Program-made: the position numbers and the translations under genes | Notes under the pieces: model-generated | Told to the model about the DNA's origin: nothing | The model's database searches: none | What the model saw: only the letters and a program-made list of their open reading frames with translations | Assembly: GCA_013298775.1 (NCBI GenBank) | Contig: JAAFIV010000022.1 | Location: forward strand, 1 to 64,000 | Length of the DNA stretch: 64,000 bases | DNA from: Ignavibacteria bacterium | GTDB taxonomy: Bacteria; Bacteroidota; Ignavibacteria; Kapaibacteriales; UBA4661 | Reading direction: 5' to 3' | Part shown: positions 1 to 64,000 of the stretch, in pieces | Layout of the letters: every line of letters begins with the position of its first letter | Position numbering within the stretch: position 1 is the stretch's first letter

Positions 1-117
1 CAAATGAAGCATTACTGGATTCGTCTGGCAGCCTTTGAGTCTTTCACCGCACTCCGTACCGAAGTTTACCGTGTCCTTAATGCTATTGGCTCAGAATACC
101 GAATTTCTTTTCAATAG
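1..117 (+). CDS. 3' end of a probable transposase gene (partial, cut by window start)
   Basis: An open frame enters from the left edge and ends at TAG 115-117, giving 38 C-terminal residues. They contain FESFTALRTEV and end in IGSEYRISFQ. From memory this resembles the C-terminus of IS630-type DDE transposases, where an aromatic-rich helix is followed by a short YxI-F end. No catalytic residues are visible because the body of the gene lies outside the window, so family assignment is weak. It could instead be the end of an unrelated protein. No terminal inverted repeat of an insertion sequence could be identified downstream. Confidence 0.4.
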   Translation, partial: QMKHYWIRLAAFESFTALRTEVYRVLNAIGSEYRISFQ

Positions 118-160
118 GTACTTAGGAACGACAAAAAATAAATGTGCATTTTTCTTGATT

Positions 161-235
161 GGTAGCACAGACACTCCTGTTTCAAGCCTCTTCAAACCCG
201 CATGAAGACTTGCAGATAAGAGTGTCTGCGCTACC
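161..235. repeat. Interspersed inverted repeat, GGTAGCACAGACACTC family
   Basis: The left arm GGTAGCACAGACACTC starts at 161 and the right arm GAGTGTCTGCGCTACC ends at 235; they are imperfect reverse complements around a loop of about 35 bases. Related elements lie at 27965-28044 and 46451-46562. The 68-codon ORF through it (159-365) is an artefact of the repeat. The rest of 118-307 holds nothing I can name. Confidence 0.75.
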
Positions 236-307
236 GAAGCCTAAAGAAGTTCATCCATTGATTTTTCTTTCATTCCTTAGGTACAATTCATTACCCAACA
301 TGATAAT

Positions 308-1987
308 TTACTCTCGAAAACCTTCTTCGCTCGGTAAATACTGGGTTGTAGGCAAGCTAATGTAGAATGTTGTCCCTTTGCCAAGTTCAGATTCAAACCG
401 TATTGTGCCGCGATGCGCATCAACACAGCGTTTGACGATAGTTAAGCCCATTCCTGTTCCTTGCAGCACACCCACATTATTACCACGATAAAACAGCTCA
501 TACACGTGTGCATAGTCTTCGGTGGAAATACCAATGCCATTATCCTGTATTTCCAGTAGTAATGCGCCTTCCGAGACTTCTACGCGAAGGCGTACCGTCG
601 AGCGCGGGGGCGAGAATTTGAGCGCATTTGCAAGCAAATTGGTAATAAGAGAGCGCAGCAAAGTAGCATCCGCAGGAACAAGCATTTGTGCGGGGTCTGG
701 CAAAAACTCTGTTTCAAGAATATGGTCGTTGCTATCGAAAACGAGGGTTTCTTTAATTGCTTCATTGCACAGTTTATAGACATCGGTTGAGCGCAAAAAG
801 GCGACGATATTTTCTTTCATACTGCGCTCAATAAACACCACTTCATCTAGCAATTCCGTCATTCGTCGCACGCTGCGCTGTATTTGGAAGTGGAGTTTAT
901 TCCGTTTTTCTTCTATCATTTTTGGCGCACTTGCTTGGAGAATTTCCGACGATGAGTAAATCACCGTCATCGGAGTTCTAAATTCGTGCGAGACTACTGT
1001 TACAAAGTTTGCCTTGAGTTTGTTCAATTCTTGCTCGCGTTGGAGCGCAATGCGCGTTTCTTCCTGCGCACGGCGTAAATCCGTGATGTCGAGCGCGGTG
1101 GTAATGAGGAACATGTCGTTATTCGGCATGATAAATTTTACGGTCGTGAAGTATAGGTAAAATTCTTTGCCCGACCACGTGACGAAATGCCGCTCGCCGT
1201 GCATTTGTCGCTCGTCGTCGCTTTCGACAAAACGCGCTAAACGGTCGGTTGCTTCTTGCCTTTCGTGTTCTTTGTAGAGGAGCGAAAAATGTTTCCCCAA
1301 GAGGTCATCGGCTTTATAGCCAAACATTGCACAAAACTTCGGATTTAAGCGAATGTATCGCCCCGAACGGTGCAGTAGCGCGATTCCCACATCCACGCTA
1401 TCCACCACCAACGACAAAAACTGCTCGCTCTGCCGAAAGGAGAGTTCTGCTTCTTTGCGAATCAGCACCTCGCGGCTCAGTTCCCTGTTCAGGCGTTCCA
1501 ATTCCTCCGTGCGCTCCCCGACACGCTTTTCCAGTTCTTCATTCAAAATGCGAATTTCTTCGTCGTTCCGCCACAATTCAGCAATTTCTCCTAAGGAGCT
1601 TTTCAAATTATCAATTTCCATCATCGGAGCGGTAATGTCTTGTAGCGTCAAGACCAGTATTTCTGCGCCCTCCGAGCTACGCATCGTGCGAGCAAGCGGG
1701 TGGAGAATACGAAACGCATCGCCCTGTAAACGGCATGGAATCAGGCGTTCAAAGGCAGCAAAGGTTTCAATGTGCGGCTGCGCCCAATAATCCTCAAAGG
1801 CACGCTGAAATTCAGGTGTTTGCAAGGTTTCAAACCAAGGGCGAATATCCTCACCAAGAAGAGCCTGCGCACCAAGCTGTGTCCATTCTACAAGCTGCGC
1901 GTTCCAGATATGGACGGTATAATTGCGGTCGAGCGCAAGCACCCCCACACAGAGCAAATCAAACGAAGAACGTTCTTGAGCGGTCAT
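308..1987 (-). CDS. PAS-domain sensor histidine kinase
   Basis: A 559-residue cytoplasmic-looking kinase with no obvious transmembrane segment. Residues 1-115 look like a first, divergent PAS domain. Residues 130-190 are charged and heptad-like (coiled coil). A canonical PAS/PAC follows at about 195-310. The HisKA dimerisation domain carries the phospho-acceptor His334 in VVSHEFRTP. The C-terminal HATPase_c has the N box (NLLANALKF), G1 (DNGIGI) and G2 (GTGMGLTIVK). It should autophosphorylate and pass phosphate to a response regulator, but none is adjacent, so it is an orphan kinase. It is read away from surE, which is also on the minus strand 120 bases upstream. The signal sensed is unknown. 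Complete at both ends. Confidence 0.93.
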   Translation of the reverse strand: MTAQERSSFDLLCVGVLALDRNYTVHIWNAQLVEWTQLGAQALLGEDIRPWFETLQTPEFQRAFEDYWAQPHIETFAAFERLIPCRLQGDAFRILHPLARTMRSSEGAEILVLTLQDITAPMMEIDNLKSSLGEIAELWRNDEEIRILNEELEKRVGERTEELERLNRELSREVLIRKEAELSFRQSEQFLSLVVDSVDVGIALLHRSGRYIRLNPKFCAMFGYKADDLLGKHFSLLYKEHERQEATDRLARFVESDDERQMHGERHFVTWSGKEFYLYFTTVKFIMPNNDMFLITTALDITDLRRAQEETRIALQREQELNKLKANFVTVVSHEFRTPMTVIYSSSEILQASAPKMIEEKRNKLHFQIQRSVRRMTELLDEVVFIERSMKENIVAFLRSTDVYKLCNEAIKETLVFDSNDHILETEFLPDPAQMLVPADATLLRSLITNLLANALKFSPPRSTVRLRVEVSEGALLLEIQDNGIGISTEDYAHVYELFYRGNNVGVLQGTGMGLTIVKRCVDAHRGTIRFESELGKGTTFYISLPTTQYLPSEEGFRE

Positions 1988-2106
1988 ACAATCAAGGATG
2001 AGGGGTGAAAATTGAGGGCTGAAGAAAAACTAAAAAGGAATGTATTCGATACAATCAACGTGATGAATGACAAAAATTTCATTCCTCAGATTTCATAATT
2101 CATCCC

Positions 2107-2874
2107 CTATCCAAGCCGTAGCGTGTGCAAGGCTTCAAGCGGGGAGAGCATTTCGTCGTTGGTCAGACGATAGCGCACGGGCGTAACCGAGACGTAGCCT
2201 GCTTTCATCGCACCTTCGTCGGTGTCTAAACCGTTATCAATGGAATTGTACTGTCCTGAAAGCCAGAAGTATTCGCGTCCCATTGGGTCTTTGCGTCGCT
2301 CGTAGGCATCTTCCCAACCCGATGTTCCCTGCGAAGTAACGCGAATGCCCTTGATTTCCTCAAGCGGAATATTCGGCACGTTCACATTCAAAATTGTATC
2401 TTTGGGAATACTAAAACTGTGAAAGCGAGAAGCAATCAGGGCTGCGTACTCGGCGGCTGGTTTTGCATCGGCGCGGTGGTCGAGAGAATCCAGCGACACC
2501 GCCATAGACGGTACACCCATCATCATCCCTTCGCTGGCGGCAGAAACGGTGCCAGAGTACAAGATATTTTTTGAGGTATTCGAGCCATGATTGATGCCCG
2601 ACACCAACAAATCCGGCGGCTCGGAAAGCAACGAACAAACGGCAAGTTTCACGCAATCGGCGGGCGTACCATTGATGGCATATCCGAAGACACCACCCTC
2701 GCGGCGTACTTTCGTGGCGCGAAGTGGGTCGCTCACGGTCAGAGCGTGTCCTACTGCGCTTTGCTGGCGGTCTGGCGCGACAACGGTTACCGAGCCAACC
2801 TTTGCCAGAGCTTGCGCCAGTGCGAAAATACCAGCAGAATCTATGCCATCGTCGTTTGTTACAAGAATGTTCAT
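2107..2874 (-). CDS. surE: 5'/3'-nucleotidase SurE
   Basis: A 255-residue SurE family phosphatase that removes phosphate from nucleoside monophosphates in the cytoplasm, a stationary-phase survival function in other bacteria. It begins MNILVTNDDGID. The metal ligands expected for the family are present: Asp8, Asp9, Ser39 (DRQQSAVG) and Asn95 (SGINHGSN). GTPADCV at about residue 69 is also conserved. Length is normal for the family. No isoaspartate methyltransferase gene (pcm), its frequent partner elsewhere, is adjacent. Start ATG 2872-2874 coincides with the conserved first residues, so it is secure. Confidence 0.96.
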   Translation of the reverse strand: MNILVTNDDGIDSAGIFALAQALAKVGSVTVVAPDRQQSAVGHALTVSDPLRATKVRREGGVFGYAINGTPADCVKLAVCSLLSEPPDLLVSGINHGSNTSKNILYSGTVSAASEGMMMGVPSMAVSLDSLDHRADAKPAAEYAALIASRFHSFSIPKDTILNVNVPNIPLEEIKGIRVTSQGTSGWEDAYERRKDPMGREYFWLSGQYNSIDNGLDTDEGAMKAGYVSVTPVRYRLTNDEMLSPLEALHTLRLG

Positions 2875-3171
2875 GGGAAAAATACGGTAGTATGTTGAAT
2901 AGTTTTTTTACTAATGAGATTTCATGCGACTTGTACGCTATTTCTTTGCGACTTGCCACGCATCATGAATACTTCTGCGCAAAAGGTTGTCTAATCGTTG
3001 CCCAATCAATAAACATTTGAAAATCGGAACAGAGCGCGATAAAGATAATTCCTAAGATACGGCTTGTTTGCTTTTCGCACAATGATTTTCCGTGATTTTT
3101 CGTACAAGACTTCATACAAGATTTTGTATAAGATTTTGCACAAAATATTTCCCACTTTTCGAGGTATTTCT

Positions 3172-5439
3172 ATGCGTTCTCATGCAGTATTTGCATCAAG
3201 CATTATGCGCAGATGTCTCATCATTGCTCTCTTTGGGGGCTTTTTTGTTGGCATGGTGCCGTCTCTTTGCGCACAAGGTTTGGTGGCACTGAAAAAATTT
3301 CCGTATGCAGAATCAGGTTTTACGGAACGCCAAGCGGCAGCATATTTGCTGGACAGATTTAGCTTTGGTGCGCGGTCGGGCGATGTTGATTCTGTTCTGC
3401 ACAAAGGCTTGGTAGCGTGGTTTGAGGAGCAGTTACGCGGCGGAATTCCTGAAGACCCCTTGCAAACTCGCTTGCAGGACTTCAGCACCTTGCGCATGAG
3501 CAATGAAGAAATTGCACATACATTCCCCAATGTCGGACTGCTTTTGCGCCAAGCCATGCAGGATGGCGTGATTTCTAAAGCCGACCGCACGGATATGGAG
3601 AAAGCCGAATATCGTCAAACATTGAGGAAATACGGGGAGTCCAAGGGGTATCGCCCCAAGCGGCAGTTGTATGGCGAAATGTATGCACAGAAAATGTTGC
3701 GGGCGTTGTATTCGCCTAATCAATTGCACGAAGTTTTGACGGATTTTTGGTTCAATCATTTCAATGTTTCCATCACCGATAATCAAGCCGACCAGTACGT
3801 TTTACCCTACGAGCGCGATGCTATTCGACCAAACGTTGTGGGCAATTTCCGCACGCTGCTTGGCGCGACCGCAAAACATCCTGCGATGCTGGCATATCTG
3901 GACAATGCCCAATCCACCGCGCCTGAAGGCACACCAACAACGCTTTCACTGCGCTTGGATAGCATCAAAATGGAGAAAGGCGCGGCGGGCGCAATGAAAC
4001 GGCGTTTTCTTGATGGAGCGCAAAAACGCGGAAAAGCTCTCCGCGACTCGGCATTGCAACAAATTCCAGCAGAATTGCGCCCACAACGCGGCATCAACGA
4101 AAACTACGCTCGCGAACTGATGGAACTGCACACACTCGGCGTGGATGGCGGCTATACACAACGCGACGTTACCGAAGCCGCACGAATCCTCACGGGCTGG
4201 ACGGTCTATCCGTACAATATCGCACGCGAAGGACGAGCGAAAAAATTGGCAGAATGGCTGGAACGAGGAGAAAGTCTTGGTTTTATGCGGCAAGGTGATT
4301 TCCTTTTTCGCGCCGATGCCCACGACGCAACCGAAAAAACCTTCTTAGGACGATGCTTCCCAGCCGGAGGAACGATAAATGAAGGGGAAGAACTCCTCGA
4401 CATACTTGCTGAAAACCCAGCAACGGCGCGGTTTATCTGCACAAAGCTCGCTCGTCGCTTTGTGGCAGATGTTCCGCCAGAGCCGCTTGTACAGCGCATG
4501 GTTGCGAACTTTGCGGCAAGTAAGGGAAATATTGCTGAAGTTCTTCGGGCAATGGTTTCTGCGCCAGAATTTTGGACAATAGCAATTGCTCCAACGCCAG
4601 CAACGGCGGCACTTGTAAGCTCGCAGGCTACTCCGCAATCAAATAATAAAAAGAGTGAAAATGGCAAGAAATCAAGTAAGAAACCAAATAAGAAAAAAGC
4701 GACAGAAGTGAGTAATGGCAAGACTTTTGGGGCAAGTTTTGCTACAACAACAGCACAAACAACATTCCTGCGCAGCAAGATAAAATCACCCTTCGAGCTT
4801 GCCGTGAGTGCGCTTCGTGCCTTGAATGCCGATGTGCAACGTCCACGCGAAGTGCTGGAATGGGTGCGCAAAATCGGACAACCTTTGTACGCATACCAAG
4901 CACCAACGGGCTTTCCCGACCGCGCAACGGCATGGATAAACACGGGTTCGCTGCTCAATCGGATGAATTTCGGTATCAATCTCGCGTCAGGAAATATTGG
5001 CGGTGTGAGCTTCGACCTTGCTGCTTTGAACAATTTCCACGAACCTCAATCGCTCGAAGACGCGCTCCAAACCTACACGACGCTTCTTCTTCCAGAACGC
5101 AACAACGCTGAAACCGTGCGCCTTTTGAAGCCTGTTCTCGCCGACCCCACCTTTGCACAAAAGCTGGATAATGCAGCGCAAGCGAGCGGAGAAGTATCTA
5201 CGCCAATGGCAGAAAACATGAGGAGTGGTGCGCCTTTACGAGCAAAGGCATCCTCAAATCCAAAAGCAAAAAGCGATACGGAACATGATGTGGATTGGGA
5301 AGAACATGCGCCAAGCGCGGGCATGCAAAAAACAGGAAAACAAGACGACGGAAAAGCAAGGAAAAATGCGGTCTCAGCAAGTGGACTTGCGCAAGTTGTG
5401 GGAATTATCTTGGGTTCGCCGGAGTTTCAGAGGAGATAA
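3172..5439 (+). CDS. Secreted DUF1800 family protein
   Basis: A DUF1800 protein of 755 residues from ATG 3172, which follows GAGGT at a suitable distance. An in-frame TTG at 3064 exists, but the extra residues are a repetitive Tyr-Lys-Ile stretch encoded by short direct repeats, so I reject it. ATG 3208 is an alternative start that gives a compact signal peptide (MRRCLIIALFGGFFVG, ending near SLCAQG). The body has family landmarks: AAYLLDRFSFGARSGDV, DFWFNHFNV, NENYARELMELHTLGV, and TEAARILTGWT. A Lys/Ser/Asn-rich insertion lies near residues 485-510 and a charged tail near 700-745. DUF1800 proteins are usually followed by a DUF1501 gene; none is here. The biochemical role is unknown. Confidence 0.9.
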   Translation: MRSHAVFASSIMRRCLIIALFGGFFVGMVPSLCAQGLVALKKFPYAESGFTERQAAAYLLDRFSFGARSGDVDSVLHKGLVAWFEEQLRGGIPEDPLQTRLQDFSTLRMSNEEIAHTFPNVGLLLRQAMQDGVISKADRTDMEKAEYRQTLRKYGESKGYRPKRQLYGEMYAQKMLRALYSPNQLHEVLTDFWFNHFNVSITDNQADQYVLPYERDAIRPNVVGNFRTLLGATAKHPAMLAYLDNAQSTAPEGTPTTLSLRLDSIKMEKGAAGAMKRRFLDGAQKRGKALRDSALQQIPAELRPQRGINENYARELMELHTLGVDGGYTQRDVTEAARILTGWTVYPYNIAREGRAKKLAEWLERGESLGFMRQGDFLFRADAHDATEKTFLGRCFPAGGTINEGEELLDILAENPATARFICTKLARRFVADVPPEPLVQRMVANFAASKGNIAEVLRAMVSAPEFWTIAIAPTPATAALVSSQATPQSNNKKSENGKKSSKKPNKKKATEVSNGKTFGASFATTTAQTTFLRSKIKSPFELAVSALRALNADVQRPREVLEWVRKIGQPLYAYQAPTGFPDRATAWINTGSLLNRMNFGINLASGNIGGVSFDLAALNNFHEPQSLEDALQTYTTLLLPERNNAETVRLLKPVLADPTFAQKLDNAAQASGEVSTPMAENMRSGAPLRAKASSNPKAKSDTEHDVDWEEHAPSAGMQKTGKQDDGKARKNAVSASGLAQVVGIILGSPEFQRR

Positions 5440-5477
5440 GGAAGGCTCAAAAATTAAGTGGATAAACTTCAAAATAT

Positions 5478-5556
5478 TAGTGGCACAGACATTCTTGTCT
5501 GTGAGTGTTAGTGCGGGTTTCAGCGACAAACACAGACAAGAATGTCTGTGCCACTA
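5478..5556. repeat. Perfect 26-bp inverted repeat, CACAGACAAGAATGTCTGTG family
   Basis: Arms at 5478-5503 and 5531-5556 are exact reverse complements (26 of 26) around a 27-base loop. Each arm itself contains an internal near-palindrome (CAGACATTCTTGTCTG). The same 26-mer occurs at 48742-48821 with the loop in the opposite orientation, and a degenerate copy lies at 8986-9066. It sits between two convergent genes, so it might also act as a terminator-like hairpin. Confidence 0.9.
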
Positions 5557-5603
5557 TGAACTTTCATCACTTATTTTTCGCCCATTCCTAAGCGGGGTTG
5601 CAA

Positions 5604-6398
5604 TTAGTCAATTTCTACTTCAACAGCTTCTTCGCCATAAATCCGTGCAAACCACGCACGGTCAATTTCTTGCGGACTGCCTTCAAACATCAGTTCGCCG
5701 CCCTTGAGCGCAATGACGCGGCTTGCGTACTGACGCACGAGGCTGAGAAAATGAAGATTACAAATCACTGTCGTGCCGTGTTCTTTGTTGATGCGTTCCA
5801 GATACTGCATCACCGAATGCGACGTAGCGGGGTCGAGACTGGCAACGGGTTCATCGGCAAGAAGGATTTTCGGGCTTTGCATGAGCGTCCGTGCGATGGC
5901 AACGCGCTGTTGCTGCCCGCCACTGAGCGCATCGGCACGGACTTCCGCTTTTTCTGCCAGCCCGACAATTTCTAGCTTTTCACGTGCTTCATTGCGCAAT
6001 TCTTGTGGAAATTTCCCCGTAATAGACTGCCACACAGGAAGCCTTCCCAAGCGTCCTGCAATCACGTTTTCCAGGACCGAGCGACGTTTGATGAGATTAA
6101 AGTGCTGAAACACCATGCCGATTTCCTGCCGATACGCCCGCAAATCCTCGCCGGAAAGATGGGTAACGTCGCGTCCTTGAAAGAGAATCTGCCCGCTTGT
6201 CGGCTCGTGCAGACGATTGATGCAGCGCAGAAACGTTGATTTTCCCGAACCACTCAGACCTATCACCACAAGGAACTCGCCCTGCTCCACGCTCATACTT
6301 ACGCCCTTGAGGGCATGTGTGCCGTTGGAATAGACCTTCTCCAAATGCGAGATTTCTAACAATGCGGATGACTGCGCCGTAGCCAGTGACAGAGCCAT
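5604..6398 (-). CDS. phnC: Phosphonate ABC transporter ATP-binding protein PhnC
   Basis: A 264-residue ABC ATPase predicted to power phosphonate import at the inner membrane. Walker A is GLSGSGKST, the Q loop VFQHFNL, the signature [14 protein letters not shown], Walker B ILLADEP, and the switch His lies in NLHFLSL. The insertion NVIAGRLGRLPVWQS after the Q loop is the PhnC-type stretch (GRLGR), which separates it from other importer ATPases. In most genomes phnC sits with phnD and phnE; here the only permease candidate is phnE at 32355-33443, 26 kb away, and no binding protein is visible. The substrate could be phosphonate or phosphite. Confidence 0.88.
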   Translation of the reverse strand: MALSLATAQSSALLEISHLEKVYSNGTHALKGVSMSVEQGEFLVVIGLSGSGKSTFLRCINRLHEPTSGQILFQGRDVTHLSGEDLRAYRQEIGMVFQHFNLIKRRSVLENVIAGRLGRLPVWQSITGKFPQELRNEAREKLEIVGLAEKAEVRADALSGGQQQRVAIARTLMQSPKILLADEPVASLDPATSHSVMQYLERINKEHGTTVICNLHFLSLVRQYASRVIALKGGELMFEGSPQEIDRAWFARIYGEEAVEVEID

Positions 6399-6461
6399 AG
6401 AGTGTGGTGAAGAGGTTGGAGGGAGAATCGGGATATTATTACGTATTACGCTGTTACAAAC

Positions 6462-6989
6462 TTATTCTGCAAGAAACGTGGACCAAACTTTGTCGCCTTG
6501 ATTCGAGGTAATGATGCGCTGAAGTTTCGGGAAATTCAAGCCAAATACTTCGGCAACCATCACAAGATTTTCAATTTCTTCAGCAGAAATGTTCGAGCCT
6601 TCGCCCGTATCGGAGAAATCGCCAGAAGCGGATGCAACGTTCCAACCCATCACAAACACCATCGTTTTGAATTCTGTGCCTATTTGCGGGGGCAGCTTAG
6701 AATCAAGGATAGTAGCGGCTTCGCGCAATCCTTGATAGGCGCGTTGCGGGTCATTCTTTGCACGATGAAGAATATCAATAAACGAAGCGTTCATGTCCAT
6801 AAACACAGCACGGCAAAACTCATCTCTGAGATTTGGTGCGGTGTCCAGCATAGACTGGAAGGCTTCCGTTTCTTGTTCATCGAAAATGCTATCCGAGCCA
6901 GCAACTTGATAAAATACCCAAAAAGGAACCAGATACAAGACCCCAAGCTCTTCGGCGGTAAATTTCTGCAAAAGTGGATGCGTCGTCAT
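6462..6989 (-). CDS. TerB-like hypothetical protein, first of two paralogues
   Basis: A 175-residue soluble protein. I place the start at ATG 6987-6989 because GGGGAGGAG lies seven bases upstream; the longer GTG start at 7010 would read through that Shine-Dalgarno site. The N-terminal part VAGSDSIFDEQETEAFQSML resembles the Asp-rich first helices of TerB-fold proteins. The conserved core SASGDFSDTGEGSNISAEE is shared almost exactly with the neighbour at 7199-7714, and both end in a KVW/KIW-x-F segment. The pair are clearly tandem duplicates. Function is unknown; TerB-fold proteins are linked to metal or membrane stress, but the fold call here is tentative. Confidence 0.75.
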   Translation of the reverse strand: MTTHPLLQKFTAEELGVLYLVPFWVFYQVAGSDSIFDEQETEAFQSMLDTAPNLRDEFCRAVFMDMNASFIDILHRAKNDPQRAYQGLREAATILDSKLPPQIGTEFKTMVFVMGWNVASASGDFSDTGEGSNISAEEIENLVMVAEVFGLNFPKLQRIITSNQGDKVWSTFLAE

Positions 6990-7198
6990 AGAAAAACTCC
7001 TCCCCAACACACGATGAGGGTAAATGAAAATAGAAGTGGAAATTATTCACAAAATACATCAGCCTTGAGAACATCAGCCTTGAGAACTCAATGCTGCATA
7101 CATCACCCTTGAATGCAAGAACCATTCAATGCGCGAAACCGAATCATTGTCGTTATACATCTCATACATCTATTGGCTATTGATGCCGCATCTATGAT

Positions 7199-7714
7199 TT
7201 ATGCGGTTTTCAAGAAAGAATGCCAAATTTTCCCACCGTCGCTGGAGGTAATCACACGGCTCAGTTTTGCTGTGCTGAGACTGAGTGCTTCTGCGATTTG
7301 TGTAAGATTTTCGATTTCTTCCTGCGAGATATTTGAGCCTTCGCCCGTATCGGTAAGGTCGCCGGAAGCAGCCGCCACCGACCAGCCCACCACAAATACT
7401 AAGAGCTTGAAATCTTCACATTCCGACGGAGACGACTTTCGCGAAACAAGCTCCATTGTTTTCTGAATGCCACTGATTGGCTCTTCACTTTTGGAACGCA
7501 AAACAGCTTCGTCGAATTCCTTCTGCAAGCCCGTAAATACGTCGCGAGCGAAACTTTCCACGAGGTTTTCTGCGTCCTTGAGCATACGCTTAAAGGTTGC
7601 GATTTCTCGCTGGTCAATGACACTATCTGCGCCGGCAACGGCATAAAAAACCCAGAGTGGAATTAAGTGAAGTGTTGAGATTTCTTCTGGTGTGTAATGT
7701 TGAAGTCGAGACAT
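7199..7714 (-). CDS. TerB-like hypothetical protein, second paralogue
   Basis: A 171-residue protein with a strong ribosome site (GGGAGG four bases before ATG 7712-7714). It aligns along its whole length with the 6462-6989 product: WVFYAVAGADSVIDQRE matches WVFYQVAGSDSIFDEQE, and AASGDLTDTGEGSNISQEE matches SASGDFSDTGEGSNISAEE. The gap between the genes is about 210 bases, so they are adjacent but not overlapping. The conserved Asp/Glu/Ser core suggests a shared ligand site. Neither shows a signal peptide or membrane segment. Function unknown. Confidence 0.75.
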   Translation of the reverse strand: MSRLQHYTPEEISTLHLIPLWVFYAVAGADSVIDQREIATFKRMLKDAENLVESFARDVFTGLQKEFDEAVLRSKSEEPISGIQKTMELVSRKSSPSECEDFKLLVFVVGWSVAAASGDLTDTGEGSNISQEEIENLTQIAEALSLSTAKLSRVITSSDGGKIWHSFLKTA

Positions 7715-7940
7715 GATACCTCCCTCAAACTGAGGATGGAGTGTGAAAAACGATGGAAATATGCTGCGTCATGGACGCTGCGTTCGTACGCTGGGGGGAA
7801 AACAAATCAAGCACGAAGATAACTCTATTTGGCACACATAAACAAGCATCTCACCGCCGAAAAGGGGATTTTTTTTGCCGTCCGGCATATTTTGTGCGCA
7901 ATTTTATACTAAACTCTTGTAGTCAAGCGCGTTTCGGGCT

Positions 7941-8018
7941 TTATGCGGCTTTCTTTCCACGCTCTTTGCGTCTTCCCTTATCATTTTTTTTCGTCATTTT
8001 TTTTATCATTTTTTTCAT
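7941..8018 (-). CDS. Possible 25-residue lysine-rich micro-ORF overlapping the YIP1 gene stop
   Basis: The ATG (8016-8018) overlaps the TGA of the upstream YIP1 gene as ATGA, a typical coupling arrangement. It encodes 25 residues, 13 of them Lys or Arg, beginning MKKMIKKMTKK and ending RGKKAA. The nucleotide sequence is three runs of A separated by ATGA/ATGAC, so low-complexity slippage is a strong alternative explanation. The 7715-7940 stretch to its right holds no gene that I can see. Confidence 0.25.
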   Translation of the reverse strand: MKKMIKKMTKKNDKGRRKERGKKAA

Positions 8019-8788
8019 CCTACCAATTTGCTGCTTGCCCACGCAAATATGCCCGTAAACATGAGGACAATCACCAATGCTGTTGCGCCAATGCCGATAC
8101 CTTGTGTTCGCGACATTCCTACATGTCGCGCTGTTACTATGCCGACAACGATATATTCCCAGATAGTAAATGGGTTGATGCGTCCATAAAATTGCAGCAT
8201 GGCGGGGTTTTCGCTTAAATCCATAAACGCGGCGGGCGAAAGCGAAAGGAACATTGAATTGCCAGCAAATTGAATCATGCACCCAACTAGAATGCCGATA
8301 GATGCTATGCTCGCACCGTAATTGGTGAGACCAATAATTGCCAAAACTGGTGGCGGTTCGCTGTTAAAAAGGCGTTGCAAAATCCAAAAAAGCAGACCAA
8401 AAAGAAACATGCTAATCATCACAAAAATAATGGAAATACCGAGCGTCCGAACAAAAGAAAACTCCAAGCGTTCGCGCACTTTTTCCAATTCTTGTTCAAT
8501 CTGCCCTTCCGCCACGCCCTGTTTGCGCATAATGCGCTCAACAGTTTGCGCCTGCATTTTGTACATCTGCCCGCTAATACCGTCATTGACAGAATACAAA
8601 TACGACGCACCAACACTGATAAAAGTGAGCAATAATGACGCAAAAGCGATAATGCGTCCAGGATATTGCACCAGACGCGTTGCCAGTTCTTCGGGTTGCA
8701 TAATAATATCAGCAAAACCTTGTAGCCAGCTTGTTTGCTCGTTTGCAGAAGATTCTGTTTCGAGCGGGGAATGTTCCATTGTGTCCAT
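8015..8788 (-). CDS. YIP1 family integral membrane protein
   Basis: A 257-residue protein with about five hydrophobic spans: near residues 45-65, 118-142, 152-175, 195-215 and 228-252. Between spans one and two lies a charged helical loop (about residues 70-110, rich in Gln, Glu and Arg). The N-terminus is acidic and carries IIMQPEELATRLVQYPGR, which resembles the motif preceding the first span in bacterial YIP1 proteins. In eukaryotes the fold is in Golgi trafficking, but bacterial members have no defined role. No enzyme motif is present. Confidence 0.7.
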   Translation of the reverse strand: MDTMEHSPLETESSANEQTSWLQGFADIIMQPEELATRLVQYPGRIIAFASLLLTFISVGASYLYSVNDGISGQMYKMQAQTVERIMRKQGVAEGQIEQELEKVRERLEFSFVRTLGISIIFVMISMFLFGLLFWILQRLFNSEPPPVLAIIGLTNYGASIASIGILVGCMIQFAGNSMFLSLSPAAFMDLSENPAMLQFYGRINPFTIWEYIVVGIVTARHVGMSRTQGIGIGATALVIVLMFTGIFAWASSKLVG

Positions 8789-8985
8789 AGTTGTCGTGAT
8801 TGGTGTGGGAGAGAACGTTTGTGTATAAAATCTGCATTAAAAATACAAAACTTGCCACAATCTTTGCTCGATTCTTTCCATCTGTGGGGTGAACAATTAA
8901 CTGGACAAACGGCAAAAATATTTAGCAGCACAGATATTCTATGTTATCTGCACTGGAGAGCTGTACATGACAAAACTTCTTCAGC

Positions 8986-9066
8986 AATAGCATAGACATT
9001 CTTGTCCGTGAGTGTTGGTACGGGATTCAGCTGAGAAACACAGACGGGAATGTCTGTGCCACTATT
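8986..9066. repeat. Degenerate copy of the CACAGACAAGAATGTCTGTG inverted repeat
   Basis: Left arm AATAGCATAGACATTCTTGT and right arm near 9039-9066 pair with several mismatches; the loop AGTGTTGGTACGGGATTCAG is homologous to the loop of the 5478-5556 copy. It lies between yip1 and the end of mnmH. The remainder of 8789-8985 has no recognisable gene. Confidence 0.75.
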
Positions 9067-9092
9067 GAAGAAACTTTACCACGTGGTAGATT

Positions 9093-10172
9093 TCATCCTT
9101 TCCTTACCAATTCCTCCGCACATTCCTCCACCGAAAGCCCTGCAAGCGAGCAATGATGAACCGTTGCGGGCGCACGACGCTCCAGACCACGTGCATACAT
9201 TTTGTCGTAATAGCGCAAGGCAAGTGAGGCTGCCGTTGCCATATCGCCTGTTTCGAGAGCCTCAAGCGCGGAGCGTGTTGCTGCGCCACCCAAGCGTTTT
9301 TCAATGTCTTGAAAAGCAATAACCAAACCATCTTGGGAAAACTGCCCGTACACCTCGCATAAATGCTGGACGCGCTCGGCGAAGGGAATATCTACAAAGA
9401 CCGTTTTTGCATCTCGCATCTGTTCCCACACGCCTTCTGGTACGACGCATCTTCCCACTAAACGGCTTTCATCCTCAATCCACACGCGCCGTGCGGGATT
9501 GAAGGAATATAACTGCATTGCAATCTGATTTTCAAATTCTTCGGTCGAAGGCTGTGATTCTTCGCCGAGCGCGCCAAACGCCGAACCTTTATGGTTTGCA
9601 ATCTGCTCTAAATCTAGCACCTGCTCGCCTCGCGCCTGTAAAGCGCGTAAAATCTGGGTTTTCTGGGAACCCGTGTACCCACCCAAAATCCGCACATCGT
9701 AGCTGCGCTGAAACAATTCCCCCGCAAACTGCCGATATGCCTTGTAACCACCTTGTAAACTTTGCGCGTGAAAGCCCGCAAAGCGCAGCAACCACGCCAT
9801 ACTCGCACTGCGCATTCCGCCACGCCAGCAATGCACCAGAACTGTTGAAGCAGCATCATTGTTCGTGTTTGAGTGCTTTTCTTGCGTCTTTTTCCAGTCT
9901 TCTACAATCTGCGTCGCATTCTCCACAAAAGAACGCATTTTTGGACCAACACACTCCAAGCCCAGTAGAAGCGCGGCTTCGCGGCTTTCTTGTTTGTATG
10001 CCGTTCCCACTCGCGCCCGCTCTTCGTTGCTGAATAAGGGCAGATTGACCGCGCCTGGAATGTGCGCTTTTGCGTATTCGGCAGGAGTGCGCACATCAAG
10101 GATTGGCGCGTGTTTGGAGAGATGGAGAAACTCTTCAATGCTGACAGTTTCTTGTGCTGAGATGTGCTGCAT
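9093..10172 (-). CDS. mnmH: tRNA 2-selenouridine synthase (MnmH/SelU)
   Basis: A 359-residue enzyme that replaces sulfur by selenium in 2-thiouridine at the wobble position of certain tRNAs, using selenophosphate and a geranylated intermediate. The N-terminal rhodanese domain starts LDVRTPAEYAKAHIPGAVNL and carries the catalytic Cys115 in HCWRGGMRS. The C-terminal P-loop domain has GGYTGSQKT near residue 165 and a conserved IEDESR motif. Selenophosphate synthase (selD) should exist elsewhere; it is not in this window. Divergently transcribed from ilvA. Confidence 0.95.
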   Translation of the reverse strand: MQHISAQETVSIEEFLHLSKHAPILDVRTPAEYAKAHIPGAVNLPLFSNEERARVGTAYKQESREAALLLGLECVGPKMRSFVENATQIVEDWKKTQEKHSNTNNDAASTVLVHCWRGGMRSASMAWLLRFAGFHAQSLQGGYKAYRQFAGELFQRSYDVRILGGYTGSQKTQILRALQARGEQVLDLEQIANHKGSAFGALGEESQPSTEEFENQIAMQLYSFNPARRVWIEDESRLVGRCVVPEGVWEQMRDAKTVFVDIPFAERVQHLCEVYGQFSQDGLVIAFQDIEKRLGGAATRSALEALETGDMATAASLALRYYDKMYARGLERRAPATVHHCSLAGLSVEECAEELVRKG

Positions 10173-10336
10173 ATCTGATAAAATCTAATGTGTATGCTTT
10201 TCATGCGAAATTATTGTTATGGATGCTGGCTTTTTTGTATTTTGATTCTCTCACACAACACCTTGCTCGTAGCCTAGAATTCATGCCGCTTTTGCTTGTA
10301 TGCGGTATTTCTTCACTTCTCTTTTTTTGCGTTGTT

Positions 10337-11620
10337 ATGGTACAATCTCGTTCAAAAGACAGCACCAAAGAATCGCCCAGCAAAGGCGTAGAAACCGCAT
10401 TGTCCGTGAGTTTTAAGGATATTGAGCAAGCGCGGGAGAATATCCGCCGCTATATCCACGAAACGCCCTGCGCCTATTCGGAGCGGCTTTCCAGCATGAC
10501 GGATTGTAAACTCTCGCTTAAATTAGAAAATTTACAGATGACCGCTTCCTATAAAGAGCGCGGTTCGCTGAATAAAATTTTGAATCTCACCAAAAAAGAG
10601 CGTGAAGCGGGCGTAATTGCTGCGTCGGCGGGCAATCATGCGCAAGGTGTAGCGTATGCTGCTATGCGGCAAGGAATTCGCGCAACGATTGTGATGCCAG
10701 AAACCACGCCGCTTGCAAAGATTCGCGGTACGATGGAATTTGATGCGGAGGTGATTCTCTACGGAAGCGGCTACGACGACGCTTTTGGCAAAGCAATGGA
10801 GCTTCAGCAAGAGCATGGCTACTCGTTTATTCACGCCTTCGACGACCCACTCATTATCGCGGGACAAGGCACAGTCGGTCTGGAACTCTTGGAGCAAAAT
10901 CCCTACGTAGATACGGTTGTGGTGCCGATTGGTGGCGGCGGCTTGATTGCTGGGATTGCGGTTGCAATGAAGGAAATTAACCCAAAAATTCGCTTGATTG
11001 GCGTGGAAGCAGAACAGGTGCCAAGTATGCTGACGAGTGTGCGCAACGGAAGAATCACCGAAGTAGAGCGAGCCAGCACCATTGCTGATGGTATCGCGGT
11101 TGCGAAGGTTGGGAAATATCCGTTTCCGATTGTGCAAAAATACGTGGACGACATCGTAACGGTGAGCGAAGAAGAAATTGCTAACGCAATTATGATATTA
11201 CTTGAGCGCGAGAAAACGCTGGTCGAAGGCTCTGGCGCGGCGGGTTTTGCGGCAGTGTATAACAAAAAAATTCCAAACATTGACGGCAAGCGTGTTGCAG
11301 TTGTGATTACGGGCGGCAACATTGATATTACGATTCTTTCCAAAATTTTGGAGCGTGGGCTGGCAAAAGACGGACGCTTGGCGAATTTGAAAGTCATTGT
11401 TCCCGACAAGCCCGGCAGTATTGCTGAAGTCGCGGCAATTGTGGCAAAACATCGTGGAAATATCCTCAACATCGCCCACGACCGCGTGTTTACGGCGGCG
11501 AGTCTGCGCGAAACCGAAGTAGAATTTTTGCTCGAAACCAAAGGACACGCGCACGTGAAGGAAATTGTGCAGGAAATTTCGGAGAAAAATTACCAAGTAA
11601 AAGTCGGCAAGCCCGCGTAA
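10337..11620 (+). CDS. ilvA: Threonine ammonia-lyase (threonine dehydratase) with ACT domain
   Basis: A PLP enzyme converting threonine to 2-oxobutanoate, the entry to isoleucine synthesis. From ATG 10337 it has 427 residues. The PLP lysine is in TASYKERGS, the phosphate-binding glycine loop is PIGGGGLIAGI, and the C-terminal 75 residues (starting LKVIVPDKPGSIAEVAA) form one ACT-type domain. The short length with a single ACT-type domain matches the TdcB-like/short IlvA class. In-frame ATGs at 10223 and 10283 and an ORF start at 10154 would add a hydrophobic N-terminus that overlaps the mnmH start antisense; I consider those unlikely. No other ilv genes are adjacent. Confidence 0.92.
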   Translation: MVQSRSKDSTKESPSKGVETALSVSFKDIEQARENIRRYIHETPCAYSERLSSMTDCKLSLKLENLQMTASYKERGSLNKILNLTKKEREAGVIAASAGNHAQGVAYAAMRQGIRATIVMPETTPLAKIRGTMEFDAEVILYGSGYDDAFGKAMELQQEHGYSFIHAFDDPLIIAGQGTVGLELLEQNPYVDTVVVPIGGGGLIAGIAVAMKEINPKIRLIGVEAEQVPSMLTSVRNGRITEVERASTIADGIAVAKVGKYPFPIVQKYVDDIVTVSEEEIANAIMILLEREKTLVEGSGAAGFAAVYNKKIPNIDGKRVAVVITGGNIDITILSKILERGLAKDGRLANLKVIVPDKPGSIAEVAAIVAKHRGNILNIAHDRVFTAASLRETEVEFLLETKGHAHVKEIVQEISEKNYQVKVGKPA

Positions 11621-11633
11621 TTACTAGCTTCTA

Positions 11634-11756
11634 CGTGAGGCTCTCACTTCCGAGTGAGGGTCTCACTGTACTCCGCGCCATTCCTCGCAAGCCAAAGTGA
11701 GAGCCTCACTCGGAAGTGAGAGCCTCACTGCAATCCTCAAAGTGAGAGCCTCACTG
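11634..11756. repeat. Cluster of GTGAGAGCCTCACT palindromic units
   Basis: A roughly 14-base palindromic unit GTGAGAGCCTCACT occurs three times at 11697-11756. Two further units lie in inverted orientation at 11634-11667, where they read as GTGAGGCTCTCACT. The two blocks pair as a long hairpin. It lies between the convergent ends of ilvA and the barrel gene, so a terminator-like role is possible. Confidence 0.8.
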
Positions 11757-11762
11757 CAATTC

Positions 11763-12560
11763 TCAGAACGTCCCAACAAACTCCACGCGCACAAGGCGAT
11801 ACGGCAGCGTTGCACCGCGCAAATGGCGGAAAATATCGCGTGCTTGCACTTCCACCGTGAAGCCACGTCCTGTGCCGATGCGAATTCCTGCATTCAGCAA
11901 GCCCCCGCGAAGGCGCATTGGTGCGTCGTCTATACACGGATTATATTCGGCGGTGAGTGTTACGATAGAACCGATTGTTTTTTCAAACCCGATATACGCA
12001 TTTGGAAGCCGCTCTGTACCTTGTTGTTCGAGCGAATAGCAAATCCCGCCGTGCAGAGCAAACGCGCCTAAAAAAGAGAAATTCTTGCTGGCGGCAATAA
12101 AAATTCCGGGCGATTGCGTTTCAAAGCGTCCGCCGCTAAATGCCCCGCGTCCTTGCGTGTTGATACCCAGCGTAATTGCTGGTACGGTCAGCGTTTCATC
12201 AAAGAAGCGAAACCGTGCATGGAAGCCTGGAAGTGCTTGAATACTCACGCCGCCATTACCCAGAAAACCTGAACCGCCAAAACTCAAGCCCAGCATCAGA
12301 TTCGTAAACGGCGAGGCGTTAAACTCCAGCATTGCGCCGCTATCGCCGAACAAATACCCATCCACGCTGAATTTCGCCCGTGCAAGTACGCCCGCCGTCG
12401 GCATATCCACGATGTAGCGCGATTCGACGACTGCTTGCTCACCCGCGCTTATTTGCGCATGAAGCGAGAATTGTAACGAGGATTGAAACAAGACCACTAT
12501 TGCTATCGTACAAGCCGCATGAATGCTTGTTCGTTGAAAAAGAATTGCATGGCGCATCAT
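11763..12560 (-). CDS. Predicted outer-membrane beta-barrel protein
   Basis: 265 residues from ATG 12558-12560 (MMRHAILF). The N-terminal hydrophobic segment ending in QFSLHAQ is a plausible signal peptide. The rest alternates short Gly/aromatic strands (LMLGLSFGGSGFLGNGGV, ITLGINTQGRGAFSG) and closes with RLVRVEFVGTF, whose terminal Phe is typical of BAM-inserted barrels. I do not recognise a named family. Its start is divergent from prfB, so 12561-12710 must hold both promoters. Confidence 0.65.
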   Translation of the reverse strand: MMRHAILFQRTSIHAACTIAIVVLFQSSLQFSLHAQISAGEQAVVESRYIVDMPTAGVLARAKFSVDGYLFGDSGAMLEFNASPFTNLMLGLSFGGSGFLGNGGVSIQALPGFHARFRFFDETLTVPAITLGINTQGRGAFSGGRFETQSPGIFIAASKNFSFLGAFALHGGICYSLEQQGTERLPNAYIGFEKTIGSIVTLTAEYNPCIDDAPMRLRGGLLNAGIRIGTGRGFTVEVQARDIFRHLRGATLPYRLVRVEFVGTF

Positions 12561-12710
12561 AGAATTTTCTGAAAAATGTGTAAATTTGTAGCTTTTTGTG
12601 ATGAAAAAATGCACCAGTAACCTCGCTGTACGCTTGATGTTATCGGTGCTTTCACCGAAAAGTATGGAGGAATATTACGCATTTTTTACCAAACTTTATA
12701 TCGAAAAACC

Positions 12711-13815
12711 ATGTTTGAACCGCAAAAAAACTCGCTCGCAGACCTTCGTGAACGCAACGACAACCTACGGAGGTTTCTTTGACCTCGATTCCAAGATTGA
12801 TGAAATGAAGCGTTTGGAAGCAGAATCAGAAGCACCAAAATTTTGGGATAATGCCGAAGAAGCACGGAAAACCATGCAGCACATCGCAACGCTGAAAGAA
12901 TGGATTGACGGCTGCCTGAACGCGCAAAAAGCGGTGGACGATGCCGCAACAATGATTCAACTTGCCGAAGAAATGGACGATAGCAGCATGGAAGCAGATG
13001 TACTCAGCGAAATTACCCGTGCGCAGGATTTGGTCAATACGCTGGAATTAAAAAATATTCTTTCTGGTCCCGACGATTCGCGCAATGCTATTCTCACCAT
13101 CAATGCGGGCGCGGGCGGCACCGAAGCGCAGGACTGGTCGCAAATGCTGATGCGAATGTATATGCGCTGGGCGGAGAGACGCGGTTACACGATTTACTTG
13201 GCGGAAGAAGTGGAGGGCGACGTAGCGGGCATAAAATCAGTGACGCTGGAGATTCAAGGCGCGTCGGCATATGGCTACATGAAGGCGGAAAATGGGGTGC
13301 ATCGTCTTGTACGCATTTCTCCATTTAATGCTCAGGGCAAGCGTCAAACCTCGTTTGCATCGGTGTTTGTCTATCCTGAAATTGATGATAACATCGAAAT
13401 CGAAGTGAATCCCGCCGATGTGGAAATGGACACCTTTCGCTCCGGCGGCAAGGGCGGTCAGAATGTGAACAAGGTAGAAACGGCGGTACGTTTGCGGCAT
13501 ATTCCGACGGGAATTGTGGTGGCGTGTCAGCAAGAACGTTCGCAATTTCAAAACCGTGAGCGGGCAATGAAAATGCTGAAATCGCGCTTGTATCAAAAGC
13601 AACTCGAAGAACAGCAAGCCGCCAAAGATGCGATTGAAGGAACAAAGAAGAGAATTGAGTGGGGAAGCCAGATTCGCTCATATGTTTTTCAGCCCTATAC
13701 CATGGTGAACGACCATCGCACGGAAATGAAAGTAACCGACGTGCATTCGGTCATGGATGGCGAATTAGACGACCTTATCAAAGCATTTTTGTTGGAATTT
13801 GGGAAGGATATTTGA
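12711..13815 (+). CDS. prfB: Peptide chain release factor 2, programmed +1 frameshift
   Basis: RF2 recognises UGA and UAA stop codons and triggers peptide release. The gene is read as join(12711-12779, 12781-13815) and gives 367 residues. A 23-codon leader frame starting [12 protein letters not shown] runs into TGA at 12780-12782; the ribosome slips +1 on CTT and continues GAC CTC GAT (DLDSKIDEM). The RF2 anticodon-like SPF motif is in RISPFNAQG and the catalytic GGQ in [13 protein letters not shown] naive ATG in the downstream frame at 12598 gives a longer but false N-terminus (MMKKCTSNL). Presence of the frameshift implies autoregulation by RF2 level. Confidence 0.97.
12771..12783 (+). promoter_or_regulatory. 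prfB +1 ribosomal frameshift site
   Basis: GGAGG (12769-12773) is followed by TTT and the slippery CTT-TGA-C at 12777-12783. This matches the classic arrangement of an internal Shine-Dalgarno sequence three bases before CTT followed by the in-frame UGA and a C. Low RF2 leaves UGA unread, favouring the shift. Confidence 0.96.
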
Positions 13816-13836
13816 GTACATGAATTCTTGAATGAA

Positions 13837-13934
13837 GTAACGATTATTTGGAACGCGGATGAAGCCCGGACTCTCAGGATTTTGAGGACTTTTTTTATCC
13901 TCGTCCTCCTCTTGAGTTCTCAAATTCGCGTTCC
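13837..13934. repeat. Type B interspersed palindrome (GGAACGCGGATGAAGCCC), truncated
   Basis: Starts GTAACGATTATTTGGAACGC and ends AAATTCGCGTTCC; the two ends pair. The interior AGGATTTTGAGGA...TCCTCTTGAGTTC matches the fuller copy at 30916-31084. With the adjacent type A copy it fills most of the 13816-14177 intergenic region, in which I see no gene. Confidence 0.8.
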
Positions 13935-13981
13935 TTCCTCATATTTGGAGACAGCGTAAAAGGTCAGAGAGTAGTGATTTT

Positions 13982-14127
13982 GTAACTGGTCAGGTACTAT
14001 CTCGTCGGGCGGCTGGTATCACAAGTGCAGTAGCCTTACGGCGAGTGGTGTTCAAGCGACGCACCCGCCGGACGGCAACGTTTACGCGCTCTTCAGCCGC
14101 CCGACGGGGATATACTTGACGAGTTAC
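13982..14127. repeat. Type A interspersed palindrome with GTAACTGGTCAG ends
   Basis: 146 bases bounded by GTAACTGGTCAGGTA on the left and TACTTGACGAGTTAC on the right. Inside are CGTCGGGCGGCT and AGCCGCCCGACG, with a second pair around GCAGTAGCC. The whole element folds as nested hairpins. Further copies lie at 29011-29130, 32148-32292, 45155-45300 and 53084-53203. Confidence 0.88.
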
Positions 14128-14177
14128 GTGATTTTTTTATCAACCAACCACGTCTCATTTTATCGGAGCAAGTTTTT

Positions 14178-14984
14178 ATGCGCTTTTGGAGGCATTTTTT
14201 TGTGTGGAGCATTTCCTTGCTCCTTGCTGTAATGAATCTTCGTGCCGCACATGATGTTGTAAACGGTGGAGAAATGCCGCGCAATACGCTTGGCATCAAT
14301 GCTTATGTGATGGCGCAAGGCGGCATAAACAGGACGTTGAACGCCCTGACGCGCACGGAATTTGCTTTCTCGCCCATTCCTGCTTTCGGCGTGGAAGGCA
14401 CGTATTCGCTCAATCGCTTCGATGAAGGGCGGTTTATCCTCGCGCTGGGGTATCAGCCTTACGCAACACGCTCCATTTCAAGCGACCCTTTTTCTGGACG
14501 ACCTGTTTCTGATTTTCAAATCACCACTAATTTTTCCTATCTTGTTGCAAGCGCGGGAATGAGTTTTCATCGCGTGGCGGGCTTGCCGAGCGTAGGATTT
14601 CTCATTCGCACGGGGCTTCCTGTGCAGCAATCGTACCGCTCAACAGTGGATATTTTTGAAGTGCAAGGCGAAGCAAAGCCGAGTACAGGCGAATTGAAAT
14701 CGTTTACCGTCCCTGCGGGACGCGCCGAGCCAGTTTTGGAGGCGTTACTGGATATTGTTCCCGCAGAGTGGTCGTTTGTTGAAGGGCAGACGCTGTCGTT
14801 GGTGCTGCAAGCAGGGCTTGTTATCAATGGTTTGGTGCGGTTTCTTCCACTCACGAGCATTCCATCGAATTACAATATCATTGGTCAAGACCCGCTTGCA
14901 GGCTTGCGCACGTACAATGTTCAGCCCATTTCGTTTAATATCGGCGTGCGCTATTCATTTTCTCGTGTTCTGAGTTTTGAGTAG
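14178..14984 (+). CDS. Predicted outer-membrane beta-barrel protein
   Basis: 268 residues beginning MRFWRHFFVWSISLLLAVMN, a signal peptide cleaved near NLRAAHD. Alternating strands follow and the C-terminal strand is PISFNIGVRYSFSRVLSFE. The middle repeats features of outer-membrane porin-like proteins (ILALGYQPYATRSISSDPF; SYLVASAGMSFHRV), but no known family is recognisable. It runs straight into the PAP2 gene, whose true start lies 61 bases downstream, so the two are probably co-transcribed. Confidence 0.6.
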   Translation: MRFWRHFFVWSISLLLAVMNLRAAHDVVNGGEMPRNTLGINAYVMAQGGINRTLNALTRTEFAFSPIPAFGVEGTYSLNRFDEGRFILALGYQPYATRSISSDPFSGRPVSDFQITTNFSYLVASAGMSFHRVAGLPSVGFLIRTGLPVQQSYRSTVDIFEVQGEAKPSTGELKSFTVPAGRAEPVLEALLDIVPAEWSFVEGQTLSLVLQAGLVINGLVRFLPLTSIPSNYNIIGQDPLAGLRTYNVQPISFNIGVRYSFSRVLSFE

Positions 14985-15045
14985 GCAAACAACTTCAAGA
15001 GCCGCATTTATTCTGCATTTGTTCTCACTGTGTTATGAAGTATTT

Positions 15046-16230
15046 ATGAAATCATCGCGCAATACATCGAAGCAAGAGAAATCGTTGCATTCGCAAGTAC
15101 ATCCGCACCATACGGGGCGAGACCGTGCGCTTGCAGGTAAAATGCGCCGACAATCGTTGCGAGAATCATTCCCAACGCGGCATGATTCCGAGCATGATGC
15201 CGAAACGAATGATGCGGCAACACACCTTCCTACTACAAAGCCGCTTGCTACCGTCCTTTCGCGGAAAGGGCTTGGTTCCACGCTTGATGCGCTAAAAACC
15301 TCGCTTTCCACTGCCGAATTTGCCACAATAACGATGCTAGCATTGTACGCGCTCTTAGGAATCGTGTACTCGGCGCAAGTCCCGCATGGAATCACGCTTG
15401 CGGCGGTGGATTTCGGTTTGATTTCGGTAATGTCTATTTTGGCAATGAACGATACACACTACGCACACGTTCAGCCAAGCGAAAGCGTGAATGCACCGCG
15501 TTTCCTTGCTCCAGCGCGGCGTTTATTGCTGTTCCCAACCTTGCTGATTGTGTATATGCAAGCTCCCTTGTACGTGCCGTTTGTGCATCCGCACGATTAC
15601 GACACGCTGCTTGCCGCGCTTGACAAAACCTTATTTGGGGTGTCGCCGACGGTGTGGCTGTATGCGTATTCTCATCCGATTGTTACGGAAATTTTACAAG
15701 CCTGTTACTTGTTGTTCTTCATAATTCCCTTATGTTTGGGGATTGAATTTCATCGCACGAAATCAGATGCCGTTTTTCGGAAATACACCGCACAGTTTAT
15801 GATTGCCTTGTATGGCTCATATTTGCTGTATTTCTGCCTTCCCGCGATAGGTCCGTGCTTCACCGTCCACGATTTTGCTCGCACAAACACGGAGCTTCCG
15901 GGTGTGTTTTTCACCGAAACGATTCGCATGATTATCAATAATGGCTCTGGCGCAGGTACGGCATTACCGCATCTGACGGCGCATCGGAACTGTATGCCAA
16001 GCGGACACACGATTGCGGCGGTGGTGAATATCGTGTGCGCGTTTCGTTTTCGCTCACGGTATCGGTGGCTGGTCGCAAGTATTTGTGCGGGTATTCTCGT
16101 TTCGACGGTGTATTTGCGCTATCATCATGCGGTGGATGTGCTAGCAGGTCTTGTGCTTGCGCCGCTTTTTATGCTCGGCATTCGGTCAATACAAGGTTTT
16201 ATGCGCTCGCGGGGCTTTGTCAGTGCGTAA
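15046..16230 (+). CDS. PAP2-type membrane phosphatase / inositolphosphotransferase-like
   Basis: 394 residues from ATG 15046; a TTG at 14977 overlapping the previous gene would add 23 residues without homology. The N-terminal 85 residues are polar and basic. Six or more hydrophobic spans follow. The second phosphatase motif is CMPSGHT and the third is STVYLRYHHAVDVLAGL, containing the Arg, His and Asp expected for the PAP2 active site. The wide spacing and NGSGAGTALPHL loop resemble the subgroup related to Aur1-type lipid phosphotransferases. Likely acts on a lipid phosphate at the outer face of the inner membrane; substrate unknown. Confidence 0.82.
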   Translation: MKSSRNTSKQEKSLHSQVHPHHTGRDRALAGKMRRQSLRESFPTRHDSEHDAETNDAATHLPTTKPLATVLSRKGLGSTLDALKTSLSTAEFATITMLALYALLGIVYSAQVPHGITLAAVDFGLISVMSILAMNDTHYAHVQPSESVNAPRFLAPARRLLLFPTLLIVYMQAPLYVPFVHPHDYDTLLAALDKTLFGVSPTVWLYAYSHPIVTEILQACYLLFFIIPLCLGIEFHRTKSDAVFRKYTAQFMIALYGSYLLYFCLPAIGPCFTVHDFARTNTELPGVFFTETIRMIINNGSGAGTALPHLTAHRNCMPSGHTIAAVVNIVCAFRFRSRYRWLVASICAGILVSTVYLRYHHAVDVLAGLVLAPLFMLGIRSIQGFMRSRGFVSA

Positions 16231-16278
16231 CATTATTCCCATCATCTTCGTCCAATTCAGGAACAACGAGTTTTCGGT

Positions 16279-17049
16279 ATGTCCAAAAAAACACCTCACA
16301 TAAAAATCAAAGCGCAGGATTTATCCGTGTATTACGGCGCGAAAAAGGCATTGCACAATGTCGCAATAGACTTGTACGAAAAAGAAGTAACTGCCTTTAT
16401 TGGTCCCTCCGGCTGCGGTAAATCTACGTTCTTGCGCACTATCAATCGTATGAACGACCTTGTGCCGAACATCCGCATTACAGGGGAATTGGGCATTGAC
16501 AACGTGAACATTTACGATAGCAGCGTGGATGTGGTGGAATTACGCAAACGTGTGGGAATGGTGTTCCAAAAATCCACACCATTTCCAAAATCTATCTACG
16601 AAAATATCGCCTTCGGTCCGCGCTTAAACGGCATCACCGACCGTGCCGAACTTGACCACATCGTGGAAACAAGCCTGAAAAAAGCGGCTCTTTTCGAGGA
16701 AGTCCGCGACCGCATGGAGAGTTCTGCAATGGGACTTTCTGGCGGGCAACAACAGCGTTTGTGCATTGCGCGGGCAATCGCAGTGAACCCGCAAATCCTG
16801 CTCATGGACGAGCCGTGTTCCGCGCTCGACCCGATTTCGACGGCAAAAATTGAGGAATTGATTTTGGAATTGAAAAATCAATTTACCATCGTCATCGTAA
16901 CACACAGCATGCAGCAAGCGGCGCGGGTAAGCGAATACACGGCATTCTTTTACATGGGATATTTGATTGAATACGACAAAACCCGTAAAATCTTTACTAA
17001 TCCTGGTAAAAAAGAAACCGAAGATTATGTAACAGGACGCTTTGGGTAA
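16279..17049 (+). CDS. pstB: Phosphate ABC transporter ATP-binding protein PstB
   Basis: A 256-residue ABC ATPase for high-affinity phosphate import. Walker A is GPSGCGKST, followed by the PstB-typical [10 protein letters not shown]; the Q loop is [16 protein letters not shown]; the signature is [14 protein letters not shown]; Walker B is [13 protein letters not shown]; the switch His is [12 protein letters not shown]. Full length, with the usual C-terminal YVTGRFG. pstS, pstC, pstA and phoU are not adjacent, so the transporter is split. It starts 48 bases after the PAP2 gene. Confidence 0.95.
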
Positions 17050-17343
17050 AAATAACATTATGAGCGCAACGTATTACGCGCCAAGTAACTTTGCTGACCT
17101 TGAAAAAAAAAAACGCTTGAAGTGCTGATTGTATAACGCTTGTAGGGAAATAGTGTTGAAAGTGTGAAAATGAAAAAACAGGCTTCAAAGCCAGATGAAA
17201 TCCTGCTTTCAAGCCCTTTAATGAAGAAATCTATAAATAATCGAACAGTCCTGCTTTCAAGAGTTTCAACTCCTGCAAAAGCTCACAACAACTGCATTGA
17301 GAAGTCGTTGGCTTCCCTCGTTCTGCGGCAGTTTTCCCTATCT
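17050..17343. other. Intergenic region, no gene seen
   Basis: Contains a run of A at 17103-17112 and a GCTTCAAAGCC/CTGCTTTCAAGCCC near-repeat at about 17180-17218. Similar CAGGCTTCAAGCC occurs at 33572-33586. No coding potential or RNA gene was recognised. Confidence 0.5.
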
Positions 17344-17559
17344 CTACCCTCCACGCTCTCCGTTGTTTTCTGCATCACCTGAGTTTTTTTCTGTTTTGGT
17401 GTGATTTTTTCTGCCTTCGAGTTCATCAAGAAGGTGTTGTAAAACGCTGGGTTGAGAAACATCCACGAGGTAGTTGAAAAGTAAGGTGGAAAAAGCATGC
17501 AATCTGTACTGCACTTCAATCTCATTTTCCAATCTAATATTTCTTCTGGCGCGAAACAA
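17344..17559 (-). CDS. Small hypothetical protein downstream of the ATPase-PIN pair
   Basis: 71 residues with a TTG start at 17557-17559, preceded by a strong AAGGAGGG. The reading frame begins 24 bases after the PIN-like gene stop, on the same strand, so it looks like the third gene of the module. The first half is hydrophobic-amphipathic (LFNYLVDVSQPSVLQHLLDE) and the tail is Lys/Glu/Asn-rich. No family recognised. The good ribosome site and operon position are the only support; the frame could be chance. Confidence 0.45.
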   Translation of the reverse strand: MFRARRNIRLENEIEVQYRLHAFSTLLFNYLVDVSQPSVLQHLLDELEGRKNHTKTEKNSGDAENNGERGG

Positions 17560-17583
17560 CGCTTCCCTCCTTGTGTTCCAGCC

Positions 17584-18048
17584 TTATGACGAATAGGAAG
17601 CGAGAAAATCCTCCAGCAAAACTACGCGAATAAAGCCATTATCCAGTGTTTGTGCGACAAGACGGTCATCGGTCGTGATAATGATGCGGTCGCTGCTGTG
17701 CATTGCGGCTTCAAAAAGGTAGGTATCGCTGTTGTAAGGTGGAATGAGTGCTCGCAAAACGCTGTCAGGAAGCGGTTCTATATCTGTATTCTGCAGTAGT
17801 CGGCAACGTTTGGAGTCACGTAAAACGAGGCTAATAAATTGCTTGAAAAGGTCTTTGCTATCAAGGTCGTATTGAAAGGCTTTGTCGAATCCATATACCT
17901 TGCGAATAAAGGCACTGTCTTGCTTTACAACCAAAACATCGCCGCGCTTGTAAAAAGTTTGGAAGAATTGCACTGCTTGTTTGCGGCTTTCGGGCGGCGT
18001 ACCAGGGCGCAAGTACTCAGGAAACCATTCGTTGATGACCAGTTCCAT
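17584..18048 (-). CDS. PIN-like hypothetical protein paired with an ATPase
   Basis: 154 residues from ATG 18046-18048 (MELVINEW); a TTG four codons earlier is possible. The layout matches PIN-like proteins: a hydrophobic strand with acidic residue at the N-terminus (ELVINEW), a central segment ending ALIPPYNSDTYLFEAAMHS, and a late strand plus Asp pair (RIIITTDDRLV). These would be candidates for the metal-binding acids of a nuclease. It lies 33 bases after the ATPase stop and is surely co-transcribed with it. The family assignment is from pattern only. Confidence 0.55.
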   Translation of the reverse strand: MELVINEWFPEYLRPGTPPESRKQAVQFFQTFYKRGDVLVVKQDSAFIRKVYGFDKAFQYDLDSKDLFKQFISLVLRDSKRCRLLQNTDIEPLPDSVLRALIPPYNSDTYLFEAAMHSSDRIIITTDDRLVAQTLDNGFIRVVLLEDFLASYSS

Positions 18049-18081
18049 AGCTGGGAGCAAAGGTAAAAAAGAAAAAATGTG

Positions 18082-19305
18082 TTAGGCAAACTCTTCGTCA
18101 ATTCCCAAGAAACCCTGTATTTGCCCAAGTTCGTCGGCATAAAAACTTTTCAATCCACCTTCAATTTGCCCTTGATTGTTAATCGCTTGTTCCTCAAAAA
18201 CCGTTGCTTTTCCCTCCTTTTTCACGTAGTAAATCTGCACATCTTCAGGCGCAATACTGCCCGCACGAACCGCCTCCAAAACCGATACAACCAAGTGTTC
18301 GCTATGCGTGGAGAGCAAAAACTGCTTTTCCTCTTGCGCTGTTATGTCTATCATCGTCTGCACAAGGCGTGTTATCATGCTTGGATGCAGATGCACTTCT
18401 GGCTCATCCACGCAGATAAATCGGGCTTCAGGGCGCAGCGATTTTGCAAGCAAGGTGATAATTTGATTCGTTCCAAGCCCTTCATTCACGAGGTCAGTAA
18501 CGAAGCCTGTTTCACGGTCGCGCGTTTGCAAATGAAAGAGTGCCGTACCAGAAATATGGCGCACTTGAAACACTTTATTGGTGATTTTCTCGAAATAATG
18601 GGCCACCATGCCTTCCAAGTTGCGGTCGTTTGCCAGAAGCGTCGCCAATTCATCTTCGGTGATGATATTGGACTGAAGCGGCACGGGCGAAAACAGAGGT
18701 TTGGTGAAGGTGCGGCGGAGGGGAATGATGTCGGTTGTGCGGAGTATTTCTGAGGGCAAATTGAGCCGTACTTGCATTCTTTTTACCGCGAGTTCTAGCT
18801 CAATAGATTGCTCGCTCAAAGGGGAAACTTCAGCAGTACCGACAATTCCGTTCCATGAAATCAATATATTTTCGCCCAAATGAGATTCTAGCTCAGTTTT
18901 TTCGTACTGCTGCATTGAATAAGGTAGTCCTACCCTTATAGACCTTACATCATTGTATGGGGAATCCAAATAAAATAAATCGCGGAAGAAAAAGGTAGCC
19001 TCTTGGGTCTGTAAAGAAACTCCGTAGGAAATTCTTGAGTCTGTAAAAAACATTAACGCCATATTTTTGTCCTCACGTTTCATAAAAATAACTTCCTTAA
19101 ATCCACCTAAATTGATAAAAGGCAGATTAAAACAGCTATCCAGCGTTTGGCTCGGGTTCATCACAATATTTTTCAAAACCATAAGCGCGTACAGAACGCT
19201 GGTTTTGCCAGAGTTATTTGCCCCCGTTAAAATGGTGATTTTGCCAAGTTTTAAATCTGCATTTTCAATACTACGAAAGCCCTGAATATTCAAACTGGAG
19301 AGCAT
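18082..19305 (-). CDS. AAA/OLD-like ATPase (SMC-type fold)
   Basis: 407 residues from ATG 19303-19305 (MLSSLNIQGFRSIENADLKL); an upstream start at 19398 adds a hydrophobic stretch without homology. Walker A is GANNSGKTS at residues 28-36. The C-terminal half has an ABC-like signature (LVNEGLGTNQI), Walker B in ARFICVDEPEVHLHP and the switch His in LLSTHSEHLV. No TOPRIM nuclease domain follows, unlike OLD proteins, and the middle is mixed strands. It is followed by a PIN-like gene. ATPase plus separate nuclease is a common architecture of phage-defence modules, but this pairing is not one I can name. Confidence 0.85.
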   Translation of the reverse strand: MLSSLNIQGFRSIENADLKLGKITILTGANNSGKTSVLYALMVLKNIVMNPSQTLDSCFNLPFINLGGFKEVIFMKREDKNMALMFFTDSRISYGVSLQTQEATFFFRDLFYLDSPYNDVRSIRVGLPYSMQQYEKTELESHLGENILISWNGIVGTAEVSPLSEQSIELELAVKRMQVRLNLPSEILRTTDIIPLRRTFTKPLFSPVPLQSNIITEDELATLLANDRNLEGMVAHYFEKITNKVFQVRHISGTALFHLQTRDRETGFVTDLVNEGLGTNQIITLLAKSLRPEARFICVDEPEVHLHPSMITRLVQTMIDITAQEEKQFLLSTHSEHLVVSVLEAVRAGSIAPEDVQIYYVKKEGKATVFEEQAINNQGQIEGGLKSFYADELGQIQGFLGIDEEFA

Positions 19306-19484
19306 GATTTCTAGCGACAAGTGAGAAAAATGGTAGAAAAACGAAAACCTACGCCCCAAAATACGGAGAGCAACTATCAAGCACAAGCCCCAAAACAAAT
19401 TCTTAGCATACCGCCAAAATAATCACTATCTTCGCTGTTCTTTATCGTCGTTTTTCCGATTTTGTCATCGCAATTTTTCAGCGT

Positions 19485-22400
19485 ATGAAACTCTCTCGTA
19501 CCCGCATTGTTTCAAGTTTTGCAGCACTTTTTTGTGCATTCTTCCTTCCTCTCCACGCCCAGCAAACCTTCCCTTCCAACGGCGAAGCGGCAAATCCGAA
19601 GCCGGAATGCTACGCAATTACCAATGTCCGCATTGTTACTAGCCCGACGGGTGTTTTGGAAAAAGGAACACTGCTTGTGCGGAACGGCATTATTGAAGCA
19701 GTTGGCGCGAACGTGAGTACTCCTGCGGATGCCGTCGTGTACGACTTGAAAGGAAAATCAGTCTATCCCTCGTTTATCGAATCCGACAGCGATTACGGAA
19801 TGCCCGTACAACCGCCGCCTGCGCCCTTCGGCCCTACACCACAATACGACACCAAAACACAAGGCGCGTACGCTTGGAATGAAGCGTTGAAGTCCGATAA
19901 AACCTCACACACCGCCTTTGTTCCCAATCCCACAATAGCACTAGAATTGCGCCGTTTAGGGTTCGGAATCACGCACTCGTTTGTGCATGATGGTATCGCA
20001 CGAGGCGCATCCACACTGGTCGCGCTGGGTGAAGGTGCTGCGCATACATTGATTGTGAAAGACCGCGCCGCCGCACAATATTCATTCCAAAAAGGCTCGT
20101 CGCGCCAAATCTATCCTACGTCGCTGATGGGCGTGATTGCTCTCTTGCGCCAAACCTACTTGGATGCGGATTGGTACAAGAAAATTCGCCCACAAGAATC
20201 TGTTTTGCCAAAAGAAGTAAATATCGCGTTAGAGGCGTGGAACGCGCTTCAGAGCTTGCCGCAAATTATTGAAGTGAATGGAAAATTGAACCTTTTCCGC
20301 GCCGACGCGCTTGGCGATGAGTTTGGTGTGCAATACATCATCCGCACAAGCGGCGACGAGTATCAGTACGTGGAAGAAGTGAAAAAAACGAAAGCTGCGC
20401 TTATTACCTCGCTCAATTTCCCGCTCGCCTACAACCTCGACGACCCGCTTGATGCCTTGAATGTGAGCCTCGCCGAGATGAAACATTGGGAACTCGCACC
20501 CACCAATCCCGCCACACTCGCAAAGAACGGCATTAGCTTCGCGCTCACAAGTTCAGGCTTGCGCAGCCGCACTGATTTTATGCCGAATCTGCGCACCGCC
20601 ATCAAATACGGACTGACGAAAGAGCAAGCTCTCGCCGCGCTGACGACCATTCCCGCCCAGCTTTTGCGCGTTTCGGAGAAAGTCGGAACGCTGGAAAAGG
20701 GCAAACTTGCGAACTTCCTCGTTACGTCGGGTGATATTTTCGATGCGGAAACAATCATCTTCCAAAACTGGATTCTGGGCAAACCCTACGAGCTTGTAAA
20801 CCCGATAAATGCTGATGTTCGCGGCACATACTCGCTGAACGTTACGGGAATTGGCGACTACACGCTGACGCTGAAAGGTAGTGTTAATGCGCCTTCCACA
20901 GAATTGGTAAAAAATGGTGATTCTACGAAAATTACGCTTGCCTTTGAACGCTCTGGCAGTGGAAACCTCGTAACAATGCGCTTCCCACGCGATGGAAAAG
21001 CAAAACAAGACATGACGCTCACAGGCTGGATTGATACGAAAGCAAGCGGCGAAAAAATGGGTGGAGACACGTGGTCTGGCAAAGGGCAAGACGGAACAGG
21101 CGCGTGGCTCACATGGTCTGCAAAGCGCACCAAACCGTTTGAAACAACAAAAACTGCCGACACAAATGGCGTGTTTGTTCCGCAAGGTTCGCGGAGTTAT
21201 CCTTTCGGTGAATATGGCTTGAAATCTCCCTTGAAGCAAGAAACTGTGCTATTGAAAAATGCAACCGTTTGGACAAGCGATGCCGACGGCGTTCTGAAAA
21301 ATGCAGATGTATTGCTGAAAAACGGCAAGATTGCTGCTGTTGGCAAGAATTTGTCGGACGCAAGCGCGAAAGTCATTGACGCAACGGGTAAGCACGTAAT
21401 GCCCGGAATCATTGATGAACACTCGCATATCGCCGTTCAAGCGATTAACGAAGCAAGTCAAAGCGTTACCTGCGAGGTGCGCGAGGCGGATGTGATTAAC
21501 CCCGAAGACATCAACATTTATCGGCAGTTGGCGGGTGGCGTTACCTCATCGCACATTCTGCACGGCTCGGCGAATGCGATTGGCGGGCAGACAATTTTGC
21601 TAAAATTACGCTGGGGCGTAAGCGCGAGCGAGATGAAGTTTGACGGTGCGCCGCCATTTGTTAAATTTGCGCTCGGCGAAAACGTGAAGCAGTCGAATTG
21701 GGGCGATAATTTCAACGTCCGATTCCCACAAACCCGCATGGGCGTTGAGCAGGTGATGGTGGATGCCTTCACCCGCGCCCGCGAGTACGAGGCTTCATTG
21801 AAAACTGCTGCAAGCGACAAAAACGCAAGTCCCGTCCGCCGCGACCTAGAATTGGACGCGCTTCTGGAGATTTTGAATAGCAAACGCTTCATTACGTGTC
21901 ATTCCTACGTGCAGTCTGAAATCACAATGCTGATGCGGGTTGCAGAGCAATTCGGCTTCAAAGTGAATACCTTTACGCACATTTTGGAAGGCTACAAAGT
22001 TGCCGATAAAATGAAGGCACACGGCGCAAGTGCGTCATCCTTCTCGGATTGGTGGTCGTACAAGGCAGAAGTGGCAGAGGCAATCCCGTACAACGGCGCG
22101 ATTCTTCACGCAATGGGCGTAAACGTGGGCTTTAATTCCGACGATGCAGAAATGGCGCGGCGTTTGAACCAAGAAGCCGCGAAAGCCGTGAAATATGGCG
22201 GTGTTTCGGAAGAAGACGCAATGAAATTTGTAACGTTGAATCCCGCAAAAATGTTGCGCGTGGAGAACCGCGTTGGCAGCGTGAAAACAGGTAAAGATGC
22301 TGATGTTGTCGTGTGGTCCGACCATCCGCTTTCCATCTATGCCCGCGTCGAAACAACGTTCGTGGATGGCATTCCCTATTTCGACCGCTCACGCGACGCG

Positions 22401-22550
22401 CAAATGCGTGAGGAAATCCGCCAAGAACGCGCCCGCATCACGCAACTGATGGTGCAAGCGAAAAAGGGCGGTTACCCGACGCAGCCTGTTCCGCCGAAGA
22501 AAAATTATGAGAAAATCCATTGTGATTTTATTGGCGAAACGGGGCAGTAA
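19485..22550 (+). CDS. Secreted double-domain amidohydrolase
   Basis: 1021 residues with a signal peptide (MKLSRTRIVSSF to LPLHAQQ). Two amidohydrolase-like modules are in tandem. The first (about 30-440) has the usual strand beginning ITNVRIVTSPTGVLEKG but the place of the metal HxH is SFIESDSDYG, so it is probably inactive. The second (about 590-1005) has HSH at about 645-647 (IIDEHSHIAV), further His near 805 (ITCHSYVQS) and 831 (NTFTHILEG), and the catalytic Asp in GFNSDDAEM near 884. A C-terminal TGKDADVVVWS segment closes the fold. Likely a periplasmic metal-dependent hydrolase; substrate unknown. Confidence 0.88.
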   Translation: MKLSRTRIVSSFAALFCAFFLPLHAQQTFPSNGEAANPKPECYAITNVRIVTSPTGVLEKGTLLVRNGIIEAVGANVSTPADAVVYDLKGKSVYPSFIESDSDYGMPVQPPPAPFGPTPQYDTKTQGAYAWNEALKSDKTSHTAFVPNPTIALELRRLGFGITHSFVHDGIARGASTLVALGEGAAHTLIVKDRAAAQYSFQKGSSRQIYPTSLMGVIALLRQTYLDADWYKKIRPQESVLPKEVNIALEAWNALQSLPQIIEVNGKLNLFRADALGDEFGVQYIIRTSGDEYQYVEEVKKTKAALITSLNFPLAYNLDDPLDALNVSLAEMKHWELAPTNPATLAKNGISFALTSSGLRSRTDFMPNLRTAIKYGLTKEQALAALTTIPAQLLRVSEKVGTLEKGKLANFLVTSGDIFDAETIIFQNWILGKPYELVNPINADVRGTYSLNVTGIGDYTLTLKGSVNAPSTELVKNGDSTKITLAFERSGSGNLVTMRFPRDGKAKQDMTLTGWIDTKASGEKMGGDTWSGKGQDGTGAWLTWSAKRTKPFETTKTADTNGVFVPQGSRSYPFGEYGLKSPLKQETVLLKNATVWTSDADGVLKNADVLLKNGKIAAVGKNLSDASAKVIDATGKHVMPGIIDEHSHIAVQAINEASQSVTCEVREADVINPEDINIYRQLAGGVTSSHILHGSANAIGGQTILLKLRWGVSASEMKFDGAPPFVKFALGENVKQSNWGDNFNVRFPQTRMGVEQVMVDAFTRAREYEASLKTAASDKNASPVRRDLELDALLEILNSKRFITCHSYVQSEITMLMRVAEQFGFKVNTFTHILEGYKVADKMKAHGASASSFSDWWSYKAEVAEAIPYNGAILHAMGVNVGFNSDDAEMARRLNQEAAKAVKYGGVSEEDAMKFVTLNPAKMLRVENRVGSVKTGKDADVVVWSDHPLSIYARVETTFVDGIPYFDRSRDAQMREEIRQERARITQLMVQAKKGGYPTQPVPPKKNYEKIHCDFIGETGQ

Positions 22551-22633
22551 GATAAAGGATGAAGTATGAATTATGAAGGCTGAAACCGTAGTATTTATGA
22601 GGGTTTTTGGCTTGTTGAACTTTAAGAGAAATT

Positions 22634-22957
22634 ATGAAACCAGAAAAAATTTTAGAAGACTTAAAAATTGTAGCAGAACAAATCGGCGTACACGTCATTA
22701 TTGACAAAGGAAATTTCGTTGGTGGACATTGTTTGGTGTATGAGCAGCGTAAAATCGTGCTGAATCGCCATTTGCCGACCGACGTAAAAGCAGCGAAACT
22801 CGCACAAGGCTTGGGACAATTCTCGCTTGAAGAAGTCCAATTAAAGCCGCCCGTGCGTGATTTTATCGAACGCGAGAGACTACGCCTCCGTGAACGCGAA
22901 CAAGCAAATGAGCAATCCACTCTGGCGCAACAACTCGTTCAGGAAGCAAACAACTAA
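22634..22957 (+). CDS. Small conserved hypothetical protein
   Basis: 107 residues beginning MKPEKILEDLKIVAEQIGV. The core VIIDKGNFVGGHCLVYEQRK contains a GGxC motif and is followed by IVLNRHLP. The C-terminal 35 residues are a charged helix (RERLRLREREQANEQS). From memory, similar 90-110-residue proteins with the (F)xGGxC core and a downstream IVLN(K/R)..P occur across FCB bacteria; no function is known. Start ATG is preceded by AAGAGAAATT. It sits between two transporters-unrelated genes, possibly single. Confidence 0.7.
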   Translation: MKPEKILEDLKIVAEQIGVHVIIDKGNFVGGHCLVYEQRKIVLNRHLPTDVKAAKLAQGLGQFSLEEVQLKPPVRDFIERERLRLREREQANEQSTLAQQLVQEANN

Positions 22958-23304
22958 AGAGAAGGATGAAAGATGAATGATGAGGGCTGAAGCGACAAAA
23001 GCCACTTCGTATCAGGCTTTTAGAATAAGTTTTCATCGTTTGTTTTATACACAGTTCATCCTACAAAGCAATACCCGTGCAACACAATAAAGGTTGTCCG
23101 CACTAGGAATAATGAGGCATTCGCCCTAGCGAAGTTTCAAAAGGACTCATTGAAAATTGAGATGATGAAAAGTTCACCGTGCAAAATTGAGACCGTGCAT
23201 TGATGCCGTTTCGCCGCTTGAACCTTCATTATTCATATTTCATCCTTTCTCTTCCCGCCTCCAACCTTTTCTACTTTATCATTTTCAGACGACTATTTTA
23301 CCCA
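22958..23304. other. Intergenic region with GATGAA-rich low-complexity sequence
   Basis: Holds a stretch of GGATGAAAGATGAATGATGA type at 22970-22990 and its complement-like TTCATTATTCATATTTCATCC at 23225-23245. These recur at other intergenic sites in the window. I see no gene. A TTG-ATG at 23200 in frame with the next gene is a spurious start. Confidence 0.5.
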
Positions 23305-26118
23305 ATGGCACGACCCGCAAAACCGCGTAAACCCTCAGCTAAAGCTGATGCGAACAACGCACAAATACCCGCACTTTCTCCAAAAATTTCTCAAGAAGAA
23401 CGTGCGCCAAATCAAGAACAGGTTCTTGAGCAAACACCCCTAGAGGCCGCTTCAAAGCAATCACCGAAAGCAAAAGTAAAAGCTGCACCAAAGGTAAGTG
23501 CAAAAAAAGCTGCCGTCAAAAAGCTGGATAAAGCTGCTGCTCCAACGGAAAATAATCTTGAAGCTGCAAACGAGCCAGCATCTCCCAAAGCCGCACCAAA
23601 ACAAGCTCCTGTGGCAAAAGAAATTGCTGCGAAAGAAATGCCTACAAAAGGAATTCCCGCGAAAGAAATTCCCGCGAAAGAAATTCCCGCGAAAGAAATT
23701 CCTGCAAAGCCGCAGGAATCCTTGAAGCAGGACAAGCACAATGCTCCAAAACAGGACGTTCAGAAGCAAGGGAATTTGAAACAAGAGAATCCGAAGCACG
23801 AAGCTCAAAAGCACGAAGCTCAAAAGCAAGATGCTCAAAAACAGGAAGCTCAGAAACAAGATTCCAAGCCGCTTCCAAGCAAAGCCGCCCCAGCGCAGCA
23901 AACACCGCCGCCCCAGCAGCCAAAACCTCAGAACGAACCGCCCTTGCCGCTTGCAGAGTTTCTGGTCCAAAAGCATGGCATTGTGAATACAGCAAATGTG
24001 TTCGCCAATCTAGGAACAGCGCACTTGTACGAGCATATTCTCTTTTTGCGCGAAGGCACAATTTCCGCGCAGGGTGCGCTTGCGACGAGTGTTTCTGCGG
24101 CTTCTGCGGGAACGGACGAGCGCATTTTTATTGTGGAAGAGCCAGTTAATCAAGAATACATCGCATGGAACGATGCACACCGTCCTTTCGAGCAAACAAA
24201 GTTTAATGCGCTGAAATCCCGCATCGCAGCGTACTTGCAGGGCAAAAGTATTTATGTGCAGGATTGTTTTGTTGGCTCGGACACGCGCTTGCGCCTACCC
24301 TTCCGCATTATCACCGACAACGCGGCACAGTCGCTTGCGGCACGAAATCTATTCCCCGAAGCACAAGCGCATGAGTTAAAAGGCTTCGACCCGCGCATGA
24401 CGATTTTATGCGTCTCGAACTTCAAAGCCATTCCAGAGCTAGATTCTACGCCGTCGGAAGCATTTGCCATCATTGATTTTTCACAACGATTGGCGATTAT
24501 CGGTGGCTCGAAGCACATCCGCGACATTAAAAATATCGCCTTTACCGTGATGAGCTATGCAATGCCGCTTCGCAAGGTTCTTCCTTTGCATGGCGCATCA
24601 TTACTCAGTCCAAACGGCGACACGACCTTGCTTATGGGCAACGCAAGCTCAGGCAAAACAGCTCTCGCACTTGACACGAACCGCCAAATGATTGGCGATG
24701 ATGCTAATGCGTGGGGCGACGAAGGTATTTTTAACCTTGAAAGCGGCATTCTTACTCGTATTCAGCCGAGTGTAGTGAGCGCACCGCAAGGAAATACGCC
24801 ACTTCCAGCTAACGATGCACAATCCTTGCTGCATTCGGCAACAAAACTTTTTGGAACGGTACTGGAAAATGCGCAGATTGACGCGCAAAGCCGCACTATT
24901 GCTTACGCAGAAGGCGGACAGAGTGTGGCAACAATTTCCCGTGCTGCACTTGGAATGGAAGCGGCATTGTCGCCGAAAAATCGCGGTGGGCATCCGAAAC
25001 ACGTGATTCTGCTGGTGAATGACGCACTGGGCGTACTTCCGCCTGTGGCGCGGCTTACGCACGAGCAAGCGGTGTTTTTCTTCTTGTCGGGCTATCAATC
25101 ACGCGCAGCAGAAGGCACGGAAAAAGAGCCGCACATCAGCTTCAATCCTTGCTTCGGCGAGGTGCAGATGCTCGAAGACCCGCTTGTATATGCAAACATT
25201 TTCCGAGAAAAATTGCGTAGAAACCGCTCCAATACGTGGCTGGTGAATACAGGCATTCAGGGCGAAGCGGGCGGTAAAGTCTCGCGCATGAAGGTGGAGC
25301 AAAGTCGCGCTATTCTCCATGCCATTATGAACGGCGCATTGCAAAGTGTGGAATACAGCATTGATGCGGTTTTGGGGCTGCAAATTCCCGCCGTTTGTCA
25401 AGGTTTGCCCGCGCCGATGCTGAATCCGCGCAACGCATGGCAAGACCGCGCAAAGTTTGACAAAGCCGCACAAAACCTTGTGAAACGCTTCAACGACCAT
25501 TTTACGCGCTTTGCGGGTAAACTTGAGCCAATTTTCGCTGACGCGCTCAATCCCGCAGCACAACAGGCGTTGATGGCACAAAACGCTCAACCCAAGTCAG
25601 AGCAAAAACCTCCGCAAGGCAAAGCACATCCTCAGCAACCGAGCAACCAAGAACCAAACAACCAACAGCCAGGTTCTAAGCAACCAAGCAATCAAACACC
25701 GAACAAGCAGAACGACAAATTTGTAGGCAAGAGTAAAGCAGCACCAACCGAAGCCGAGATTCCATCAGGCTTAGATGATTTTGATGCTGAAAATCTTGAC
25801 GATAACATCAATGTTGAGCCGCTTCCCGCCGGACTTTTCGCCCGCACCGACGCACCAGAATTTGCACCAGAATTTCACCCAACGCTTGAAAGTGCGATAG
25901 ATGCTGCCTTTGAAGGCGAAGAGACAACCGTGCTTCTTGCTCGCGATGAGGCACATAACGACGATAACAGCAATAGCAATGATAATAATAATTTCCCCGA
26001 AGACGGCGATTTTGCTAACACCCAGCAAGAGCAGGGCAACCGCGAATGGCGCGGCGGCGGAAATAATCGCTTTCGCGGCGGGCGTGGTGGACGTGGGCGC
26101 GGTGGAAGAAGAAGATAA
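23305..26118 (+). CDS. PEPCK-like protein with low-complexity N-terminus and RGG-box tail
   Basis: 937 residues from ATG 23305 (MARPAKPRKP). Residues 1-212 are Lys/Ala/Pro/Gln-rich, with a KEIPA repeat and QK/EAQKQ repeats. Residues 213-750 align with ATP-type PEP carboxykinase: GNASSGKTALALD (Walker A at 445-452), IGDDANAWGDEGIFN, GVLPPVARLTHEQAVFFFLS, TWLVNTGIQG. Residues 760-810 are Gln/Asn/Ser-rich, then acidic, ending in an RGG box (RFRGGRGGRGRGG). Two functional residues differ from the family: RSPKDK is replaced by GTDERI (substrate Arg lost) and the second Lys of the Mn site, MKKG, is Asn (IKNI). His and both Asp of the metal site remain. Probably not a normal PEPCK. Confidence 0.85.
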   Translation: MARPAKPRKPSAKADANNAQIPALSPKISQEERAPNQEQVLEQTPLEAASKQSPKAKVKAAPKVSAKKAAVKKLDKAAAPTENNLEAANEPASPKAAPKQAPVAKEIAAKEMPTKGIPAKEIPAKEIPAKEIPAKPQESLKQDKHNAPKQDVQKQGNLKQENPKHEAQKHEAQKQDAQKQEAQKQDSKPLPSKAAPAQQTPPPQQPKPQNEPPLPLAEFLVQKHGIVNTANVFANLGTAHLYEHILFLREGTISAQGALATSVSAASAGTDERIFIVEEPVNQEYIAWNDAHRPFEQTKFNALKSRIAAYLQGKSIYVQDCFVGSDTRLRLPFRIITDNAAQSLAARNLFPEAQAHELKGFDPRMTILCVSNFKAIPELDSTPSEAFAIIDFSQRLAIIGGSKHIRDIKNIAFTVMSYAMPLRKVLPLHGASLLSPNGDTTLLMGNASSGKTALALDTNRQMIGDDANAWGDEGIFNLESGILTRIQPSVVSAPQGNTPLPANDAQSLLHSATKLFGTVLENAQIDAQSRTIAYAEGGQSVATISRAALGMEAALSPKNRGGHPKHVILLVNDALGVLPPVARLTHEQAVFFFLSGYQSRAAEGTEKEPHISFNPCFGEVQMLEDPLVYANIFREKLRRNRSNTWLVNTGIQGEAGGKVSRMKVEQSRAILHAIMNGALQSVEYSIDAVLGLQIPAVCQGLPAPMLNPRNAWQDRAKFDKAAQNLVKRFNDHFTRFAGKLEPIFADALNPAAQQALMAQNAQPKSEQKPPQGKAHPQQPSNQEPNNQQPGSKQPSNQTPNKQNDKFVGKSKAAPTEAEIPSGLDDFDAENLDDNINVEPLPAGLFARTDAPEFAPEFHPTLESAIDAAFEGEETTVLLARDEAHNDDNSNSNDNNNFPEDGDFANTQQEQGNREWRGGGNNRFRGGRGGRGRGGRRR
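23646..23705. repeat. 15-bp tandem repeat encoding KEIPA
   Basis: Four near-perfect copies of GCGAAAGAAATTCCC in phase with the reading frame. It lies inside the low-complexity N-terminus of the PEPCK-like gene; a second, weaker run (AAGCACGAAGCTCAA type) lies at about 23796-23855. Confidence 0.9.
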
Positions 26119-26125
26119 AGGAAAG

Positions 26126-26272
26126 GTAACTGGTCAGCTCATGATTTTTTTTGACGCAGATTTCCATGATTTCCATGATTCTCGCAGATGAAGACAGAGA
26201 AAAAAGATGTACTATTCCGCTCTGAAATCTTCTTCATCATGGAAATCTGTGTTCATCAATCTGACTAGTTAC
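26126..26272. repeat. Type C element with the GTAACTGGTCAG terminal repeat
   Basis: 147 bases bounded by GTAACTGGTCAGCTC and ATCTGACTAGTTAC. The interior (GACGCAGATTTCCATGATTTCC paired with TCATGGAAATCTGTGTTCATC) has no similarity to types A or B. It lies in the 26119-26471 gap, which holds no gene. Confidence 0.8.
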
Positions 26273-26471
26273 AATGATGACCAAGATGACGACAAACGTG
26301 AGTGTAGTGTAGAAAGGTTGCAAGCGAGATGTGATGCGGCATTGCGGGTATGAAAATTACTCCCTTCATCCCTCAGCCCTCATATTTCCACCTTTCCTGT
26401 GTGTGTCCATTTTTTTGTAACCCTTGTATTTCCAAGTTATTGAACAAACTTTGGAACAGGAGATGCACGCT

Positions 26472-27902
26472 ATGATGCTCGACAACTATACAACAGACGG
26501 GTTCTACGACGAACTCTTTGAACGCGATGGCACGCCTCGTGCTGGGGCAGTCCGCCTTGTGAATACCTTAAAAACAATGGGTTCGGACGACCTTCGCTTG
26601 CGCCAACAAGCCGCCGAATCTACGCTGATGAACTTGGGAATTACCTTCAACGTCTATGGCAGTGATGCAGGCGTGGAGAAAATTTTTCCCTTCGATATTC
26701 TTCCGCGCATCGTCGAACATGTGGAATGGCATACGCTCCAAACGGGATTGTATCAGCGAATCAAGGCATTGAACCTGTTTTTGAATGATATTTACCATGA
26801 GCAAAAAATCGTCAAAGATGGCGTAATTCCTGAGTTTGTGATTAGCTCCAGCAAAGCGTACTTGCCCGCGTGTAAAGGTTTAGAGCCGCCGGATGGCATT
26901 TGGTGTCATATCACAGGCACCGACATTATTCGCGACAAGGATGGTACATTCTACGTTTTGGAGGATAATTTGCGTTGTCCGTCAGGCGTTTCGTACGTCT
27001 TGGAAAATCGCCAAGTGATGAAGCGGACGTTTCCCGAAGTCTTTGCTACGTCGAATGTTATTCCCGTTGATGATTACCCGTCGCGTCTTTTGGATGTGCT
27101 GCATCACATCGCCGGAAAACCCTCGCCGACCTGCGTGGTGCTTACGCCAGGCATTTACAATTCTGCGTACTTCGAGCATTCGTTCTTGGCGCGTCAAATG
27201 GGTATTGAGCTAGTCGAAGGGCGCGATTTGGCGGTTGTGGACGGCTACGTGCAGATGCGCACAACGAAGGGTTTCCGCCGCGTGGACGTGATTTACCGCC
27301 GCGTGGACGATACGTTCCTCGACCCAAAAGTCTTCGAGCCGTCGTCAATGCTGGGCGTTCCGGGAATTATGGATGTCTATCGCAACGGCAAAGTGGCTCT
27401 CGCGAACGCGCCTGGTACGGGCGTTGCGGATGACAAAGTCGTGTATGCCTACGTTCCGCAGATGATTCAGTATTATTTGGGCGAAGAGGCAATTTTGAAA
27501 AATGTTCCCACCTACGTTTGTTGGGAAGACGACCAACGGCAATACACGCTGGATAATATCGAACAACTGGTCGTGAAAGCAGCAAATGAATCAGGCGGCT
27601 ACGGAATGCTCGTCGGACCACACGCCAGCCCCGAAGACCACGCGAAATTTCGCACACTTGTTGCCGAAAACCCGCGTAATTACATCGCGCAGCCGACTAT
27701 TTCCCTTTCGCGCGTTCCCACCATCATTGACAATCAAGCCTTCGAGGGACGGCACGTGGACTTGCGTCCGTACATTCTCTACGGCAAGGATATTTACGTG
27801 ATGCCGGGCGGCTTGACTCGCGTTGCGCTGCGCAAAGGCTCGCTTGTGGTGAATTCCTCGCAAGGCGGCGGCAGCAAGGATACGTGGGTGCTGGGCGCGT
27901 AA
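26472..27902 (+). CDS. Circularly permuted ATP-grasp protein (DUF404/DUF407)
   Basis: 476 residues from ATG 26472, nine bases after CAGGAG; ATG 26463 is an alternative. Landmarks of the circularly permuted ATP-grasp type 2 family are present: [13 protein letters not shown] near residue 10, [20 protein letters not shown] with the Glu-Asp-Asn of the metal site, [26 protein letters not shown], and [14 protein letters not shown] for ATP. The products of this family are thought to be small peptides or amide bonds. Partners usually found next to it, an alpha-E domain (DUF403) protein and a transglutaminase-like protein, are absent here, so this is an orphan copy. Confidence 0.9.
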
Positions 27903-27964
27903 GTTTTTTAAGAAGTGATGAATGTTGAGTGTTGAGTTTTTTCAAATTTAGAACTGTCACAAAT

Positions 27965-28044
27965 GGCGCAGATAGAAGTGTTTGCGCTACCACGTGATGC
28001 AGGTTTTACGAGCCTTCGGTAGCACAGACACTCTTGTCTGTGCC
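27965..28044. repeat. Inverted repeat, GGTAGCACAGACACTC family
   Basis: Arms at 27965-27991 and 28018-28044; the second arm is GGTAGCACAGACACTCTTGT then CTGTGCC, and the first pairs with it with about five mismatches. It lies between the ATP-grasp and PASTA genes. Confidence 0.85.
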
Positions 28045-28165
28045 ACAAAACAAGCATTTTACGAAAGCCCTAAAAAAATAATTAGCACTCGCCTCAAGGC
28101 TGCATTTATCTTGCTTCCAAGAAATTCAACACGTAGCACTCAAAATTTAATACTTATTCCGAAGC

Positions 28166-29005
28166 ATGGAAACTTCTTCAACAGACATCACAACACCATT
28201 TGTAAGCGCATGGAAACGAATGCGCGACTTTGTCCATTCCATTGAAGAGCGCGTCACAAGGCGTGCGGAGACGGAAATAGGCAAAGAATGGCTTCGTTAT
28301 ATTTTCCGTGTTTTTGTGTTGCTTTTCGGTATTGCTTTCGTTGTGGGCGCGTTCGACCTCGTGTTTATGCCGTGGTACGTCGGGCATGACCAAATAACGC
28401 GGATGCCAGACGTGCGCAACATGAGTTTTACGCAAGCCGCAAAAATGCTGGAGTCGCAGGGATTCACGGTGAAAACGGCGAGTGAGTATTACAACAATAA
28501 CGTTCCAGCAGGGCATATTGTGAGTCAGATGCCGTTTCCGCTCAGTATGGTGAAATCAAGCCGCACGGTGTATCTGACGCTCAGTCGCGGGAAGCAGCTC
28601 TTGGAGATGCCGAATCTTGTGGGTTTGAGCGTCCGCGATGCTCGAATCGCGCTTATTCGCTTGGGTTTATCGCTGAGTAATGCGAATTATGAATTCAATG
28701 AAAATGTTGCTGCGAACATCATTTTTGAGCAAAGCGTCAAAACAAAAGAACGCCTCAATTTTGGCGCGACGGTAGATGTGCGCGTGAGTTTGGGACCAGA
28801 AATTGTTCTCTTGCTCGTGCCGGATGTGGAAGGGAAATCGCTGGAAGACGCAAAAAATATGCTCACGGGCGCAGGTTTAACCATTGGCGACATCACGCAG
28901 CAAGCCGACGAAACCTTTGTTACGAACACGGTTTTGAAGCAGAATCCCGCGCCGAATGATTCGGTAAAAACAGGAACGGCTGTGAATTTGATTATTGCGA
29001 AGTAA
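28166..29005 (+). CDS. Membrane-anchored protein with three PASTA domains
   Basis: 279 residues. A cytoplasmic N-terminal helix precedes one transmembrane span (about 50-73, FRVFVLLFGIAFVVGAF). The outside part has three PASTA repeats beginning near 84 (MPDVRNMSFTQAAKML), 151 (MPNLVGLSVRDARIAL) and 217 (VPDVEGKSLEDAKNM), each with the usual QxP or QNP segment (VSQMPFP, FEQSVKT, KQNPAPNDSV). No kinase domain is attached, so it is a stand-alone sensor or adaptor of the kind seen near divisome and peptidoglycan synthesis in FCB bacteria. Partner unknown. Confidence 0.9.
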   Translation: METSSTDITTPFVSAWKRMRDFVHSIEERVTRRAETEIGKEWLRYIFRVFVLLFGIAFVVGAFDLVFMPWYVGHDQITRMPDVRNMSFTQAAKMLESQGFTVKTASEYYNNNVPAGHIVSQMPFPLSMVKSSRTVYLTLSRGKQLLEMPNLVGLSVRDARIALIRLGLSLSNANYEFNENVAANIIFEQSVKTKERLNFGATVDVRVSLGPEIVLLLVPDVEGKSLEDAKNMLTGAGLTIGDITQQADETFVTNTVLKQNPAPNDSVKTGTAVNLIIAK

Positions 29006-29010
29006 TTTTT

Positions 29011-29130
29011 CCCGTTCCCATCGGGCGGCTGTTATCACAAAAGCAGTAGCCGTCCGGTGGGTATTGTACACGCGACTCACCCGCCCGACGGCAGCCTTCA
29101 TAGACTCCTTGAGCTGCCCGACGGGAACAG
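29011..29130. repeat. Type A interspersed palindrome (without GTAACTGGTCAG ends)
   Basis: Bounded by CCCGTTCCCATCGGGCGGCT and GCCCGACGGGAACAG; interior contains GTTATCACAAAAGCAGTAGCC as in the other type A copies. An upstream-frame translation through it creates a false N-terminal extension for the next gene. Confidence 0.85.
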
Positions 29131-29177
29131 GTAATTTCAAATACAATTCCACAAATCCCCTCCGAAGGGCAGTATGT

Positions 29178-30905
29178 ATGGCACTTTCAGCATTTGTCGC
29201 TTCGACAAGTAAGCTCCTGTCGAAGTTTGTTCAGGATGTGTGTGTTGCGGAGGACATTCAAGTCCGCCAGATGCAGCATCATTCCTCGCTTTTGAATGAG
29301 TTGTTGGCTGCGCCACCAGACCTGCTCTTTCTGCACGCTTCCATCATTGAGGAATTCGATGAAAATATCGTTGCGCGGATTAAAAATGACGATATTCTGA
29401 GCCGTGCTTTTATTGTGGTCTTTGCTTCGCGCCCTGAAGGTGCGGATTTTGCCTACAAAATTGGTGGTGATGCCTTCCTGCCCATTCCCTTCAAAGACGA
29501 ACAATTTGCCCAGATTCTACGCCTGATTCTGAACTTGCCCAAGCATATTTTGGTGGTGAGCAAGTCCGACGCGCTGCCGAACACAGTGCGTGAAGCGGGC
29601 GCGATGTTTGAGTACAATGTGTCGTGGGCGCATTCGGCAGAAGAGGCAATCAAAGTGGCGGGCGAGAGATTCCCCGACCTGATTTTGAGCGAATACGCGC
29701 TCCCGCAACGCAACGGTGCGGCACTCGCAAAACTCGTAAAAAGCTCGCATTTGCTGGGGCATATTCCTGTTGTGGTGATGATGGAATCCAACGACGTAGA
29801 AATCGTCGAAGAGTGCTTCGAGGCTGGTTGTAATGATGTTTTCCTCTATCCTTTCGACCGCCACAAGCACATCAATCTCATCAGTGCGATTGTAAAACCG
29901 CCCAAGAAAGGGCGTAAATACTCGGCTCTCGTGGTGGACGACAGCGTTACGATTCGCCACGTGATTTCCAAAATGTTCAAGCAAATGGGCTTTACCGTAA
30001 TGACCGCCGCCGATGGTCAAGAGGGCATGAAACTTGCAACGCAGCATCAGCCCGACATTATCACGAGCGATTATGATATGCCCGTGATGGACGGATGGGA
30101 TTTTTGCGCCCGCTTGCGTGAAAGCGAATATACATCAGATATTCCCGTCGTAATGGTTTCTTCACGCAGTACCATTACCGACAAGCGCAAGGCGCAATCG
30201 CTTGGCGTGGCGGCATATTTGACCAAGCCTTTCAAAACCGAAGATTTGGAGCGGATTGTCAAGGCATTGGTCGTGCAAAACCAACGTCGCAAAAAAGAAG
30301 AAGCACTCGAAAAATACACCAGCACCGATGCCGTAAAAGACATAGAACGCGGCGGACCGACACCGCTTGAAACCCGCATTGTGACAATGGTTTCCACGAA
30401 TATTGCTGATTTTACCAAAAAATTCGACTGGCTAGGAACCGACCGCGCGTTGGAAATGCTGAACGATTATTTTACGCAGTTTACCGAAATTATCACCGAG
30501 CGCAAAGGCGTGATTGACAGCTTGGGTGGCGACGAAATCCTCGCCCGCTTCGACTCCGCCGACCCCAAAAGCGATGCGATGAATGCTGCCGATGCGGTTG
30601 TGGCAATGCTCGAGTATCTCGACCATTACAACGCGCACAACGACGATGAATTGGAAGTGCGCATTGGTTTACACACCGACCGCGTACTGGTGGGCAATTA
30701 CGGCAGCGCGGCGCATAGAATGGTCTATTCTATGCTTGGCGACGGCGTAGGAATTACCAAGCTGCTCCAACGCTCCACTGCGCCAAATTCTTGTCTTATT
30801 TCCACAGACACATACGATTACGTGAAAGAAAGTATCGGTGATTTGCCGTCGTATTCCGTGCCACGTCGCTCAGGCGAGCGCGACATTGTTGCGTACAAAT
30901 TGTGA
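29178..30905 (+). CDS. Triple-receiver protein with degenerate nucleotide cyclase domain
   Basis: 575 residues from ATG 29178. Residues about 1-115 and 118-240 are receiver-like but divergent; the second has SEYALPQRNG where an acceptor Asp would be, and YPF where KPF is expected. The third (about 253-370) is canonical: VVDDSVTI, acceptor Asp in SDYDMPVMDG, VSSR and LTKPFK. A class III cyclase-like domain fills about 400-570. There the first metal Asp is Asn (STNIADFT), the substrate-specifying Lys is Ser (IDSLGGD), and the transition-state Asn and Arg are missing (VGITKLLQ). Only the second metal Asp of GGD remains. I expect a signalling adaptor and not an active cyclase. Confidence 0.85.
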   Translation: MALSAFVASTSKLLSKFVQDVCVAEDIQVRQMQHHSSLLNELLAAPPDLLFLHASIIEEFDENIVARIKNDDILSRAFIVVFASRPEGADFAYKIGGDAFLPIPFKDEQFAQILRLILNLPKHILVVSKSDALPNTVREAGAMFEYNVSWAHSAEEAIKVAGERFPDLILSEYALPQRNGAALAKLVKSSHLLGHIPVVVMMESNDVEIVEECFEAGCNDVFLYPFDRHKHINLISAIVKPPKKGRKYSALVVDDSVTIRHVISKMFKQMGFTVMTAADGQEGMKLATQHQPDIITSDYDMPVMDGWDFCARLRESEYTSDIPVVMVSSRSTITDKRKAQSLGVAAYLTKPFKTEDLERIVKALVVQNQRRKKEEALEKYTSTDAVKDIERGGPTPLETRIVTMVSTNIADFTKKFDWLGTDRALEMLNDYFTQFTEIITERKGVIDSLGGDEILARFDSADPKSDAMNAADAVVAMLEYLDHYNAHNDDELEVRIGLHTDRVLVGNYGSAAHRMVYSMLGDGVGITKLLQRSTAPNSCLISTDTYDYVKESIGDLPSYSVPRRSGERDIVAYKL

Positions 30906-30915
30906 TGCACAAAAC

Positions 30916-31084
30916 GTAATTGGTCAAGTCATTCGTCAGGGAACGCGGATGAAGCCCAGACTGAAAGGATTTTGAGGATTTTTTTTCATCTTTTCAACCA
31001 TTTTTATCCCTCTTGAATTCAAGTCCTCAAAATCCTCTTGAGTCCTCAAAATCCGCGTTCCCAAATCAAGATCTGACCAGTTAC
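30916..31084. repeat. Type B element with GTAACTGGTCAG-type terminal repeat
   Basis: 169 bases from GTAATTGGTCAAG to ATCTGACCAGTTAC. The interior pairs GGGAACGCGGATGAAGCCC with GAGTCCTCAAAATCCGCGTTCCC. It matches the truncated copy at 13837-13934. Confidence 0.85.
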
Positions 31085-31106
31085 GACAAAACTATGCTAG
31101 ACAACT

Positions 31107-32093
31107 ATGCCATTTACCTTCAAAAACCCTGAATTCTTCTGGCTTTTCGCGCTGTTGCCGGTGCTGTTCTATCGCTATTGGCGAGTAGGTGCGGCGCAAG
31201 GCGAGGTGCGCTTCTCCACTTTGCAAGGCTTTCGCGCTATCAAGCCGAATGTGCGTGTGTATTTGCGCCATGTTCCGTTTGTTTTGCGCGTGTGCGCCTT
31301 TTGCTTGCTTGTTGTAGCAATTGCTCGCCCGCAGTCCAGCGCGAAAGGGCAAAACGTCGAAACTGAAGGCATTGATATTGTGCTGGCGATGGATATTTCG
31401 GGTTCGATGCTTGCCGAAGATTTTAAGCCAAATCGTATAGAAGCCTCAAAAAAGCTGGCGGTGGAGTTTATCGAATCGCGTCCGAATGACCGCATCGGGC
31501 TGGTGGTTTTTAGCGGCGAGAGCTTCACGCAATGCCCGCTCACGACCGACCACGACGTGCTGAAAAATCTTTTTGGTGCAATCAAAAGCGGCATGGTGCT
31601 GGACGGCACTGCTATTGGCTTGGGGCTGAGTACGGCGGTGAGCCGCTTGAAAGATTCCGAAGCAAAAAGCAAAGTCGTGATTCTCCTCACCGATGGTGTG
31701 AATAATTCTGGCTCGGTCGCGCCGCTTACGTCGGCGGAAATTGCTCGCACTTTTGGCATTCGCGTTTACACGATTGGCGTTGGCACATATGGTTTCGCGC
31801 CATATCCCGTACAAACGCCGTTTGGCATTCAATACCAAAATCTTGAAGTACAGATTGATGAAGACGTAATGAAGCAAATCGCGCAAATGACCAACGGACG
31901 CTACTTCCGCGCCACCAGCAACACGAAACTGCAAGAAGTCTATAACGAAATTGATAAATTGGAACGCACCAAAATCTTTGTAACTGAGTTCCGACGCTAT
32001 TCCGAAGAGTTTTATCCGTTTGCGCTTGCGGCAGCCGCACTTTTGTTGCTTGAAATTTTACTGCGTTACACGGTGCTGCGCAGCATACCGTAG
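31107..32093 (+). CDS. BatA-like von Willebrand A domain membrane protein
   Basis: 328 residues. Two N-terminal hydrophobic spans (near 8-24 and 55-70) and one C-terminal span (about 305-320) flank a von Willebrand A domain. The metal-binding MIDAS motif is VLAMDISGSM near residue 100, with the Thr in LDGTAIG and the Asp in LLTDGVNN. This is the BatA layout of aerotolerance operons. The usual neighbours (moxR-like ATPase, DUF58, batB, batC, batD) are absent, so the function is uncertain. Start is ATG 31107 in ACTATGCCATTTAC. Confidence 0.88.
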   Translation: MPFTFKNPEFFWLFALLPVLFYRYWRVGAAQGEVRFSTLQGFRAIKPNVRVYLRHVPFVLRVCAFCLLVVAIARPQSSAKGQNVETEGIDIVLAMDISGSMLAEDFKPNRIEASKKLAVEFIESRPNDRIGLVVFSGESFTQCPLTTDHDVLKNLFGAIKSGMVLDGTAIGLGLSTAVSRLKDSEAKSKVVILLTDGVNNSGSVAPLTSAEIARTFGIRVYTIGVGTYGFAPYPVQTPFGIQYQNLEVQIDEDVMKQIAQMTNGRYFRATSNTKLQEVYNEIDKLERTKIFVTEFRRYSEEFYPFALAAAALLLLEILLRYTVLRSIP

Positions 32094-32095
32094 GG

Positions 32096-32147
32096 AAAGG
32101 ATGAAGTATGAGGGATGAAATTTGAAGTATGAGGGATGAAATTTGAA
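32096..32147. repeat. GGATGAAGTATGAGGGATGAA low-complexity run
   Basis: Two overlapping 21-base units of AGTATGAGGGATGAAATTTG. The same type of sequence recurs near 1990-2015, 22550-22590, 22970-22990, 26365-26395 (complement) and 61290-61320 (complement), always intergenic. Confidence 0.7.
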
Positions 32148-32292
32148 GTAACTGGTTAGGCATTGTCCCGTCGGGCGGTTTCTTGACCGTCCGGCGGGTT
32201 CTTCTTTCGATAAAACATCGCATTTGCACTCGCCGGACGGCTACTGCGCCAGTGATAACAGCCGCCCGACGAGGAGATACCTGACCAGTTAC
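32148..32292. repeat. Type A interspersed palindrome with GTAACTGGT ends, reverse orientation
   Basis: 145 bases from GTAACTGGTTAGGC to ACCTGACCAGTTAC. The GCAGTAGCC segment is inverted relative to the copy at 13982-14127. Together with 32096-32147 it fills the gap before phnE. Confidence 0.88.
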
Positions 32293-32354
32293 GTGTAAAG
32301 TCTAAAAGCCGCATAAAAACAAGTGTTCACGTTACACGCCTAGCAACAATCACC

Positions 32355-33443
32355 ATGAGCGCGAAACTCTCCGCAACAGAAATTATACGCCGCCACAATG
32401 CCGCAAAACGCCGCCGCTCCTTGCTTGCGGCGCGGTGTAGCGATGCTTTTTTTGGAATGTATTTGCTCATTTTACTCCAAAAAACCTTGTGGGAAGGCGT
32501 GTTCAATCCGAGCGGCACACCGCAAACATTGGACGTAACGTGGTATGTGCTTGTCTGTGGGCTTGGTAGCACATTTGGCGTGGTGATGAGTATTCTACGC
32601 GCTTCTCCTGCGAGCCTCATTTTCGGCTTGCAGAACGACAGCGACAAAGGTACGTGGCGAGAAGCCGTCGCGCTGCACTGGTCGTGGACGCTGGGTATTT
32701 TGACCGTTGTGGCAGGCTGGATTATCACCAAAATTTCCCTTGCTGATTTCTTCTCCGAAGAAGGTTTGGCGGGCGCGAAGCGGATTTTTGTCGCGCTTTT
32801 TACGCCAGAATTTTCCATTTTTGGGCAGGCATTTTACGCGATTATCGAAACGATTTACCTCGCGCTCATGGCGACGTTGCTTGCTTTGCCATTCTCGTTT
32901 TTGCTGAGTTTTTTCTGTGCGGAAAACTGTGCCAGAGAGATTTTCGGCGGTCATCCCGCAGTAATGGCGATGTACTACGGTTTGCGCTTTTTGGCAAATC
33001 TTACGCGCTCAATCGAGCCACTTATTTGGGCGATTGTTTTTTCGGTGTGGGTGGGAATTGGTCCCTTTGCAGGAATGCTCGCACTCGCCGTCCATACGAT
33101 TGCCTCGCTTGTGAAGCAGTATTCCGAGCAGATTGAGGAAATTGATAACGGCACAGTCGAAGCAATAGAATCCACCGGAGCCGCACCGTTGCAGGTGGTG
33201 TGGTTTGCCGTTGTGCCGCAGATTGTGCTGCCATTTTTGAGCTTCACGATTTATCGCTGGGACATCAACGTGCGTATGGCGACTGTTATTGGGCTTGTCG
33301 GCGGTGGCGGCATCGGGACGCTTTTGGTACAATATCAAGGCTTGGCAAAATGGCACGAAGTCGGCTTGATAATTTTTATGATTGCTGCCGTTGTCTGGGT
33401 GATGGATTATCTTTCCTCGAAAATTCGCGCGGCAATTCGGTAG
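32355..33443 (+). CDS. phnE: Phosphonate ABC transporter permease PhnE
   Basis: 362 residues of inner-membrane permease. The N-terminal part has one span near 20-40 with a cytoplasmic RRHNAAKRRR start. A second span block lies near 105-125, and the transport domain covers 165-355. The coupling (EAA-like) loop is EAIESTGAAPLQVVWFAVVPQ at about 270-290. VGIGPFAGMLALAVHTI and GGGGIGTLLVQYQ are PhnE landmarks. It is far from phnC (5604-6398) and no PhnD is in the window, so the transporter is scattered. Start ATG 32355 (ATGAGCGCGAAACTC). Confidence 0.88.
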   Translation: MSAKLSATEIIRRHNAAKRRRSLLAARCSDAFFGMYLLILLQKTLWEGVFNPSGTPQTLDVTWYVLVCGLGSTFGVVMSILRASPASLIFGLQNDSDKGTWREAVALHWSWTLGILTVVAGWIITKISLADFFSEEGLAGAKRIFVALFTPEFSIFGQAFYAIIETIYLALMATLLALPFSFLLSFFCAENCAREIFGGHPAVMAMYYGLRFLANLTRSIEPLIWAIVFSVWVGIGPFAGMLALAVHTIASLVKQYSEQIEEIDNGTVEAIESTGAAPLQVVWFAVVPQIVLPFLSFTIYRWDINVRMATVIGLVGGGGIGTLLVQYQGLAKWHEVGLIIFMIAAVVWVMDYLSSKIRAAIR

Positions 33444-33623
33444 AAAAATCGCTTGTTCAAGCAATAGAGCAATGTACAAGATTTCACTGACCTTCAGAAT
33501 CAAAACGCCTGAACACGAGATTATATAATACTTCCAGAAGATTCCGCCTCAAAGTGCAAAAATCAAAAAACAGGCTTCAAGCCGTGATGTGTTCTTGCCT
33601 TTAGGTACTTCAAAGAGAAATTT

Positions 33624-34355
33624 TCAAAAGAAAAACCGCAACGCAACATTCGCCGATGAAACAAAAGCATCGCTCGAGAAGTCAGGATTGAAGCGGCGCG
33701 GATAGTTGCTGGGAATGGGGCTAGAGGTGTGGGGTTGTCCAGTGGTGTAGCTTGTGCCGTGTAGTTCTGCGCCAATCGTGATATTTTTTGTGAGAATGTA
33801 CTCAAAACCGAATACGCCACCAAACCAAAACGACGCAACGGATTCATTGTAAATGTAAGAAAATGTCTGGCGCGGCGGCGTAGAAAACCATTCCACCGAC
33901 GACGACACCAAGCCAGAGCGCACACCACCATATACGCGCATATTCTGCTCAATCGGATGCGTATAATACGTGCCAACACCGAAGCGGAAAAAGAGGTTAT
34001 TCCGCACATTTTCTGTGCTTTGCGTCGAATCAATTTTCACGGGAAATTTATCCTGTGTTGAAGAAATACCAAACTCTGTTTCCACGCGAAAATACTTACC
34101 CACCTGCACGGGAACATACCACGACAGCACACCTGCTGGCTGGAGGTTGTACGTATCGTTGCTGGGAAAAGTATAGGGAATAATACTTACGCCAAAACCC
34201 AAATGAGCAATCTCTGGTTCAGGTCTGGTAGATTCAAGTCCAATAGATTCAGGTTTGACCGCAGTGCTGGCTGATTGTGCGAAGGAGAACGATATGCTGC
34301 ATACAAGCGCAAACGCTGACAATAGCAGGAGTGTGCTAAAAGAGTGCTTCATCAT
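33624..34355 (-). CDS. Predicted outer-membrane beta-barrel protein
   Basis: 243 residues with a signal peptide (MMKHSFSTLLLLSAFALVCS, cleaved near SFAQ). Alternating strands with aromatic girdles follow and the protein ends VALRFFF, a classic barrel C-terminus. NLFFRFGVGTYYTHP and FWFGGVFGFEYIL are clear strands. No periplasmic domain. It resembles small porin-like proteins of FCB bacteria in general only. Upstream region 34356-34427 shows no clear promoter. Confidence 0.62.
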   Translation of the reverse strand: MMKHSFSTLLLLSAFALVCSISFSFAQSASTAVKPESIGLESTRPEPEIAHLGFGVSIIPYTFPSNDTYNLQPAGVLSWYVPVQVGKYFRVETEFGISSTQDKFPVKIDSTQSTENVRNNLFFRFGVGTYYTHPIEQNMRVYGGVRSGLVSSSVEWFSTPPRQTFSYIYNESVASFWFGGVFGFEYILTKNITIGAELHGTSYTTGQPHTSSPIPSNYPRRFNPDFSSDAFVSSANVALRFFF

Positions 34356-34427
34356 GTCAGGGAAGAATGAATGAACGATTGCAAGACAAATGCTTATTCC
34401 ATACCACCTTATGCAAACTTGCGCACT

Positions 34428-34531
34428 ACCCTCACCCCTCGCTGCGCGAGACCCTCTCCCAAAGGGCGAGGGTTAATGGAGGCTAGTTCTGAAACCCTCT
34501 CCCTCTGGGAGAGGGTTGGGTGAGGGCGGCG
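34428..34531. repeat. CCCTCACCC...GGGTGAGGG palindromic element
   Basis: ACCCTCACCCCTCGCTGC begins the element and GGGTTGGGTGAGGG ends it; internal CCCTCTCCC pairs with GGGAGAGGG. A long hairpin sits between two convergently placed minus-strand genes. Elements of this type (ACCCTCACCCC...) are widespread in bacterial genomes. Confidence 0.8.
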
Positions 34532-34544
34532 TGCGTAAGGCGAG

Positions 34545-35987
34545 TTATTCCATATTGAGCAAATTCGGAAACTTTGCCGCCAAACGCTGCATTTCTGCTG
34601 GCGGAAAAGGATTTGATGTTACTTCTAAGGAGCGTAATTGCTCCAGATTGGCAAGCTCATCGGGCAAGGTTGTGAGCTGATTTCCATTGACCAAGAGCGT
34701 GCGCAAATCCATCAGAAAGCCCATTTCATGCGGCAGTGTGGTGAGTTTATTCCCACTTGCCAGCAAAATTTGAAGCTGTTTTAATTTACCAATTTCTGGT
34801 ACAATGCTTTGAAGCTGATTATCGCTAATGTTCAGGGTTTGGAGACTTTTGAGGTCGCCTAAATCTTCGGGCAGAGCCTTCAGTTTATTGCTACTCACAT
34901 CAAGGTTTTGCAGGTTTGTCAGCCCTGTCAAAACGGAATCAAGGGTGATGAGTTGATTGCCCGTTGCGACGAAGGTTCGTAGATTGCTGAGGTTATGAAG
35001 TTCGGCGGGCAATTTTGAAATCTGATTAAAACTCACAACAATCATCTGCAAATTAGTGAGCGTACCGATTTCGGGGGGCAAGGTTTTGAGCTTGTTTACA
35101 TTCGCTTCGAGGCGTTCCAATGCCGTTAAATACTTGATTTCCTGCGGTAAGACCGTTAAGCGATTATTGACCACATCGAGTACACGCAAACTTTCCAAGC
35201 CACTAATTTCGGGCGGAAGCGCGGTGATTTTATTCCCCACAAGGAAAAGCTGTTCGAGCTTCGTCAAGCGTCCAATGCTGGGCGGAAGCGCGGTGAGGTA
35301 GTTGTAATTTAACGCTAAGGAGCGGAGTTCTTGGAGTTTGCCAAGTTGCGCGGGAATCGTTGGAATGCGGTTATTGTTGAGGTCGAGTGTCCGCAAGACG
35401 GGCAAATTACACAGTTCCAGAGGGAATGCAGTAATCTGGTTCGACATCAAATGTAAGGTCTGTAATTGCGGTAAATTCCCAAGCTGTATAGGGATAGCCG
35501 TAATTTTATTATGCGAGGCATTCAAATAGCCCAAAAGCTGCAAATTTTCAAGCTGGGGCGGAAGTGCGGTCAGGTAATTGTGCGTCAAATCAAGACGCTG
35601 AAGATTGGGGAAATTCCCGATTTGCGGCGGCAAAAAGGACATTTCATTATTGCTAAGGTCGAGGATTTGGATATTGCGAAGCTGCGCAATTTCAACAGGA
35701 AAGGTTTTGAGTTTGCGAAAACTGAGCGAAAGTTTATAGACTTTCGTTGGTTCTTTAAGTGCTTCTTTAATCGAAAAATACGTTTTCTGTTTCGCGAGCG
35801 CGGCAGAATCCAAGATAGCACCTTGCGGTACAGCTATCTGAACGAACTTTATTTGTCCACTCGTTTTATCCTGTGCAAATGCCAACGTGCCTTGTACGCA
35901 CACGCTTACAAGCAGCGCATAGCACCAAAAAAGGCACATCATCATCACCGAAAGGACACGACCATGAGAAATCAGACAATTCACCAT
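34545..35987 (-). CDS. Secreted leucine-rich repeat protein
   Basis: 480 residues. A signal peptide ends near GTLAFAQD. Sixteen full 23-residue leucine-rich repeats (LPxEIGxLxxLQxLxxxxN type) plus a terminal partial one run from about residue 83 to the end. One repeat lacks the LPxEI consensus (LITLDSVLTGLTN). This plant-LRR-like class is typical of bacterial surface or periplasmic proteins with interaction roles. No catalytic domain, anchor or T9SS tail is visible. Because repeats are exact in length, gene conversion within the array is possible. Confidence 0.9.
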   Translation of the reverse strand: MVNCLISHGRVLSVMMMCLFWCYALLVSVCVQGTLAFAQDKTSGQIKFVQIAVPQGAILDSAALAKQKTYFSIKEALKEPTKVYKLSLSFRKLKTFPVEIAQLRNIQILDLSNNEMSFLPPQIGNFPNLQRLDLTHNYLTALPPQLENLQLLGYLNASHNKITAIPIQLGNLPQLQTLHLMSNQITAFPLELCNLPVLRTLDLNNNRIPTIPAQLGKLQELRSLALNYNYLTALPPSIGRLTKLEQLFLVGNKITALPPEISGLESLRVLDVVNNRLTVLPQEIKYLTALERLEANVNKLKTLPPEIGTLTNLQMIVVSFNQISKLPAELHNLSNLRTFVATGNQLITLDSVLTGLTNLQNLDVSSNKLKALPEDLGDLKSLQTLNISDNQLQSIVPEIGKLKQLQILLASGNKLTTLPHEMGFLMDLRTLLVNGNQLTTLPDELANLEQLRSLEVTSNPFPPAEMQRLAAKFPNLLNME

Positions 35988-36304
35988 TATACTTCAATTT
36001 TGATAAACAAACATGACCGCACCGTTGCACACGGTACGCAAGGACGAATTGGACACCAATTGAAAGCACCAACCATGCTCTGAAGATGAGCGGAAAGATA
36101 CGGCTTTATTACGTTTTACACAAGTTTCACCAAAAGAGTTTTTTGTTATCGTTGCGTAACCTTGTTTCGGGATTGTGCCGATAGAGTATATTCCATATTT
36201 CTTCCTGCCCCATGCTCTGTGGAGTCCGATATTTCGGCTTTTGGTTTATTTGTTTCCGCGTCTTCAACAGCGTCGTACAGGCTTGACCACTGGCGCGGGC
36301 AATT
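35988..36304. other. Intergenic region, no gene seen
   Basis: Left of the membrane-protein pair. The only notable content is the leuC-derived fragment starting at 36305. A 106-codon plus-strand ORF over it (36175-36495) overlaps the true minus-strand gene and lacks any support. Confidence 0.4.
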
Positions 36305-36332
36305 ATGCAAGCAGTGTCTGTGTGCCTTTGCC
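36305..36332 (-). repeat. leuC 3'-end fragment downstream of the first membrane protein
   Basis: 28 bases, ATGCAAGCAGTGTCTGTGTG then CCTTTGCC on the plus strand, match leuC positions 39657-39684 with 25 of 28 identical. In the leuC frame the segment corresponds to GKGARTLLA. It lies directly after the stop codon of the 36332-37906 gene. Confidence 0.75.
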
Positions 36333-37906
36333 TATTGAAAATCTGCTTTACTCAATTTTACTATTGGGCGCAACAAAAATATTAATGTACATGCTGTCGC
36401 TACCGTTGCTATGCCTGTCCAAATGTACGCCTCCATGCCCATCCAAGGTCCGTGAAAACGGAAGTAGGTTTGCATCGGAAATTGTGAGTATGTAGAAATT
36501 ACGCCTGATAATTCTTGCATCTGTGGGATATTTAACTTCAGATACGATTGAGACCACAGGAAAGTCAAGCCAATAACAGGTAAAGCATTCGCGATTGTAA
36601 AACGCTCAAATTGAAAAAGTAAGCAACATGGCACTATAAAAAAAGGTATCATATTAACAAGTTGCCGTGATTCGGTCATGACTACTGAAAGTAACAATGT
36701 CAGTGAGAAAATGATTGAAAATCCCAGCCCAAGCGTCCGTATAATTGGAATGAGGCGAGGTAACAAGATGAGGACTAATAAAAGAGGGATACCGAAAAAT
36801 ACAGTATTGGCAACAACACCGATAAGTGGCTTTGCTACTGCTGCGGAGAAAGTACCACCCAGAAATAATAATAATTCCATCTCGCTTCGCAAGTCAGGAT
36901 TCTGTGCGAAAATTTTTAGTCCATATAACGCTATCATTATACTGAGAATACTTATCAATCGCATAGCCATGCCTGAGCGACGTACTGAGTGTATAATGCC
37001 TCTTAATGAAAAAAGTGTGCTTGTAAAAAATAGCGTATAAGCCCCGTACATCATTAGCACTAGCATACACAAATACACTAATGGTACAAAAGGTTGCTCA
37101 ACGCTTGTTCCAAAGTTCAGTCCCATTTGCATGGAGACCCAAGCAAAAATCATGAGTGCAAATCCATAGCAAAGTGCTATAACTCTGCGGGCTGTATGAT
37201 GGAAAGGTTGTTCTTGATTCAAAGATTGTTCTATTGACAGCTCACGCGGGAAAAGATAGAGAAAAATCCCCACAAAAGCGGTCGTTTGCCATGTCCAAAA
37301 TCCTACTATGATTGCCAAAAGCAGTAGCAACGAGCGATTCAATAGGTAGGCATAGAGCATGAATATTCCGATAAAGAATGCACTTGTGTCGGTAAGTGGC
37401 GGATAATAAAAGCTATATTTCAGAATGGCAAAATTGCCGAAGACTAGGCTAAAACCTGTCCATGCAACAAGCGTTTTTAATGATAAATGCCTTGCAATCA
37501 GTCCCCATAGCCAAGCTGCAATAATAAGCAACATGAAATTATAGACGCGAAAAACGTCAAAAATTAGTGATAACGGGTGTTGATACGATAAAATATTTGT
37601 CGCCCTGTGAATTTGCCAAAGATAATAGCTTATGTAGTGTACAATCATACTAGGCAATATACGTTGGACACGGTACGGGGACAATTGCTTATTCGTAATT
37701 TGTGCAGAGCCATATGCGGCACAATCTCGAAACCAGCATCCATCCCAACCGCAGCCTTGATTCACCACGATGATTTCACCGAAACTCAAATACAATAAAC
37801 CATAGATGACTATACACAAGGGCATAAACCACAGATAGAGCGGCACTCTACGTGAAGTCGATTTTTTTGGTGTTTTTTGTATGAAAGATTTCTTTTGTTG
37901 TCCCAT
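36332..37906 (-). CDS. Polytopic membrane protein, GT-C-like, paralogue 1
   Basis: 524 residues with about eleven hydrophobic spans. The N-terminus is basic and cytoplasmic. After the first span comes NQGCGWDGCWFRDCAAYG, then PYRVQRILPSMIVHYISYY; an acidic residue in the first outer loop followed by YxxQR/L is typical of GT-C polyprenyl-sugar-dependent glycosyltransferases, so a sugar transfer role is plausible but unproven. It is about half-identical to the next gene over the whole length. It follows that gene by 82 bases and ends against a leuC fragment. Confidence 0.7.
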   Translation of the reverse strand: MGQQKKSFIQKTPKKSTSRRVPLYLWFMPLCIVIYGLLYLSFGEIIVVNQGCGWDGCWFRDCAAYGSAQITNKQLSPYRVQRILPSMIVHYISYYLWQIHRATNILSYQHPLSLIFDVFRVYNFMLLIIAAWLWGLIARHLSLKTLVAWTGFSLVFGNFAILKYSFYYPPLTDTSAFFIGIFMLYAYLLNRSLLLLLAIIVGFWTWQTTAFVGIFLYLFPRELSIEQSLNQEQPFHHTARRVIALCYGFALMIFAWVSMQMGLNFGTSVEQPFVPLVYLCMLVLMMYGAYTLFFTSTLFSLRGIIHSVRRSGMAMRLISILSIMIALYGLKIFAQNPDLRSEMELLLFLGGTFSAAVAKPLIGVVANTVFFGIPLLLVLILLPRLIPIIRTLGLGFSIIFSLTLLLSVVMTESRQLVNMIPFFIVPCCLLFQFERFTIANALPVIGLTFLWSQSYLKLNIPQMQELSGVISTYSQFPMQTYFRFHGPWMGMEAYIWTGIATVATACTLIFLLRPIVKLSKADFQ

Positions 37907-37926
37907 GACTCAAGAATATGAAAAAT

Positions 37927-37941
37927 TTATGGAAGCAATTC
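37927..37941 (-). repeat. leuC stop-codon scar upstream of membrane protein 1
   Basis: TTATGGAAGCAATTC on the plus strand matches the leuC terminus (39589-39603) in 14 of 15 positions. The distance from the TAA to the downstream start codon is 20 bases here and 19 at leuC, so the join is conserved. Confidence 0.7.
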
Positions 37942-37988
37942 TAATGCAATTGTAAGCGACGATATGAACTGTGTTTACACACCTTTGT

Positions 37989-39569
37989 TCATTGAACATC
38001 CGCACGACTGAATTGAACGTGTGAACGTAAGAGCATCCACAATATCACACCCGTACCTATTGTTGCTATTCCCGTCCAAATATATGCTTCTATGCCCATC
38101 CAAGGTCCGTGAAAACGAAAATAGGTTTGCATAGCAGATGCTGTAAAGTTAGCTTGGGTTGCTAAATTATGCATTTCCGCAAAATTTATAGGTACATATG
38201 CTTGCGACCAAAGAAGCATCATGACAATAATCCACCATCCAATTGCAAATGTGCTTACAGAACGAACTGTATTTAGCAACAAGCAGCATGGAACAGCGAG
38301 AAATGGCATGAGATTGACAAGTTGTCGTGATTCTGTCATAATACCAGAGAGTAGTAATCCTAACGTGAAAACCAAGACAAACCCCAAACCCAAAGACCGC
38401 ACGTGTAAGACAAGACGCGGCAATAAGAGTAGCGTTATCAGAAGTGATACACCATAGAAGGTTGTGTTTGCGGCAAGAGCTAACAGCGGCTTGGAAACCG
38501 CAGCCGAAAGCGTTCCACCTACAAAAAGTGACAAAGGCATCTCGCTCCGCAGTTCAGAATTCTGAATAATTGATTTGATAAGGTACAATACCGTTGTAAT
38601 TACGAGTGCAGTACCCAAACGCCGATACTGTTCCTTATTGCGCAAGACGATAAAAACTGAAGTAGGCAACAAAAGCGACGAGCAAAAAAATACTGTGTAG
38701 GCTCCATACAATACCGTCAGTAAGCCACACAGGTACACAAGCGGTACAAAAGGCTTCTCCACAGCATCGAAATTGATACTATACCATCCTACCGAAAGCA
38801 TTATCCCTCCAGCAAGGACAAAGGCAAACAACGCTGTCAATCCATAGCGCAAGCGCAATGACATCATCACCGAGGGGTGCTTATCACTAATCTCGGTAGT
38901 GCTATGCGGAATAGTAGTAAAAGGAAACAGATATAGCACAATACCAACAAAAAAAGTTGTCTGCCATGTCCAAAACCCTATTATTATTGCCCCAAGAAGC
39001 AACCAATCTCGCTTCAGGAGATAGGCGTACATCATCAAAATACCGATGAAAAATGCACTGGTATCAGTCAAAGGAGGATAATAAAAACTATATTTTAGAA
39101 TGGCAAAACTGCCAAAGACCATGCTAAATCCCGTCCAAGCAACCATCGTCTTTAGCGACAAATGCCGCGCAATCAAGCTCCAAAGCCACGCGGCACATAT
39201 AAGCAATGCCAAATTATAAACACGAAAGGTTGCGACAATGGCGGAAGTTGCTGTTTCCGGCATTTCCATACCCCACTGCTGCATCATTAATAGGGCGTAA
39301 TAGCTGGCATAATGAACAATCATACTCGGCAACCAGCGTTGTGCGCGGTAGGGTGTAAATTGCTTGTTCGTAAATTGCTGCGGTCCGTAGGCAGCAACAT
39401 CTCGGAACCAGCATCCATCCCAACCGCAGCCCTGATTGACCGCAATAATTTCACCAAAATTCAAATAGAATAAACCATAGACTGCTATACACAATGGCAT
39501 AAGCCAGATGTAGAGCGGTGCACTGCGCAGTGTTTTCCCTTTTGAGGAAGATTTCTGTTGTTTTGCCAT
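37989..39569 (-). CDS. Polytopic membrane protein, GT-C-like, paralogue 2
   Basis: 526 residues, same layout as paralogue 1. First-loop motif NQGCGWDGCWFRDVAAYG, then PYRAQRWLPSMIVHYASYY, and the C-terminal loop FRFHGPWMGIEAYIWTGIAT is shared almost exactly with paralogue 1 (FRFHGPWMGMEAYIWTGIAT). Central spans contain SFYYPPLTDTSAFFIGI in both. It begins 19 bases after leuC. The conserved Cys pair in the first loop may form a disulfide outside the membrane. Confidence 0.72.
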   Translation of the reverse strand: MAKQQKSSSKGKTLRSAPLYIWLMPLCIAVYGLFYLNFGEIIAVNQGCGWDGCWFRDVAAYGPQQFTNKQFTPYRAQRWLPSMIVHYASYYALLMMQQWGMEMPETATSAIVATFRVYNLALLICAAWLWSLIARHLSLKTMVAWTGFSMVFGSFAILKYSFYYPPLTDTSAFFIGILMMYAYLLKRDWLLLGAIIIGFWTWQTTFFVGIVLYLFPFTTIPHSTTEISDKHPSVMMSLRLRYGLTALFAFVLAGGIMLSVGWYSINFDAVEKPFVPLVYLCGLLTVLYGAYTVFFCSSLLLPTSVFIVLRNKEQYRRLGTALVITTVLYLIKSIIQNSELRSEMPLSLFVGGTLSAAVSKPLLALAANTTFYGVSLLITLLLLPRLVLHVRSLGLGFVLVFTLGLLLSGIMTESRQLVNLMPFLAVPCCLLLNTVRSVSTFAIGWWIIVMMLLWSQAYVPINFAEMHNLATQANFTASAMQTYFRFHGPWMGIEAYIWTGIATIGTGVILWMLLRSHVQFSRADVQ

Positions 39570-39588
39570 GATTCAATGTCGAAGTAGA

Positions 39589-40992
39589 TTATGAAAGCAA
39601 TTCCCGCACATCCGCCACACGTCCAGCAACAGCCGTCGCAGCAGCCGTAACAGGCGATGCAAGCAGTGTTCGTGCGCCTTTGCCCTGACGACCTTCAAAA
39701 TTACGGTTCGACGTACTAACGCAGTATTCACCCGCTTTTACGTCGTCGCCGTTCATGGCAATACACATCGAACAGCCCGCAGAACGCCATTCTGCGCCCG
39801 CTTCGAGAAAAACTTTGTCCAAACCTTCCGCTTCTGCCTGACGCTTTACCTGCTCCGAACCTGGCACCACGAGCGTCCGCACGCCATCCGCAATCTTCCG
39901 TCCTTTCAGCACTGATGCGGCTTCACGCAAATCGGAAATACGTGCGTTGGTGCAAGAACCGATAAACACAACGTTTACGGGCTGACCCAGTATTGGTGCG
40001 CCCGGCGTGAGATTCATGTACGCCAATGCTTTTTCCAATGTTGCTTTTTCGCCCAAATGCCCGATGGTTGCTGGGTCGGGAATGCGCTGCGTAATCCCGA
40101 TGCCCATGCCAGGATTCGTGCCGTAGGTAATCATTGGCTCAAGCGTGTTTGCGTCCAGCGTAACGGTGTGGTCGTAGTGTGCGCCGTCGTCGGTGGGGAG
40201 CGTTTTCCAATACGCTAGAGCCTTATCCCAATCCGCGCCTTTTGGTGCAAATTCACGCCCAGAAACGTACTCAAACGTGGTTTCGTCGGGCGCGACCATA
40301 CCCGCCCGTGCGCCACCTTCGATGCTCATATTGGAAATCGTCATGCGTCCTTCCATCGAAAGTGCGCGAATGGCAGAGCCGGCGTATTCATAGACATAGC
40401 CCGTACCGCCTTCGGTGCCAGTTTTAGCAATAAGCGCGAGAATGATGTCTTTCGCCGTAACGCCCTTTTTCAGCGTTCCGTCAATCTGAATGCGGCAGGT
40501 TTTGGGTTTGCGCTGCAAGAGGCACTGCGTAGCCAACACGTGTCCAACTTCGCTTGTGCCAATTCCAAACGCAAGCGAACCAAACGCGCCATGCGTGGAA
40601 GTGTGGCTATCGCCGCAAACGATGGTCATGCCGGGCTGCGTCGCGCCGAGTTCGGGTCCAATCATATGGACGATGCCTTGTTTGTCGCTCGTGAGGTCGT
40701 AGAGCCTGATTCCATGCTCTTTTGCGTTGGCGTAGAGCGTCTGCACTTGCTTTGCTGCCATTGCATCGGCAACGGACAAATCGCGGGAAATGGTCGGTGT
40801 GGAGTGGTCGCACGTAGCAAGGGTGCGGTCAGGGCGGCGCACTTTTAGCCCGCGCGATTTCAATTCCGAAAATGCTTGCGGCGAGGTTACTTCGTGGATA
40901 AGGTGCAAGTCAATGTAGAGAACGGCGGGGCAATCGGGTTCTTGCGAAACAACGTGTTTGTTCCAGACTTTTTCAAAGAGTGTTTGTGGCAT
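39589..40992 (-). CDS. leuC: 3-isopropylmalate dehydratase large subunit
   Basis: 467 residues. LeuC forms the iron-sulfur subunit of isopropylmalate isomerase in leucine synthesis. Iron-sulfur cysteines are in [13 protein letters not shown] and [10 protein letters not shown]. Substrate motifs include [20 protein letters not shown] and PGMTIVCGD. Full length. The small subunit leuD is not adjacent. Instead leuC is embedded in a packed same-strand run (DUF433, DUF5615, leuC, membrane proteins), with only 8 bases to the upstream gene stop. Copies of its 3' end are found as scars around the downstream genes. Confidence 0.96.
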
Positions 40993-41000
40993 AGTAGTTT

Positions 41001-41345
41001 TTAATAAATTTCAAGAATTGTTTCTGTTTGGGATGCGTAAAGTTCATGAATACTGTGGGAATGTTCTCGGAGTTTCTGCGCAACAAATTCTGTTGGCGCA
41101 TTGCCAAAGCGTAGCCAGCAGATTTTAGGCGGTGCGCCATAGAGCAATGATAATTCGCAAAAATCTTCATCTTGCGAAACGAGTACAAAATCTTGCTCTT
41201 TTGCAAATTGCCAGATTTCACGGTCGGTTGCGGGAATCGCCAAACCAGTTCTTCCGACGTGCAATGAAGCAGGGAAAATATCTTCCAATTTCTTCACAAG
41301 CCGATACGAACAGTTTGCATCGAAGAGTAGTTTAACGTTGCTCAT
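41001..41345 (-). CDS. DUF5615 PIN-like protein (toxin-like)
   Basis: 114 residues. It begins [20 protein letters not shown], with the Asp of FDAN typical of DUF5615 (a Mut7-C/PIN-related fold), and has a second acidic patch in [13 protein letters not shown]. Its start ATG overlaps the stop of the DUF433 gene as ATGA. In many genomes DUF433 and DUF5615 genes are adjacent and behave like a type II toxin-antitoxin pair; that is inference for this locus. Confidence 0.85.
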
Positions 41346-41563
41346 ACGACAATCAATATCCGCCGCTCTTTATCCGCCGCATAGCTCAACGCCGCTTTAA
41401 TACTTGCTTCCGAAAGTTCAGGAAAATCATTGCAAATTTCCTCCGCGCTCATGCCAGAAGCCAGCCAGCCCAAAATATCATGGACGGTAATGCGTGTGCC
41501 TTTGATGCAAGGTTTTCCAAAGCGTATTTCGGGGTTGATAGTGATTGCGTCGGTGTAGGGCAT
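41342..41563 (-). CDS. DUF433 protein (antitoxin-like)
   Basis: 73 residues from ATG 41561-41563 (MPYTDAITINPEIRFG). The core RFGKPCIKGTRITVHDILGW and the following LASGMSAEEICNDFPELS are the DUF433 helix-turn-helix-like signature. A start at 41632 would add 23 unrelated residues. The gene is followed by the DUF5615 gene with a 4-base overlap, and preceded at 25 bases by the small barrel gene. Confidence 0.88.
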   Translation of the reverse strand: MPYTDAITINPEIRFGKPCIKGTRITVHDILGWLASGMSAEEICNDFPELSEASIKAALSYAADKERRILIVV

Positions 41564-41588
41564 TGTGATTGAGTTTTTTGTTGAGAAA

Positions 41589-42107
41589 TTACGGCATCCA
41601 GCCCAACGGCACAACAACCGAGAGTGCGCCATATGGATTCAAAGCGTTGATATTTGCTGATAATTTTAGCCCCAGACCAATGACAGGCACTTTCGCCGCT
41701 ATCTGTCCTTCCAGAAGCAGACCAATCGTGCTGGTACGAGGATTCGCTACCCACGCCAAGCCTGCTGACACCGATGAAAACGTCCAGTCATTGCGAAGAA
41801 TATACCCGTACATTCCTCCTGCAACAGCAATACCATTGATAAAACCCGTAAGAACAAAATCGCCCTCTAATGTAATAAGATGATGGGAAAAAGCCACAGA
41901 GGCACCCAATCCTACTTTTGCCGCAACACCACTGGCACCATTTGGATAGAATACAAATCCTGGACCAGCGTCAGCATGTACCCAATACCAATTCACTCGG
42001 GCTTTCTGCGCGGTATCTACTTTTGTGGAATCCAGTGTTTGTGCCACAGTTGGAATAGAACTTGCAAACCAAAATGCCACAAAGCAAGCAAGAATAAGCA
42101 TTATCAT
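41589..42107 (-). CDS. Small outer-membrane protein, paralogue 1
   Basis: 172 residues. A signal peptide (MIMLILACFVAFWFASSIPT) ends near VAQTLDSTK. Strand-like segments with Gly-rich turns follow and the end is PLGWMP. It is homologous to the 42739-43263 product: both have AQTxDSTKxD near the cleavage site, RxDWTFxSxSxGL in the middle, and similar closings (VVVPLGWMP / LSLHVGYLP). Its start codon overlaps the Uma2 gene stop (ATGA). Confidence 0.6.
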   Translation of the reverse strand: MIMLILACFVAFWFASSIPTVAQTLDSTKVDTAQKARVNWYWVHADAGPGFVFYPNGASGVAAKVGLGASVAFSHHLITLEGDFVLTGFINGIAVAGGMYGYILRNDWTFSSVSAGLAWVANPRTSTIGLLLEGQIAAKVPVIGLGLKLSANINALNPYGALSVVVPLGWMP

Positions 42108-42682
42108 CGTAATTCCTTCAATTCCAAAACAAAATCTGGCAAAACATCTTCGCCCGAAACAGTATTGTCAAAGCCATGAACTTCAGACGTAGAGCCATCT
42201 GCACGGTAAATAGAGACAATTTCTGCAAACGGGTCAATAAGCCATGCGAGACGGCAGCCGTTTTCCATCCATTCCTGCATTTTTTCCTTTGTTTGGCGCA
42301 AAGAATCGGACTCGGAAAGTAGTTCAATCACAAAATCAGGGCAGAGCGGAATAAATTTGCGGCGTTCTTCGCTTGTGAGTGCTTCCCAGCGTTCTTGCAA
42401 GACAAAGGCAGTGTCTGGCGCACGCATCCCACCATTTGGGAGCAGAAAACCGCCATTGGAATCGAAGACCACACCGAGATGTTTGGTTTCATTCCAGCGT
42501 TCTACAAAATAATTCAACCTGCTATTTCGGCGGCTTCCTTCGCCTCCTGTAGGATGCAAAAGCATAATTTCTCCTTGTGCTGTACGTTCAATACGTAACA
42601 TTTTATTTGAAGCGCAAAGCGCGAACAATTCATCATCGGTCAGCCCGCCGATAGAGCGTACATCTAGCATCATTGGTTCCAT
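42104..42682 (-). CDS. Uma2 family endonuclease-like protein
   Basis: 192 residues from ATG 42680-42682, six bases after GAGGT; four extra codons upstream are possible. Uma2 (DUF820) motifs: APDTAFVLQERW, CPDFVIELLSESDS, and AWLIDPFAEIVSIYR, forming the PD-(D/E)xK-like nuclease core (Asp, Glu and a Lys/Arg segment). Role unknown; these are common accessory genes often linked to mobile or restriction-like functions. It sits between two paralogous outer-membrane genes and overlaps one by four bases. Confidence 0.88.
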   Translation of the reverse strand: MEPMMLDVRSIGGLTDDELFALCASNKMLRIERTAQGEIMLLHPTGGEGSRRNSRLNYFVERWNETKHLGVVFDSNGGFLLPNGGMRAPDTAFVLQERWEALTSEERRKFIPLCPDFVIELLSESDSLRQTKEKMQEWMENGCRLAWLIDPFAEIVSIYRADGSTSEVHGFDNTVSGEDVLPDFVLELKELR

Positions 42683-42738
42683 GATTGACCTCAAAAAATG
42701 ACGGTATAAAATGACTGCATAAAATGATTATACAAAAA

Positions 42739-43263
42739 TTACGGCAAATACCCTACATGCAACGAAAGCATATACCGCACCTCGCTTTGACGCAGATTGA
42801 GATTGCCAAGTAGGGTAAATCCTAGCCCAATAGCATACGCTTTCACGGCGGCATGAAGTTCCCATGCCAGTCCGACTGTCTGAAAGGCTGTTCCCGTGCG
42901 AAAGTCTGGTGCAGGGATAGTACCATAAGTATAGCCAACACCCACCGAAGCCGAAGCAAATGTCCAATCGCCGCGTGAAATCACACCGTAAAGAAAACTT
43001 ATATCCTCAGTTCGCGGTGTTACGGGAGCATAGGAAGTTGTTCCCATGTAGGCGTATCGCCCTGTGAAGCAATGATAATCTACCGCAAGGCTGGCAGCCG
43101 CTTCGCCTGCAATGAAGAACCATCCAACGTGTCCCCATACCCATGCTTCGCCTGGTTTTTGCAGGGAATCAGCTTTTGTAGAATCCGGTGTTTGTGCGGC
43201 TATGGGCAGACAATTACCCAGCAAAAGGGTAGCAAAACAAGCAATAATGAGAGTTTTCATCAT
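42739..43263 (-). CDS. Small outer-membrane protein, paralogue 2
   Basis: 174 residues with a signal peptide (MMKTLIIACFATLLLGNC, cleaved near AAQTPDST). Similar to the 41589-42107 product: after the signal both have a Ser/Thr/Asp stretch, then WVWGHVGWFF / WYWVHADAGP, RGDWTFASASVGVGY, and close with Gly/Tyr-rich strands. It leads the packed run toward leuC. No named family. Confidence 0.6.
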   Translation of the reverse strand: MMKTLIIACFATLLLGNCLPIAAQTPDSTKADSLQKPGEAWVWGHVGWFFIAGEAAASLAVDYHCFTGRYAYMGTTSYAPVTPRTEDISFLYGVISRGDWTFASASVGVGYTYGTIPAPDFRTGTAFQTVGLAWELHAAVKAYAIGLGFTLLGNLNLRQSEVRYMLSLHVGYLP

Positions 43264-43360
43264 CGTTCCTTTTCTTCAAAACAATACTGAGCAGAAGAGT
43301 TTCCTACTTGCAATGTAGCGTTTTGCGCACTTGAATTCAAGCGGCTTTTCAGGAACGAAA

Positions 43361-43394
43361 CAAAAAAGGGATTCCGCATAAAGCCGAATCCCTT
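43361..43394 (-). terminator. Rho-independent terminator of the enoyl reductase gene
   Basis: On the minus strand the stem is AAGGGATTC-GGCTTTATGCG-GAATCCCTT followed by a run of T. It starts 34 bases after the stop codon at 43428. Nine-base-pair perfect stem. Confidence 0.9.
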
Positions 43395-43427
43395 GAAATT
43401 TTCATGCAATACCGTTCAAACCAGCAT

Positions 43428-44270
43428 TTATGCTTCTTTCCACCACGTAACATCAACCGAATTTTCGCCACCGTCGGCGTGAATCGTGTCGCCGTTAATC
43501 CATTGCGCATATTCATGGCTGAGAATAGTAATTGCCCTAGCTACATCTTCTGGCGTTGTGAGGCGGTGCAAAGGATTCCGCATTTTTGCATTGCCAATCA
43601 AAACATCGCTTCCCGGAATTTTGCGAAGCGCGGCGGTGTCCGTTACGCCCGCGAGAATAGAATTTGCTGTTACATTGAAGGGAGCCATTTCCAGCGCGAG
43701 TTGGCGGGTGTAGGATTCCAGTGCCGCTTTTGCTGCTGAAACTGCGCCATACATGGGAAGAACACGCTCGCCGCCACCGCTCGTCATTGCGTAAATGCGA
43801 CCATATCTGCCCCAGAGCCGCGCTGCGGTAACTTCTTGCGTCCAGTAGATAAGACTGTTCGCCATCACATCAAGCGTCATTTCGATTTGCTTTTGACTGA
43901 GCGCGTCGGCGGGGTTTTCCGCAACAAGTTCTTTTAGCGAACCAAATGCCAGTGAGTGCATGAGAACGTATATCCCAGGCTTGTCGTCGCCTTGTACGGA
44001 GGCAAATTCTTGTTTAATGCCGTCAATGACTTCTTTGCGCTTGGCTTCGTCGGCAGCGTTCACATTGAAGAAAATTGCTTTTGCCCCTGTTGCTTCAATA
44101 TCTGCTTTGGTTTGGTTTGCAATCGGCATCGTTGCAGCGCGGTCGAGATGTACGCCAAAAATGTTATATCCAGCTCTGGCAAGCTCAATAGCAGCCGCGC
44201 CACCAAAACCACTTGAAACTCCCAAAATAAGCGCGTAGGCGTTCTTTGGAGCGATAATCATTGTTGCCAC
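43428..44270 (-). CDS. fabL: Enoyl-[acyl-carrier-protein] reductase (FabL/FabI-like SDR)
   Basis: 280 residues, short-chain dehydrogenase fold. The dinucleotide motif is GVSSGFGGA, and the active-site Tyr and Lys are spaced YGAVSAAK (Y-x6-K), as in enoyl reductases and unlike the usual Y-x3-K of SDR enzymes. VLMHSLAFGSLKEL replaces the usual NNAG segment. The C-terminal DTAALRKIPG and DGGENSVDVT resemble FabL of Bacillus. It catalyses the last step of fatty-acid elongation. It could be FabI instead; both are in this subfamily. Followed by its own terminator. Confidence 0.85.
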   Translation of the reverse strand: MATMIIAPKNAYALILGVSSGFGGAAAIELARAGYNIFGVHLDRAATMPIANQTKADIEATGAKAIFFNVNAADEAKRKEVIDGIKQEFASVQGDDKPGIYVLMHSLAFGSLKELVAENPADALSQKQIEMTLDVMANSLIYWTQEVTAARLWGRYGRIYAMTSGGGERVLPMYGAVSAAKAALESYTRQLALEMAPFNVTANSILAGVTDTAALRKIPGSDVLIGNAKMRNPLHRLTTPEDVARAITILSHEYAQWINGDTIHADGGENSVDVTWWKEA

Positions 44271-44470
44271 AATCGTAATTCCCGAAAAATGAAGAACTTG
44301 TGAATTGAATGAGAAGACACACAGAGAGCAAAACTTGCTCTGCGAACATACAGAATGGTAAAATACAAAAGTGCTACATTTCCACCAATCATAAATCTAC
44401 ACTTACGGTATCGTCTTGGTAGAACGTGCCAATGCTCACAGCGAATGCTTATTGTGAATGCTTAGGAATG

Positions 44471-45091
44471 CTACACCGTTCCATGATAGCGGTCGCCCGC
44501 GTCGCCAAGACCAGGCATAATAAAACCGTGTTCATTCAAGCAACGGTCGAGCGCGGCGGTGATAATCGGAATGCTTGGGAAGGCAGTTTCGACGCGCTTC
44601 ACGCCTTCCGGTGCGGCAATTACGGACACAATAACGATTGCCCGCGCCCCAACGGACTGCAATCGCTCCACCGTCGCACAAATACTGCCTCCGGTGGCGA
44701 GCATTGGGTCTAAAATAAAGACGAGCGAGTTTTCACCGAGCTTCGGAACATTGTAGTAGTATTCCCGCGTGGCAAGCGTTTCCTCGTCGCGTGCAAGCCC
44801 AATGTAGGCTATCTTTGCTTCAGGGATCATGCTGCTAAACGGTTCCACAAGCGCGACTCCCGCCCGCAGCACTGGCAATAGCACGATATCCTGCGCTAAT
44901 TCATAGCCATCGGTTTCTTCTAAGGGAGTATTGATGCGGGTTGTGCGCACAGCAAGATTTGATGCGGCATGTACGGCAAGTGCCGTTCCGATACGCTGCA
45001 TCGCAGCACGGAAGCGGTCGGGCGTGGTGCGGGTATCACGGAGCAAGGCAACATCTCGTTGGACGAGCGGATTATTCAGAATAGTGAGCAT
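44471..45091 (-). CDS. upp: Uracil phosphoribosyltransferase
   Basis: 206 residues; salvages uracil to UMP with PRPP. The PRPP loop is DPMLATGGS, the uracil-binding C-terminal end is GLGDAGDRYHGT, and LRAGVALVEPF is conserved. Complete. Start MLTILNNPLVQRD aligns with the family. Downstream lies the gap of 200 bases to fabL. Confidence 0.96.
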   Translation of the reverse strand: MLTILNNPLVQRDVALLRDTRTTPDRFRAAMQRIGTALAVHAASNLAVRTTRINTPLEETDGYELAQDIVLLPVLRAGVALVEPFSSMIPEAKIAYIGLARDEETLATREYYYNVPKLGENSLVFILDPMLATGGSICATVERLQSVGARAIVIVSVIAAPEGVKRVETAFPSIPIITAALDRCLNEHGFIMPGLGDAGDRYHGTV

Positions 45092-45154
45092 GGATGCAAT
45101 GGTTGAAGGATTGAGAAAGAAATTGGCAAATGAAATTCTTCGGCACGAGGACGG

Positions 45155-45300
45155 GTAACTGGTCAGGTTCTGTCCCGTCGGGCGGTTTCTTGACCGTCCG
45201 TCGGGTTCTTCTTTCGGTAAAGCATCGTGTGCAGACTCGCCGGACGGCTACTGTACTTGTGATAACAGCCGCCCGACGAGAACATTACCTGACCAGTTAC
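45155..45300. repeat. Type A interspersed palindrome with GTAACTGGTCAGG ends
   Basis: 146 bases from GTAACTGGTCAGGTTC to ATTACCTGACCAGTTAC, best-conserved termini in the window. Orientation as in the 32148-32292 copy. Confidence 0.9.
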
Positions 45301-45337
45301 GAGGACGATTTGTTTGCATCCATGCGGAATCATGCAA

Positions 45338-46336
45338 CTACCGCTCTGTTTCGCACCGACGCTGAATCACGTTCAGGATGTTGGATTGAATATCTTGCAT
45401 GATAGCTCCTGTCCACAAGCCCGCATACACATTGAAGGTTGTACTGAGGCGTTGCTCGCTGGACAGATGCAGCACGACATCACTTCCTTGTTCTTCGATG
45501 CGGTACGTGCCGTTCAATATATCAAAATATTTCCCACCAATGGTAACGTGTTCGTCTAAACTGCTTGGCGGAATACTGTCGGTATTGGCTTTAATGCTGA
45601 AACTGAGACGTTCTTGCTCCTGCCATTCCGTAATTGTTTCGGTGAAAACTACGCTCTTTTCAAACCGCGCATTGCGTACACCGCCGATGCCCTCATGCGA
45701 AAGAGTTGCTTCAATCGGCTTTGGAAAGCCAATCGCATGAAAAAAACTGGGTGTTTGCTCGTGTATCTGAATTGCCGGAACACGGGTAATATTCCGCCAA
45801 ACAACGGCTTTCGGCGCGTGAATGCGTATCTGGGAATGAACTGTTTTTATCGTGCCAGTGCCAGCAGCACCAGAAATGGTATGTTCAAGAGGAAGAAATG
45901 CGAAAGGAAAAAGAGCGAAGCACGCAAGCAGGAGAGAGCTTTGTGAGGCGGATGTTCTTGATGTGTAGCGTGCAAAAAATCTTGCACACAACCCACCAAC
46001 GCTACCAATCAGCGCAACAACGGGCGAAATAAATACCACGCAGATAAGACCTTCAAAGTTTGTCAGCAATGCGCCACACAGGAATAATGCTCCCGCGAGC
46101 CAGGGCAAAAGCAAGGCATACCACCATTTCGCACGCCATTCCTCGGGCGAATACCATACACTGAGGTAGCCAATTGCCAAAGGAACAAGAAAAATAAAGC
46201 TGATGGTCATTATCTCTGCTTCGAGTGCCATTCGCATGAGAAGACCATACGTCGCACCAAGTGTGATTGCCATAAGCGCAGCCACAACACGATGAGTGCG
46301 CAGGTATTCTGTCAGTCTTCCCCAAAAAGTGCGCAT
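45338..46336 (-). CDS. Membrane protein with SRPBCC-like C-terminal domain
   Basis: 332 residues. The N-terminal 160 residues hold about five hydrophobic spans. A periplasmic or cytoplasmic C-terminal domain (about 175-330) has the SRPBCC/polyketide-cyclase pattern: IRIHAPKAVVWRNITRVP at its start, GGVRNARFEKSVVFTETITE in the middle, and VVLHLSSEQRLSTTFN at the end. Such fusions are conserved but uncharacterised. The next upstream element is the repeat at 46451-46562. Confidence 0.72.
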   Translation of the reverse strand: MRTFWGRLTEYLRTHRVVAALMAITLGATYGLLMRMALEAEIMTISFIFLVPLAIGYLSVWYSPEEWRAKWWYALLLPWLAGALFLCGALLTNFEGLICVVFISPVVALIGSVGGLCARFFARYTSRTSASQSSLLLACFALFPFAFLPLEHTISGAAGTGTIKTVHSQIRIHAPKAVVWRNITRVPAIQIHEQTPSFFHAIGFPKPIEATLSHEGIGGVRNARFEKSVVFTETITEWQEQERLSFSIKANTDSIPPSSLDEHVTIGGKYFDILNGTYRIEEQGSDVVLHLSSEQRLSTTFNVYAGLWTGAIMQDIQSNILNVIQRRCETER

Positions 46337-46450
46337 AATGGCTTTTCCTTAACGTGTTCCTTGTGAAGGCGAGCAATGAAGGGCAAAAGATAGCTCACAA
46401 TGAGAGCAAACGTTATGAAAGTCCTACATGTATTGAGGACTTTTGCAAAC

Positions 46451-46562
46451 GGCGCAGACAAGAGTATCTGCGCTACCATCAGGCTTCGGTTTCATCAGGC
46501 TTCGGTTTCATCAGGCTTCGGTTTCATCAGGCTTCGGTAGGGCGGACACTCTTGTCTGCCCC
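46451..46562. repeat. GGCGCAGACAAGAG inverted repeat with expanded 16-bp tandem loop
   Basis: Arms near 46451-46477 and 46536-46562 (GGCGCAGACAAGAGTATCTG / CACTCTTGTCTGCCCC) flank four tandem copies of CATCAGGCTTCGGTTT at about 46478-46541. It belongs to the family at 161-235 and 27965-28044, whose loops are not expanded. Confidence 0.88.
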
Positions 46563-46596
46563 ATGAAACAAAGCATTTGCGAAAGTCCTGCCTCAT

Positions 46597-48105
46597 TTAT
46601 TTCTTAATACCAAGCCGTTCGGTCAGTATTTGCATTGCATTTTGGATGCGCTCATCTGTTTCAAGGTAATTCGAGATAACTTGGCATGAATGAATCACCG
46701 TCGTATGGTCGCGTCCGCCAAAGTGCGAGCCGATGCTTTTGAGCGAAAGCTGCGTATTTTGCTTGATGAGGTACATGGCGGTCTGGCGGGCAATCACCAC
46801 TTCTTGTTTGCGTGTTTTCCCCACCAAGAGCGGCAAGGCAATATCATAATACTCCGAAACGCTTGCAATGATAGATTTGACCGATACTTCACGCGGTGTC
46901 TGCTCACTTGCAATACCCTTGACGACTTCCTTTGCTAAGTCGTGAGTTAGCTCGCGTCCGTCCAGCGAAACTTTTGCGAGAAGGCTAATTAAGCAGCCTT
47001 CCAATTCGCGGACGCTGGAAGTAATGTTTCGCGCTAAATACTCAACTACATCGCCCGGGAGTTCGGTGCCTTCGTCGGCGGCTTTGCGTTGGAGAATTGC
47101 CATGCGCATTTCAAAATCTGGTGGCTGTACATCGGCGGTCAAACCCCACTGGAAGCGAGAAATGAGGCGGTCGTCCACGCCTTGAATCTCTTTTGGCGGC
47201 TTATCGCTGGTGAGAATAATTTGCTTGCCCGATTGATGCAGTGCGTTGAAGGTGTGAAAGAAATTATCCTGCGTTTTTTCTTTGCCGCTAAAGAATTGAA
47301 TATCATCCACAATTAAAATATCAATGCTGCGGTAAAAGTTGGTAAACTCATTGATTTTACCGTTTTGAATGGCATTGACGTATTCCATCGTAAAGCGTTC
47401 GCTATTCGTGTAAAAAACCCGAATGCGAGGATTGTTCTGCTGTGCGCGGTTGCCAATGGCATGAATAAGGTGCGTTTTCCCCAAACCCGTATGACCATAG
47501 AGAACAAGCGGATTATACTTCGTGCGCCCTGGATTTTCTCCAATAGCAATCGCCGCAGCAACAGCAAGTTGATTGCTTTCACCGCGAATGAAATTCTCAA
47601 ACGTATAGTTTGGATTCAAATAGCTAGGAAAATTCTGGGGAACGCTCTGCGCCTCTTGCGCAAAGGGCAAATGGCTTTGTTGGAAGGCTTGCGTAACGGG
47701 CGTAGAAGGCACAGGATGTTGCTGACGGAATGCGGGCAGCCGAATGGTGCGGTCTTCAGCCGTTTCATCAGATTTTTCCACCACAACTTGGTATTGGAGT
47801 TGTGCGTTTGTCCCCAGAATCTGTCCGACGACTTTTTGTAAGAGCGTATAGAAATGCTCTTCAATCCATTCGTAAAAAAACTGGCTGGGAACTTGAATGG
47901 TGAGCTTGTTGTTGTTCCACGACAGCGCACGAATGTTCTCAAACCATGTTTTGAAGACTTGTTGCGATACATTATCGCGAATAATCACGAGGCACTTCTG
48001 CCATAATTCGGCAGCAAGAGGGTCGCTTTCAAGCATGGTGACGTGCTTGGCATGCTCCATCGGAAGCTGTTCTTTTGAAATCAGTGTTGTAGCGTCTTGG
48101 GGCAT
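46597..48105 (-). CDS. dnaA: Chromosomal replication initiator protein DnaA
   Basis: 502 residues. Domain I starts at LWQKCLVIIRDNVSQQVFKTWF. The AAA+ domain has NPNYTFENFIRGESNQLA, Walker A in YGHTGLGKTHLIHAIG, Walker B in ILIVDDIQFFSGK, and the Arg finger-like stretch DRLISRFQWGL. The C-terminal DNA-binding domain has GGRDHTTVIHSC. The linker (about 100-165) is Gln/Pro-rich. Start ATG 48103-48105 is preceded by GAAGGA; an internal Met16 is less likely. dnaN and recF are not adjacent. DnaA-box-like sites lie just upstream. Confidence 0.97.
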   Translation of the reverse strand: MPQDATTLISKEQLPMEHAKHVTMLESDPLAAELWQKCLVIIRDNVSQQVFKTWFENIRALSWNNNKLTIQVPSQFFYEWIEEHFYTLLQKVVGQILGTNAQLQYQVVVEKSDETAEDRTIRLPAFRQQHPVPSTPVTQAFQQSHLPFAQEAQSVPQNFPSYLNPNYTFENFIRGESNQLAVAAAIAIGENPGRTKYNPLVLYGHTGLGKTHLIHAIGNRAQQNNPRIRVFYTNSERFTMEYVNAIQNGKINEFTNFYRSIDILIVDDIQFFSGKEKTQDNFFHTFNALHQSGKQIILTSDKPPKEIQGVDDRLISRFQWGLTADVQPPDFEMRMAILQRKAADEGTELPGDVVEYLARNITSSVRELEGCLISLLAKVSLDGRELTHDLAKEVVKGIASEQTPREVSVKSIIASVSEYYDIALPLLVGKTRKQEVVIARQTAMYLIKQNTQLSLKSIGSHFGGRDHTTVIHSCQVISNYLETDERIQNAMQILTERLGIKK

Positions 48106-48392
48106 AAATATCCTTCACGTCATGAAATCTTCCCATCAAAGATTTCACGACCTGCGTTAAAGCACAAAATATTGTGAACGAAATAGCGTTAAAGCCTGCG
48201 CCGCTTTCACACGAGGAATGGTGAAAACAACTATCCGAGAGAAGAGGGTGTCGAAGTACCGCATGCAAAGGTACAACTCGGAATGAACGGGCTTCATTGA
48301 AATTGAGGTGAAGCAATTTTGCGATTTTTGTGCGTCCCGCCAAAAAGATTTTTTTTGCCTCCGCATAATTTTTCTGTTGGATTTCTGTGCTG

Positions 48393-48640
48393 TGTGGATA
48401 AGTTTCGGGAAAGTTGTTGAAATTGAAACCACTTGCTCAAAAACGCGGTAAATCTCTTTTGCTGAGGAAAAGTTTTCCACAGTTTTCCACACAGAGCAAA
48501 ATAGTCGTGGAAAACAAAATAAAAACCTTGCAAGCGAGTATTTGTCAGGTATTGAGGGAAGTTGCCGATATTACGAATGCGTAATACCACCGTCGTTTGG
48601 AGCTTCCGCTATACGAAAGACGAGGAAAACTTTTTCCACG
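48393..48640. other. Candidate oriC with DnaA-box-like sites
   Basis: The perfect DnaA box TGTGGATAA is at 48393-48401. One-mismatch boxes TTTTCCACA lie at 48473-48481 and 48483-48491, and CGTGGAAAA at 48506-48514 and TTTTCCACG at 48632-48640 are similar. An A-rich stretch follows at 48511-48532. Genes to the left (33.6-48.1 kb) are minus strand and most to the right are plus strand. Function is inferred; 48641-48741 and 48822-48939 show nothing else. Confidence 0.65.
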
Positions 48641-48741
48641 CATCTCTGCCGCTACTTGGCTGCATCAAGGATTTTTCGCATTTTTGAGGTCGGTAACTAA
48701 GTACACAACAAAATCTCTGAGGGGTTAATAATATCAGGTTT

Positions 48742-48821
48742 TAGTGGCACAGACATTCTTGTCTGTGTTTTCCGCTTGAACCCCTTACTAACACTCACAG
48801 ACAAGAATGTCTGTGCCACTA
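48742..48821. repeat. Perfect 26-bp inverted repeat, CACAGACAAGAATGTCTGTG family
   Basis: Arms 48742-48767 and 48796-48821 are identical to those of the 5478-5556 copy (26-mer exact); the loop is related but reversed. The two copies are 43 kb apart, so the sequence is a conserved dispersed element. Confidence 0.9.
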
Positions 48822-48939
48822 CTGCAGAAATTTTGTCGTGTACTGAGGGTCAGTACACAACATACAATCAGCGTTATCGTCCATTGCTGGTGTTCACCAT
48901 CGTTTTGCATCTGTTTTCCATCATTTTGCCCCGAAAGAT

Positions 48940-49983
48940 ATGTCCTTGTTGAAAAAATTTGTCCTTCTCGTTGCCGTTCCATGTATTGCGGGACTTGGCA
49001 TTCTTGGCTACTTTACGTACCAACTCAATCAGAAAGTTGAACTTGCTGCGCCAATAGAATTTTATATTGGTCCAAAAACCAGTTTATTTGGCGCAATTGA
49101 GCAATTGGAAAATCGTTCTATTGTTCAAGCTCCACTCGCAGCCCGCATCTTTGCTCGTGCAACGGCATTGTTCACAGGGAAAAGTGTTCAACGCGGCGTG
49201 TATGAAGTGAAGCCTGGAATGAAGCTCTACGAAGTCATTGCTCAACTCTTTTCTGCACGGGCATTGCAAACGGTCAATGTTACCTTCCAAGAGGGTATTC
49301 CACTCAGGAAATATGCGGATATTGCCTCCGAAAAAATTGGTTTTTCAAAGCAAGAATTTTTGCGTATTCTCTTTTCCGATTCCCTCCGCAAGGCGCGTAA
49401 TATCACGTCGGCGACCATAGAAGGCTATCTTATGCCGAACACCTACGAATTTTACAAACACACGCCGCCCGCAGAAGTCATTGATAAACTTTTGAATGAA
49501 CAAGACGAATTCTGGGAAAGCCTGAGCAGCACAGGAACACTGAAAATAACACGCGTACAAGCTCTAACGATGGCTTCCATTGTCGAAGCAGAAACGCCTG
49601 TGGACGACGAAAAACCACGCGTTTCGGGCGTGTATTGGAATCGTCATAAAATCGGAATGAAACTCGAAGCCGACCCAACCGTGCAATACGCACTCGACTT
49701 ACAAAACCCCAAACGCGAGAGCCGACGCTTGCTCTACCGCGATTTAGAAATTGATAGTCCCTATAACACTTACAAATACACTGGTCTGCCGATTGCGCCT
49801 ATCAATTCGCCCGGACGTGCAGCTATTCGTGCCGCGCTCGCTCCAGAAGCGCATAATTTCTACTACTTCGTGGCAAAGCTCGATGGCACAAACACCCACA
49901 CCTTCACACGCAATGGCGCGGAACACCAGCAAGCCGTCGCGCTCTTTCGCGCACGCCGCCGCGCTGCGCAGCAAAAAGGCTAA
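48940..49983 (+). CDS. mltG: Endolytic peptidoglycan transglycosylase MltG (YceG-like)
   Basis: 347 residues; cleaves nascent glycan strands and helps release them during growth. One N-terminal transmembrane helix (about 5-25, FVLLVAVPCIAGLGILGY) anchors it. A LysM-like segment lies at about 35-110. The catalytic domain has GYLMPNTYEFYKHT and the essential Glu in TMASIVEAET, then VYWNRHKIGMKLEADPTV and GLPIAPINSPG. Complete. Start MSLLKKFV at ATG 48940. Confidence 0.95.
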   Translation: MSLLKKFVLLVAVPCIAGLGILGYFTYQLNQKVELAAPIEFYIGPKTSLFGAIEQLENRSIVQAPLAARIFARATALFTGKSVQRGVYEVKPGMKLYEVIAQLFSARALQTVNVTFQEGIPLRKYADIASEKIGFSKQEFLRILFSDSLRKARNITSATIEGYLMPNTYEFYKHTPPAEVIDKLLNEQDEFWESLSSTGTLKITRVQALTMASIVEAETPVDDEKPRVSGVYWNRHKIGMKLEADPTVQYALDLQNPKRESRRLLYRDLEIDSPYNTYKYTGLPIAPINSPGRAAIRAALAPEAHNFYYFVAKLDGTNTHTFTRNGAEHQQAVALFRARRRAAQQKG

Positions 49984-50199
49984 GTCATAGCAAAAGCCAG
50001 CATTACTGGTGCCTCACCTCTAAGCGGGTAAGGCAAAAAGGGCATTATTTGGGTATGCAAAAAAGAAATGGGTGAACAGGAAGAATTTCTCGGCTGTGTT
50101 TTGTATATTCCATTCTTGAATTGAAATACAATGAATTGAAATACAATCGTGATACAATCGTACTATCCTTTCTTTTTCACCTCTCTATTTTGTGTGTTT

Positions 50200-53076
50200 A
50201 TGAATGCTCTTTCCTTTGTTGCCGCACCACCACTCGCTCGCAGGGCATGGTTGCGCATAACTACTCTCCTCTTCCTGAGCGTGCTTATCTGCTTTGTGTT
50301 TTTGTCCAGCGTGGCAAATGCGCAGATTATCCAAGTAACGCCCATTTTTCCAACGGCAAACGATTCCGTTACCATCATTTACGACGCAAGCAAGGGTACA
50401 GGCGGCTTGCGGGATGTTGCGACGGTCTTTGCGCATACAGGCGTGATTACCAATCGCAGCAATAATCAGTGGAAATACGTCGTCGCGCCGTGGGGGACGG
50501 ATAACCCCAAAGTCCGCATGGAAGCTCTGGGAAACAACCTTCACCGCATCCGTTTTCAAGTGCGTAGTTACTACGGTGTTCCCGCCGATGAAGAAGTTCT
50601 GCGCCTCGCCTTTGTCTTCCGCAATGTGGACGGCTCGCGCGAAGGCAAAGACGACCGTGGCGGCGATATTTTTTACACGGTGTATCCCGTTGGCAGCTTC
50701 AATGCGAAATTACTTTTGCCCGAAACGAAGTCTTTTTTTGCACAGCGTGGCGATAGTGTGAACATCCAGTTTGTGGCTTCAACGCAAGCAACTGTCAGCC
50801 TTACCGAGAATGGACGCGAAATTGCTAACGCAACAACCTTCGACTTTAGAGGACGCTACGTCGTGACGGCATCGGAAGGGCAAATACTTTTGCGCCTTAC
50901 CGCTCGCTCTGGCACCAACACGGTTACAGATTCCATTTCTATTACTGTTCGCGGAAATGTCCCTGTGGCAGCTCTTCCGGCGGGCATCCGCGAGGATGGC
51001 ATCACCTACGATTCCGACTCCAGCGCAGTATTTGTGCTGTTCGCGCCCAATGTTCCGTTTGTCTATTTGATGGGCGATTTTAATAATTGGCAACTCACAA
51101 CACAAATGAACCGCACACCCGACGGAAACCGTTACTGGGTGCGGGTTGGAGGGCTTACACCGCGCCGCGAGTATGCTTTTCAATATCTCATCAACGGTAC
51201 GGTGCGCACACCCGACCCCTACGCAGACAAAATCCTCGACCCCTTCAACGACGGGCAAGTCGTGAGCGAAGGACGCTACCCGAATTTGCTTGCATACCCG
51301 ACAGGACGTACAACAGGCATGGTCGGGGTGATTCAGCCAGGACGCGCTCCTTATCCTTGGAAAGTGAATAATTTCCGTCGTCCCGCCAAAGGCGACCTCG
51401 TTACCTACGAACTCCTCATCCGCGATTTCAACGACCGCCGCACCTTCCGCGCCGCAATGGATTCGCTGGGCTATTTGAAACGCTTGGGTGTGAATTGTAT
51501 CGAAATGATGCCTGTGATGGAATTTGACGGCAACCAGAGCTGGGGCTACAATCCTGCCTTCCACTGCGCAGTGGACAAATACTACGGCACAGAGGCGGAT
51601 TTGCAAACATTCATCGACAGCGCACACGCGCTTGGTATTGCGGTAGTGCTGGACATGGTGCTGAATCAAGCAACCGGCTCAAGCCCGCTCTACCAGATGT
51701 ATCCCGCCGCGACGAATCCCTATTTTAACGCCGTTGCAACGCATCCTTTCAACGTGTTCAATGACTTCAACCATGAGTACGTTGGAACGCAACTGTTCGT
51801 GGACCAAGTGAATCGCTGGTGGCTTCGCCGCTACCGTTTTGACGGTTTCCGCTTTGATTTGTCGAAAGGATTTACCCAGCGCAATAGCGGCACAAACGTT
51901 GGCGCGTGGAGTGCGCGTGATACCTCGCGTATTCGCCTTCTGAAGCGCATGGCAGATGCTATCTGGCGCACCGATTCGACCGCTTACGTAATTTTGGAGC
52001 ATTTCGCCGACAACTCCGAAGAAACGGAACTCGCAAATTACGGTATGATGCTCTGGGGAAATCACGTGTTCAATTTCAACGAAGCAACAATGGGCTATCA
52101 CGGCAACGGCGGACGCAATTCCGACTTTAGCGGCTTGTGGTTCAAACAACGTGGCTGGAATAGCCCGCACTTACTGGGCTACATGGAAAGTCACGACGAA
52201 GAACGCCTCATGTTCAAAAATATTCAATTCGGAAATAGTGCTGGCTCGTATTCCACCAAAGACACGGCAACGGCTCTGGAGCGCATGAAAACTGCCGCCG
52301 CGTTCTTCTTCACGATTCCGGGCGCGAAAATGATTTGGCAATTTGGCGAACTTGGCTTTGATTATTCCATCAACTGGCCCTCTGGACGCGAGGATTCACG
52401 CCTTGCCATCAAGCCCGCTCGCTGGGATTATCTCCAAGACCCGCGCCGTCGCTCGCTTATGCAGGTGTATGCAGAATTGGCAAAGCTGAAAACCACGCAG
52501 CCAGTCTTCCGCAGCGAAAACGTCCGCCTCGCGCTGAATGGCGAACTGAAGCGCATCAACATCACCGACCCCACGAATAACGTAACTATCATCGGCAATT
52601 TCGGCGTTACCCCCGCCGCGATTGTCCCGAACTTCCAACGCGTCGGCACGTGGACGGACTTCTTCACGAACACGATGCAAATGATTCGTGATACCGCAGC
52701 ACCAATCATGCTGCGTCCAGGCGAGTTCCGCATCTATTCCACCACGCCATTTCCTGCGCCGCCAAGTGGCTTAGTTACGAGCGTGAAAGAAGAAAACCGC
52801 GTCCAAAGCCTGATGCAATCCAGCGCGTATCCGAATCCCGCTTCCGAAGCCGCAGAAATACGCTTCTCGTTGGAGCAAGCAAGCGCGGTCAGTATCAAAA
52901 TTTACGATGCGCAAGGGCGGGAAATCACGACGCTTCTGCCCAGCACACGCCTAGAGCGCGGTTCGCACAGCTACGTTTGGATGGCAAGCAATGACGCGGT
53001 TTCCGACGGTGTGTATTTCTATCGCATTGCGACGGAAAGCCGCATGGAGACAGGAAAGATTATCGTAGTACGGTAA
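50200..53076 (+). CDS. Secreted GH13 alpha-amylase-family enzyme with type IX sorting domain
   Basis: 958 residues from ATG 50200 (MNALSFVAAPPLARR, signal peptide ending in VANAQ). Two N-terminal beta-sandwich regions, then a CBM48-like domain (FVYLMGDFNNWQLTTQMN near residue 290), then a GH13 barrel: GVNCIEMMPVMEF, nucleophile Asp in DGFRFDLSKGF, acid/base Glu in VILEHFAD, and third Asp in MESHDEERL. The last 85 residues (SSAYPNPASEAAEIRFSLEQ start) form a T9SS sorting domain closing YRIATESRMETGKIIVVR. Probably cleaves alpha-1,4 or 1,6 glucans outside the cell. Specificity not resolved. Confidence 0.93.
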   Translation: MNALSFVAAPPLARRAWLRITTLLFLSVLICFVFLSSVANAQIIQVTPIFPTANDSVTIIYDASKGTGGLRDVATVFAHTGVITNRSNNQWKYVVAPWGTDNPKVRMEALGNNLHRIRFQVRSYYGVPADEEVLRLAFVFRNVDGSREGKDDRGGDIFYTVYPVGSFNAKLLLPETKSFFAQRGDSVNIQFVASTQATVSLTENGREIANATTFDFRGRYVVTASEGQILLRLTARSGTNTVTDSISITVRGNVPVAALPAGIREDGITYDSDSSAVFVLFAPNVPFVYLMGDFNNWQLTTQMNRTPDGNRYWVRVGGLTPRREYAFQYLINGTVRTPDPYADKILDPFNDGQVVSEGRYPNLLAYPTGRTTGMVGVIQPGRAPYPWKVNNFRRPAKGDLVTYELLIRDFNDRRTFRAAMDSLGYLKRLGVNCIEMMPVMEFDGNQSWGYNPAFHCAVDKYYGTEADLQTFIDSAHALGIAVVLDMVLNQATGSSPLYQMYPAATNPYFNAVATHPFNVFNDFNHEYVGTQLFVDQVNRWWLRRYRFDGFRFDLSKGFTQRNSGTNVGAWSARDTSRIRLLKRMADAIWRTDSTAYVILEHFADNSEETELANYGMMLWGNHVFNFNEATMGYHGNGGRNSDFSGLWFKQRGWNSPHLLGYMESHDEERLMFKNIQFGNSAGSYSTKDTATALERMKTAAAFFFTIPGAKMIWQFGELGFDYSINWPSGREDSRLAIKPARWDYLQDPRRRSLMQVYAELAKLKTTQPVFRSENVRLALNGELKRINITDPTNNVTIIGNFGVTPAAIVPNFQRVGTWTDFFTNTMQMIRDTAAPIMLRPGEFRIYSTTPFPAPPSGLVTSVKEENRVQSLMQSSAYPNPASEAAEIRFSLEQASAVSIKIYDAQGREITTLLPSTRLERGSHSYVWMASNDAVSDGVYFYRIATESRMETGKIIVVR

Positions 53077-53083
53077 TCGCAAA

Positions 53084-53203
53084 CGTCTTCCCGTCAGGCG
53101 GCTGTTATCACAAGGGCAGTAGCCGTCTGGCGGGTGCTGTGCGAGGGAAACACCTGCCAGACGGCAGCGTTCACGCACTCCTCAGCCGCCCGACAGGAAG
53201 ACT
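53084..53203. repeat. Type A interspersed palindrome (without GTAACTGGTCAG ends)
   Basis: CTTCCCGTCAGGCGGCTG at the left pairs with CAGCCGCCCGACAGGAAG at the right; the interior contains GTTATCACAAGGGCAGTAGCC. Orientation as in 13982-14127. Confidence 0.85.
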
Positions 53204-53314
53204 TGAGCAGCTCACAAGCAATTCCACAACAAGTGTCTGTGCCACCGAAGCCAGTTTGGAAGCGGTTACACGGACACTTTTTATTTGTAATTTTTATGCA
53301 CATTCTTGAGGTTT

Positions 53315-54604
53315 ATGGTGTTTCGCTTTTTTTTCTCGGTCATTATCGTATTCTCCTTTGCCGCAAGCCTCGTATCTGCGCAGCCTAACAGCACCTTTCG
53401 CTACGATGTGAAAAATGGAATTGACGTTCTGGCAGCGCAGAGTTTTGGTCTCGTGGAAGGCAAAAAAATTGTGTTGGTAACGAATCAAAGCGGGCGCACA
53501 CGGCAGATGGTTTCTACCTTGGAAGCATTGCAGCAATCGAAAACGTGTACGATTTTATCCGTTCTTACGCCCGAACATGGCTATTTTGGCGTACAGCGAG
53601 CGGGCGAAACGGTGAAGGATTCCGCCGAAACCGTGCGTGGAATCAAGGCTTCATCGCTGTTTGGGAAGGAACGCCGTCGTCCCTCAAAAGAAACGCTCGC
53701 GCCCTGCGATGCGGTTGTGTTTGATATTCAGGATATTGGTTTGCGCGGCTACACCTACCTTTCCACCTTGTATTGGGTGATGGATGCTTGCGCCGAGTAC
53801 GATAAACCCTTGATTGTGCTGGACAGACCCAATCCGCTTGGCGGGAAAATTATTGATGGAATGGTCTTGGATACAGCATTTACCTCGTTTGTAGGCATTG
53901 CGCCGATTCCCTACGTGCATGGTTGTACGGCAGGAGAATTCGCGCTTATGGTCAATGGCGAAGGCTGGCTCACCGACGATGCTACAAGCAAGAAAGCCCG
54001 TAAATGCTCACTCACGGTCATTCGCGCCGAAGGCTGGCAACGCTGGATGACGTGGGAAGATACAGATTTTAAGTGGATTCCAACCTCGCCGCACATCCCA
54101 ACGGCGGACGCTATTCGTGGCATGGCACTCACGGGCGTGTACGGGGAACTAGGCTTGCTCAGTGTCGGCGTGGGCTATACCTTGCCCTTTCAAATGTTCG
54201 CCGCACCAACGCTGAACACCGCATTATTGCTAGAAGGCGTACGCAAGCAGAACCTTTCTGGCATTACTGCCATTCCCACACGCTTTCGCCCCTTTTACGG
54301 AAAGTTTGCGAATGCTGATTGCAACGGCATTTTGTTTATCTTCACGCCCGACGGACAAAAATTCAAACCATTCTCTGCGGGGCTAGATTTCATGCTGGCT
54401 TTGCGCACCTTGCAGCCAGAACTTTTTAATCCGAAAAACATTGCTGAAAACCTCAAAACGATGTTTGCAAAAGTTGCGGGAACGGATAAACTCTTTGAAA
54501 TGCTGTTTGTGAAAAAGTCCTCAGACGAGGAAATACGCCGCTTTGCGCAACGTGGCGTGAAAGAATTTACAGAATTGCGAAAGAAGTATTTGTTGTATGA
54601 TTAG
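53315..54604 (+). CDS. DUF1343 protein, NamZ-like exo-beta-N-acetylmuramidase
   Basis: 429 residues from ATG 53315, with GAGG just upstream; a TTG at 53306 adds three codons. Signal peptide (VIIVFSFAASLVSAQ). DUF1343 landmarks: VLVTNQSGRTR, LTPEHGYFGVQRAGE, FDIQDIGLRGYTYLSTLYW, LDRPNPLGGKIIDG, VHGCTAGEFALM. The family member NamZ of Bacillus cleaves terminal N-acetylmuramic acid from muropeptide-free glycans, so a role in cell-wall recycling is likely. It lies in the same wall-related region as mltG. A strong terminator follows at 54655-54700. Confidence 0.88.
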   Translation: MVFRFFFSVIIVFSFAASLVSAQPNSTFRYDVKNGIDVLAAQSFGLVEGKKIVLVTNQSGRTRQMVSTLEALQQSKTCTILSVLTPEHGYFGVQRAGETVKDSAETVRGIKASSLFGKERRRPSKETLAPCDAVVFDIQDIGLRGYTYLSTLYWVMDACAEYDKPLIVLDRPNPLGGKIIDGMVLDTAFTSFVGIAPIPYVHGCTAGEFALMVNGEGWLTDDATSKKARKCSLTVIRAEGWQRWMTWEDTDFKWIPTSPHIPTADAIRGMALTGVYGELGLLSVGVGYTLPFQMFAAPTLNTALLLEGVRKQNLSGITAIPTRFRPFYGKFANADCNGILFIFTPDGQKFKPFSAGLDFMLALRTLQPELFNPKNIAENLKTMFAKVAGTDKLFEMLFVKKSSDEEIRRFAQRGVKEFTELRKKYLLYD

Positions 54605-54654
54605 GCATCAAACATTTACGTAGTTTCTATATTCCAATACCACTAGAAAAAGCC

Positions 54655-54700
54655 AAAGCCCGCATTACTCCTTGTTGTTGAGTAATGCGGGCTTTTTTTT
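54655..54700 (+). terminator. Rho-independent terminator between NamZ-like gene and HPr
   Basis: Perfect 15-bp stem AAAGCCCGCATTACT / AGTAATGCGGGCTTT around an 11-base loop, then TTTTT. Ends the plus-strand DUF1343 gene; the minus-strand HPr gene ends 20 bases beyond it, so it may act in both directions. Confidence 0.95.
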
Positions 54701-54718
54701 ATGAGATTACGATGGAGC

Positions 54719-54985
54719 TTACGCCTCGCCGAATCCGGCTTCAAAAAATTCTAACACTTCTTTCAGTGCTTGCTCTTCATCAGGTCCATCCAGCTCAATG
54801 GTGAGTTGCGAATTCTGCTCGGCTGCGAGCGTCATTACACCAATAATACTCTTTGCGTTCACGCGAAAGCCTTCTCGCGAAAGAAAAATTTCGGATTTGA
54901 ACTTCGAGGTAATTTTCACAATCATTGCCGCCGGACGAGTGTGCAAGCCAGCTTTGTTCTTTATCGTAACAACGTGTTCAGTCAT
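54719..54985 (-). CDS. ptsH: Phosphocarrier protein HPr
   Basis: 88 residues from ATG 54983-54985 (MTEHVVTIKNKAGLHTRPAA); a start six codons upstream is unneeded. The phosphorylated His lies in GLHTRPAAM and the regulatory Ser site is in AKSIIGVMTLAA. Accepts phosphate from enzyme I; alternatively an Npr- or Crh-like member. No enzyme I, HPr kinase or sugar permease is adjacent. Upstream is a 16-base tandem repeat. Confidence 0.9.
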   Translation of the reverse strand: MTEHVVTIKNKAGLHTRPAAMIVKITSKFKSEIFLSREGFRVNAKSIIGVMTLAAEQNSQLTIELDGPDEEQALKEVLEFFEAGFGEA

Positions 54986-54994
54986 AGTTCTTTC

Positions 54995-55036
54995 GTAAAT
55001 CAACTCTTCAGTAAATCAACTCTTCAGTAAATCAAC
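54995..55036. repeat. 16-bp tandem repeat upstream of ptsH
   Basis: Unit GTAAATCAACTCTTCA is present 2.6 times. It lies between the polyprenyl synthase stop and the HPr start, so it may affect the HPr leader. Confidence 0.9.
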
Positions 55037-55058
55037 GTAAATACTTCATACCGCGCTT

Positions 55059-56222
55059 CTAGTGGCTGCGTTCCAACAGCATGAGTGCGAATTGATGGAG
55101 CATGCTGCGTCCTGCGTTATCGGGAAGGGCTGAAAGTGCCTTGTGTGCATCGCTCGTGAGACGTTCAACTTCATTTTTTGCTGAGGTAAAAATGCCACTT
55201 CGCTCGAATAAATCAAGCATTTCTGGCACACGTTCTTCAGGTAAACCACGATTGTTGATAAACTCGTCGAGCAAGGCTTGGTCGCGCTCGGTGAAGGTCG
55301 GGCGTTTTTCGAGCGCACGGGCAATCAGATACGTTTTTTTACCTTCAATAATATCGCCACCAATGGTTTTACCGAGCTTTGCGGCATCTTTTGCAGAAAT
55401 ATCGAGCAAATCATCCTGTACCTGAAATGCAATCCCGATAGCAAGTGCGTACTTCGCAAGCGCGTCAATGTGCGCCTGTGAGCCATTTCCTAAAATTCCA
55501 CCTGCGCGTACCGACAACTCCAGCATTTTTGCTGTTTTCTTTTCAATCATTTCAAAATACTCGTCGAGCGCGACGTAGCGGCGGTCTTGAAATTCTAGGT
55601 CGTATGCTTGACCTTCGCACACTTCGAGAATGCCTGTATTCATTGCCTCGACAAGCTCTCTCAGACGCGAAAGATTGGGCGAGCGCATCATTACTTGATA
55701 CGCAACTGCCATCATTCCATCGCCGGAGAGAATTGCTGCACTTTCGTTCCATTTTACGTGGACGGTTTGCATATTGCGCCGCGTGGGGGCAGCATCCATA
55801 ATGTCGTCGTGGATGAGCGTGAAGTTATGCAAAATTTCAACCGCAATCCCGCCAAACAAGGCATCATGCGGATTTCCGCCGACGGCTGCTGCTGCAATCA
55901 TTGCAAGTACGGGGCGCACGCGTTTTCCACCAATGCCTAAAATATAGCGCATTGGGTCGTAAAGCGAAGCGGGAACAGGCTTATCAACAAGGCTTGCAAG
56001 CGTTGTTTCTACGCTCTCTTTGTACAAGGCGTACTGCTGTTGAAAGTGCTGTGCGGCGTTTTCGATGGGAGGTGTTTCCACAAAAGCAATGTGTGGTGAG
56101 GGTTTGAGATGGTCGCCAGTTCGTCCTTCGTGCTGGTGTGGGAAGAACGTCCGCTCGCGCGGCGGCATCGTCGTCGGTGGCGAGTGGTGCAATGCAATAC
56201 CGTTTGCAGTACCGTTATTCAT
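55059..56222 (-). CDS. Polyprenyl diphosphate synthase
   Basis: 387 residues. The first Asp-rich motif is LIHDDIMDAAPTRR and the second VQDDLLDISAKDA, as required for chain-elongating prenyltransferases. KRVRPVLAMIAA is the other substrate-binding segment. The 60-residue N-terminal extension (proline- and histidine-rich) looks unusual, and an internal start could be correct. The product length (farnesyl, geranylgeranyl or longer) cannot be told from sequence alone. Its stop is 74 bases before the HPr start on the same strand. Confidence 0.92.
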   Translation of the reverse strand: MNNGTANGIALHHSPPTTMPPRERTFFPHQHEGRTGDHLKPSPHIAFVETPPIENAAQHFQQQYALYKESVETTLASLVDKPVPASLYDPMRYILGIGGKRVRPVLAMIAAAAVGGNPHDALFGGIAVEILHNFTLIHDDIMDAAPTRRNMQTVHVKWNESAAILSGDGMMAVAYQVMMRSPNLSRLRELVEAMNTGILEVCEGQAYDLEFQDRRYVALDEYFEMIEKKTAKMLELSVRAGGILGNGSQAHIDALAKYALAIGIAFQVQDDLLDISAKDAAKLGKTIGGDIIEGKKTYLIARALEKRPTFTERDQALLDEFINNRGLPEERVPEMLDLFERSGIFTSAKNEVERLTSDAHKALSALPDNAGRSMLHQFALMLLERSH

Positions 56223-56527
56223 AAATCGTTCCTAAAAAAGCTCGAAAAAACCTCAGTTATCGTTGTTCACATCTCTATCACGTGTATCGTATCCTCTTTC
56301 AAACGATGGTATCGCGAGAAGTAATGCCGTGTTTGAATGCTTTTTGGTTGTATCTAGTATCGTGTAAACATCTTAATCTACAAAACAATTCCCAATTTTG
56401 CACGCTCCCGATTTTTTTTGTTAATGAAATGAGCAAAAAAGACAATAACGAACACAAGTAATCAAGCGGGTTCTCGTGAAATATGCTCAACTTTTTTGTG
56501 GCAGAAAATAAAATAATTGCAACATTA

Positions 56528-56564
56528 TACGAACTCTTTCGTAATTTATACGAAATACTTCGTA
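56528..56564. promoter_or_regulatory. Twin dyad operators upstream of blaI
   Basis: Two perfect palindromes, TACGAACTCTTTCGTA (56528-56543) and TACGAAATACTTCGTA (56549-56564), share 6-base arms TACGAA/TTCGTA and are spaced 21 bases centre to centre (two helical turns). TTGACA at 56573-56578 may be part of the promoter. A BlaI dimer per dyad would fit. The rest of 56223-56527 shows no gene. Confidence 0.85.
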
Positions 56565-56621
56565 CAATAGTATTGACAACATCTCGCTTCACCAACTACA
56601 CCAACGCACGGGAGAAACACC

Positions 56622-57065
56622 ATGAAATACAAACCCACCGACGCAGAACTTGAGATTTTACAGGTTCTTTGGCAACAGGGTGCTGCAACGGTACGCAGCA
56701 TCAACGAAGCTCTCAACAAGGGCAATGACGACACAATTGGCTACACAACCACCTTGAAAATTATGCAAATCATGGCAGAAAAAGGTTTGCTCTCGCGCGA
56801 TGAATCGAACAGAACGCACATATACACCGCAGAAGTACGTGAAGACGAGGTACAGCAAGCCTTTGTGAGCAAACTCATGGATTCGGTCTTTCGCGGCTCG
56901 GCAATGAAATTGGTATTGCAAGCACTCGGTTCAGGAAAGACCTCCACCTCCGAACTCCAGCAAATACGCGCCTTGCTCGACGAAGAACTGGAAAACAGCA
57001 CCAATCGCACCGCAGAAGAAACAGCAGCAAGCAAGCCCACAACTCGCAAGAAATCAAGCAAATAA
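56622..57065 (+). CDS. BlaI/MecI family transcriptional repressor
   Basis: 147 residues. The winged helix begins KPTDAELEILQVLWQQGAAT and includes TIGYTTTLKIMQIMAEKGL, the BlaI recognition segment. A dimerisation helix follows, then a Lys/Ser/Thr tail. BlaI-type repressors are cleaved or released when an M56 membrane protease senses a wall signal. The gene is followed at 31 bases by the M56 gene, whose start has AAGGA upstream, so they form one operon. Operators lie about 60 bases upstream of the start, so autoregulation is likely. No beta-lactamase gene is in the window. Confidence 0.94.
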   Translation: MKYKPTDAELEILQVLWQQGAATVRSINEALNKGNDDTIGYTTTLKIMQIMAEKGLLSRDESNRTHIYTAEVREDEVQQAFVSKLMDSVFRGSAMKLVLQALGSGKTSTSELQQIRALLDEELENSTNRTAEETAASKPTTRKKSSK

Positions 57066-57096
57066 ACCTAAATCAACGCATTTTTAAGGAACAACT

Positions 57097-60000
57097 ATGA
57101 ACTCCTTTCCAACATTCCTTCCAGCAGAACTCTCCGAAGCACTCGGCTGGACACTGCTTCATTCCTTGTGGCAAGCAACATTTGTGGCATTTATCATTGG
57201 TGTTGCGCTTATTGTGCTGCGCCGCGCCAGCGCACGCACGCGCTATGCTGTTGCTGCAAGCGGCATGATTACTACGTTTGTGCTGATTGCTCTTACCTTT
57301 GCACTTATTTATGAGCCAAACATCAGGAGTAGTGCGCTTTTTACGGCTGAAGAGCGATTAGAAACAATTGACACCGAAGGCGCGTTGCAAGCAGAAAACA
57401 GCTTTGCACGTGCGATGAAATCTGAACTTGTGAGCGATGTTGATGCGGGAAAAATTGCGAATATTTCTTCCACCAAAACCGTGAGTAAAGAAGATTTAGA
57501 AAAAGCGGCACAAACAAAGCTCCACGCCTTGCAGAACGTGCGCAGTGGCTCATTGAATGAGAATTTGCTCGTGAGCGCGTCAAAGCGTCGTGCGTTTGAA
57601 CTGTTGCAGCTTTCGCCCGTAAAACTTACGCCACAGCTTGCACTCATGGAACGTATTCAGCAATATCTTCCAACGCTTGTACTGCTCTGGTTTGTGGGCA
57701 TGATTGCCTTTGCAATGCGGCTTGTGGGCGGCATTACCTACGCACAACGCATGAAGACCTACCGCGCCTTTCCAGCAAGCCGCGAATGGCAAGCCCGCGT
57801 GTACGAACTAGCGCACAAACTCGGCTCGTCGCACGTTCCGCAGTTGTTGGAGTCAGGTTTGGCAAATGTACCAATGGTCGTGGGCTTCTTGAAACCCGTG
57901 ATTCTCGTACCGATGGGCTTCCTGACGGGCTTGCAAGCGCAGCATATCGAAGCAATTTTAGCACACGAACTCGCCCACATACGGCGCAAAGACTACCTTC
58001 TCAGCCTTATGCAAGCCGCCATTGAAACCTTGCTATTTTATCATCCTGCTGTGTGGTGGATGTCTTCGGTCATGCGCGAAGAACGCGAACATGCCTCCGA
58101 CGACCTCGCGGCGCGGGTTTGCGGCGATTCTCGCGCACTCGCTTCAGCACTCGCCATTTTGGAAGAACGCAATTTTGCTGGACACGAGTCAGCCTTCGGA
58201 ACTGCCTCCGTTGCTGCCACCGACGGGCATGTACTAGGTCGCGTGAAGCGTCTTTTGGGCAAACAGCCGGAACGTTCATTTTCGCTCGAATATTTGGCTG
58301 CATACCTCGTAATTACGTGCATCTTTGCCCTCACGCTCACTGCCAGTCCCGCACTGCAACCCATGATGAAGCCAGTAATGGAGCCAATCATGGAAAATGC
58401 TCGCAAAACCGCATCGGGACTAGCTGCCAAACTCTTGCCACCGCTTGCTCCTATTGCACCCGCTTCAACACTTGCGCCGCTTGTGTCGGATTCAAACCGC
58501 ACAAAATCTCGCCCGGAAAGCTGGAGCAATTACTGGGACGAAGGAAACATCGGCATTGAGGGCTTTTGGGAAGCGAAGTTTAAGGAGAAATCGCTGACGC
58601 TGATTTTATTCAAAAACAAACGCGGCAAAAACCGCTACAATGGTACTGTTTATACGGGTTTGCAGTACAGCGAAGTTCAGGGCTTGAATGCTTCGCAAAT
58701 ACGCACGTCGTCGGGCGATGTGCAGTTTCGTTTGGTGAAAGAATCTGGCACCTTTGTTTTTACTGGCGAAGCCAATAGTGGTGCGGGCGGCGGCACATAC
58801 GAATTCCAAGTAAATACAAAATTTGTTGAACAAATGAAAGGCTTAGGGTTCAACGATGTTGAGGAAAAAGATTTGGTAACGCTCGCTGTTACGGACGTGA
58901 ACATGGCATTACTGCGCGAGTTGTCGGGTTTGAAACTCCGCACCGAAGAAGCAGTTGAAATTGCTGTACTCGGCATCAAACCTGAGTTTGTGAAGGAAGC
59001 GCGTCAAAACGGCTTGAATGGCGAGGAAATCAAGGAATATGGCGTATTAGGCATCAAAAATGAGTACATTAAAGAAATGAAACAATATGGCTACAACCTT
59101 GATGAAATCAAGGAACTGGGCGTATTGGGCATTAAAGCAGATTACGTTGAAGAAATGAAAAAATTCGGCGTAAAAACTGATGAAATCAAGGAGTATGGCG
59201 CACTTGGCATCCGTCCTGACAAAGTGAAAGAATTAAAAGATGCGGGCGTTCCAGTGGATGAAATCAAGGAATACGGCGTACTCGGCATCCGACCTGAATA
59301 CGTGAACACGATGAAATCGCTTGGCTACAAGGTTGAGGATATCAAAGAAATCGGTGTACTCGGCATCAAACCTGAAATGGTGAAGGAATACAAAGATGCG
59401 GGCGTGCCAGTGGACGACATCAAAGAATACGGCGTACTCGGCATCCGCGTTGAGTACATTAAGGAAATGAAAGCTCTTGGCTACAAGATTGAGGAAATTA
59501 AAGAACTCGGCGTACTCGGCATCAAACCTCAGATGGTGAAGGAATACAAGGACGCAGGCGTACCAGTGGACGACATCAAGGAATACGGCGTGTTGGGTAT
59601 TCGGGTTGATTATATCAAGCAAATGAAATCGCTTGGTTACAAGGTAAGCGACATCAAGGAAATCGGCGTACTCGGCATCAAACCTGAAACGGTGCGTGCT
59701 TTCAAAGACGCTGGCTTGCGCACGGACGACATCAAAGAATTTGCTATACTCGGCATCAAACCTGACTTTGTGAAGAAAATGCGGGCAAAAGGTTTTTCTG
59801 CGGATGAGATTCGTGAGTTTGGTGTGCGCGGCTTAAATCTTGAGCATATCAGCTCCTTCCGCGATGCAGGTTTTTCGCGCGAGGAAACGTCTGATTTTGG
59901 CACACGCGGCATAAAACCTGAATATGTCAAGCAAATGAAAGCACTTGGCTTCTCGAGTGATGACATTGAAGAACTTGGTGTACGCGGCATAAAAGCTGAA

Positions 60001-60384
60001 ACGGCAAAGGAATATAAGGCTCTCGGCTTCCGCGTGGATGACATACTGGAACTCGCTGTACGCGGCATTAAACCTAGTACGGCGAAAGAATACCAAGAAG
60101 CAGGTTTCCGCAGAGATGACATCGAAGAATTGGCTGTACGCGGTATAAGACCTGAGACAGCGAAAGAATACGCAAAAGCAGGTTTCCGCACCGAGGACAT
60201 TGCAGAACTCGCTGTACGCGGCATCAAGCCTGAGCTTGCAAAGGAAATGAAAGCACTCGGACTTTCTACCGACGACATCGCCGAGCTTGGTGTGCGCGGC
60301 GTGCGCCTTTCTACGATTCAAAAGCTCAAGGCTGATGGTCTCTCGAATGCTCGCATTGTGGAGATTTTGACCGATAGAGATTAG
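57097..60384 (+). CDS. M56 metallopeptidase (BlaR1-like) with 18 tandem 26-residue repeats
   Basis: 1095 residues. N-terminal membrane spans (about 15-35, 48-70, 190-215) are followed by the zinc protease motif HELAH at 290-294 and the downstream Glu in REEREHASDDLA. A beta-rich linker (about 470-600) with sensor-like strands comes next. Residues 624-1095 are 18 contiguous repeats of exactly 26 residues (VLGIKPEYVKEMKALGY then DDIKELG); two degenerate units precede them. Repeats 5-9 alternate two kinds in a 52-residue super-repeat. It lacks the penicillin-binding domain of BlaR1, so it probably senses something else through the repeats. Confidence 0.9.
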   Translation: MNSFPTFLPAELSEALGWTLLHSLWQATFVAFIIGVALIVLRRASARTRYAVAASGMITTFVLIALTFALIYEPNIRSSALFTAEERLETIDTEGALQAENSFARAMKSELVSDVDAGKIANISSTKTVSKEDLEKAAQTKLHALQNVRSGSLNENLLVSASKRRAFELLQLSPVKLTPQLALMERIQQYLPTLVLLWFVGMIAFAMRLVGGITYAQRMKTYRAFPASREWQARVYELAHKLGSSHVPQLLESGLANVPMVVGFLKPVILVPMGFLTGLQAQHIEAILAHELAHIRRKDYLLSLMQAAIETLLFYHPAVWWMSSVMREEREHASDDLAARVCGDSRALASALAILEERNFAGHESAFGTASVAATDGHVLGRVKRLLGKQPERSFSLEYLAAYLVITCIFALTLTASPALQPMMKPVMEPIMENARKTASGLAAKLLPPLAPIAPASTLAPLVSDSNRTKSRPESWSNYWDEGNIGIEGFWEAKFKEKSLTLILFKNKRGKNRYNGTVYTGLQYSEVQGLNASQIRTSSGDVQFRLVKESGTFVFTGEANSGAGGGTYEFQVNTKFVEQMKGLGFNDVEEKDLVTLAVTDVNMALLRELSGLKLRTEEAVEIAVLGIKPEFVKEARQNGLNGEEIKEYGVLGIKNEYIKEMKQYGYNLDEIKELGVLGIKADYVEEMKKFGVKTDEIKEYGALGIRPDKVKELKDAGVPVDEIKEYGVLGIRPEYVNTMKSLGYKVEDIKEIGVLGIKPEMVKEYKDAGVPVDDIKEYGVLGIRVEYIKEMKALGYKIEEIKELGVLGIKPQMVKEYKDAGVPVDDIKEYGVLGIRVDYIKQMKSLGYKVSDIKEIGVLGIKPETVRAFKDAGLRTDDIKEFAILGIKPDFVKKMRAKGFSADEIREFGVRGLNLEHISSFRDAGFSREETSDFGTRGIKPEYVKQMKALGFSSDDIEELGVRGIKAETAKEYKALGFRVDDILELAVRGIKPSTAKEYQEAGFRRDDIEELAVRGIRPETAKEYAKAGFRTEDIAELAVRGIKPELAKEMKALGLSTDDIAELGVRGVRLSTIQKLKADGLSNARIVEILTDRD
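58966..60384 (+). repeat. 78-bp coding tandem repeat array
   Basis: Eighteen in-frame 78-bp units in the M56 gene. Consensus at the start of each is GTACTCGGCATCAAACCTGA. Units become less like the first half after unit 11, with VRGIKP replacing VLGIKP, so two blocks have expanded separately. Confidence 0.9.
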
Positions 60385-60440
60385 GACTTTCGGTAGCGTC
60401 AGAAACCAGTTGCTATACTCAAAAAGGGTACGACACTCTT

Positions 60441-60490
60441 CCCGTCCTACGGGCTCAAGGAGCGCAAGAACGCTGCCGTAGGACGGGTTT
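60441..60490. repeat. Partial type A palindrome
   Basis: CCCGTCCTACGG (60441-60452) pairs with CCGTAGGACGGG (60476-60487); the interior GAGCGCAAGAACGCTGCCGT aligns with the right half of the type A elements. The rest of 60385-60617 is empty. Confidence 0.7.
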
Positions 60491-60617
60491 CACGGCATGC
60501 AATTTCTACCCTTACTCGGTATAGCTCGTGATTGAAAAAGAAAGCAAAGAGTTTGAAATAAAGATTGAGCATGTACTCTTTCTTTGAAAATGACAGACTC
60601 TTCCGTACTCAACGATT

Positions 60618-61232
60618 CTACGCGCTATACAAGCCATTGTGATAAATGTATTGCTCAACGCTTTCTGGCACAAGATAGCTGATAGACTGTCCCGCCGCGA
60701 CGCGCTCACGAATTTCGGTAGAAGAAACCGCAAGAATGGGTGCTTCAATCCACACGGGCGAGCGAGATTCTATCGAAAGGTGGAAGGCAATCGCACGTTC
60801 TACGTCGGGTGAAATCGTGTACGGTCGCCGAGCGATGCAGAGCTGTACACGGCGCAGAATCTCTTGCCAATCACGCCATTTTGTAAACGCTGCCGCTTGG
60901 TCGCCGCCCACAAGCAAGTGCAGACGCGCCTTGTCGCCAAATTTATTATGGAAATAGCTCACCGTATCTACGGTGTAGGACACTTCTTCGCGCTCCACTT
61001 CAAAAGTATCTACTCCAAAGCGGCGATTGGATTCCGTCGCTAAATTCAACATATCCAAGCGTTGCTGTGCGGTGCTGCTATCGGCGGCATCGTCAGCAAT
61101 TTTGAATGGCGACCGATATGCTGGAACAAAATACACGTAATCCAACTGCATCTGCTCGGCAAAGCGGTCGGCGATAATCAGATGCGCGATGTGTGGCGGA
61201 TTATAGCTTCCGCCAATAATGCCAATGTTCAT
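60618..61232 (-). CDS. nadD: Nicotinate-nucleotide adenylyltransferase
   Basis: 204 residues; makes nicotinic acid adenine dinucleotide from NaMN and ATP. The nucleotide-transferase motif GGSYNPPHIAH is at the start and the second, SSTEIRERVAAGQ, near the end. Other conserved parts are VYFVPAYRSPFK and LLVGGDQAAAFTKW. Complete; start MNIGIIGG. Lies between the M56 operon and der on the minus strand. Confidence 0.95.
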   Translation of the reverse strand: MNIGIIGGSYNPPHIAHLIIADRFAEQMQLDYVYFVPAYRSPFKIADDAADSSTAQQRLDMLNLATESNRRFGVDTFEVEREEVSYTVDTVSYFHNKFGDKARLHLLVGGDQAAAFTKWRDWQEILRRVQLCIARRPYTISPDVERAIAFHLSIESRSPVWIEAPILAVSSTEIRERVAAGQSISYLVPESVEQYIYHNGLYSA

Positions 61233-61321
61233 GCGGGTTCTAGGCTAATGGTCAGAATGATTGAACGTAATATTGCGCACGGTTTTTCAGCCTTCCTACT
61301 TCAGATTTCATCCTTTTTCTT

Positions 61322-62641
61322 CTAGTCGTCTCGGCGAGCATTCTTCTTGCGGAAGAGGAACGAAATGGGAACGCCGACCAAATCAAGGTGTTCGCGTAAT
61401 TTATTCTCCAAAAAGCGTTTGTAATTTTCGGGAATAAGTTCGGGGTGATTCGAGAAAAAGATAAAAAGTGGCGGTGCTGTGCCTGTTTGCGTGATGTAGT
61501 TTATTCGCAAATCTTGTGCTTTCACAGCTGGTGGTGGCGTTTTTTCAATGTCTTCCAAAAGCGTGTCGTTCAGCTTCCACGTAGGAATGCGGGCTGTGCG
61601 GCGCGTTTGAATTTCCTTCGCCATTTCGGGGAGCTTGGTAATACGCTGCTTGGACAGTGCGGAAATATACACAACGGGCGCGTAGTCTATCGTGCGGAGT
61701 TCTTCGTGGATTTGCTTGGTCATATTGTCGGCGGTTTTGTGGTCTTTTTCAACCGCATCCCATTTGTTAATCGCAATAATAATTCCCTTACGAGCTTCAG
61801 CAACATCAGAAATGATGCGCTTGTCCTGCGCGTCTAAGCCCTGAACGCCATCCACCACCACCACTGCAACGTCGCACCGTTCAATGGCTCGCTGGGTGCG
61901 ATAGGTGCTGAACATCTCGACATTTTCCTTGATGCGACTGCGACGGCGCAAGCCTGCTGTGTCAATGAGAACAATTTCCTCGCCGTAAAATTTCATTACG
62001 CTATCAATTGCATCCCGCGTCGTTCCTGCTATTGGCGTTACAATCGTGCGTTCTTGTCCTAAGAGCGCATTAGAAATACTGGACTTCCCAACGTTTGGTC
62101 GCCCGATAAGCGCGATTTTCAGCCGCGTATCTTCTATTTCTTCTTCGCCTTTTGCAAGCGGAATCACCATATTATCCAGCATTTCGCCGATACTGCGTCC
62201 TGAAAGCGCGGAAAAACCGAATGGCTCGCCAAGTCCCAGCGATGCAAATTCATACGAACCGAGGTCGTGCTTGGGGTCATCGCATTTATTGACCGCCATT
62301 GTTACGTGTTTTCCAGAGCGGAGCAGCATTCGAGCAATTTCCTCGTCAATCGCGGTAACGCCCGTGCGCCCATCGCAGACAAATACGATAGACTCCGCTT
62401 CCTCAATCGCCATCACGGCTTGCTCGCGTATGGCAACATCAAACAATTCCTCGCTGTCTGGCACGATTCCACCCGTGTCAATGACGGTGAAATAATGTCC
62501 CGCCCAGTCTGCCGCGCCATACAAGCGGTCGCGCGTAACACCAGGCTGTTCGGCGTGAATCGCTTCATCGCGTCCGAGAATGCGATTAAAAAGCGTGGAT
62601 TTTCCGACGTTTGGTCGTCCGACAATAGCAACTGTGTTCAT
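61322..62641 (-). CDS. der: Ribosome biogenesis GTPase Der (EngA)
   Basis: 439 residues from ATG 62639-62641 (MNTVAIVGRPNVGKST). Upstream frame residues (MLSGFKLSGF...) come from a tandem repeat and are not coding. Two GTPase domains: the first has GRPNVGKST, DTGGIVPDS and NKCD; the second has GRPNVGKSSI, DTAGLRRRS and NKWD. A KH-like domain ends the protein (PLFIFFSNHPELIP). Required for 50S subunit assembly. Follows rnr by a repeat-filled 130-base gap. Confidence 0.96.
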   Translation of the reverse strand: MNTVAIVGRPNVGKSTLFNRILGRDEAIHAEQPGVTRDRLYGAADWAGHYFTVIDTGGIVPDSEELFDVAIREQAVMAIEEAESIVFVCDGRTGVTAIDEEIARMLLRSGKHVTMAVNKCDDPKHDLGSYEFASLGLGEPFGFSALSGRSIGEMLDNMVIPLAKGEEEIEDTRLKIALIGRPNVGKSSISNALLGQERTIVTPIAGTTRDAIDSVMKFYGEEIVLIDTAGLRRRSRIKENVEMFSTYRTQRAIERCDVAVVVVDGVQGLDAQDKRIISDVAEARKGIIIAINKWDAVEKDHKTADNMTKQIHEELRTIDYAPVVYISALSKQRITKLPEMAKEIQTRRTARIPTWKLNDTLLEDIEKTPPPAVKAQDLRINYITQTGTAPPLFIFFSNHPELIPENYKRFLENKLREHLDLVGVPISFLFRKKNARRDD

Positions 62642-62680
62642 GGTGAAAGATGAAGTGTATTTTTTATTGATTTCGTTGAG

Positions 62681-62766
62681 CTTGAAGCCAGAGAGCATAA
62701 AGCCAGAGAGCTTGAAGCCAGAGAGCATAAAGCCAGAGAGCTTGAAGCCAGAGAGCATAAAGCCAG
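62681..62766. repeat. 30-bp tandem repeat between rnr and der
   Basis: Unit CTTGAAGCCAGAGAGCATAA followed by AGCCAGAGAG, present 2.9 times (62681-62710, 62711-62740, 62741-62766). Each unit is itself two near-identical 15-mers. It creates a false N-terminal extension for der. Confidence 0.92.
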
Positions 62767-62770
62767 ACGA

Positions 62771-64000
62771 CTACTTTTTCTTCTTCGCCGCGCCTTGCAC
62801 GCTCTTTTTGCCGCTAGATTGCTTTGCTGGCGGCTTGCCAGATGCCGTTGATTTCCCGCTTGCCGCAGTATTGCTTGCTTTGGGGCTGTATGATTTGGAA
62901 TTACCTGACGTACTATTGTCTATACTATTGCCTGATTTCTTTTTGCGTGCGATTGCGGTATTGGCACGTTTTTCTTTTTTGCGCTCGCGTTGTTGTTTTT
63001 CTTTGCTCGCCTTGCGCTGTGCGGCTTTCAGGATTCCCGACAAGCTCACTTTATCGCGCATTCCGTCGGTGGTATCGTTGTCGGTAACGTCGAGCTGGGA
63101 ACGCTCTTGGCGGGCTTGGTTGCGGGCTTTGAGTTCGTCCGCGTCCATTGGTGCGCCGGTGTAGAAGAAATCAAGTTCGCGCTTGGCAATGTTTACTTTT
63201 ACAATTTTCGCCCGCACGCGATTTCCAATTTGAAAGACGCGCTTCGAGTGCCGCCCAACAAGCGAGAACTCGCGCTCATTGTGGTAATAATAATCCTGCG
63301 GAAGGTCGGTAACCCGCACCAATCCTTCGCAGCACAGTTCATCCAGCAAAATAAAAATGCCAAAATGTGTTACGCCAGTAATGGTGCCGTTGAACTCGTC
63401 GCCCAAGTATTTATGCGCTAGTGCGGCTTGGGTGAGCTTGGTGGAAGCTCGCTCGGCTTCGACGGCAGAACGCTCGGTCGTGGAGCAATGTGTCGCAGCC
63501 CACGCTACTTTTTCTAAATTCTCTGCAGACCGCTCTGCGCTTGGCTTTTCAAGCGCGTACTCTTTTAGCAAACGGTGGACAACCAAATCGGGATAGCGGC
63601 GAATGGGCGAAGTGAAATGCGAGTAAAATTCAAAGCCCAAACCGTAATGCCCGATATTGTATTCCGCATAGACCGCTTTTGCCATAGACCGCAGCAACAC
63701 TTGGTTTATCGCCCCAAGTGCGGGATGTTTTTGCTCGTACACCGCACCCAAAAAGGCGTTGATGTCCTTCGAGGTGATGCCTGTTTTCTTATCAGATTTT
63801 GTAGATTTCGTTGCTGATTTTTGCTCAGATTTTCCAGTATCCGATTTTCCTGCAAGCGGCGCAGTTACGCCAAAGGAACGCACCAAATTAAACGCCATGT
63901 CGAGCTTGTCTTTGTCTGGCTCGTCGTGGATGCGGTACATGAAGGGCAGCGTTTTTTTGAGACGATATTTTGCTGATAATTTCTTCACGTGTTCAGCAAC
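62771..64000 (-). CDS. rnr: Ribonuclease R, C-terminal part (partial, cut by window end)
   Basis: 410 residues of a longer protein whose start lies beyond the window. The remaining RNB-domain part has LPFMYRIHDEPDKDKLDMAF, NIGHYGLGFEFYSHFTSPIR and RYPDLVVHRLLKE, typical of RNase II/R. An S1 domain follows (FNGTITGVTHFGIFILLDEL to RELDFFYTG), then a long basic Lys/Ser tail ending GAAKKKK. This 3'-5' exoribonuclease degrades structured RNA. An internal insertion of about 35 residues rich in Lys/Ser/Thr lies near residue 55. Confidence 0.95.
   Translation of the reverse strand, partial: VAEHVKKLSAKYRLKKTLPFMYRIHDEPDKDKLDMAFNLVRSFGVTAPLAGKSDTGKSEQKSATKSTKSDKKTGITSKDINAFLGAVYEQKHPALGAINQVLLRSMAKAVYAEYNIGHYGLGFEFYSHFTSPIRRYPDLVVHRLLKEYALEKPSAERSAENLEKVAWAATHCSTTERSAVEAERASTKLTQAALAHKYLGDEFNGTITGVTHFGIFILLDELCCEGLVRVTDLPQDYYYHNEREFSLVGRHSKRVFQIGNRVRAKIVKVNIAKRELDFFYTGAPMDADELKARNQARQERSQLDVTDNDTTDGMRDKVSLSGILKAAQRKASKEKQQRERKKEKRANTAIARKKKSGNSIDNSTSGNSKSYSPKASNTAASGKSTASGKPPAKQSSGKKSVQGAAKKKK

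Follow-up and report, generated by a model that had tools for sequence, protein, structure and literature searches.

In PARIS, the AriA hexamer holds the effector AriB until a phage anti-restriction protein frees it, and the freed AriB cuts tRNA-Lys (PMC11455837). According to the available part of PMC9122126, removing either gene of PARIS causes no toxicity, so the two partners need not be toxin and antitoxin. AAA hub antitoxins that neutralise RNase-like toxins are described in the available text of PMC10440598. HEC-03, a PADLOC candidate system, combines a PIN protein (HEC-03A) with a DUF3696 ATPase (HEC-03B); one survey mentions it, and a text search of the PADLOC paper (PMC8565338) did not find it. 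Here we report a different pairing of an ATPase with a PIN-like protein, for which we found no description in the open PubMed Central literature and which is probably an undescribed two-gene defence module.

The pair lies in a 64,000-nucleotide stretch of DNA from an Ignavibacteria bacterium (contig JAAFIV010000022.1), which was analysed whole and is called the window below. A first-pass annotation had grouped three ORFs here as a candidate two- or three-gene module, and it had their coordinates and strands right:

18082-19305, minus strand: DUF3696-type, ABC/OLD-like ATPase of 407 aa (P0001), kept in 7/7 pair loci
17584-18048, minus strand: predicted PIN-fold protein of 154 aa (P0002), with motifs NEW, DxYL and TTD
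17344-17559, minus strand: third ORF, spurious and not a component, as judged by codon score, a folC match and absence from other loci

The PIN gene starts 33 nt past the ATPase stop codon. Both genes have codon usage like that of the window genes, at 0.18 bits per codon; 0.15% of the 660 off-frame segments score higher.

P0001 carries a Walker A motif (GANNSGKTS), a Walker B motif (FICVDEPE) and a THSEH motif. A Pfam scan matched AAA_15, AAA_21 and a C-terminal DUF3696, all above cut-offs, and matched no TOPRIM or other nuclease family, which bears out the earlier description, an ATPase of SMC/OLD type that has no nuclease domain; the similarity to SMC/RecF is weak. Among PADLOC profiles the best was NsnB of Menshen (139 bits, over nearly the full length), followed by HEC-03B (111 bits, 1.6e-32), with AriA, AbiLi, Old and GajA among the lower matches. 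The predicted structure of the ATPase was too poor for use (pLDDT 49).

For the partner, the evidence is structural. P0002 had no meaningful match in Pfam, PADLOC or NCBIfam and was recognised by no PHROGs model, and when a two-sequence PIN alignment was set against seven partner PINs by HMM-HMM comparison, no usable match came out (probability 1.9). Searches of PDB sequences with P0002 and with a six-PIN profile returned no significant PIN match, so the PIN assignment rests on the model. AlphaFold2, given a two-sequence alignment, produced a model of moderate confidence (pLDDT 72.6, pTM 0.67). When this model was compared with the PDB by Foldseek, the first six rows were PIN-type (PAE2754, SMG6) at E values of 3.6e-3 to 1.5e-2, none of them reaching 1e-3, and a BFVD search found nothing at E 0.001, its top row being named a PIN-domain protein. 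A second structural aligner (VIA) placed VapC-type toxins, archaeal PIN proteins, HARP/PRORP RNase P and SMG6 in its top rows, with a top Z of 9.6, rmsd of 3.9-4.2 and 132-136 residues aligned, and nearly all of its upper rows were PIN proteins. The PIN-like call, which was to be checked by structure prediction, is upheld by these matches to VapC, HARP and SMG6 PIN domains, and the model supports placing P0002 in the PIN domain superfamily.

The third ORF scored 0.005 bits per codon, a value below 10% of 660 off-frame segments and above 5% of 132 real-gene segments, and an alternative frame at 17283-17525 scored worse still. Its strong ribosome site, AAGGAGGG, had been noted in the first-pass annotation; the full AAGGAGG occurs upstream of 0/28 checked window genes and any loose match upstream of 9/28, with none at the ATPase and PIN genes, so that the site is a poor clue. 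An own-genome search traced the middle of the ORF (about 17415-17498) to this genome's folC, of whose 5' end it is a fragment (match of 45 nt, 89%). The match is in frame, AFSTLLFNYLVDVSQPSVLQHLLDEL in the third ORF standing against AFPTHLSNTLVD...ISQPNILQRLLDEL in folC, and a wider DNA alignment of the two scored 100, compared with a maximum of 76 in 200 shuffles. The product of the matched gene, 467 aa long, is of Mur-ligase type (Mur_ligase_M, Mur_ligase_C), and we take it to be folylpolyglutamate synthase, folC. A search for the third ORF in the other pair loci found no significant counterpart. We conclude that it is a scrap of the folC gene, and that it resembles coding sequence since a part of it was formerly coding. 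Of the module first proposed, the two-gene unit holds, with ATPase and PIN genes together in seven loci, but the third gene, with its non-coding score, folC fragment and absence elsewhere, does not. On the same three grounds, roles for this ORF as antitoxin, adaptor or effector are ruled out. Behind the module there is also a dispersed intergenic repeat (17096-17228), with similar stretches at three other sites of the genome and shorter ones at three more, including 33551-33580 of the window.

We asked where else the pair occurs. A PIN-only scan of genome contigs yielded one relative among 64 candidate stretches, in an uncultured Bacteroidetes MAG (L008), where an ATPase 47% identical to P0001 ends 2 nt before the PIN gene (43%) and a different gene follows. 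A profile built from the two PINs and run against 391 genomes of the window's class matched 8 genomes at E <=0.01. Five of the 391 are clear cases of the pair, namely the own genome and four at 2.5e-7 or better, and in these four (L086-L089) an ATPase at 308-410 bits lies directly upstream (4/4); the other three matches were weak (1e-3 or worse). The five loci recovered with the PIN as sole query (L008 and L086-L089) therefore all have a same-clade ATPase directly upstream, and the two genes are neighbours in distantly related bacteria. The weak PIN matches L014 and, at E 6e-4 to 4e-3, L090-L092, which have no adjoining ATPase and are at about chance level over 390-odd genomes, were dropped. 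Working from the ATPase side, a six-ATPase profile run against viral-collection contigs gave 28 loci, of which L096 scored 414 bits and the next 63; L096, found by its ATPase alone, has a PIN gene directly downstream (83 bits).

The distribution is patchy. Within the window's genus the pair is present in 1/8 genomes and absent from 7/7 others, and in two near relatives that we inspected, different genes lie upstream of the amidohydrolase-like gene that they share with the window. Among phylum genomes a search with P0002 by itself matched 1/395, its own, and one with P0001 by itself 6/390, the own genome and five with distant C-terminal ATPase matches; we took the phylum to be Bacteroidota, since genome draws centred on that of L008 coincide with those for the window. 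P0002 had no relatives in searches of plasmids and phages; neither did the L088 ATPase among plasmids or the L086 ATPase among phages (1e-20), nor P0002, A1, A2 and A4 in searches of viral contigs.

A tree of 28 chosen ATPases, in which long ATPases were cut by locus ends, placed the seven pair ATPases in one clade (100/100 support, branch 1.77) and six HEC-03-type ATPases in another (99/96), with Nsn-like types also apart from the pair clade. The rows left out were partial, very long or weak, or were second copies (L003, L004, L007/L018, L023, L025, L028, L031, L038, L043, L044), and the partner labels (Nsn, VILDPS, other) were assigned by eye except for profile-scanned partners. Pairwise identities of the ATPases and of the PINs correlated at r 0.76, a value reached by 2/5040 relabellings; the ATPase and PIN genes co-diverge.

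ATPases with DUF3696 are more widespread, with 26 matches in 23/198 phylum genomes; a genome draw centred on G395 covered about the same genomes and was not counted as independent. Their downstream partners included a HEC-03A PIN (4/4 scanned), a PF01850 PIN (one), a PIN_3 match below cut-off (one, from the search with P0001), an NsnC-like protein (one weak match of two scanned) and proteins without assignment. Because the downstream genes vary, the DUF3696 ATPase resembles a hub whose effectors can be exchanged, by analogy with the AAA antitoxins in the available text of PMC10440598. Two of these partners (L021:417-1424 and L026:361-1434; 336-358 aa) have a PIN-like first strand, VILDPS or TIDASVLAI, and no Pfam or PADLOC match at E <=0.1. 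In prophage P2-EC5 (L093, AM157364.1, 243-2913), ORF555/ORF333 comprise a DUF3696-like ATPase and a different partner, in which a PD-(D/E)XK-like stretch was seen by eye; this is a further ATPase-effector pair, here from a phage record. In HEC-03-type loci an RNA ligase gene directly follows the PIN gene (L024:1704-2905, L027, L028, L030, L094:4146-6774, L095:4068-6686), and on plasmids of Aeromonas and Azotobacter this third gene bears the annotation 'RNA ligase family protein', giving an operon of ATPase, PIN nuclease and RNA ligase.

Gene neighbourhoods differed from locus to locus. In L096 the pair is preceded by HsdR C-terminal, HsdS and HsdM genes and a DUF5655 gene and is followed by a large serine recombinase; this clear defence setting was seen in 1/7 loci. 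The DUF5655 gene (L096:3659-4591), which separates the type I restriction genes from the pair, is possibly a further defence gene. Most neighbours in the window, L008, L124 and L127 read as housekeeping, and the other loci were mixed or housekeeping by eye. The neighbours in the window included a phosphate-ABC-ATPase-like and an amidohydrolase-like gene, and no mobile genes were recognised around the pair, the ORFs being judged by eye. A large protein gene follows the PIN gene in L088/L126, with weak AAA_16/NACHT matches that were all below cut-offs. Housekeeping co-occurrence alone, which the first-pass annotation had named as evidence against a defence module, describes the window and some relatives but not L096, so that the defence proposal finds its context in one relative and not at the window itself. 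The restriction neighbours of L096 would fit a second-line system, in this one case. With the pair constant while its flanks differ between loci, it has the look of a travelling two-gene cassette.

We next considered the residues of the PIN protein. An alignment of the seven PINs shows a common h-h-(D/N)-E-W, an (S/D)DxY(L/I) turn and T(T/C/M)D. A PIN site has catalytic acids that follow strand 1, precede the third-acid helix and follow strand 4, and by their place in the modelled fold we take D/N6 to be the first acid, D108 the third and D127 the fourth. Both D108 and D127 occur in 7/7 PINs, and E7 is retained in the window copy. The first acid place is D in 5/7 (DEW) and N6 in the window and L008 (NEW; codons AAC and AAT), and residue 107 is likewise D in 5/7 and S in the window and L008. 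Since N6 and S107 are common to two PINs that are just 43% identical, the substitutions are old and have been kept. With N6 where five others have D, catalysis by the window copy is uncertain, and on its sequence this PIN, with N6 and S107, may be inactive.

Taking these results together, we find it fairly likely, by analogy with PARIS, that the pair is a self-contained defence module of two genes in which an ATPase restrains a PIN RNase. The ATPase, of ABC/OLD type, which ends in DUF3696 and lacks a nuclease, would form an oligomer, sense a trigger and restrain the PIN protein; the trigger, most likely phage infection, would release or switch on the PIN ribonuclease, and the freed PIN would cut tRNA or mRNA so that growth stops, as in PARIS or in AAA-neutralised toxin-antitoxin pairs. 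PIN domains are classical toxins, and a chromosomal toxin-antitoxin pair, in which the ATPase neutralises a VapC-like PIN toxin for stability or stress rather than phage defence, would suit the housekeeping surroundings of the window locus. It would also have parallels in the available text of PMC10440598, where NetFlax pairs AAA hub antitoxins with RNase-like toxins and an A. guerrae pair gave no defence against BASEL phages. We regard this explanation as rather unlikely, however, because the ATPase gene comes first, there is no small DNA-binding antitoxin, and one locus (L096) lies inside a type I restriction island. The same locus, whose pair adjoins restriction genes and a recombinase, argues against a housekeeping pair for RNA processing or DNA repair, a RecF/SMC-like ATPase with a nuclease and unrelated to phage, as do the changing flanks and the scattered presence in the genus and class (1/8 genomes and 5 clear cases in 391). 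A housekeeping role would account for the single-copy chromosomal neighbourhood without recognised mobile genes and for the weak SMC/RecF similarity, and we consider it improbable.

The remaining alternative concerns the window copy itself, which could be a decaying relic that has lost PIN catalytic residues and has debris behind it. The replacement of Asp by N6 and S107 and the folC fragment and dispersed repeats directly downstream are what such decay might leave, but neither gene is broken, the codon usage of both is normal, and L008, at 43-47% identity, has the same N6/S107, which makes this an old and maintained state in which E7, D108 and D127 are kept; we hold a relic to be highly improbable. 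Returning to the defence reading, its most specific form is an undescribed immune module whose ATPase restrains a 'DEW' PIN ribonuclease and in which the window's branch swapped the first Asp for Asn (NEW) while keeping the Glu. This form is tentative, and we would place it a little below an even chance. If it is true and the NEW branch cuts RNA, the module would contain a PIN enzyme whose active site has been rearranged; if it is true and the NEW branch does not cut RNA, the module would have an effector that acts by binding. The pair is a small, testable two-gene cassette, and its natural D-to-N change offers a way of asking how ATPase-gated RNases work.

Finally, we compared the pair with known systems. 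The first-pass annotation could match it to none of Gabija, Septu and PARIS, and our Pfam and PADLOC profile comparison agrees. Gabija shares the OLD-type ATPase domain, but its TOPRIM on the ATPase is absent here, the partner is instead a predicted PIN fold, and no adjoining helicase gene was seen by eye; Septu shares the same domain, but P0002 has no HNH or PtuB match. PARIS is alike in having two genes, an ABC-type ATPase with a small effector, in the match of P0001 to the AriA profile and in the ring-and-release logic that we propose, whereas the present effector is modelled as a PIN fold and P0002 has no DUF4435, AriB or TOPRIM match. Menshen (NsnA, NsnB, NsnC) shares an ATPase profile, NsnB being matched by 6/6 scanned pair ATPases, but P0002 has no NsnC match and no DUF262 (NsnA) gene was recognised by eye beside the pair. 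The AAA-neutralised toxin pairs (AarT, AbiL; NetFlax node D29) likewise join an AAA ATPase to a translation-blocking RNase-like or TOPRIM toxin, but PIN is not among the partners named in the available text of PMC10440598. The closest layout is that of HEC-03, in which a PIN protein of some 155-180 aa comes straight after the ATPase and whose HEC-03B profile is matched by 6/6 scanned pair ATPases, with NsnB scoring higher. The partner differs, however, since HEC-03A matches neither P0002 (E <=1) nor any of six pair PINs (E <=0.5); the HEC-03 ATPases form a separate supported clade, and an RNA ligase gene follows the PIN gene in 6/7 HEC-03-type loci examined but not in the present pair. PADLOC labels the ATPase by distant relatives alone and misses the partner entirely. 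We suggest that the pair is new in combination and ordinary in its parts, and that through it the ATPase-plus-effector defence architecture would gain a distinct ATPase clade with an unmodelled family of PIN effectors.

Follow-up and report, generated by a model that had tools for sequence, protein, structure and literature searches.

The REM hypothesis deals with RNA-binding metabolic enzymes, including aconitase/IRP1 and GAPDH (PMC4671484). The protein described here, related to PEP carboxykinase (PEPCK), resembles them in that a second, RNA-linked role is proposed for a metabolic fold. It differs in that catalysis has apparently been abandoned and that RNA would be contacted through an added R/G tail instead of the nucleotide fold. 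Another comparison is offered by the Rho of Bacteroides, which carries a disordered, condensate-forming insert (PMC13269538). In both cases an ancient protein of the Bacteroidota carries an extension that is disordered and charged; however, Rho is an active termination factor, whereas the present protein is known from sequence alone. Pseudoenzymes, moonlighting metabolic enzymes and condensate-forming disordered extensions are kinds of component that are already known. We know of no described PEPCK pseudoenzyme, and within one open-access full-text library the term 'pseudoenzyme' together with PEPCK yielded a single paper, on phosphoglycerate kinase. Likewise, no report of a PEPCK with this architecture was found in that library, a scope outside which most subscription papers lie.

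An ATP-PEPCK core with an altered active site

The window, i.e. the whole stretch of 64,000 nucleotides that was analysed, is contig C15 of a 5.19 Mb genome (95 contigs, 99.2% complete). Positions 23305-26118 form a single intact open reading frame of 937 aa. Its features are as follows.

23305..26118 (+): tailed PckA-derived protein, 937 aa; the start MARP/MARK is common to relatives
23305..23949 (+): N-terminal tail of low complexity (residues 1-215), rich in K/P/A/Q, net +14, with tandem repeats of 15 bp (IPAKE and HEAQK units); pLDDT<50
23977..25530 (+): PEPCK(ATP)-fold core, residues 225-742, from profile matches and structure model
24109..24126 (+): GTDERI at the RSPKDK substrate site, residues 269-274 (Arg65 lost, = Gly269), by motif alignment
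24526..24534 (+): IKN, with Lys212 kept and the Mn-ligand Lys213 = Asn410; Tyr207 = His404 lies just upstream (motif alignment)
24637..24663 (+): P-loop GNASSGKTA, with Lys254/Thr255 kept and Ser250 lost (motif alignment)
24691..24714 (+): IGDDANAW, with Asp268/Asp269 kept and Glu270 = Ala467 (motif alignment)
25552..26115 (+): C-terminal tail of about 188 aa, first acidic and further on strongly basic, net -10 overall, pLDDT<50
25819..25881 (+): conserved short motifs in the tail, PLPAGLFA ... EFHP (IPPxLFA ... EFRPDD across the genus); P769, L772, F773, F781 and P783 invariant
26041..26115 (+): RGG/RG box REWRGGGNNRFRGGRGGRGRGGRRR, 25 aa, at the C-terminal end

The core is matched by Pfam PEPCK_ATP (PF01293) on residues 231-702 (6.8e-117; 391.5 bits against a cut-off of 26.5). 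The best solved relative is the PEPCK of T. thermophilus, 1j3b (3.6e-99 over residues 225-742), which is also the best solved match of the core model in Foldseek, with a TM-score of 0.88 by target length. In the AlphaFold2 model of the 937-aa protein, built from nine relatives, the core is folded, a large part of it at pLDDT 70-90 and less confidently at about 447-451 and 481-558. Residues 1-211 and 762-937 are unfolded, with pLDDT < 50 in both tails. By its whole-domain homology, its fold and its place in one clade with native pckA, the protein is an ATP-PEPCK (PF01293) by descent, and the PEPCK-like core with P-loop named in the preliminary description is confirmed. Nevertheless, its score is below every NCBIfam PckA cut-off; for TIGR00224, the pckA equivalog, it reaches 361 bits against 590.

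Compared with ATP-PEPCK PckA (EC 4.1.1.49; 1j3b/2pc9, E. coli 1aq2), the likeness extends over the whole core at 33-34% identity, with the P-loop Lys/Thr, the DD motif and Arg449 retained. The differences lie in two long tails, predicted to be disordered, and in the active site. The latter was numbered after E. coli PEPCK, with positions mapped by motif, and compared with 31 normal PckA (30 from the order and that of Thermus), in which 15 positions are invariant in 31/31. Eight of these are altered here (R65G, Y207H, K213N, S250A, E270A, K288R, R333I and T455S), while K212, H232, K254, T255, D268, D269 and R449 are kept. The oxaloacetate/PEP-binding residues R65, Y207 and R333, which are R, Y and R in all 31 normal genes, are thus G, H and I. 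The change of RSPKDK to GTDERI and of the manganese-ligand Lys of MKKG to Asn, both pointed out previously, do hold, though the catalytic loss goes beyond what was then described.

The losses recur in Candidatus Kapaibacterium, the genus of the window's genome. Y207H and E270A are present in 8/8 members and S250 is lost in all of them, while position 65 is L or G. The Mn ligands K213, H232 and D269 read N, H and D in the window copy and K, R and D in six other members; a different Mn ligand is therefore lost in each subclade, H232R with K213 kept in 6/8, and K213N with H232 kept in the window copy and G005. It had been reasoned that related genomes with a canonical RSPKDK and Lys would point to an error in this sequence. 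The RSPKDK site of the other members is KLAVRDK or KLVVRDK; Lys213 does stand in six of the eight, but His232 is lost there. The P-loop Lys/Thr (K254, T255) and both Asp (D268, D269) are kept in 8/8, and so are R449 and K212 (K212 is unread in G003 owing to a contig break).

It is known that maximal PEPCK activity requires Mg and Mn together, and that Mn sits in the active site (PMC8100219). Going by their entry titles, deposited structures of E. coli PEPCK include mutants of R65, Y207, K213, S250, K254 and D269; papers on PEPCK mutagenesis that name these residues did not turn up in open-access full text. From the residues lost, we infer that PEPCK activity is abolished in the 937-aa protein.

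Predicted-disordered tails and the terminal RGG box

The long, low-complexity flanks of opposite composition noticed earlier are real, with the net charges and low pLDDT listed above. So is the RGG/RG-rich box: the last 25 residues, within the predicted-disordered tail, hold four RGG and five RG. The seven intact genus copies, which the tail composition figures cover, all bear a basic K/P/A/Q-rich N-tail, an acidic C-tail in which P..LFA and, after it, an EF.P-like motif are fixed, and a terminal R/G box. The box is REWRGGGNNRFRGGRGGRGRGGRRR in the window and much alike in G005, whereas the remaining five copies have RRRRGGRGRRRP(R/H). For the split G003, the N-terminal piece was read, and its C-terminus carries a weaker, RG-poor version of the box. 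The search for orthologues with the same extensions thus found them in all eight genus genomes, one of them split. The tails of G009par, the tailed copy in G009, and of G008 (both sister genera, G009 from the same family) are basic and lack a terminal RGG box, which is therefore specific to the genus.

The pattern coding for RGGRGRG occurs once in the genome, inside this gene, and a search with a 27-residue piece of the tail gave one other match, which was non-significant (E 0.54). Across the class (245 genomes), full-length matches that score low and are of the tailed type are confined to this genus; other low scores are partial matches or a different subfamily. Candidate tailed types in f16, f19, f20, f14, f12 and f24 were rejected, as their low-scoring matches are partial, several at contig ends. 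Unusually long ORFs in G225, G108, G072, G028 and G019 have ordinary C-termini, and their extra length therefore lies upstream; a long ORF in G014 did not match the motif used for the C-terminus check. The earlier impression of an unusual architecture is borne out in that no normal PEPCK in the genomes searched, those of 60 relatives and 245 from across the class, has comparable tails. Separately, several families of the class hold PEPCK_ATP-like proteins of ~615 aa (L070-L074) with the P-loop GMTATGKSTWS and 69-92 bits to PF01293. The three that were read end in RRPG(S/V)WRWR or RKPGVWRWR, and the group looks like a separate PEPCK-like subfamily.

Native pckA and its probable replacements

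The divergent form is present in 8/8 genomes of the genus, as intact ORFs of 811-975 aa in seven of them and split over two contig ends in G003. The closest named carriers are MAGs labelled Candidatus Kapaibacterium or Ignavibacteria; one, Clear-D13, which belongs to a Dolichospermum enrichment, is described as a Kapabacteriales MAG (PMC7714850). A sequencing artefact, or the frameshift or chimeric assembly joining unrelated genes that had been raised at the outset, is ruled out by the equal architecture in six other genus genomes and in the split G003.

In the tree, the genus and G009par form one clade (support 100/99). G009 also holds a normal copy (L042), which groups with L016 and Thermus; its forced joining with the genus is rejected (p-AU 1e-49). 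A gene for a PASTA protein lies directly after G009par and downstream of the pckA-like gene in four genus loci, including the window. Because of the tree and this neighbourhood, the tailed gene is the order's native pckA, and not a duplicate of a standing one, while the normal copy of G009 looks acquired. The gene is also the only PF01293 match in the genome, so that no hidden canonical pckA was found among such matches, and a recent duplication is ruled out by the single copy and the tree placement. A paralogue of a canonical pckA, which had been raised as a question, is therefore not what the tailed gene represents; it is the native pckA, and the genome's normal PEPCK is of the GTP type.

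Other genes around the locus (amidohydrolase, the 107-aa protein, DUF2459, CP-ATP-grasp, PASTA) offered no clue to function. The 107-aa protein (22634-22957, +) has no Pfam match and is conserved just upstream of tailed pckA in most of the genus. Farther along the window, two neighbouring ORFs without a Pfam match, of 524 and 526 aa (36332-37906, -, and 37989-39569, -), stand beside an aconitase-family gene; the former falls where the GC content of the window is lowest (0.41).

The GTP-PEPCK of the window's genome (PF00821, 541.8 bits) is encoded by one gene, G000:C13. It has a distant fold in common with the 937-aa protein; it differs in being a separate gene with intact motifs (YGGNALLGKK, FPSACGKTN and GDDIAW) and no disordered tail. 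Its dN/dS against G005 is 0.026, and this canonical enzyme presumably carries out the PEPCK reaction in the genome. Among 61 genomes surveyed (the window's own and 60 relatives), GTP-PEPCK was found in 8/8 genus genomes and the sister genus G008, and in 2/51 other genomes of the order, both of family f3 and with a lower-scoring form. It is absent from G009, which has two ATP-PEPCKs: the tailed 720-aa L043 (G009par), with 15/15 catalytic positions intact, and L042 (G009:C300), a normal enzyme of a type unlike the order's native pckA and probably acquired.

In G008, the P-loop Gly253 and Lys254 as well as Asp268 are gone, making it the most degenerate PckA remnant. The G008 genome reaches 70% completeness, and a very long branch makes its place in the tree unreliable; the structure model of its remnant (mean pLDDT 46) was of low confidence and was not used. 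The remnant (L041:53-4634, G008:C37) lies ~104 bp upstream of a canonical pckG of like orientation, an arrangement suggestive of one operon, and the pckG ORF contains an internal run of N.

Selection was estimated by the simple Nei-Gojobori method, with several dS values near saturation. Five genus pairs give a core dN/dS of 0.03-0.12 (window copy against G005, 0.10), and normal pckA pairs 0.02-0.06. The values are 0.10-0.23 for the C-tail (three pairs with measurable dS) and 0.18-0.43 for the N-tail. The core is under purifying selection, which speaks against a pseudogene.

Possible roles of the tailed protein

Homology, residue losses, orthology, distribution, selection and conserved tails, all read from sequence comparison, best support the view that the protein is kept for another job needing the fold, the tails and, in the genus, probably the nucleotide site. 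It is proposed, with moderate confidence, that a native Kapabacterial-family ATP-PEPCK has left gluconeogenesis and now serves, without catalysis, as a scaffold or regulator that probably binds a nucleotide. In such a course, the PckA of the family would have gained a disordered, R/K/G-rich C-terminal tail while catalytically intact, as in G009. The metabolic job would then have passed to another PEPCK, the GTP-PEPCK in the genus and G008, and the foreign-looking ATP-PEPCK in G009. The catalytic site would have decayed in the GTP-PEPCK lineages, with the fold, and in the genus the nucleotide site, held under purifying selection. Finally, the genus tail would have become an acidic stretch with fixed short motifs and a terminal RGG box. 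We infer this order: that the tail came before the loss of catalysis is suggested by one genome, G009. The link between replacement and decay is suggestive rather than a statistical proof, with perhaps two events behind it.

The present-day core may still bind a nucleotide without interconverting oxaloacetate and PEP. The tails would serve as tethers, and the RGG box may bind RNA or another polyanion, or promote condensation, making the whole protein a nucleotide-responsive scaffold or regulator. The RGG box and the fact that it is conserved make an RNA-linked or scaffold role, as raised in the preliminary description, plausible. RNA binding itself is argued by analogy with RGG proteins elsewhere, as presented in abstracts; such boxes can bind DNA or protein as well. 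RGG-type tails in bacteria are, to our knowledge, little studied. A bolder version, in which the native ATP-PEPCK first acquired an RNA-binding disordered tail as a second function, then gave up its metabolic duty to two different PEPCKs in sister lineages and ended as a non-catalytic regulator with a dedicated RNA-associated role, can be held only tentatively.

Residual or altered catalysis, for example as an oxaloacetate decarboxylase or ATPase, may persist, as several nucleotide-site residues remain. An active enzyme whose chemistry has shifted to a related substrate (such a decarboxylase, another kinase or an ATPase), the tails merely localising it, would agree with the P-loop, Asp, R449 and K212 residues retained across the genus and with the selection on the core. 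It appears unlikely, though, since two different Mn ligands are lost in two subclades (H232R, K213N), S250 and E270 are lost in 8/8, and the P-loop is wholly lost in G008, all of which fits a single conserved chemistry poorly. A dead homologue might instead regulate the surviving PEPCK or PEP/oxaloacetate metabolism, sensing a nucleotide or substrate and acting via the RGG tail on pckG or on the pckG mRNA. Its presence does track GTP-PEPCK in nine genomes, and the gene arrangement of G008 suits this idea; but in the genus pckG is on a different contig from tailed pckA, G008 alone places both genes together, and G009 has a tailed copy without pckG, so that such regulation seems quite improbable.

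Decay of a pseudogene after the takeover by GTP-PEPCK, with tails that are junk read-through or repeat expansion, might account for the faster evolution compared with normal pckA (inner branches 1.03 and 0.54), the losses at K213, H232 and R333, and the tandem repeats of the N-tail. The core dN/dS argues against it, with core and tails well below 1. Seven intact genus copies and a G008 remnant without stop or frameshift, along with tail motifs and a terminal R/G box fixed in six aligned genus members, make it very hard to credit.

In this family, living species present a graded series: a normal PEPCK; a tailed one with an intact site beside a replacement; a tailed one with a broken site and the P-loop kept; and one in which the P-loop is lost. 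Such a series would allow a direct test of whether a second function precedes or follows the loss of the first job.
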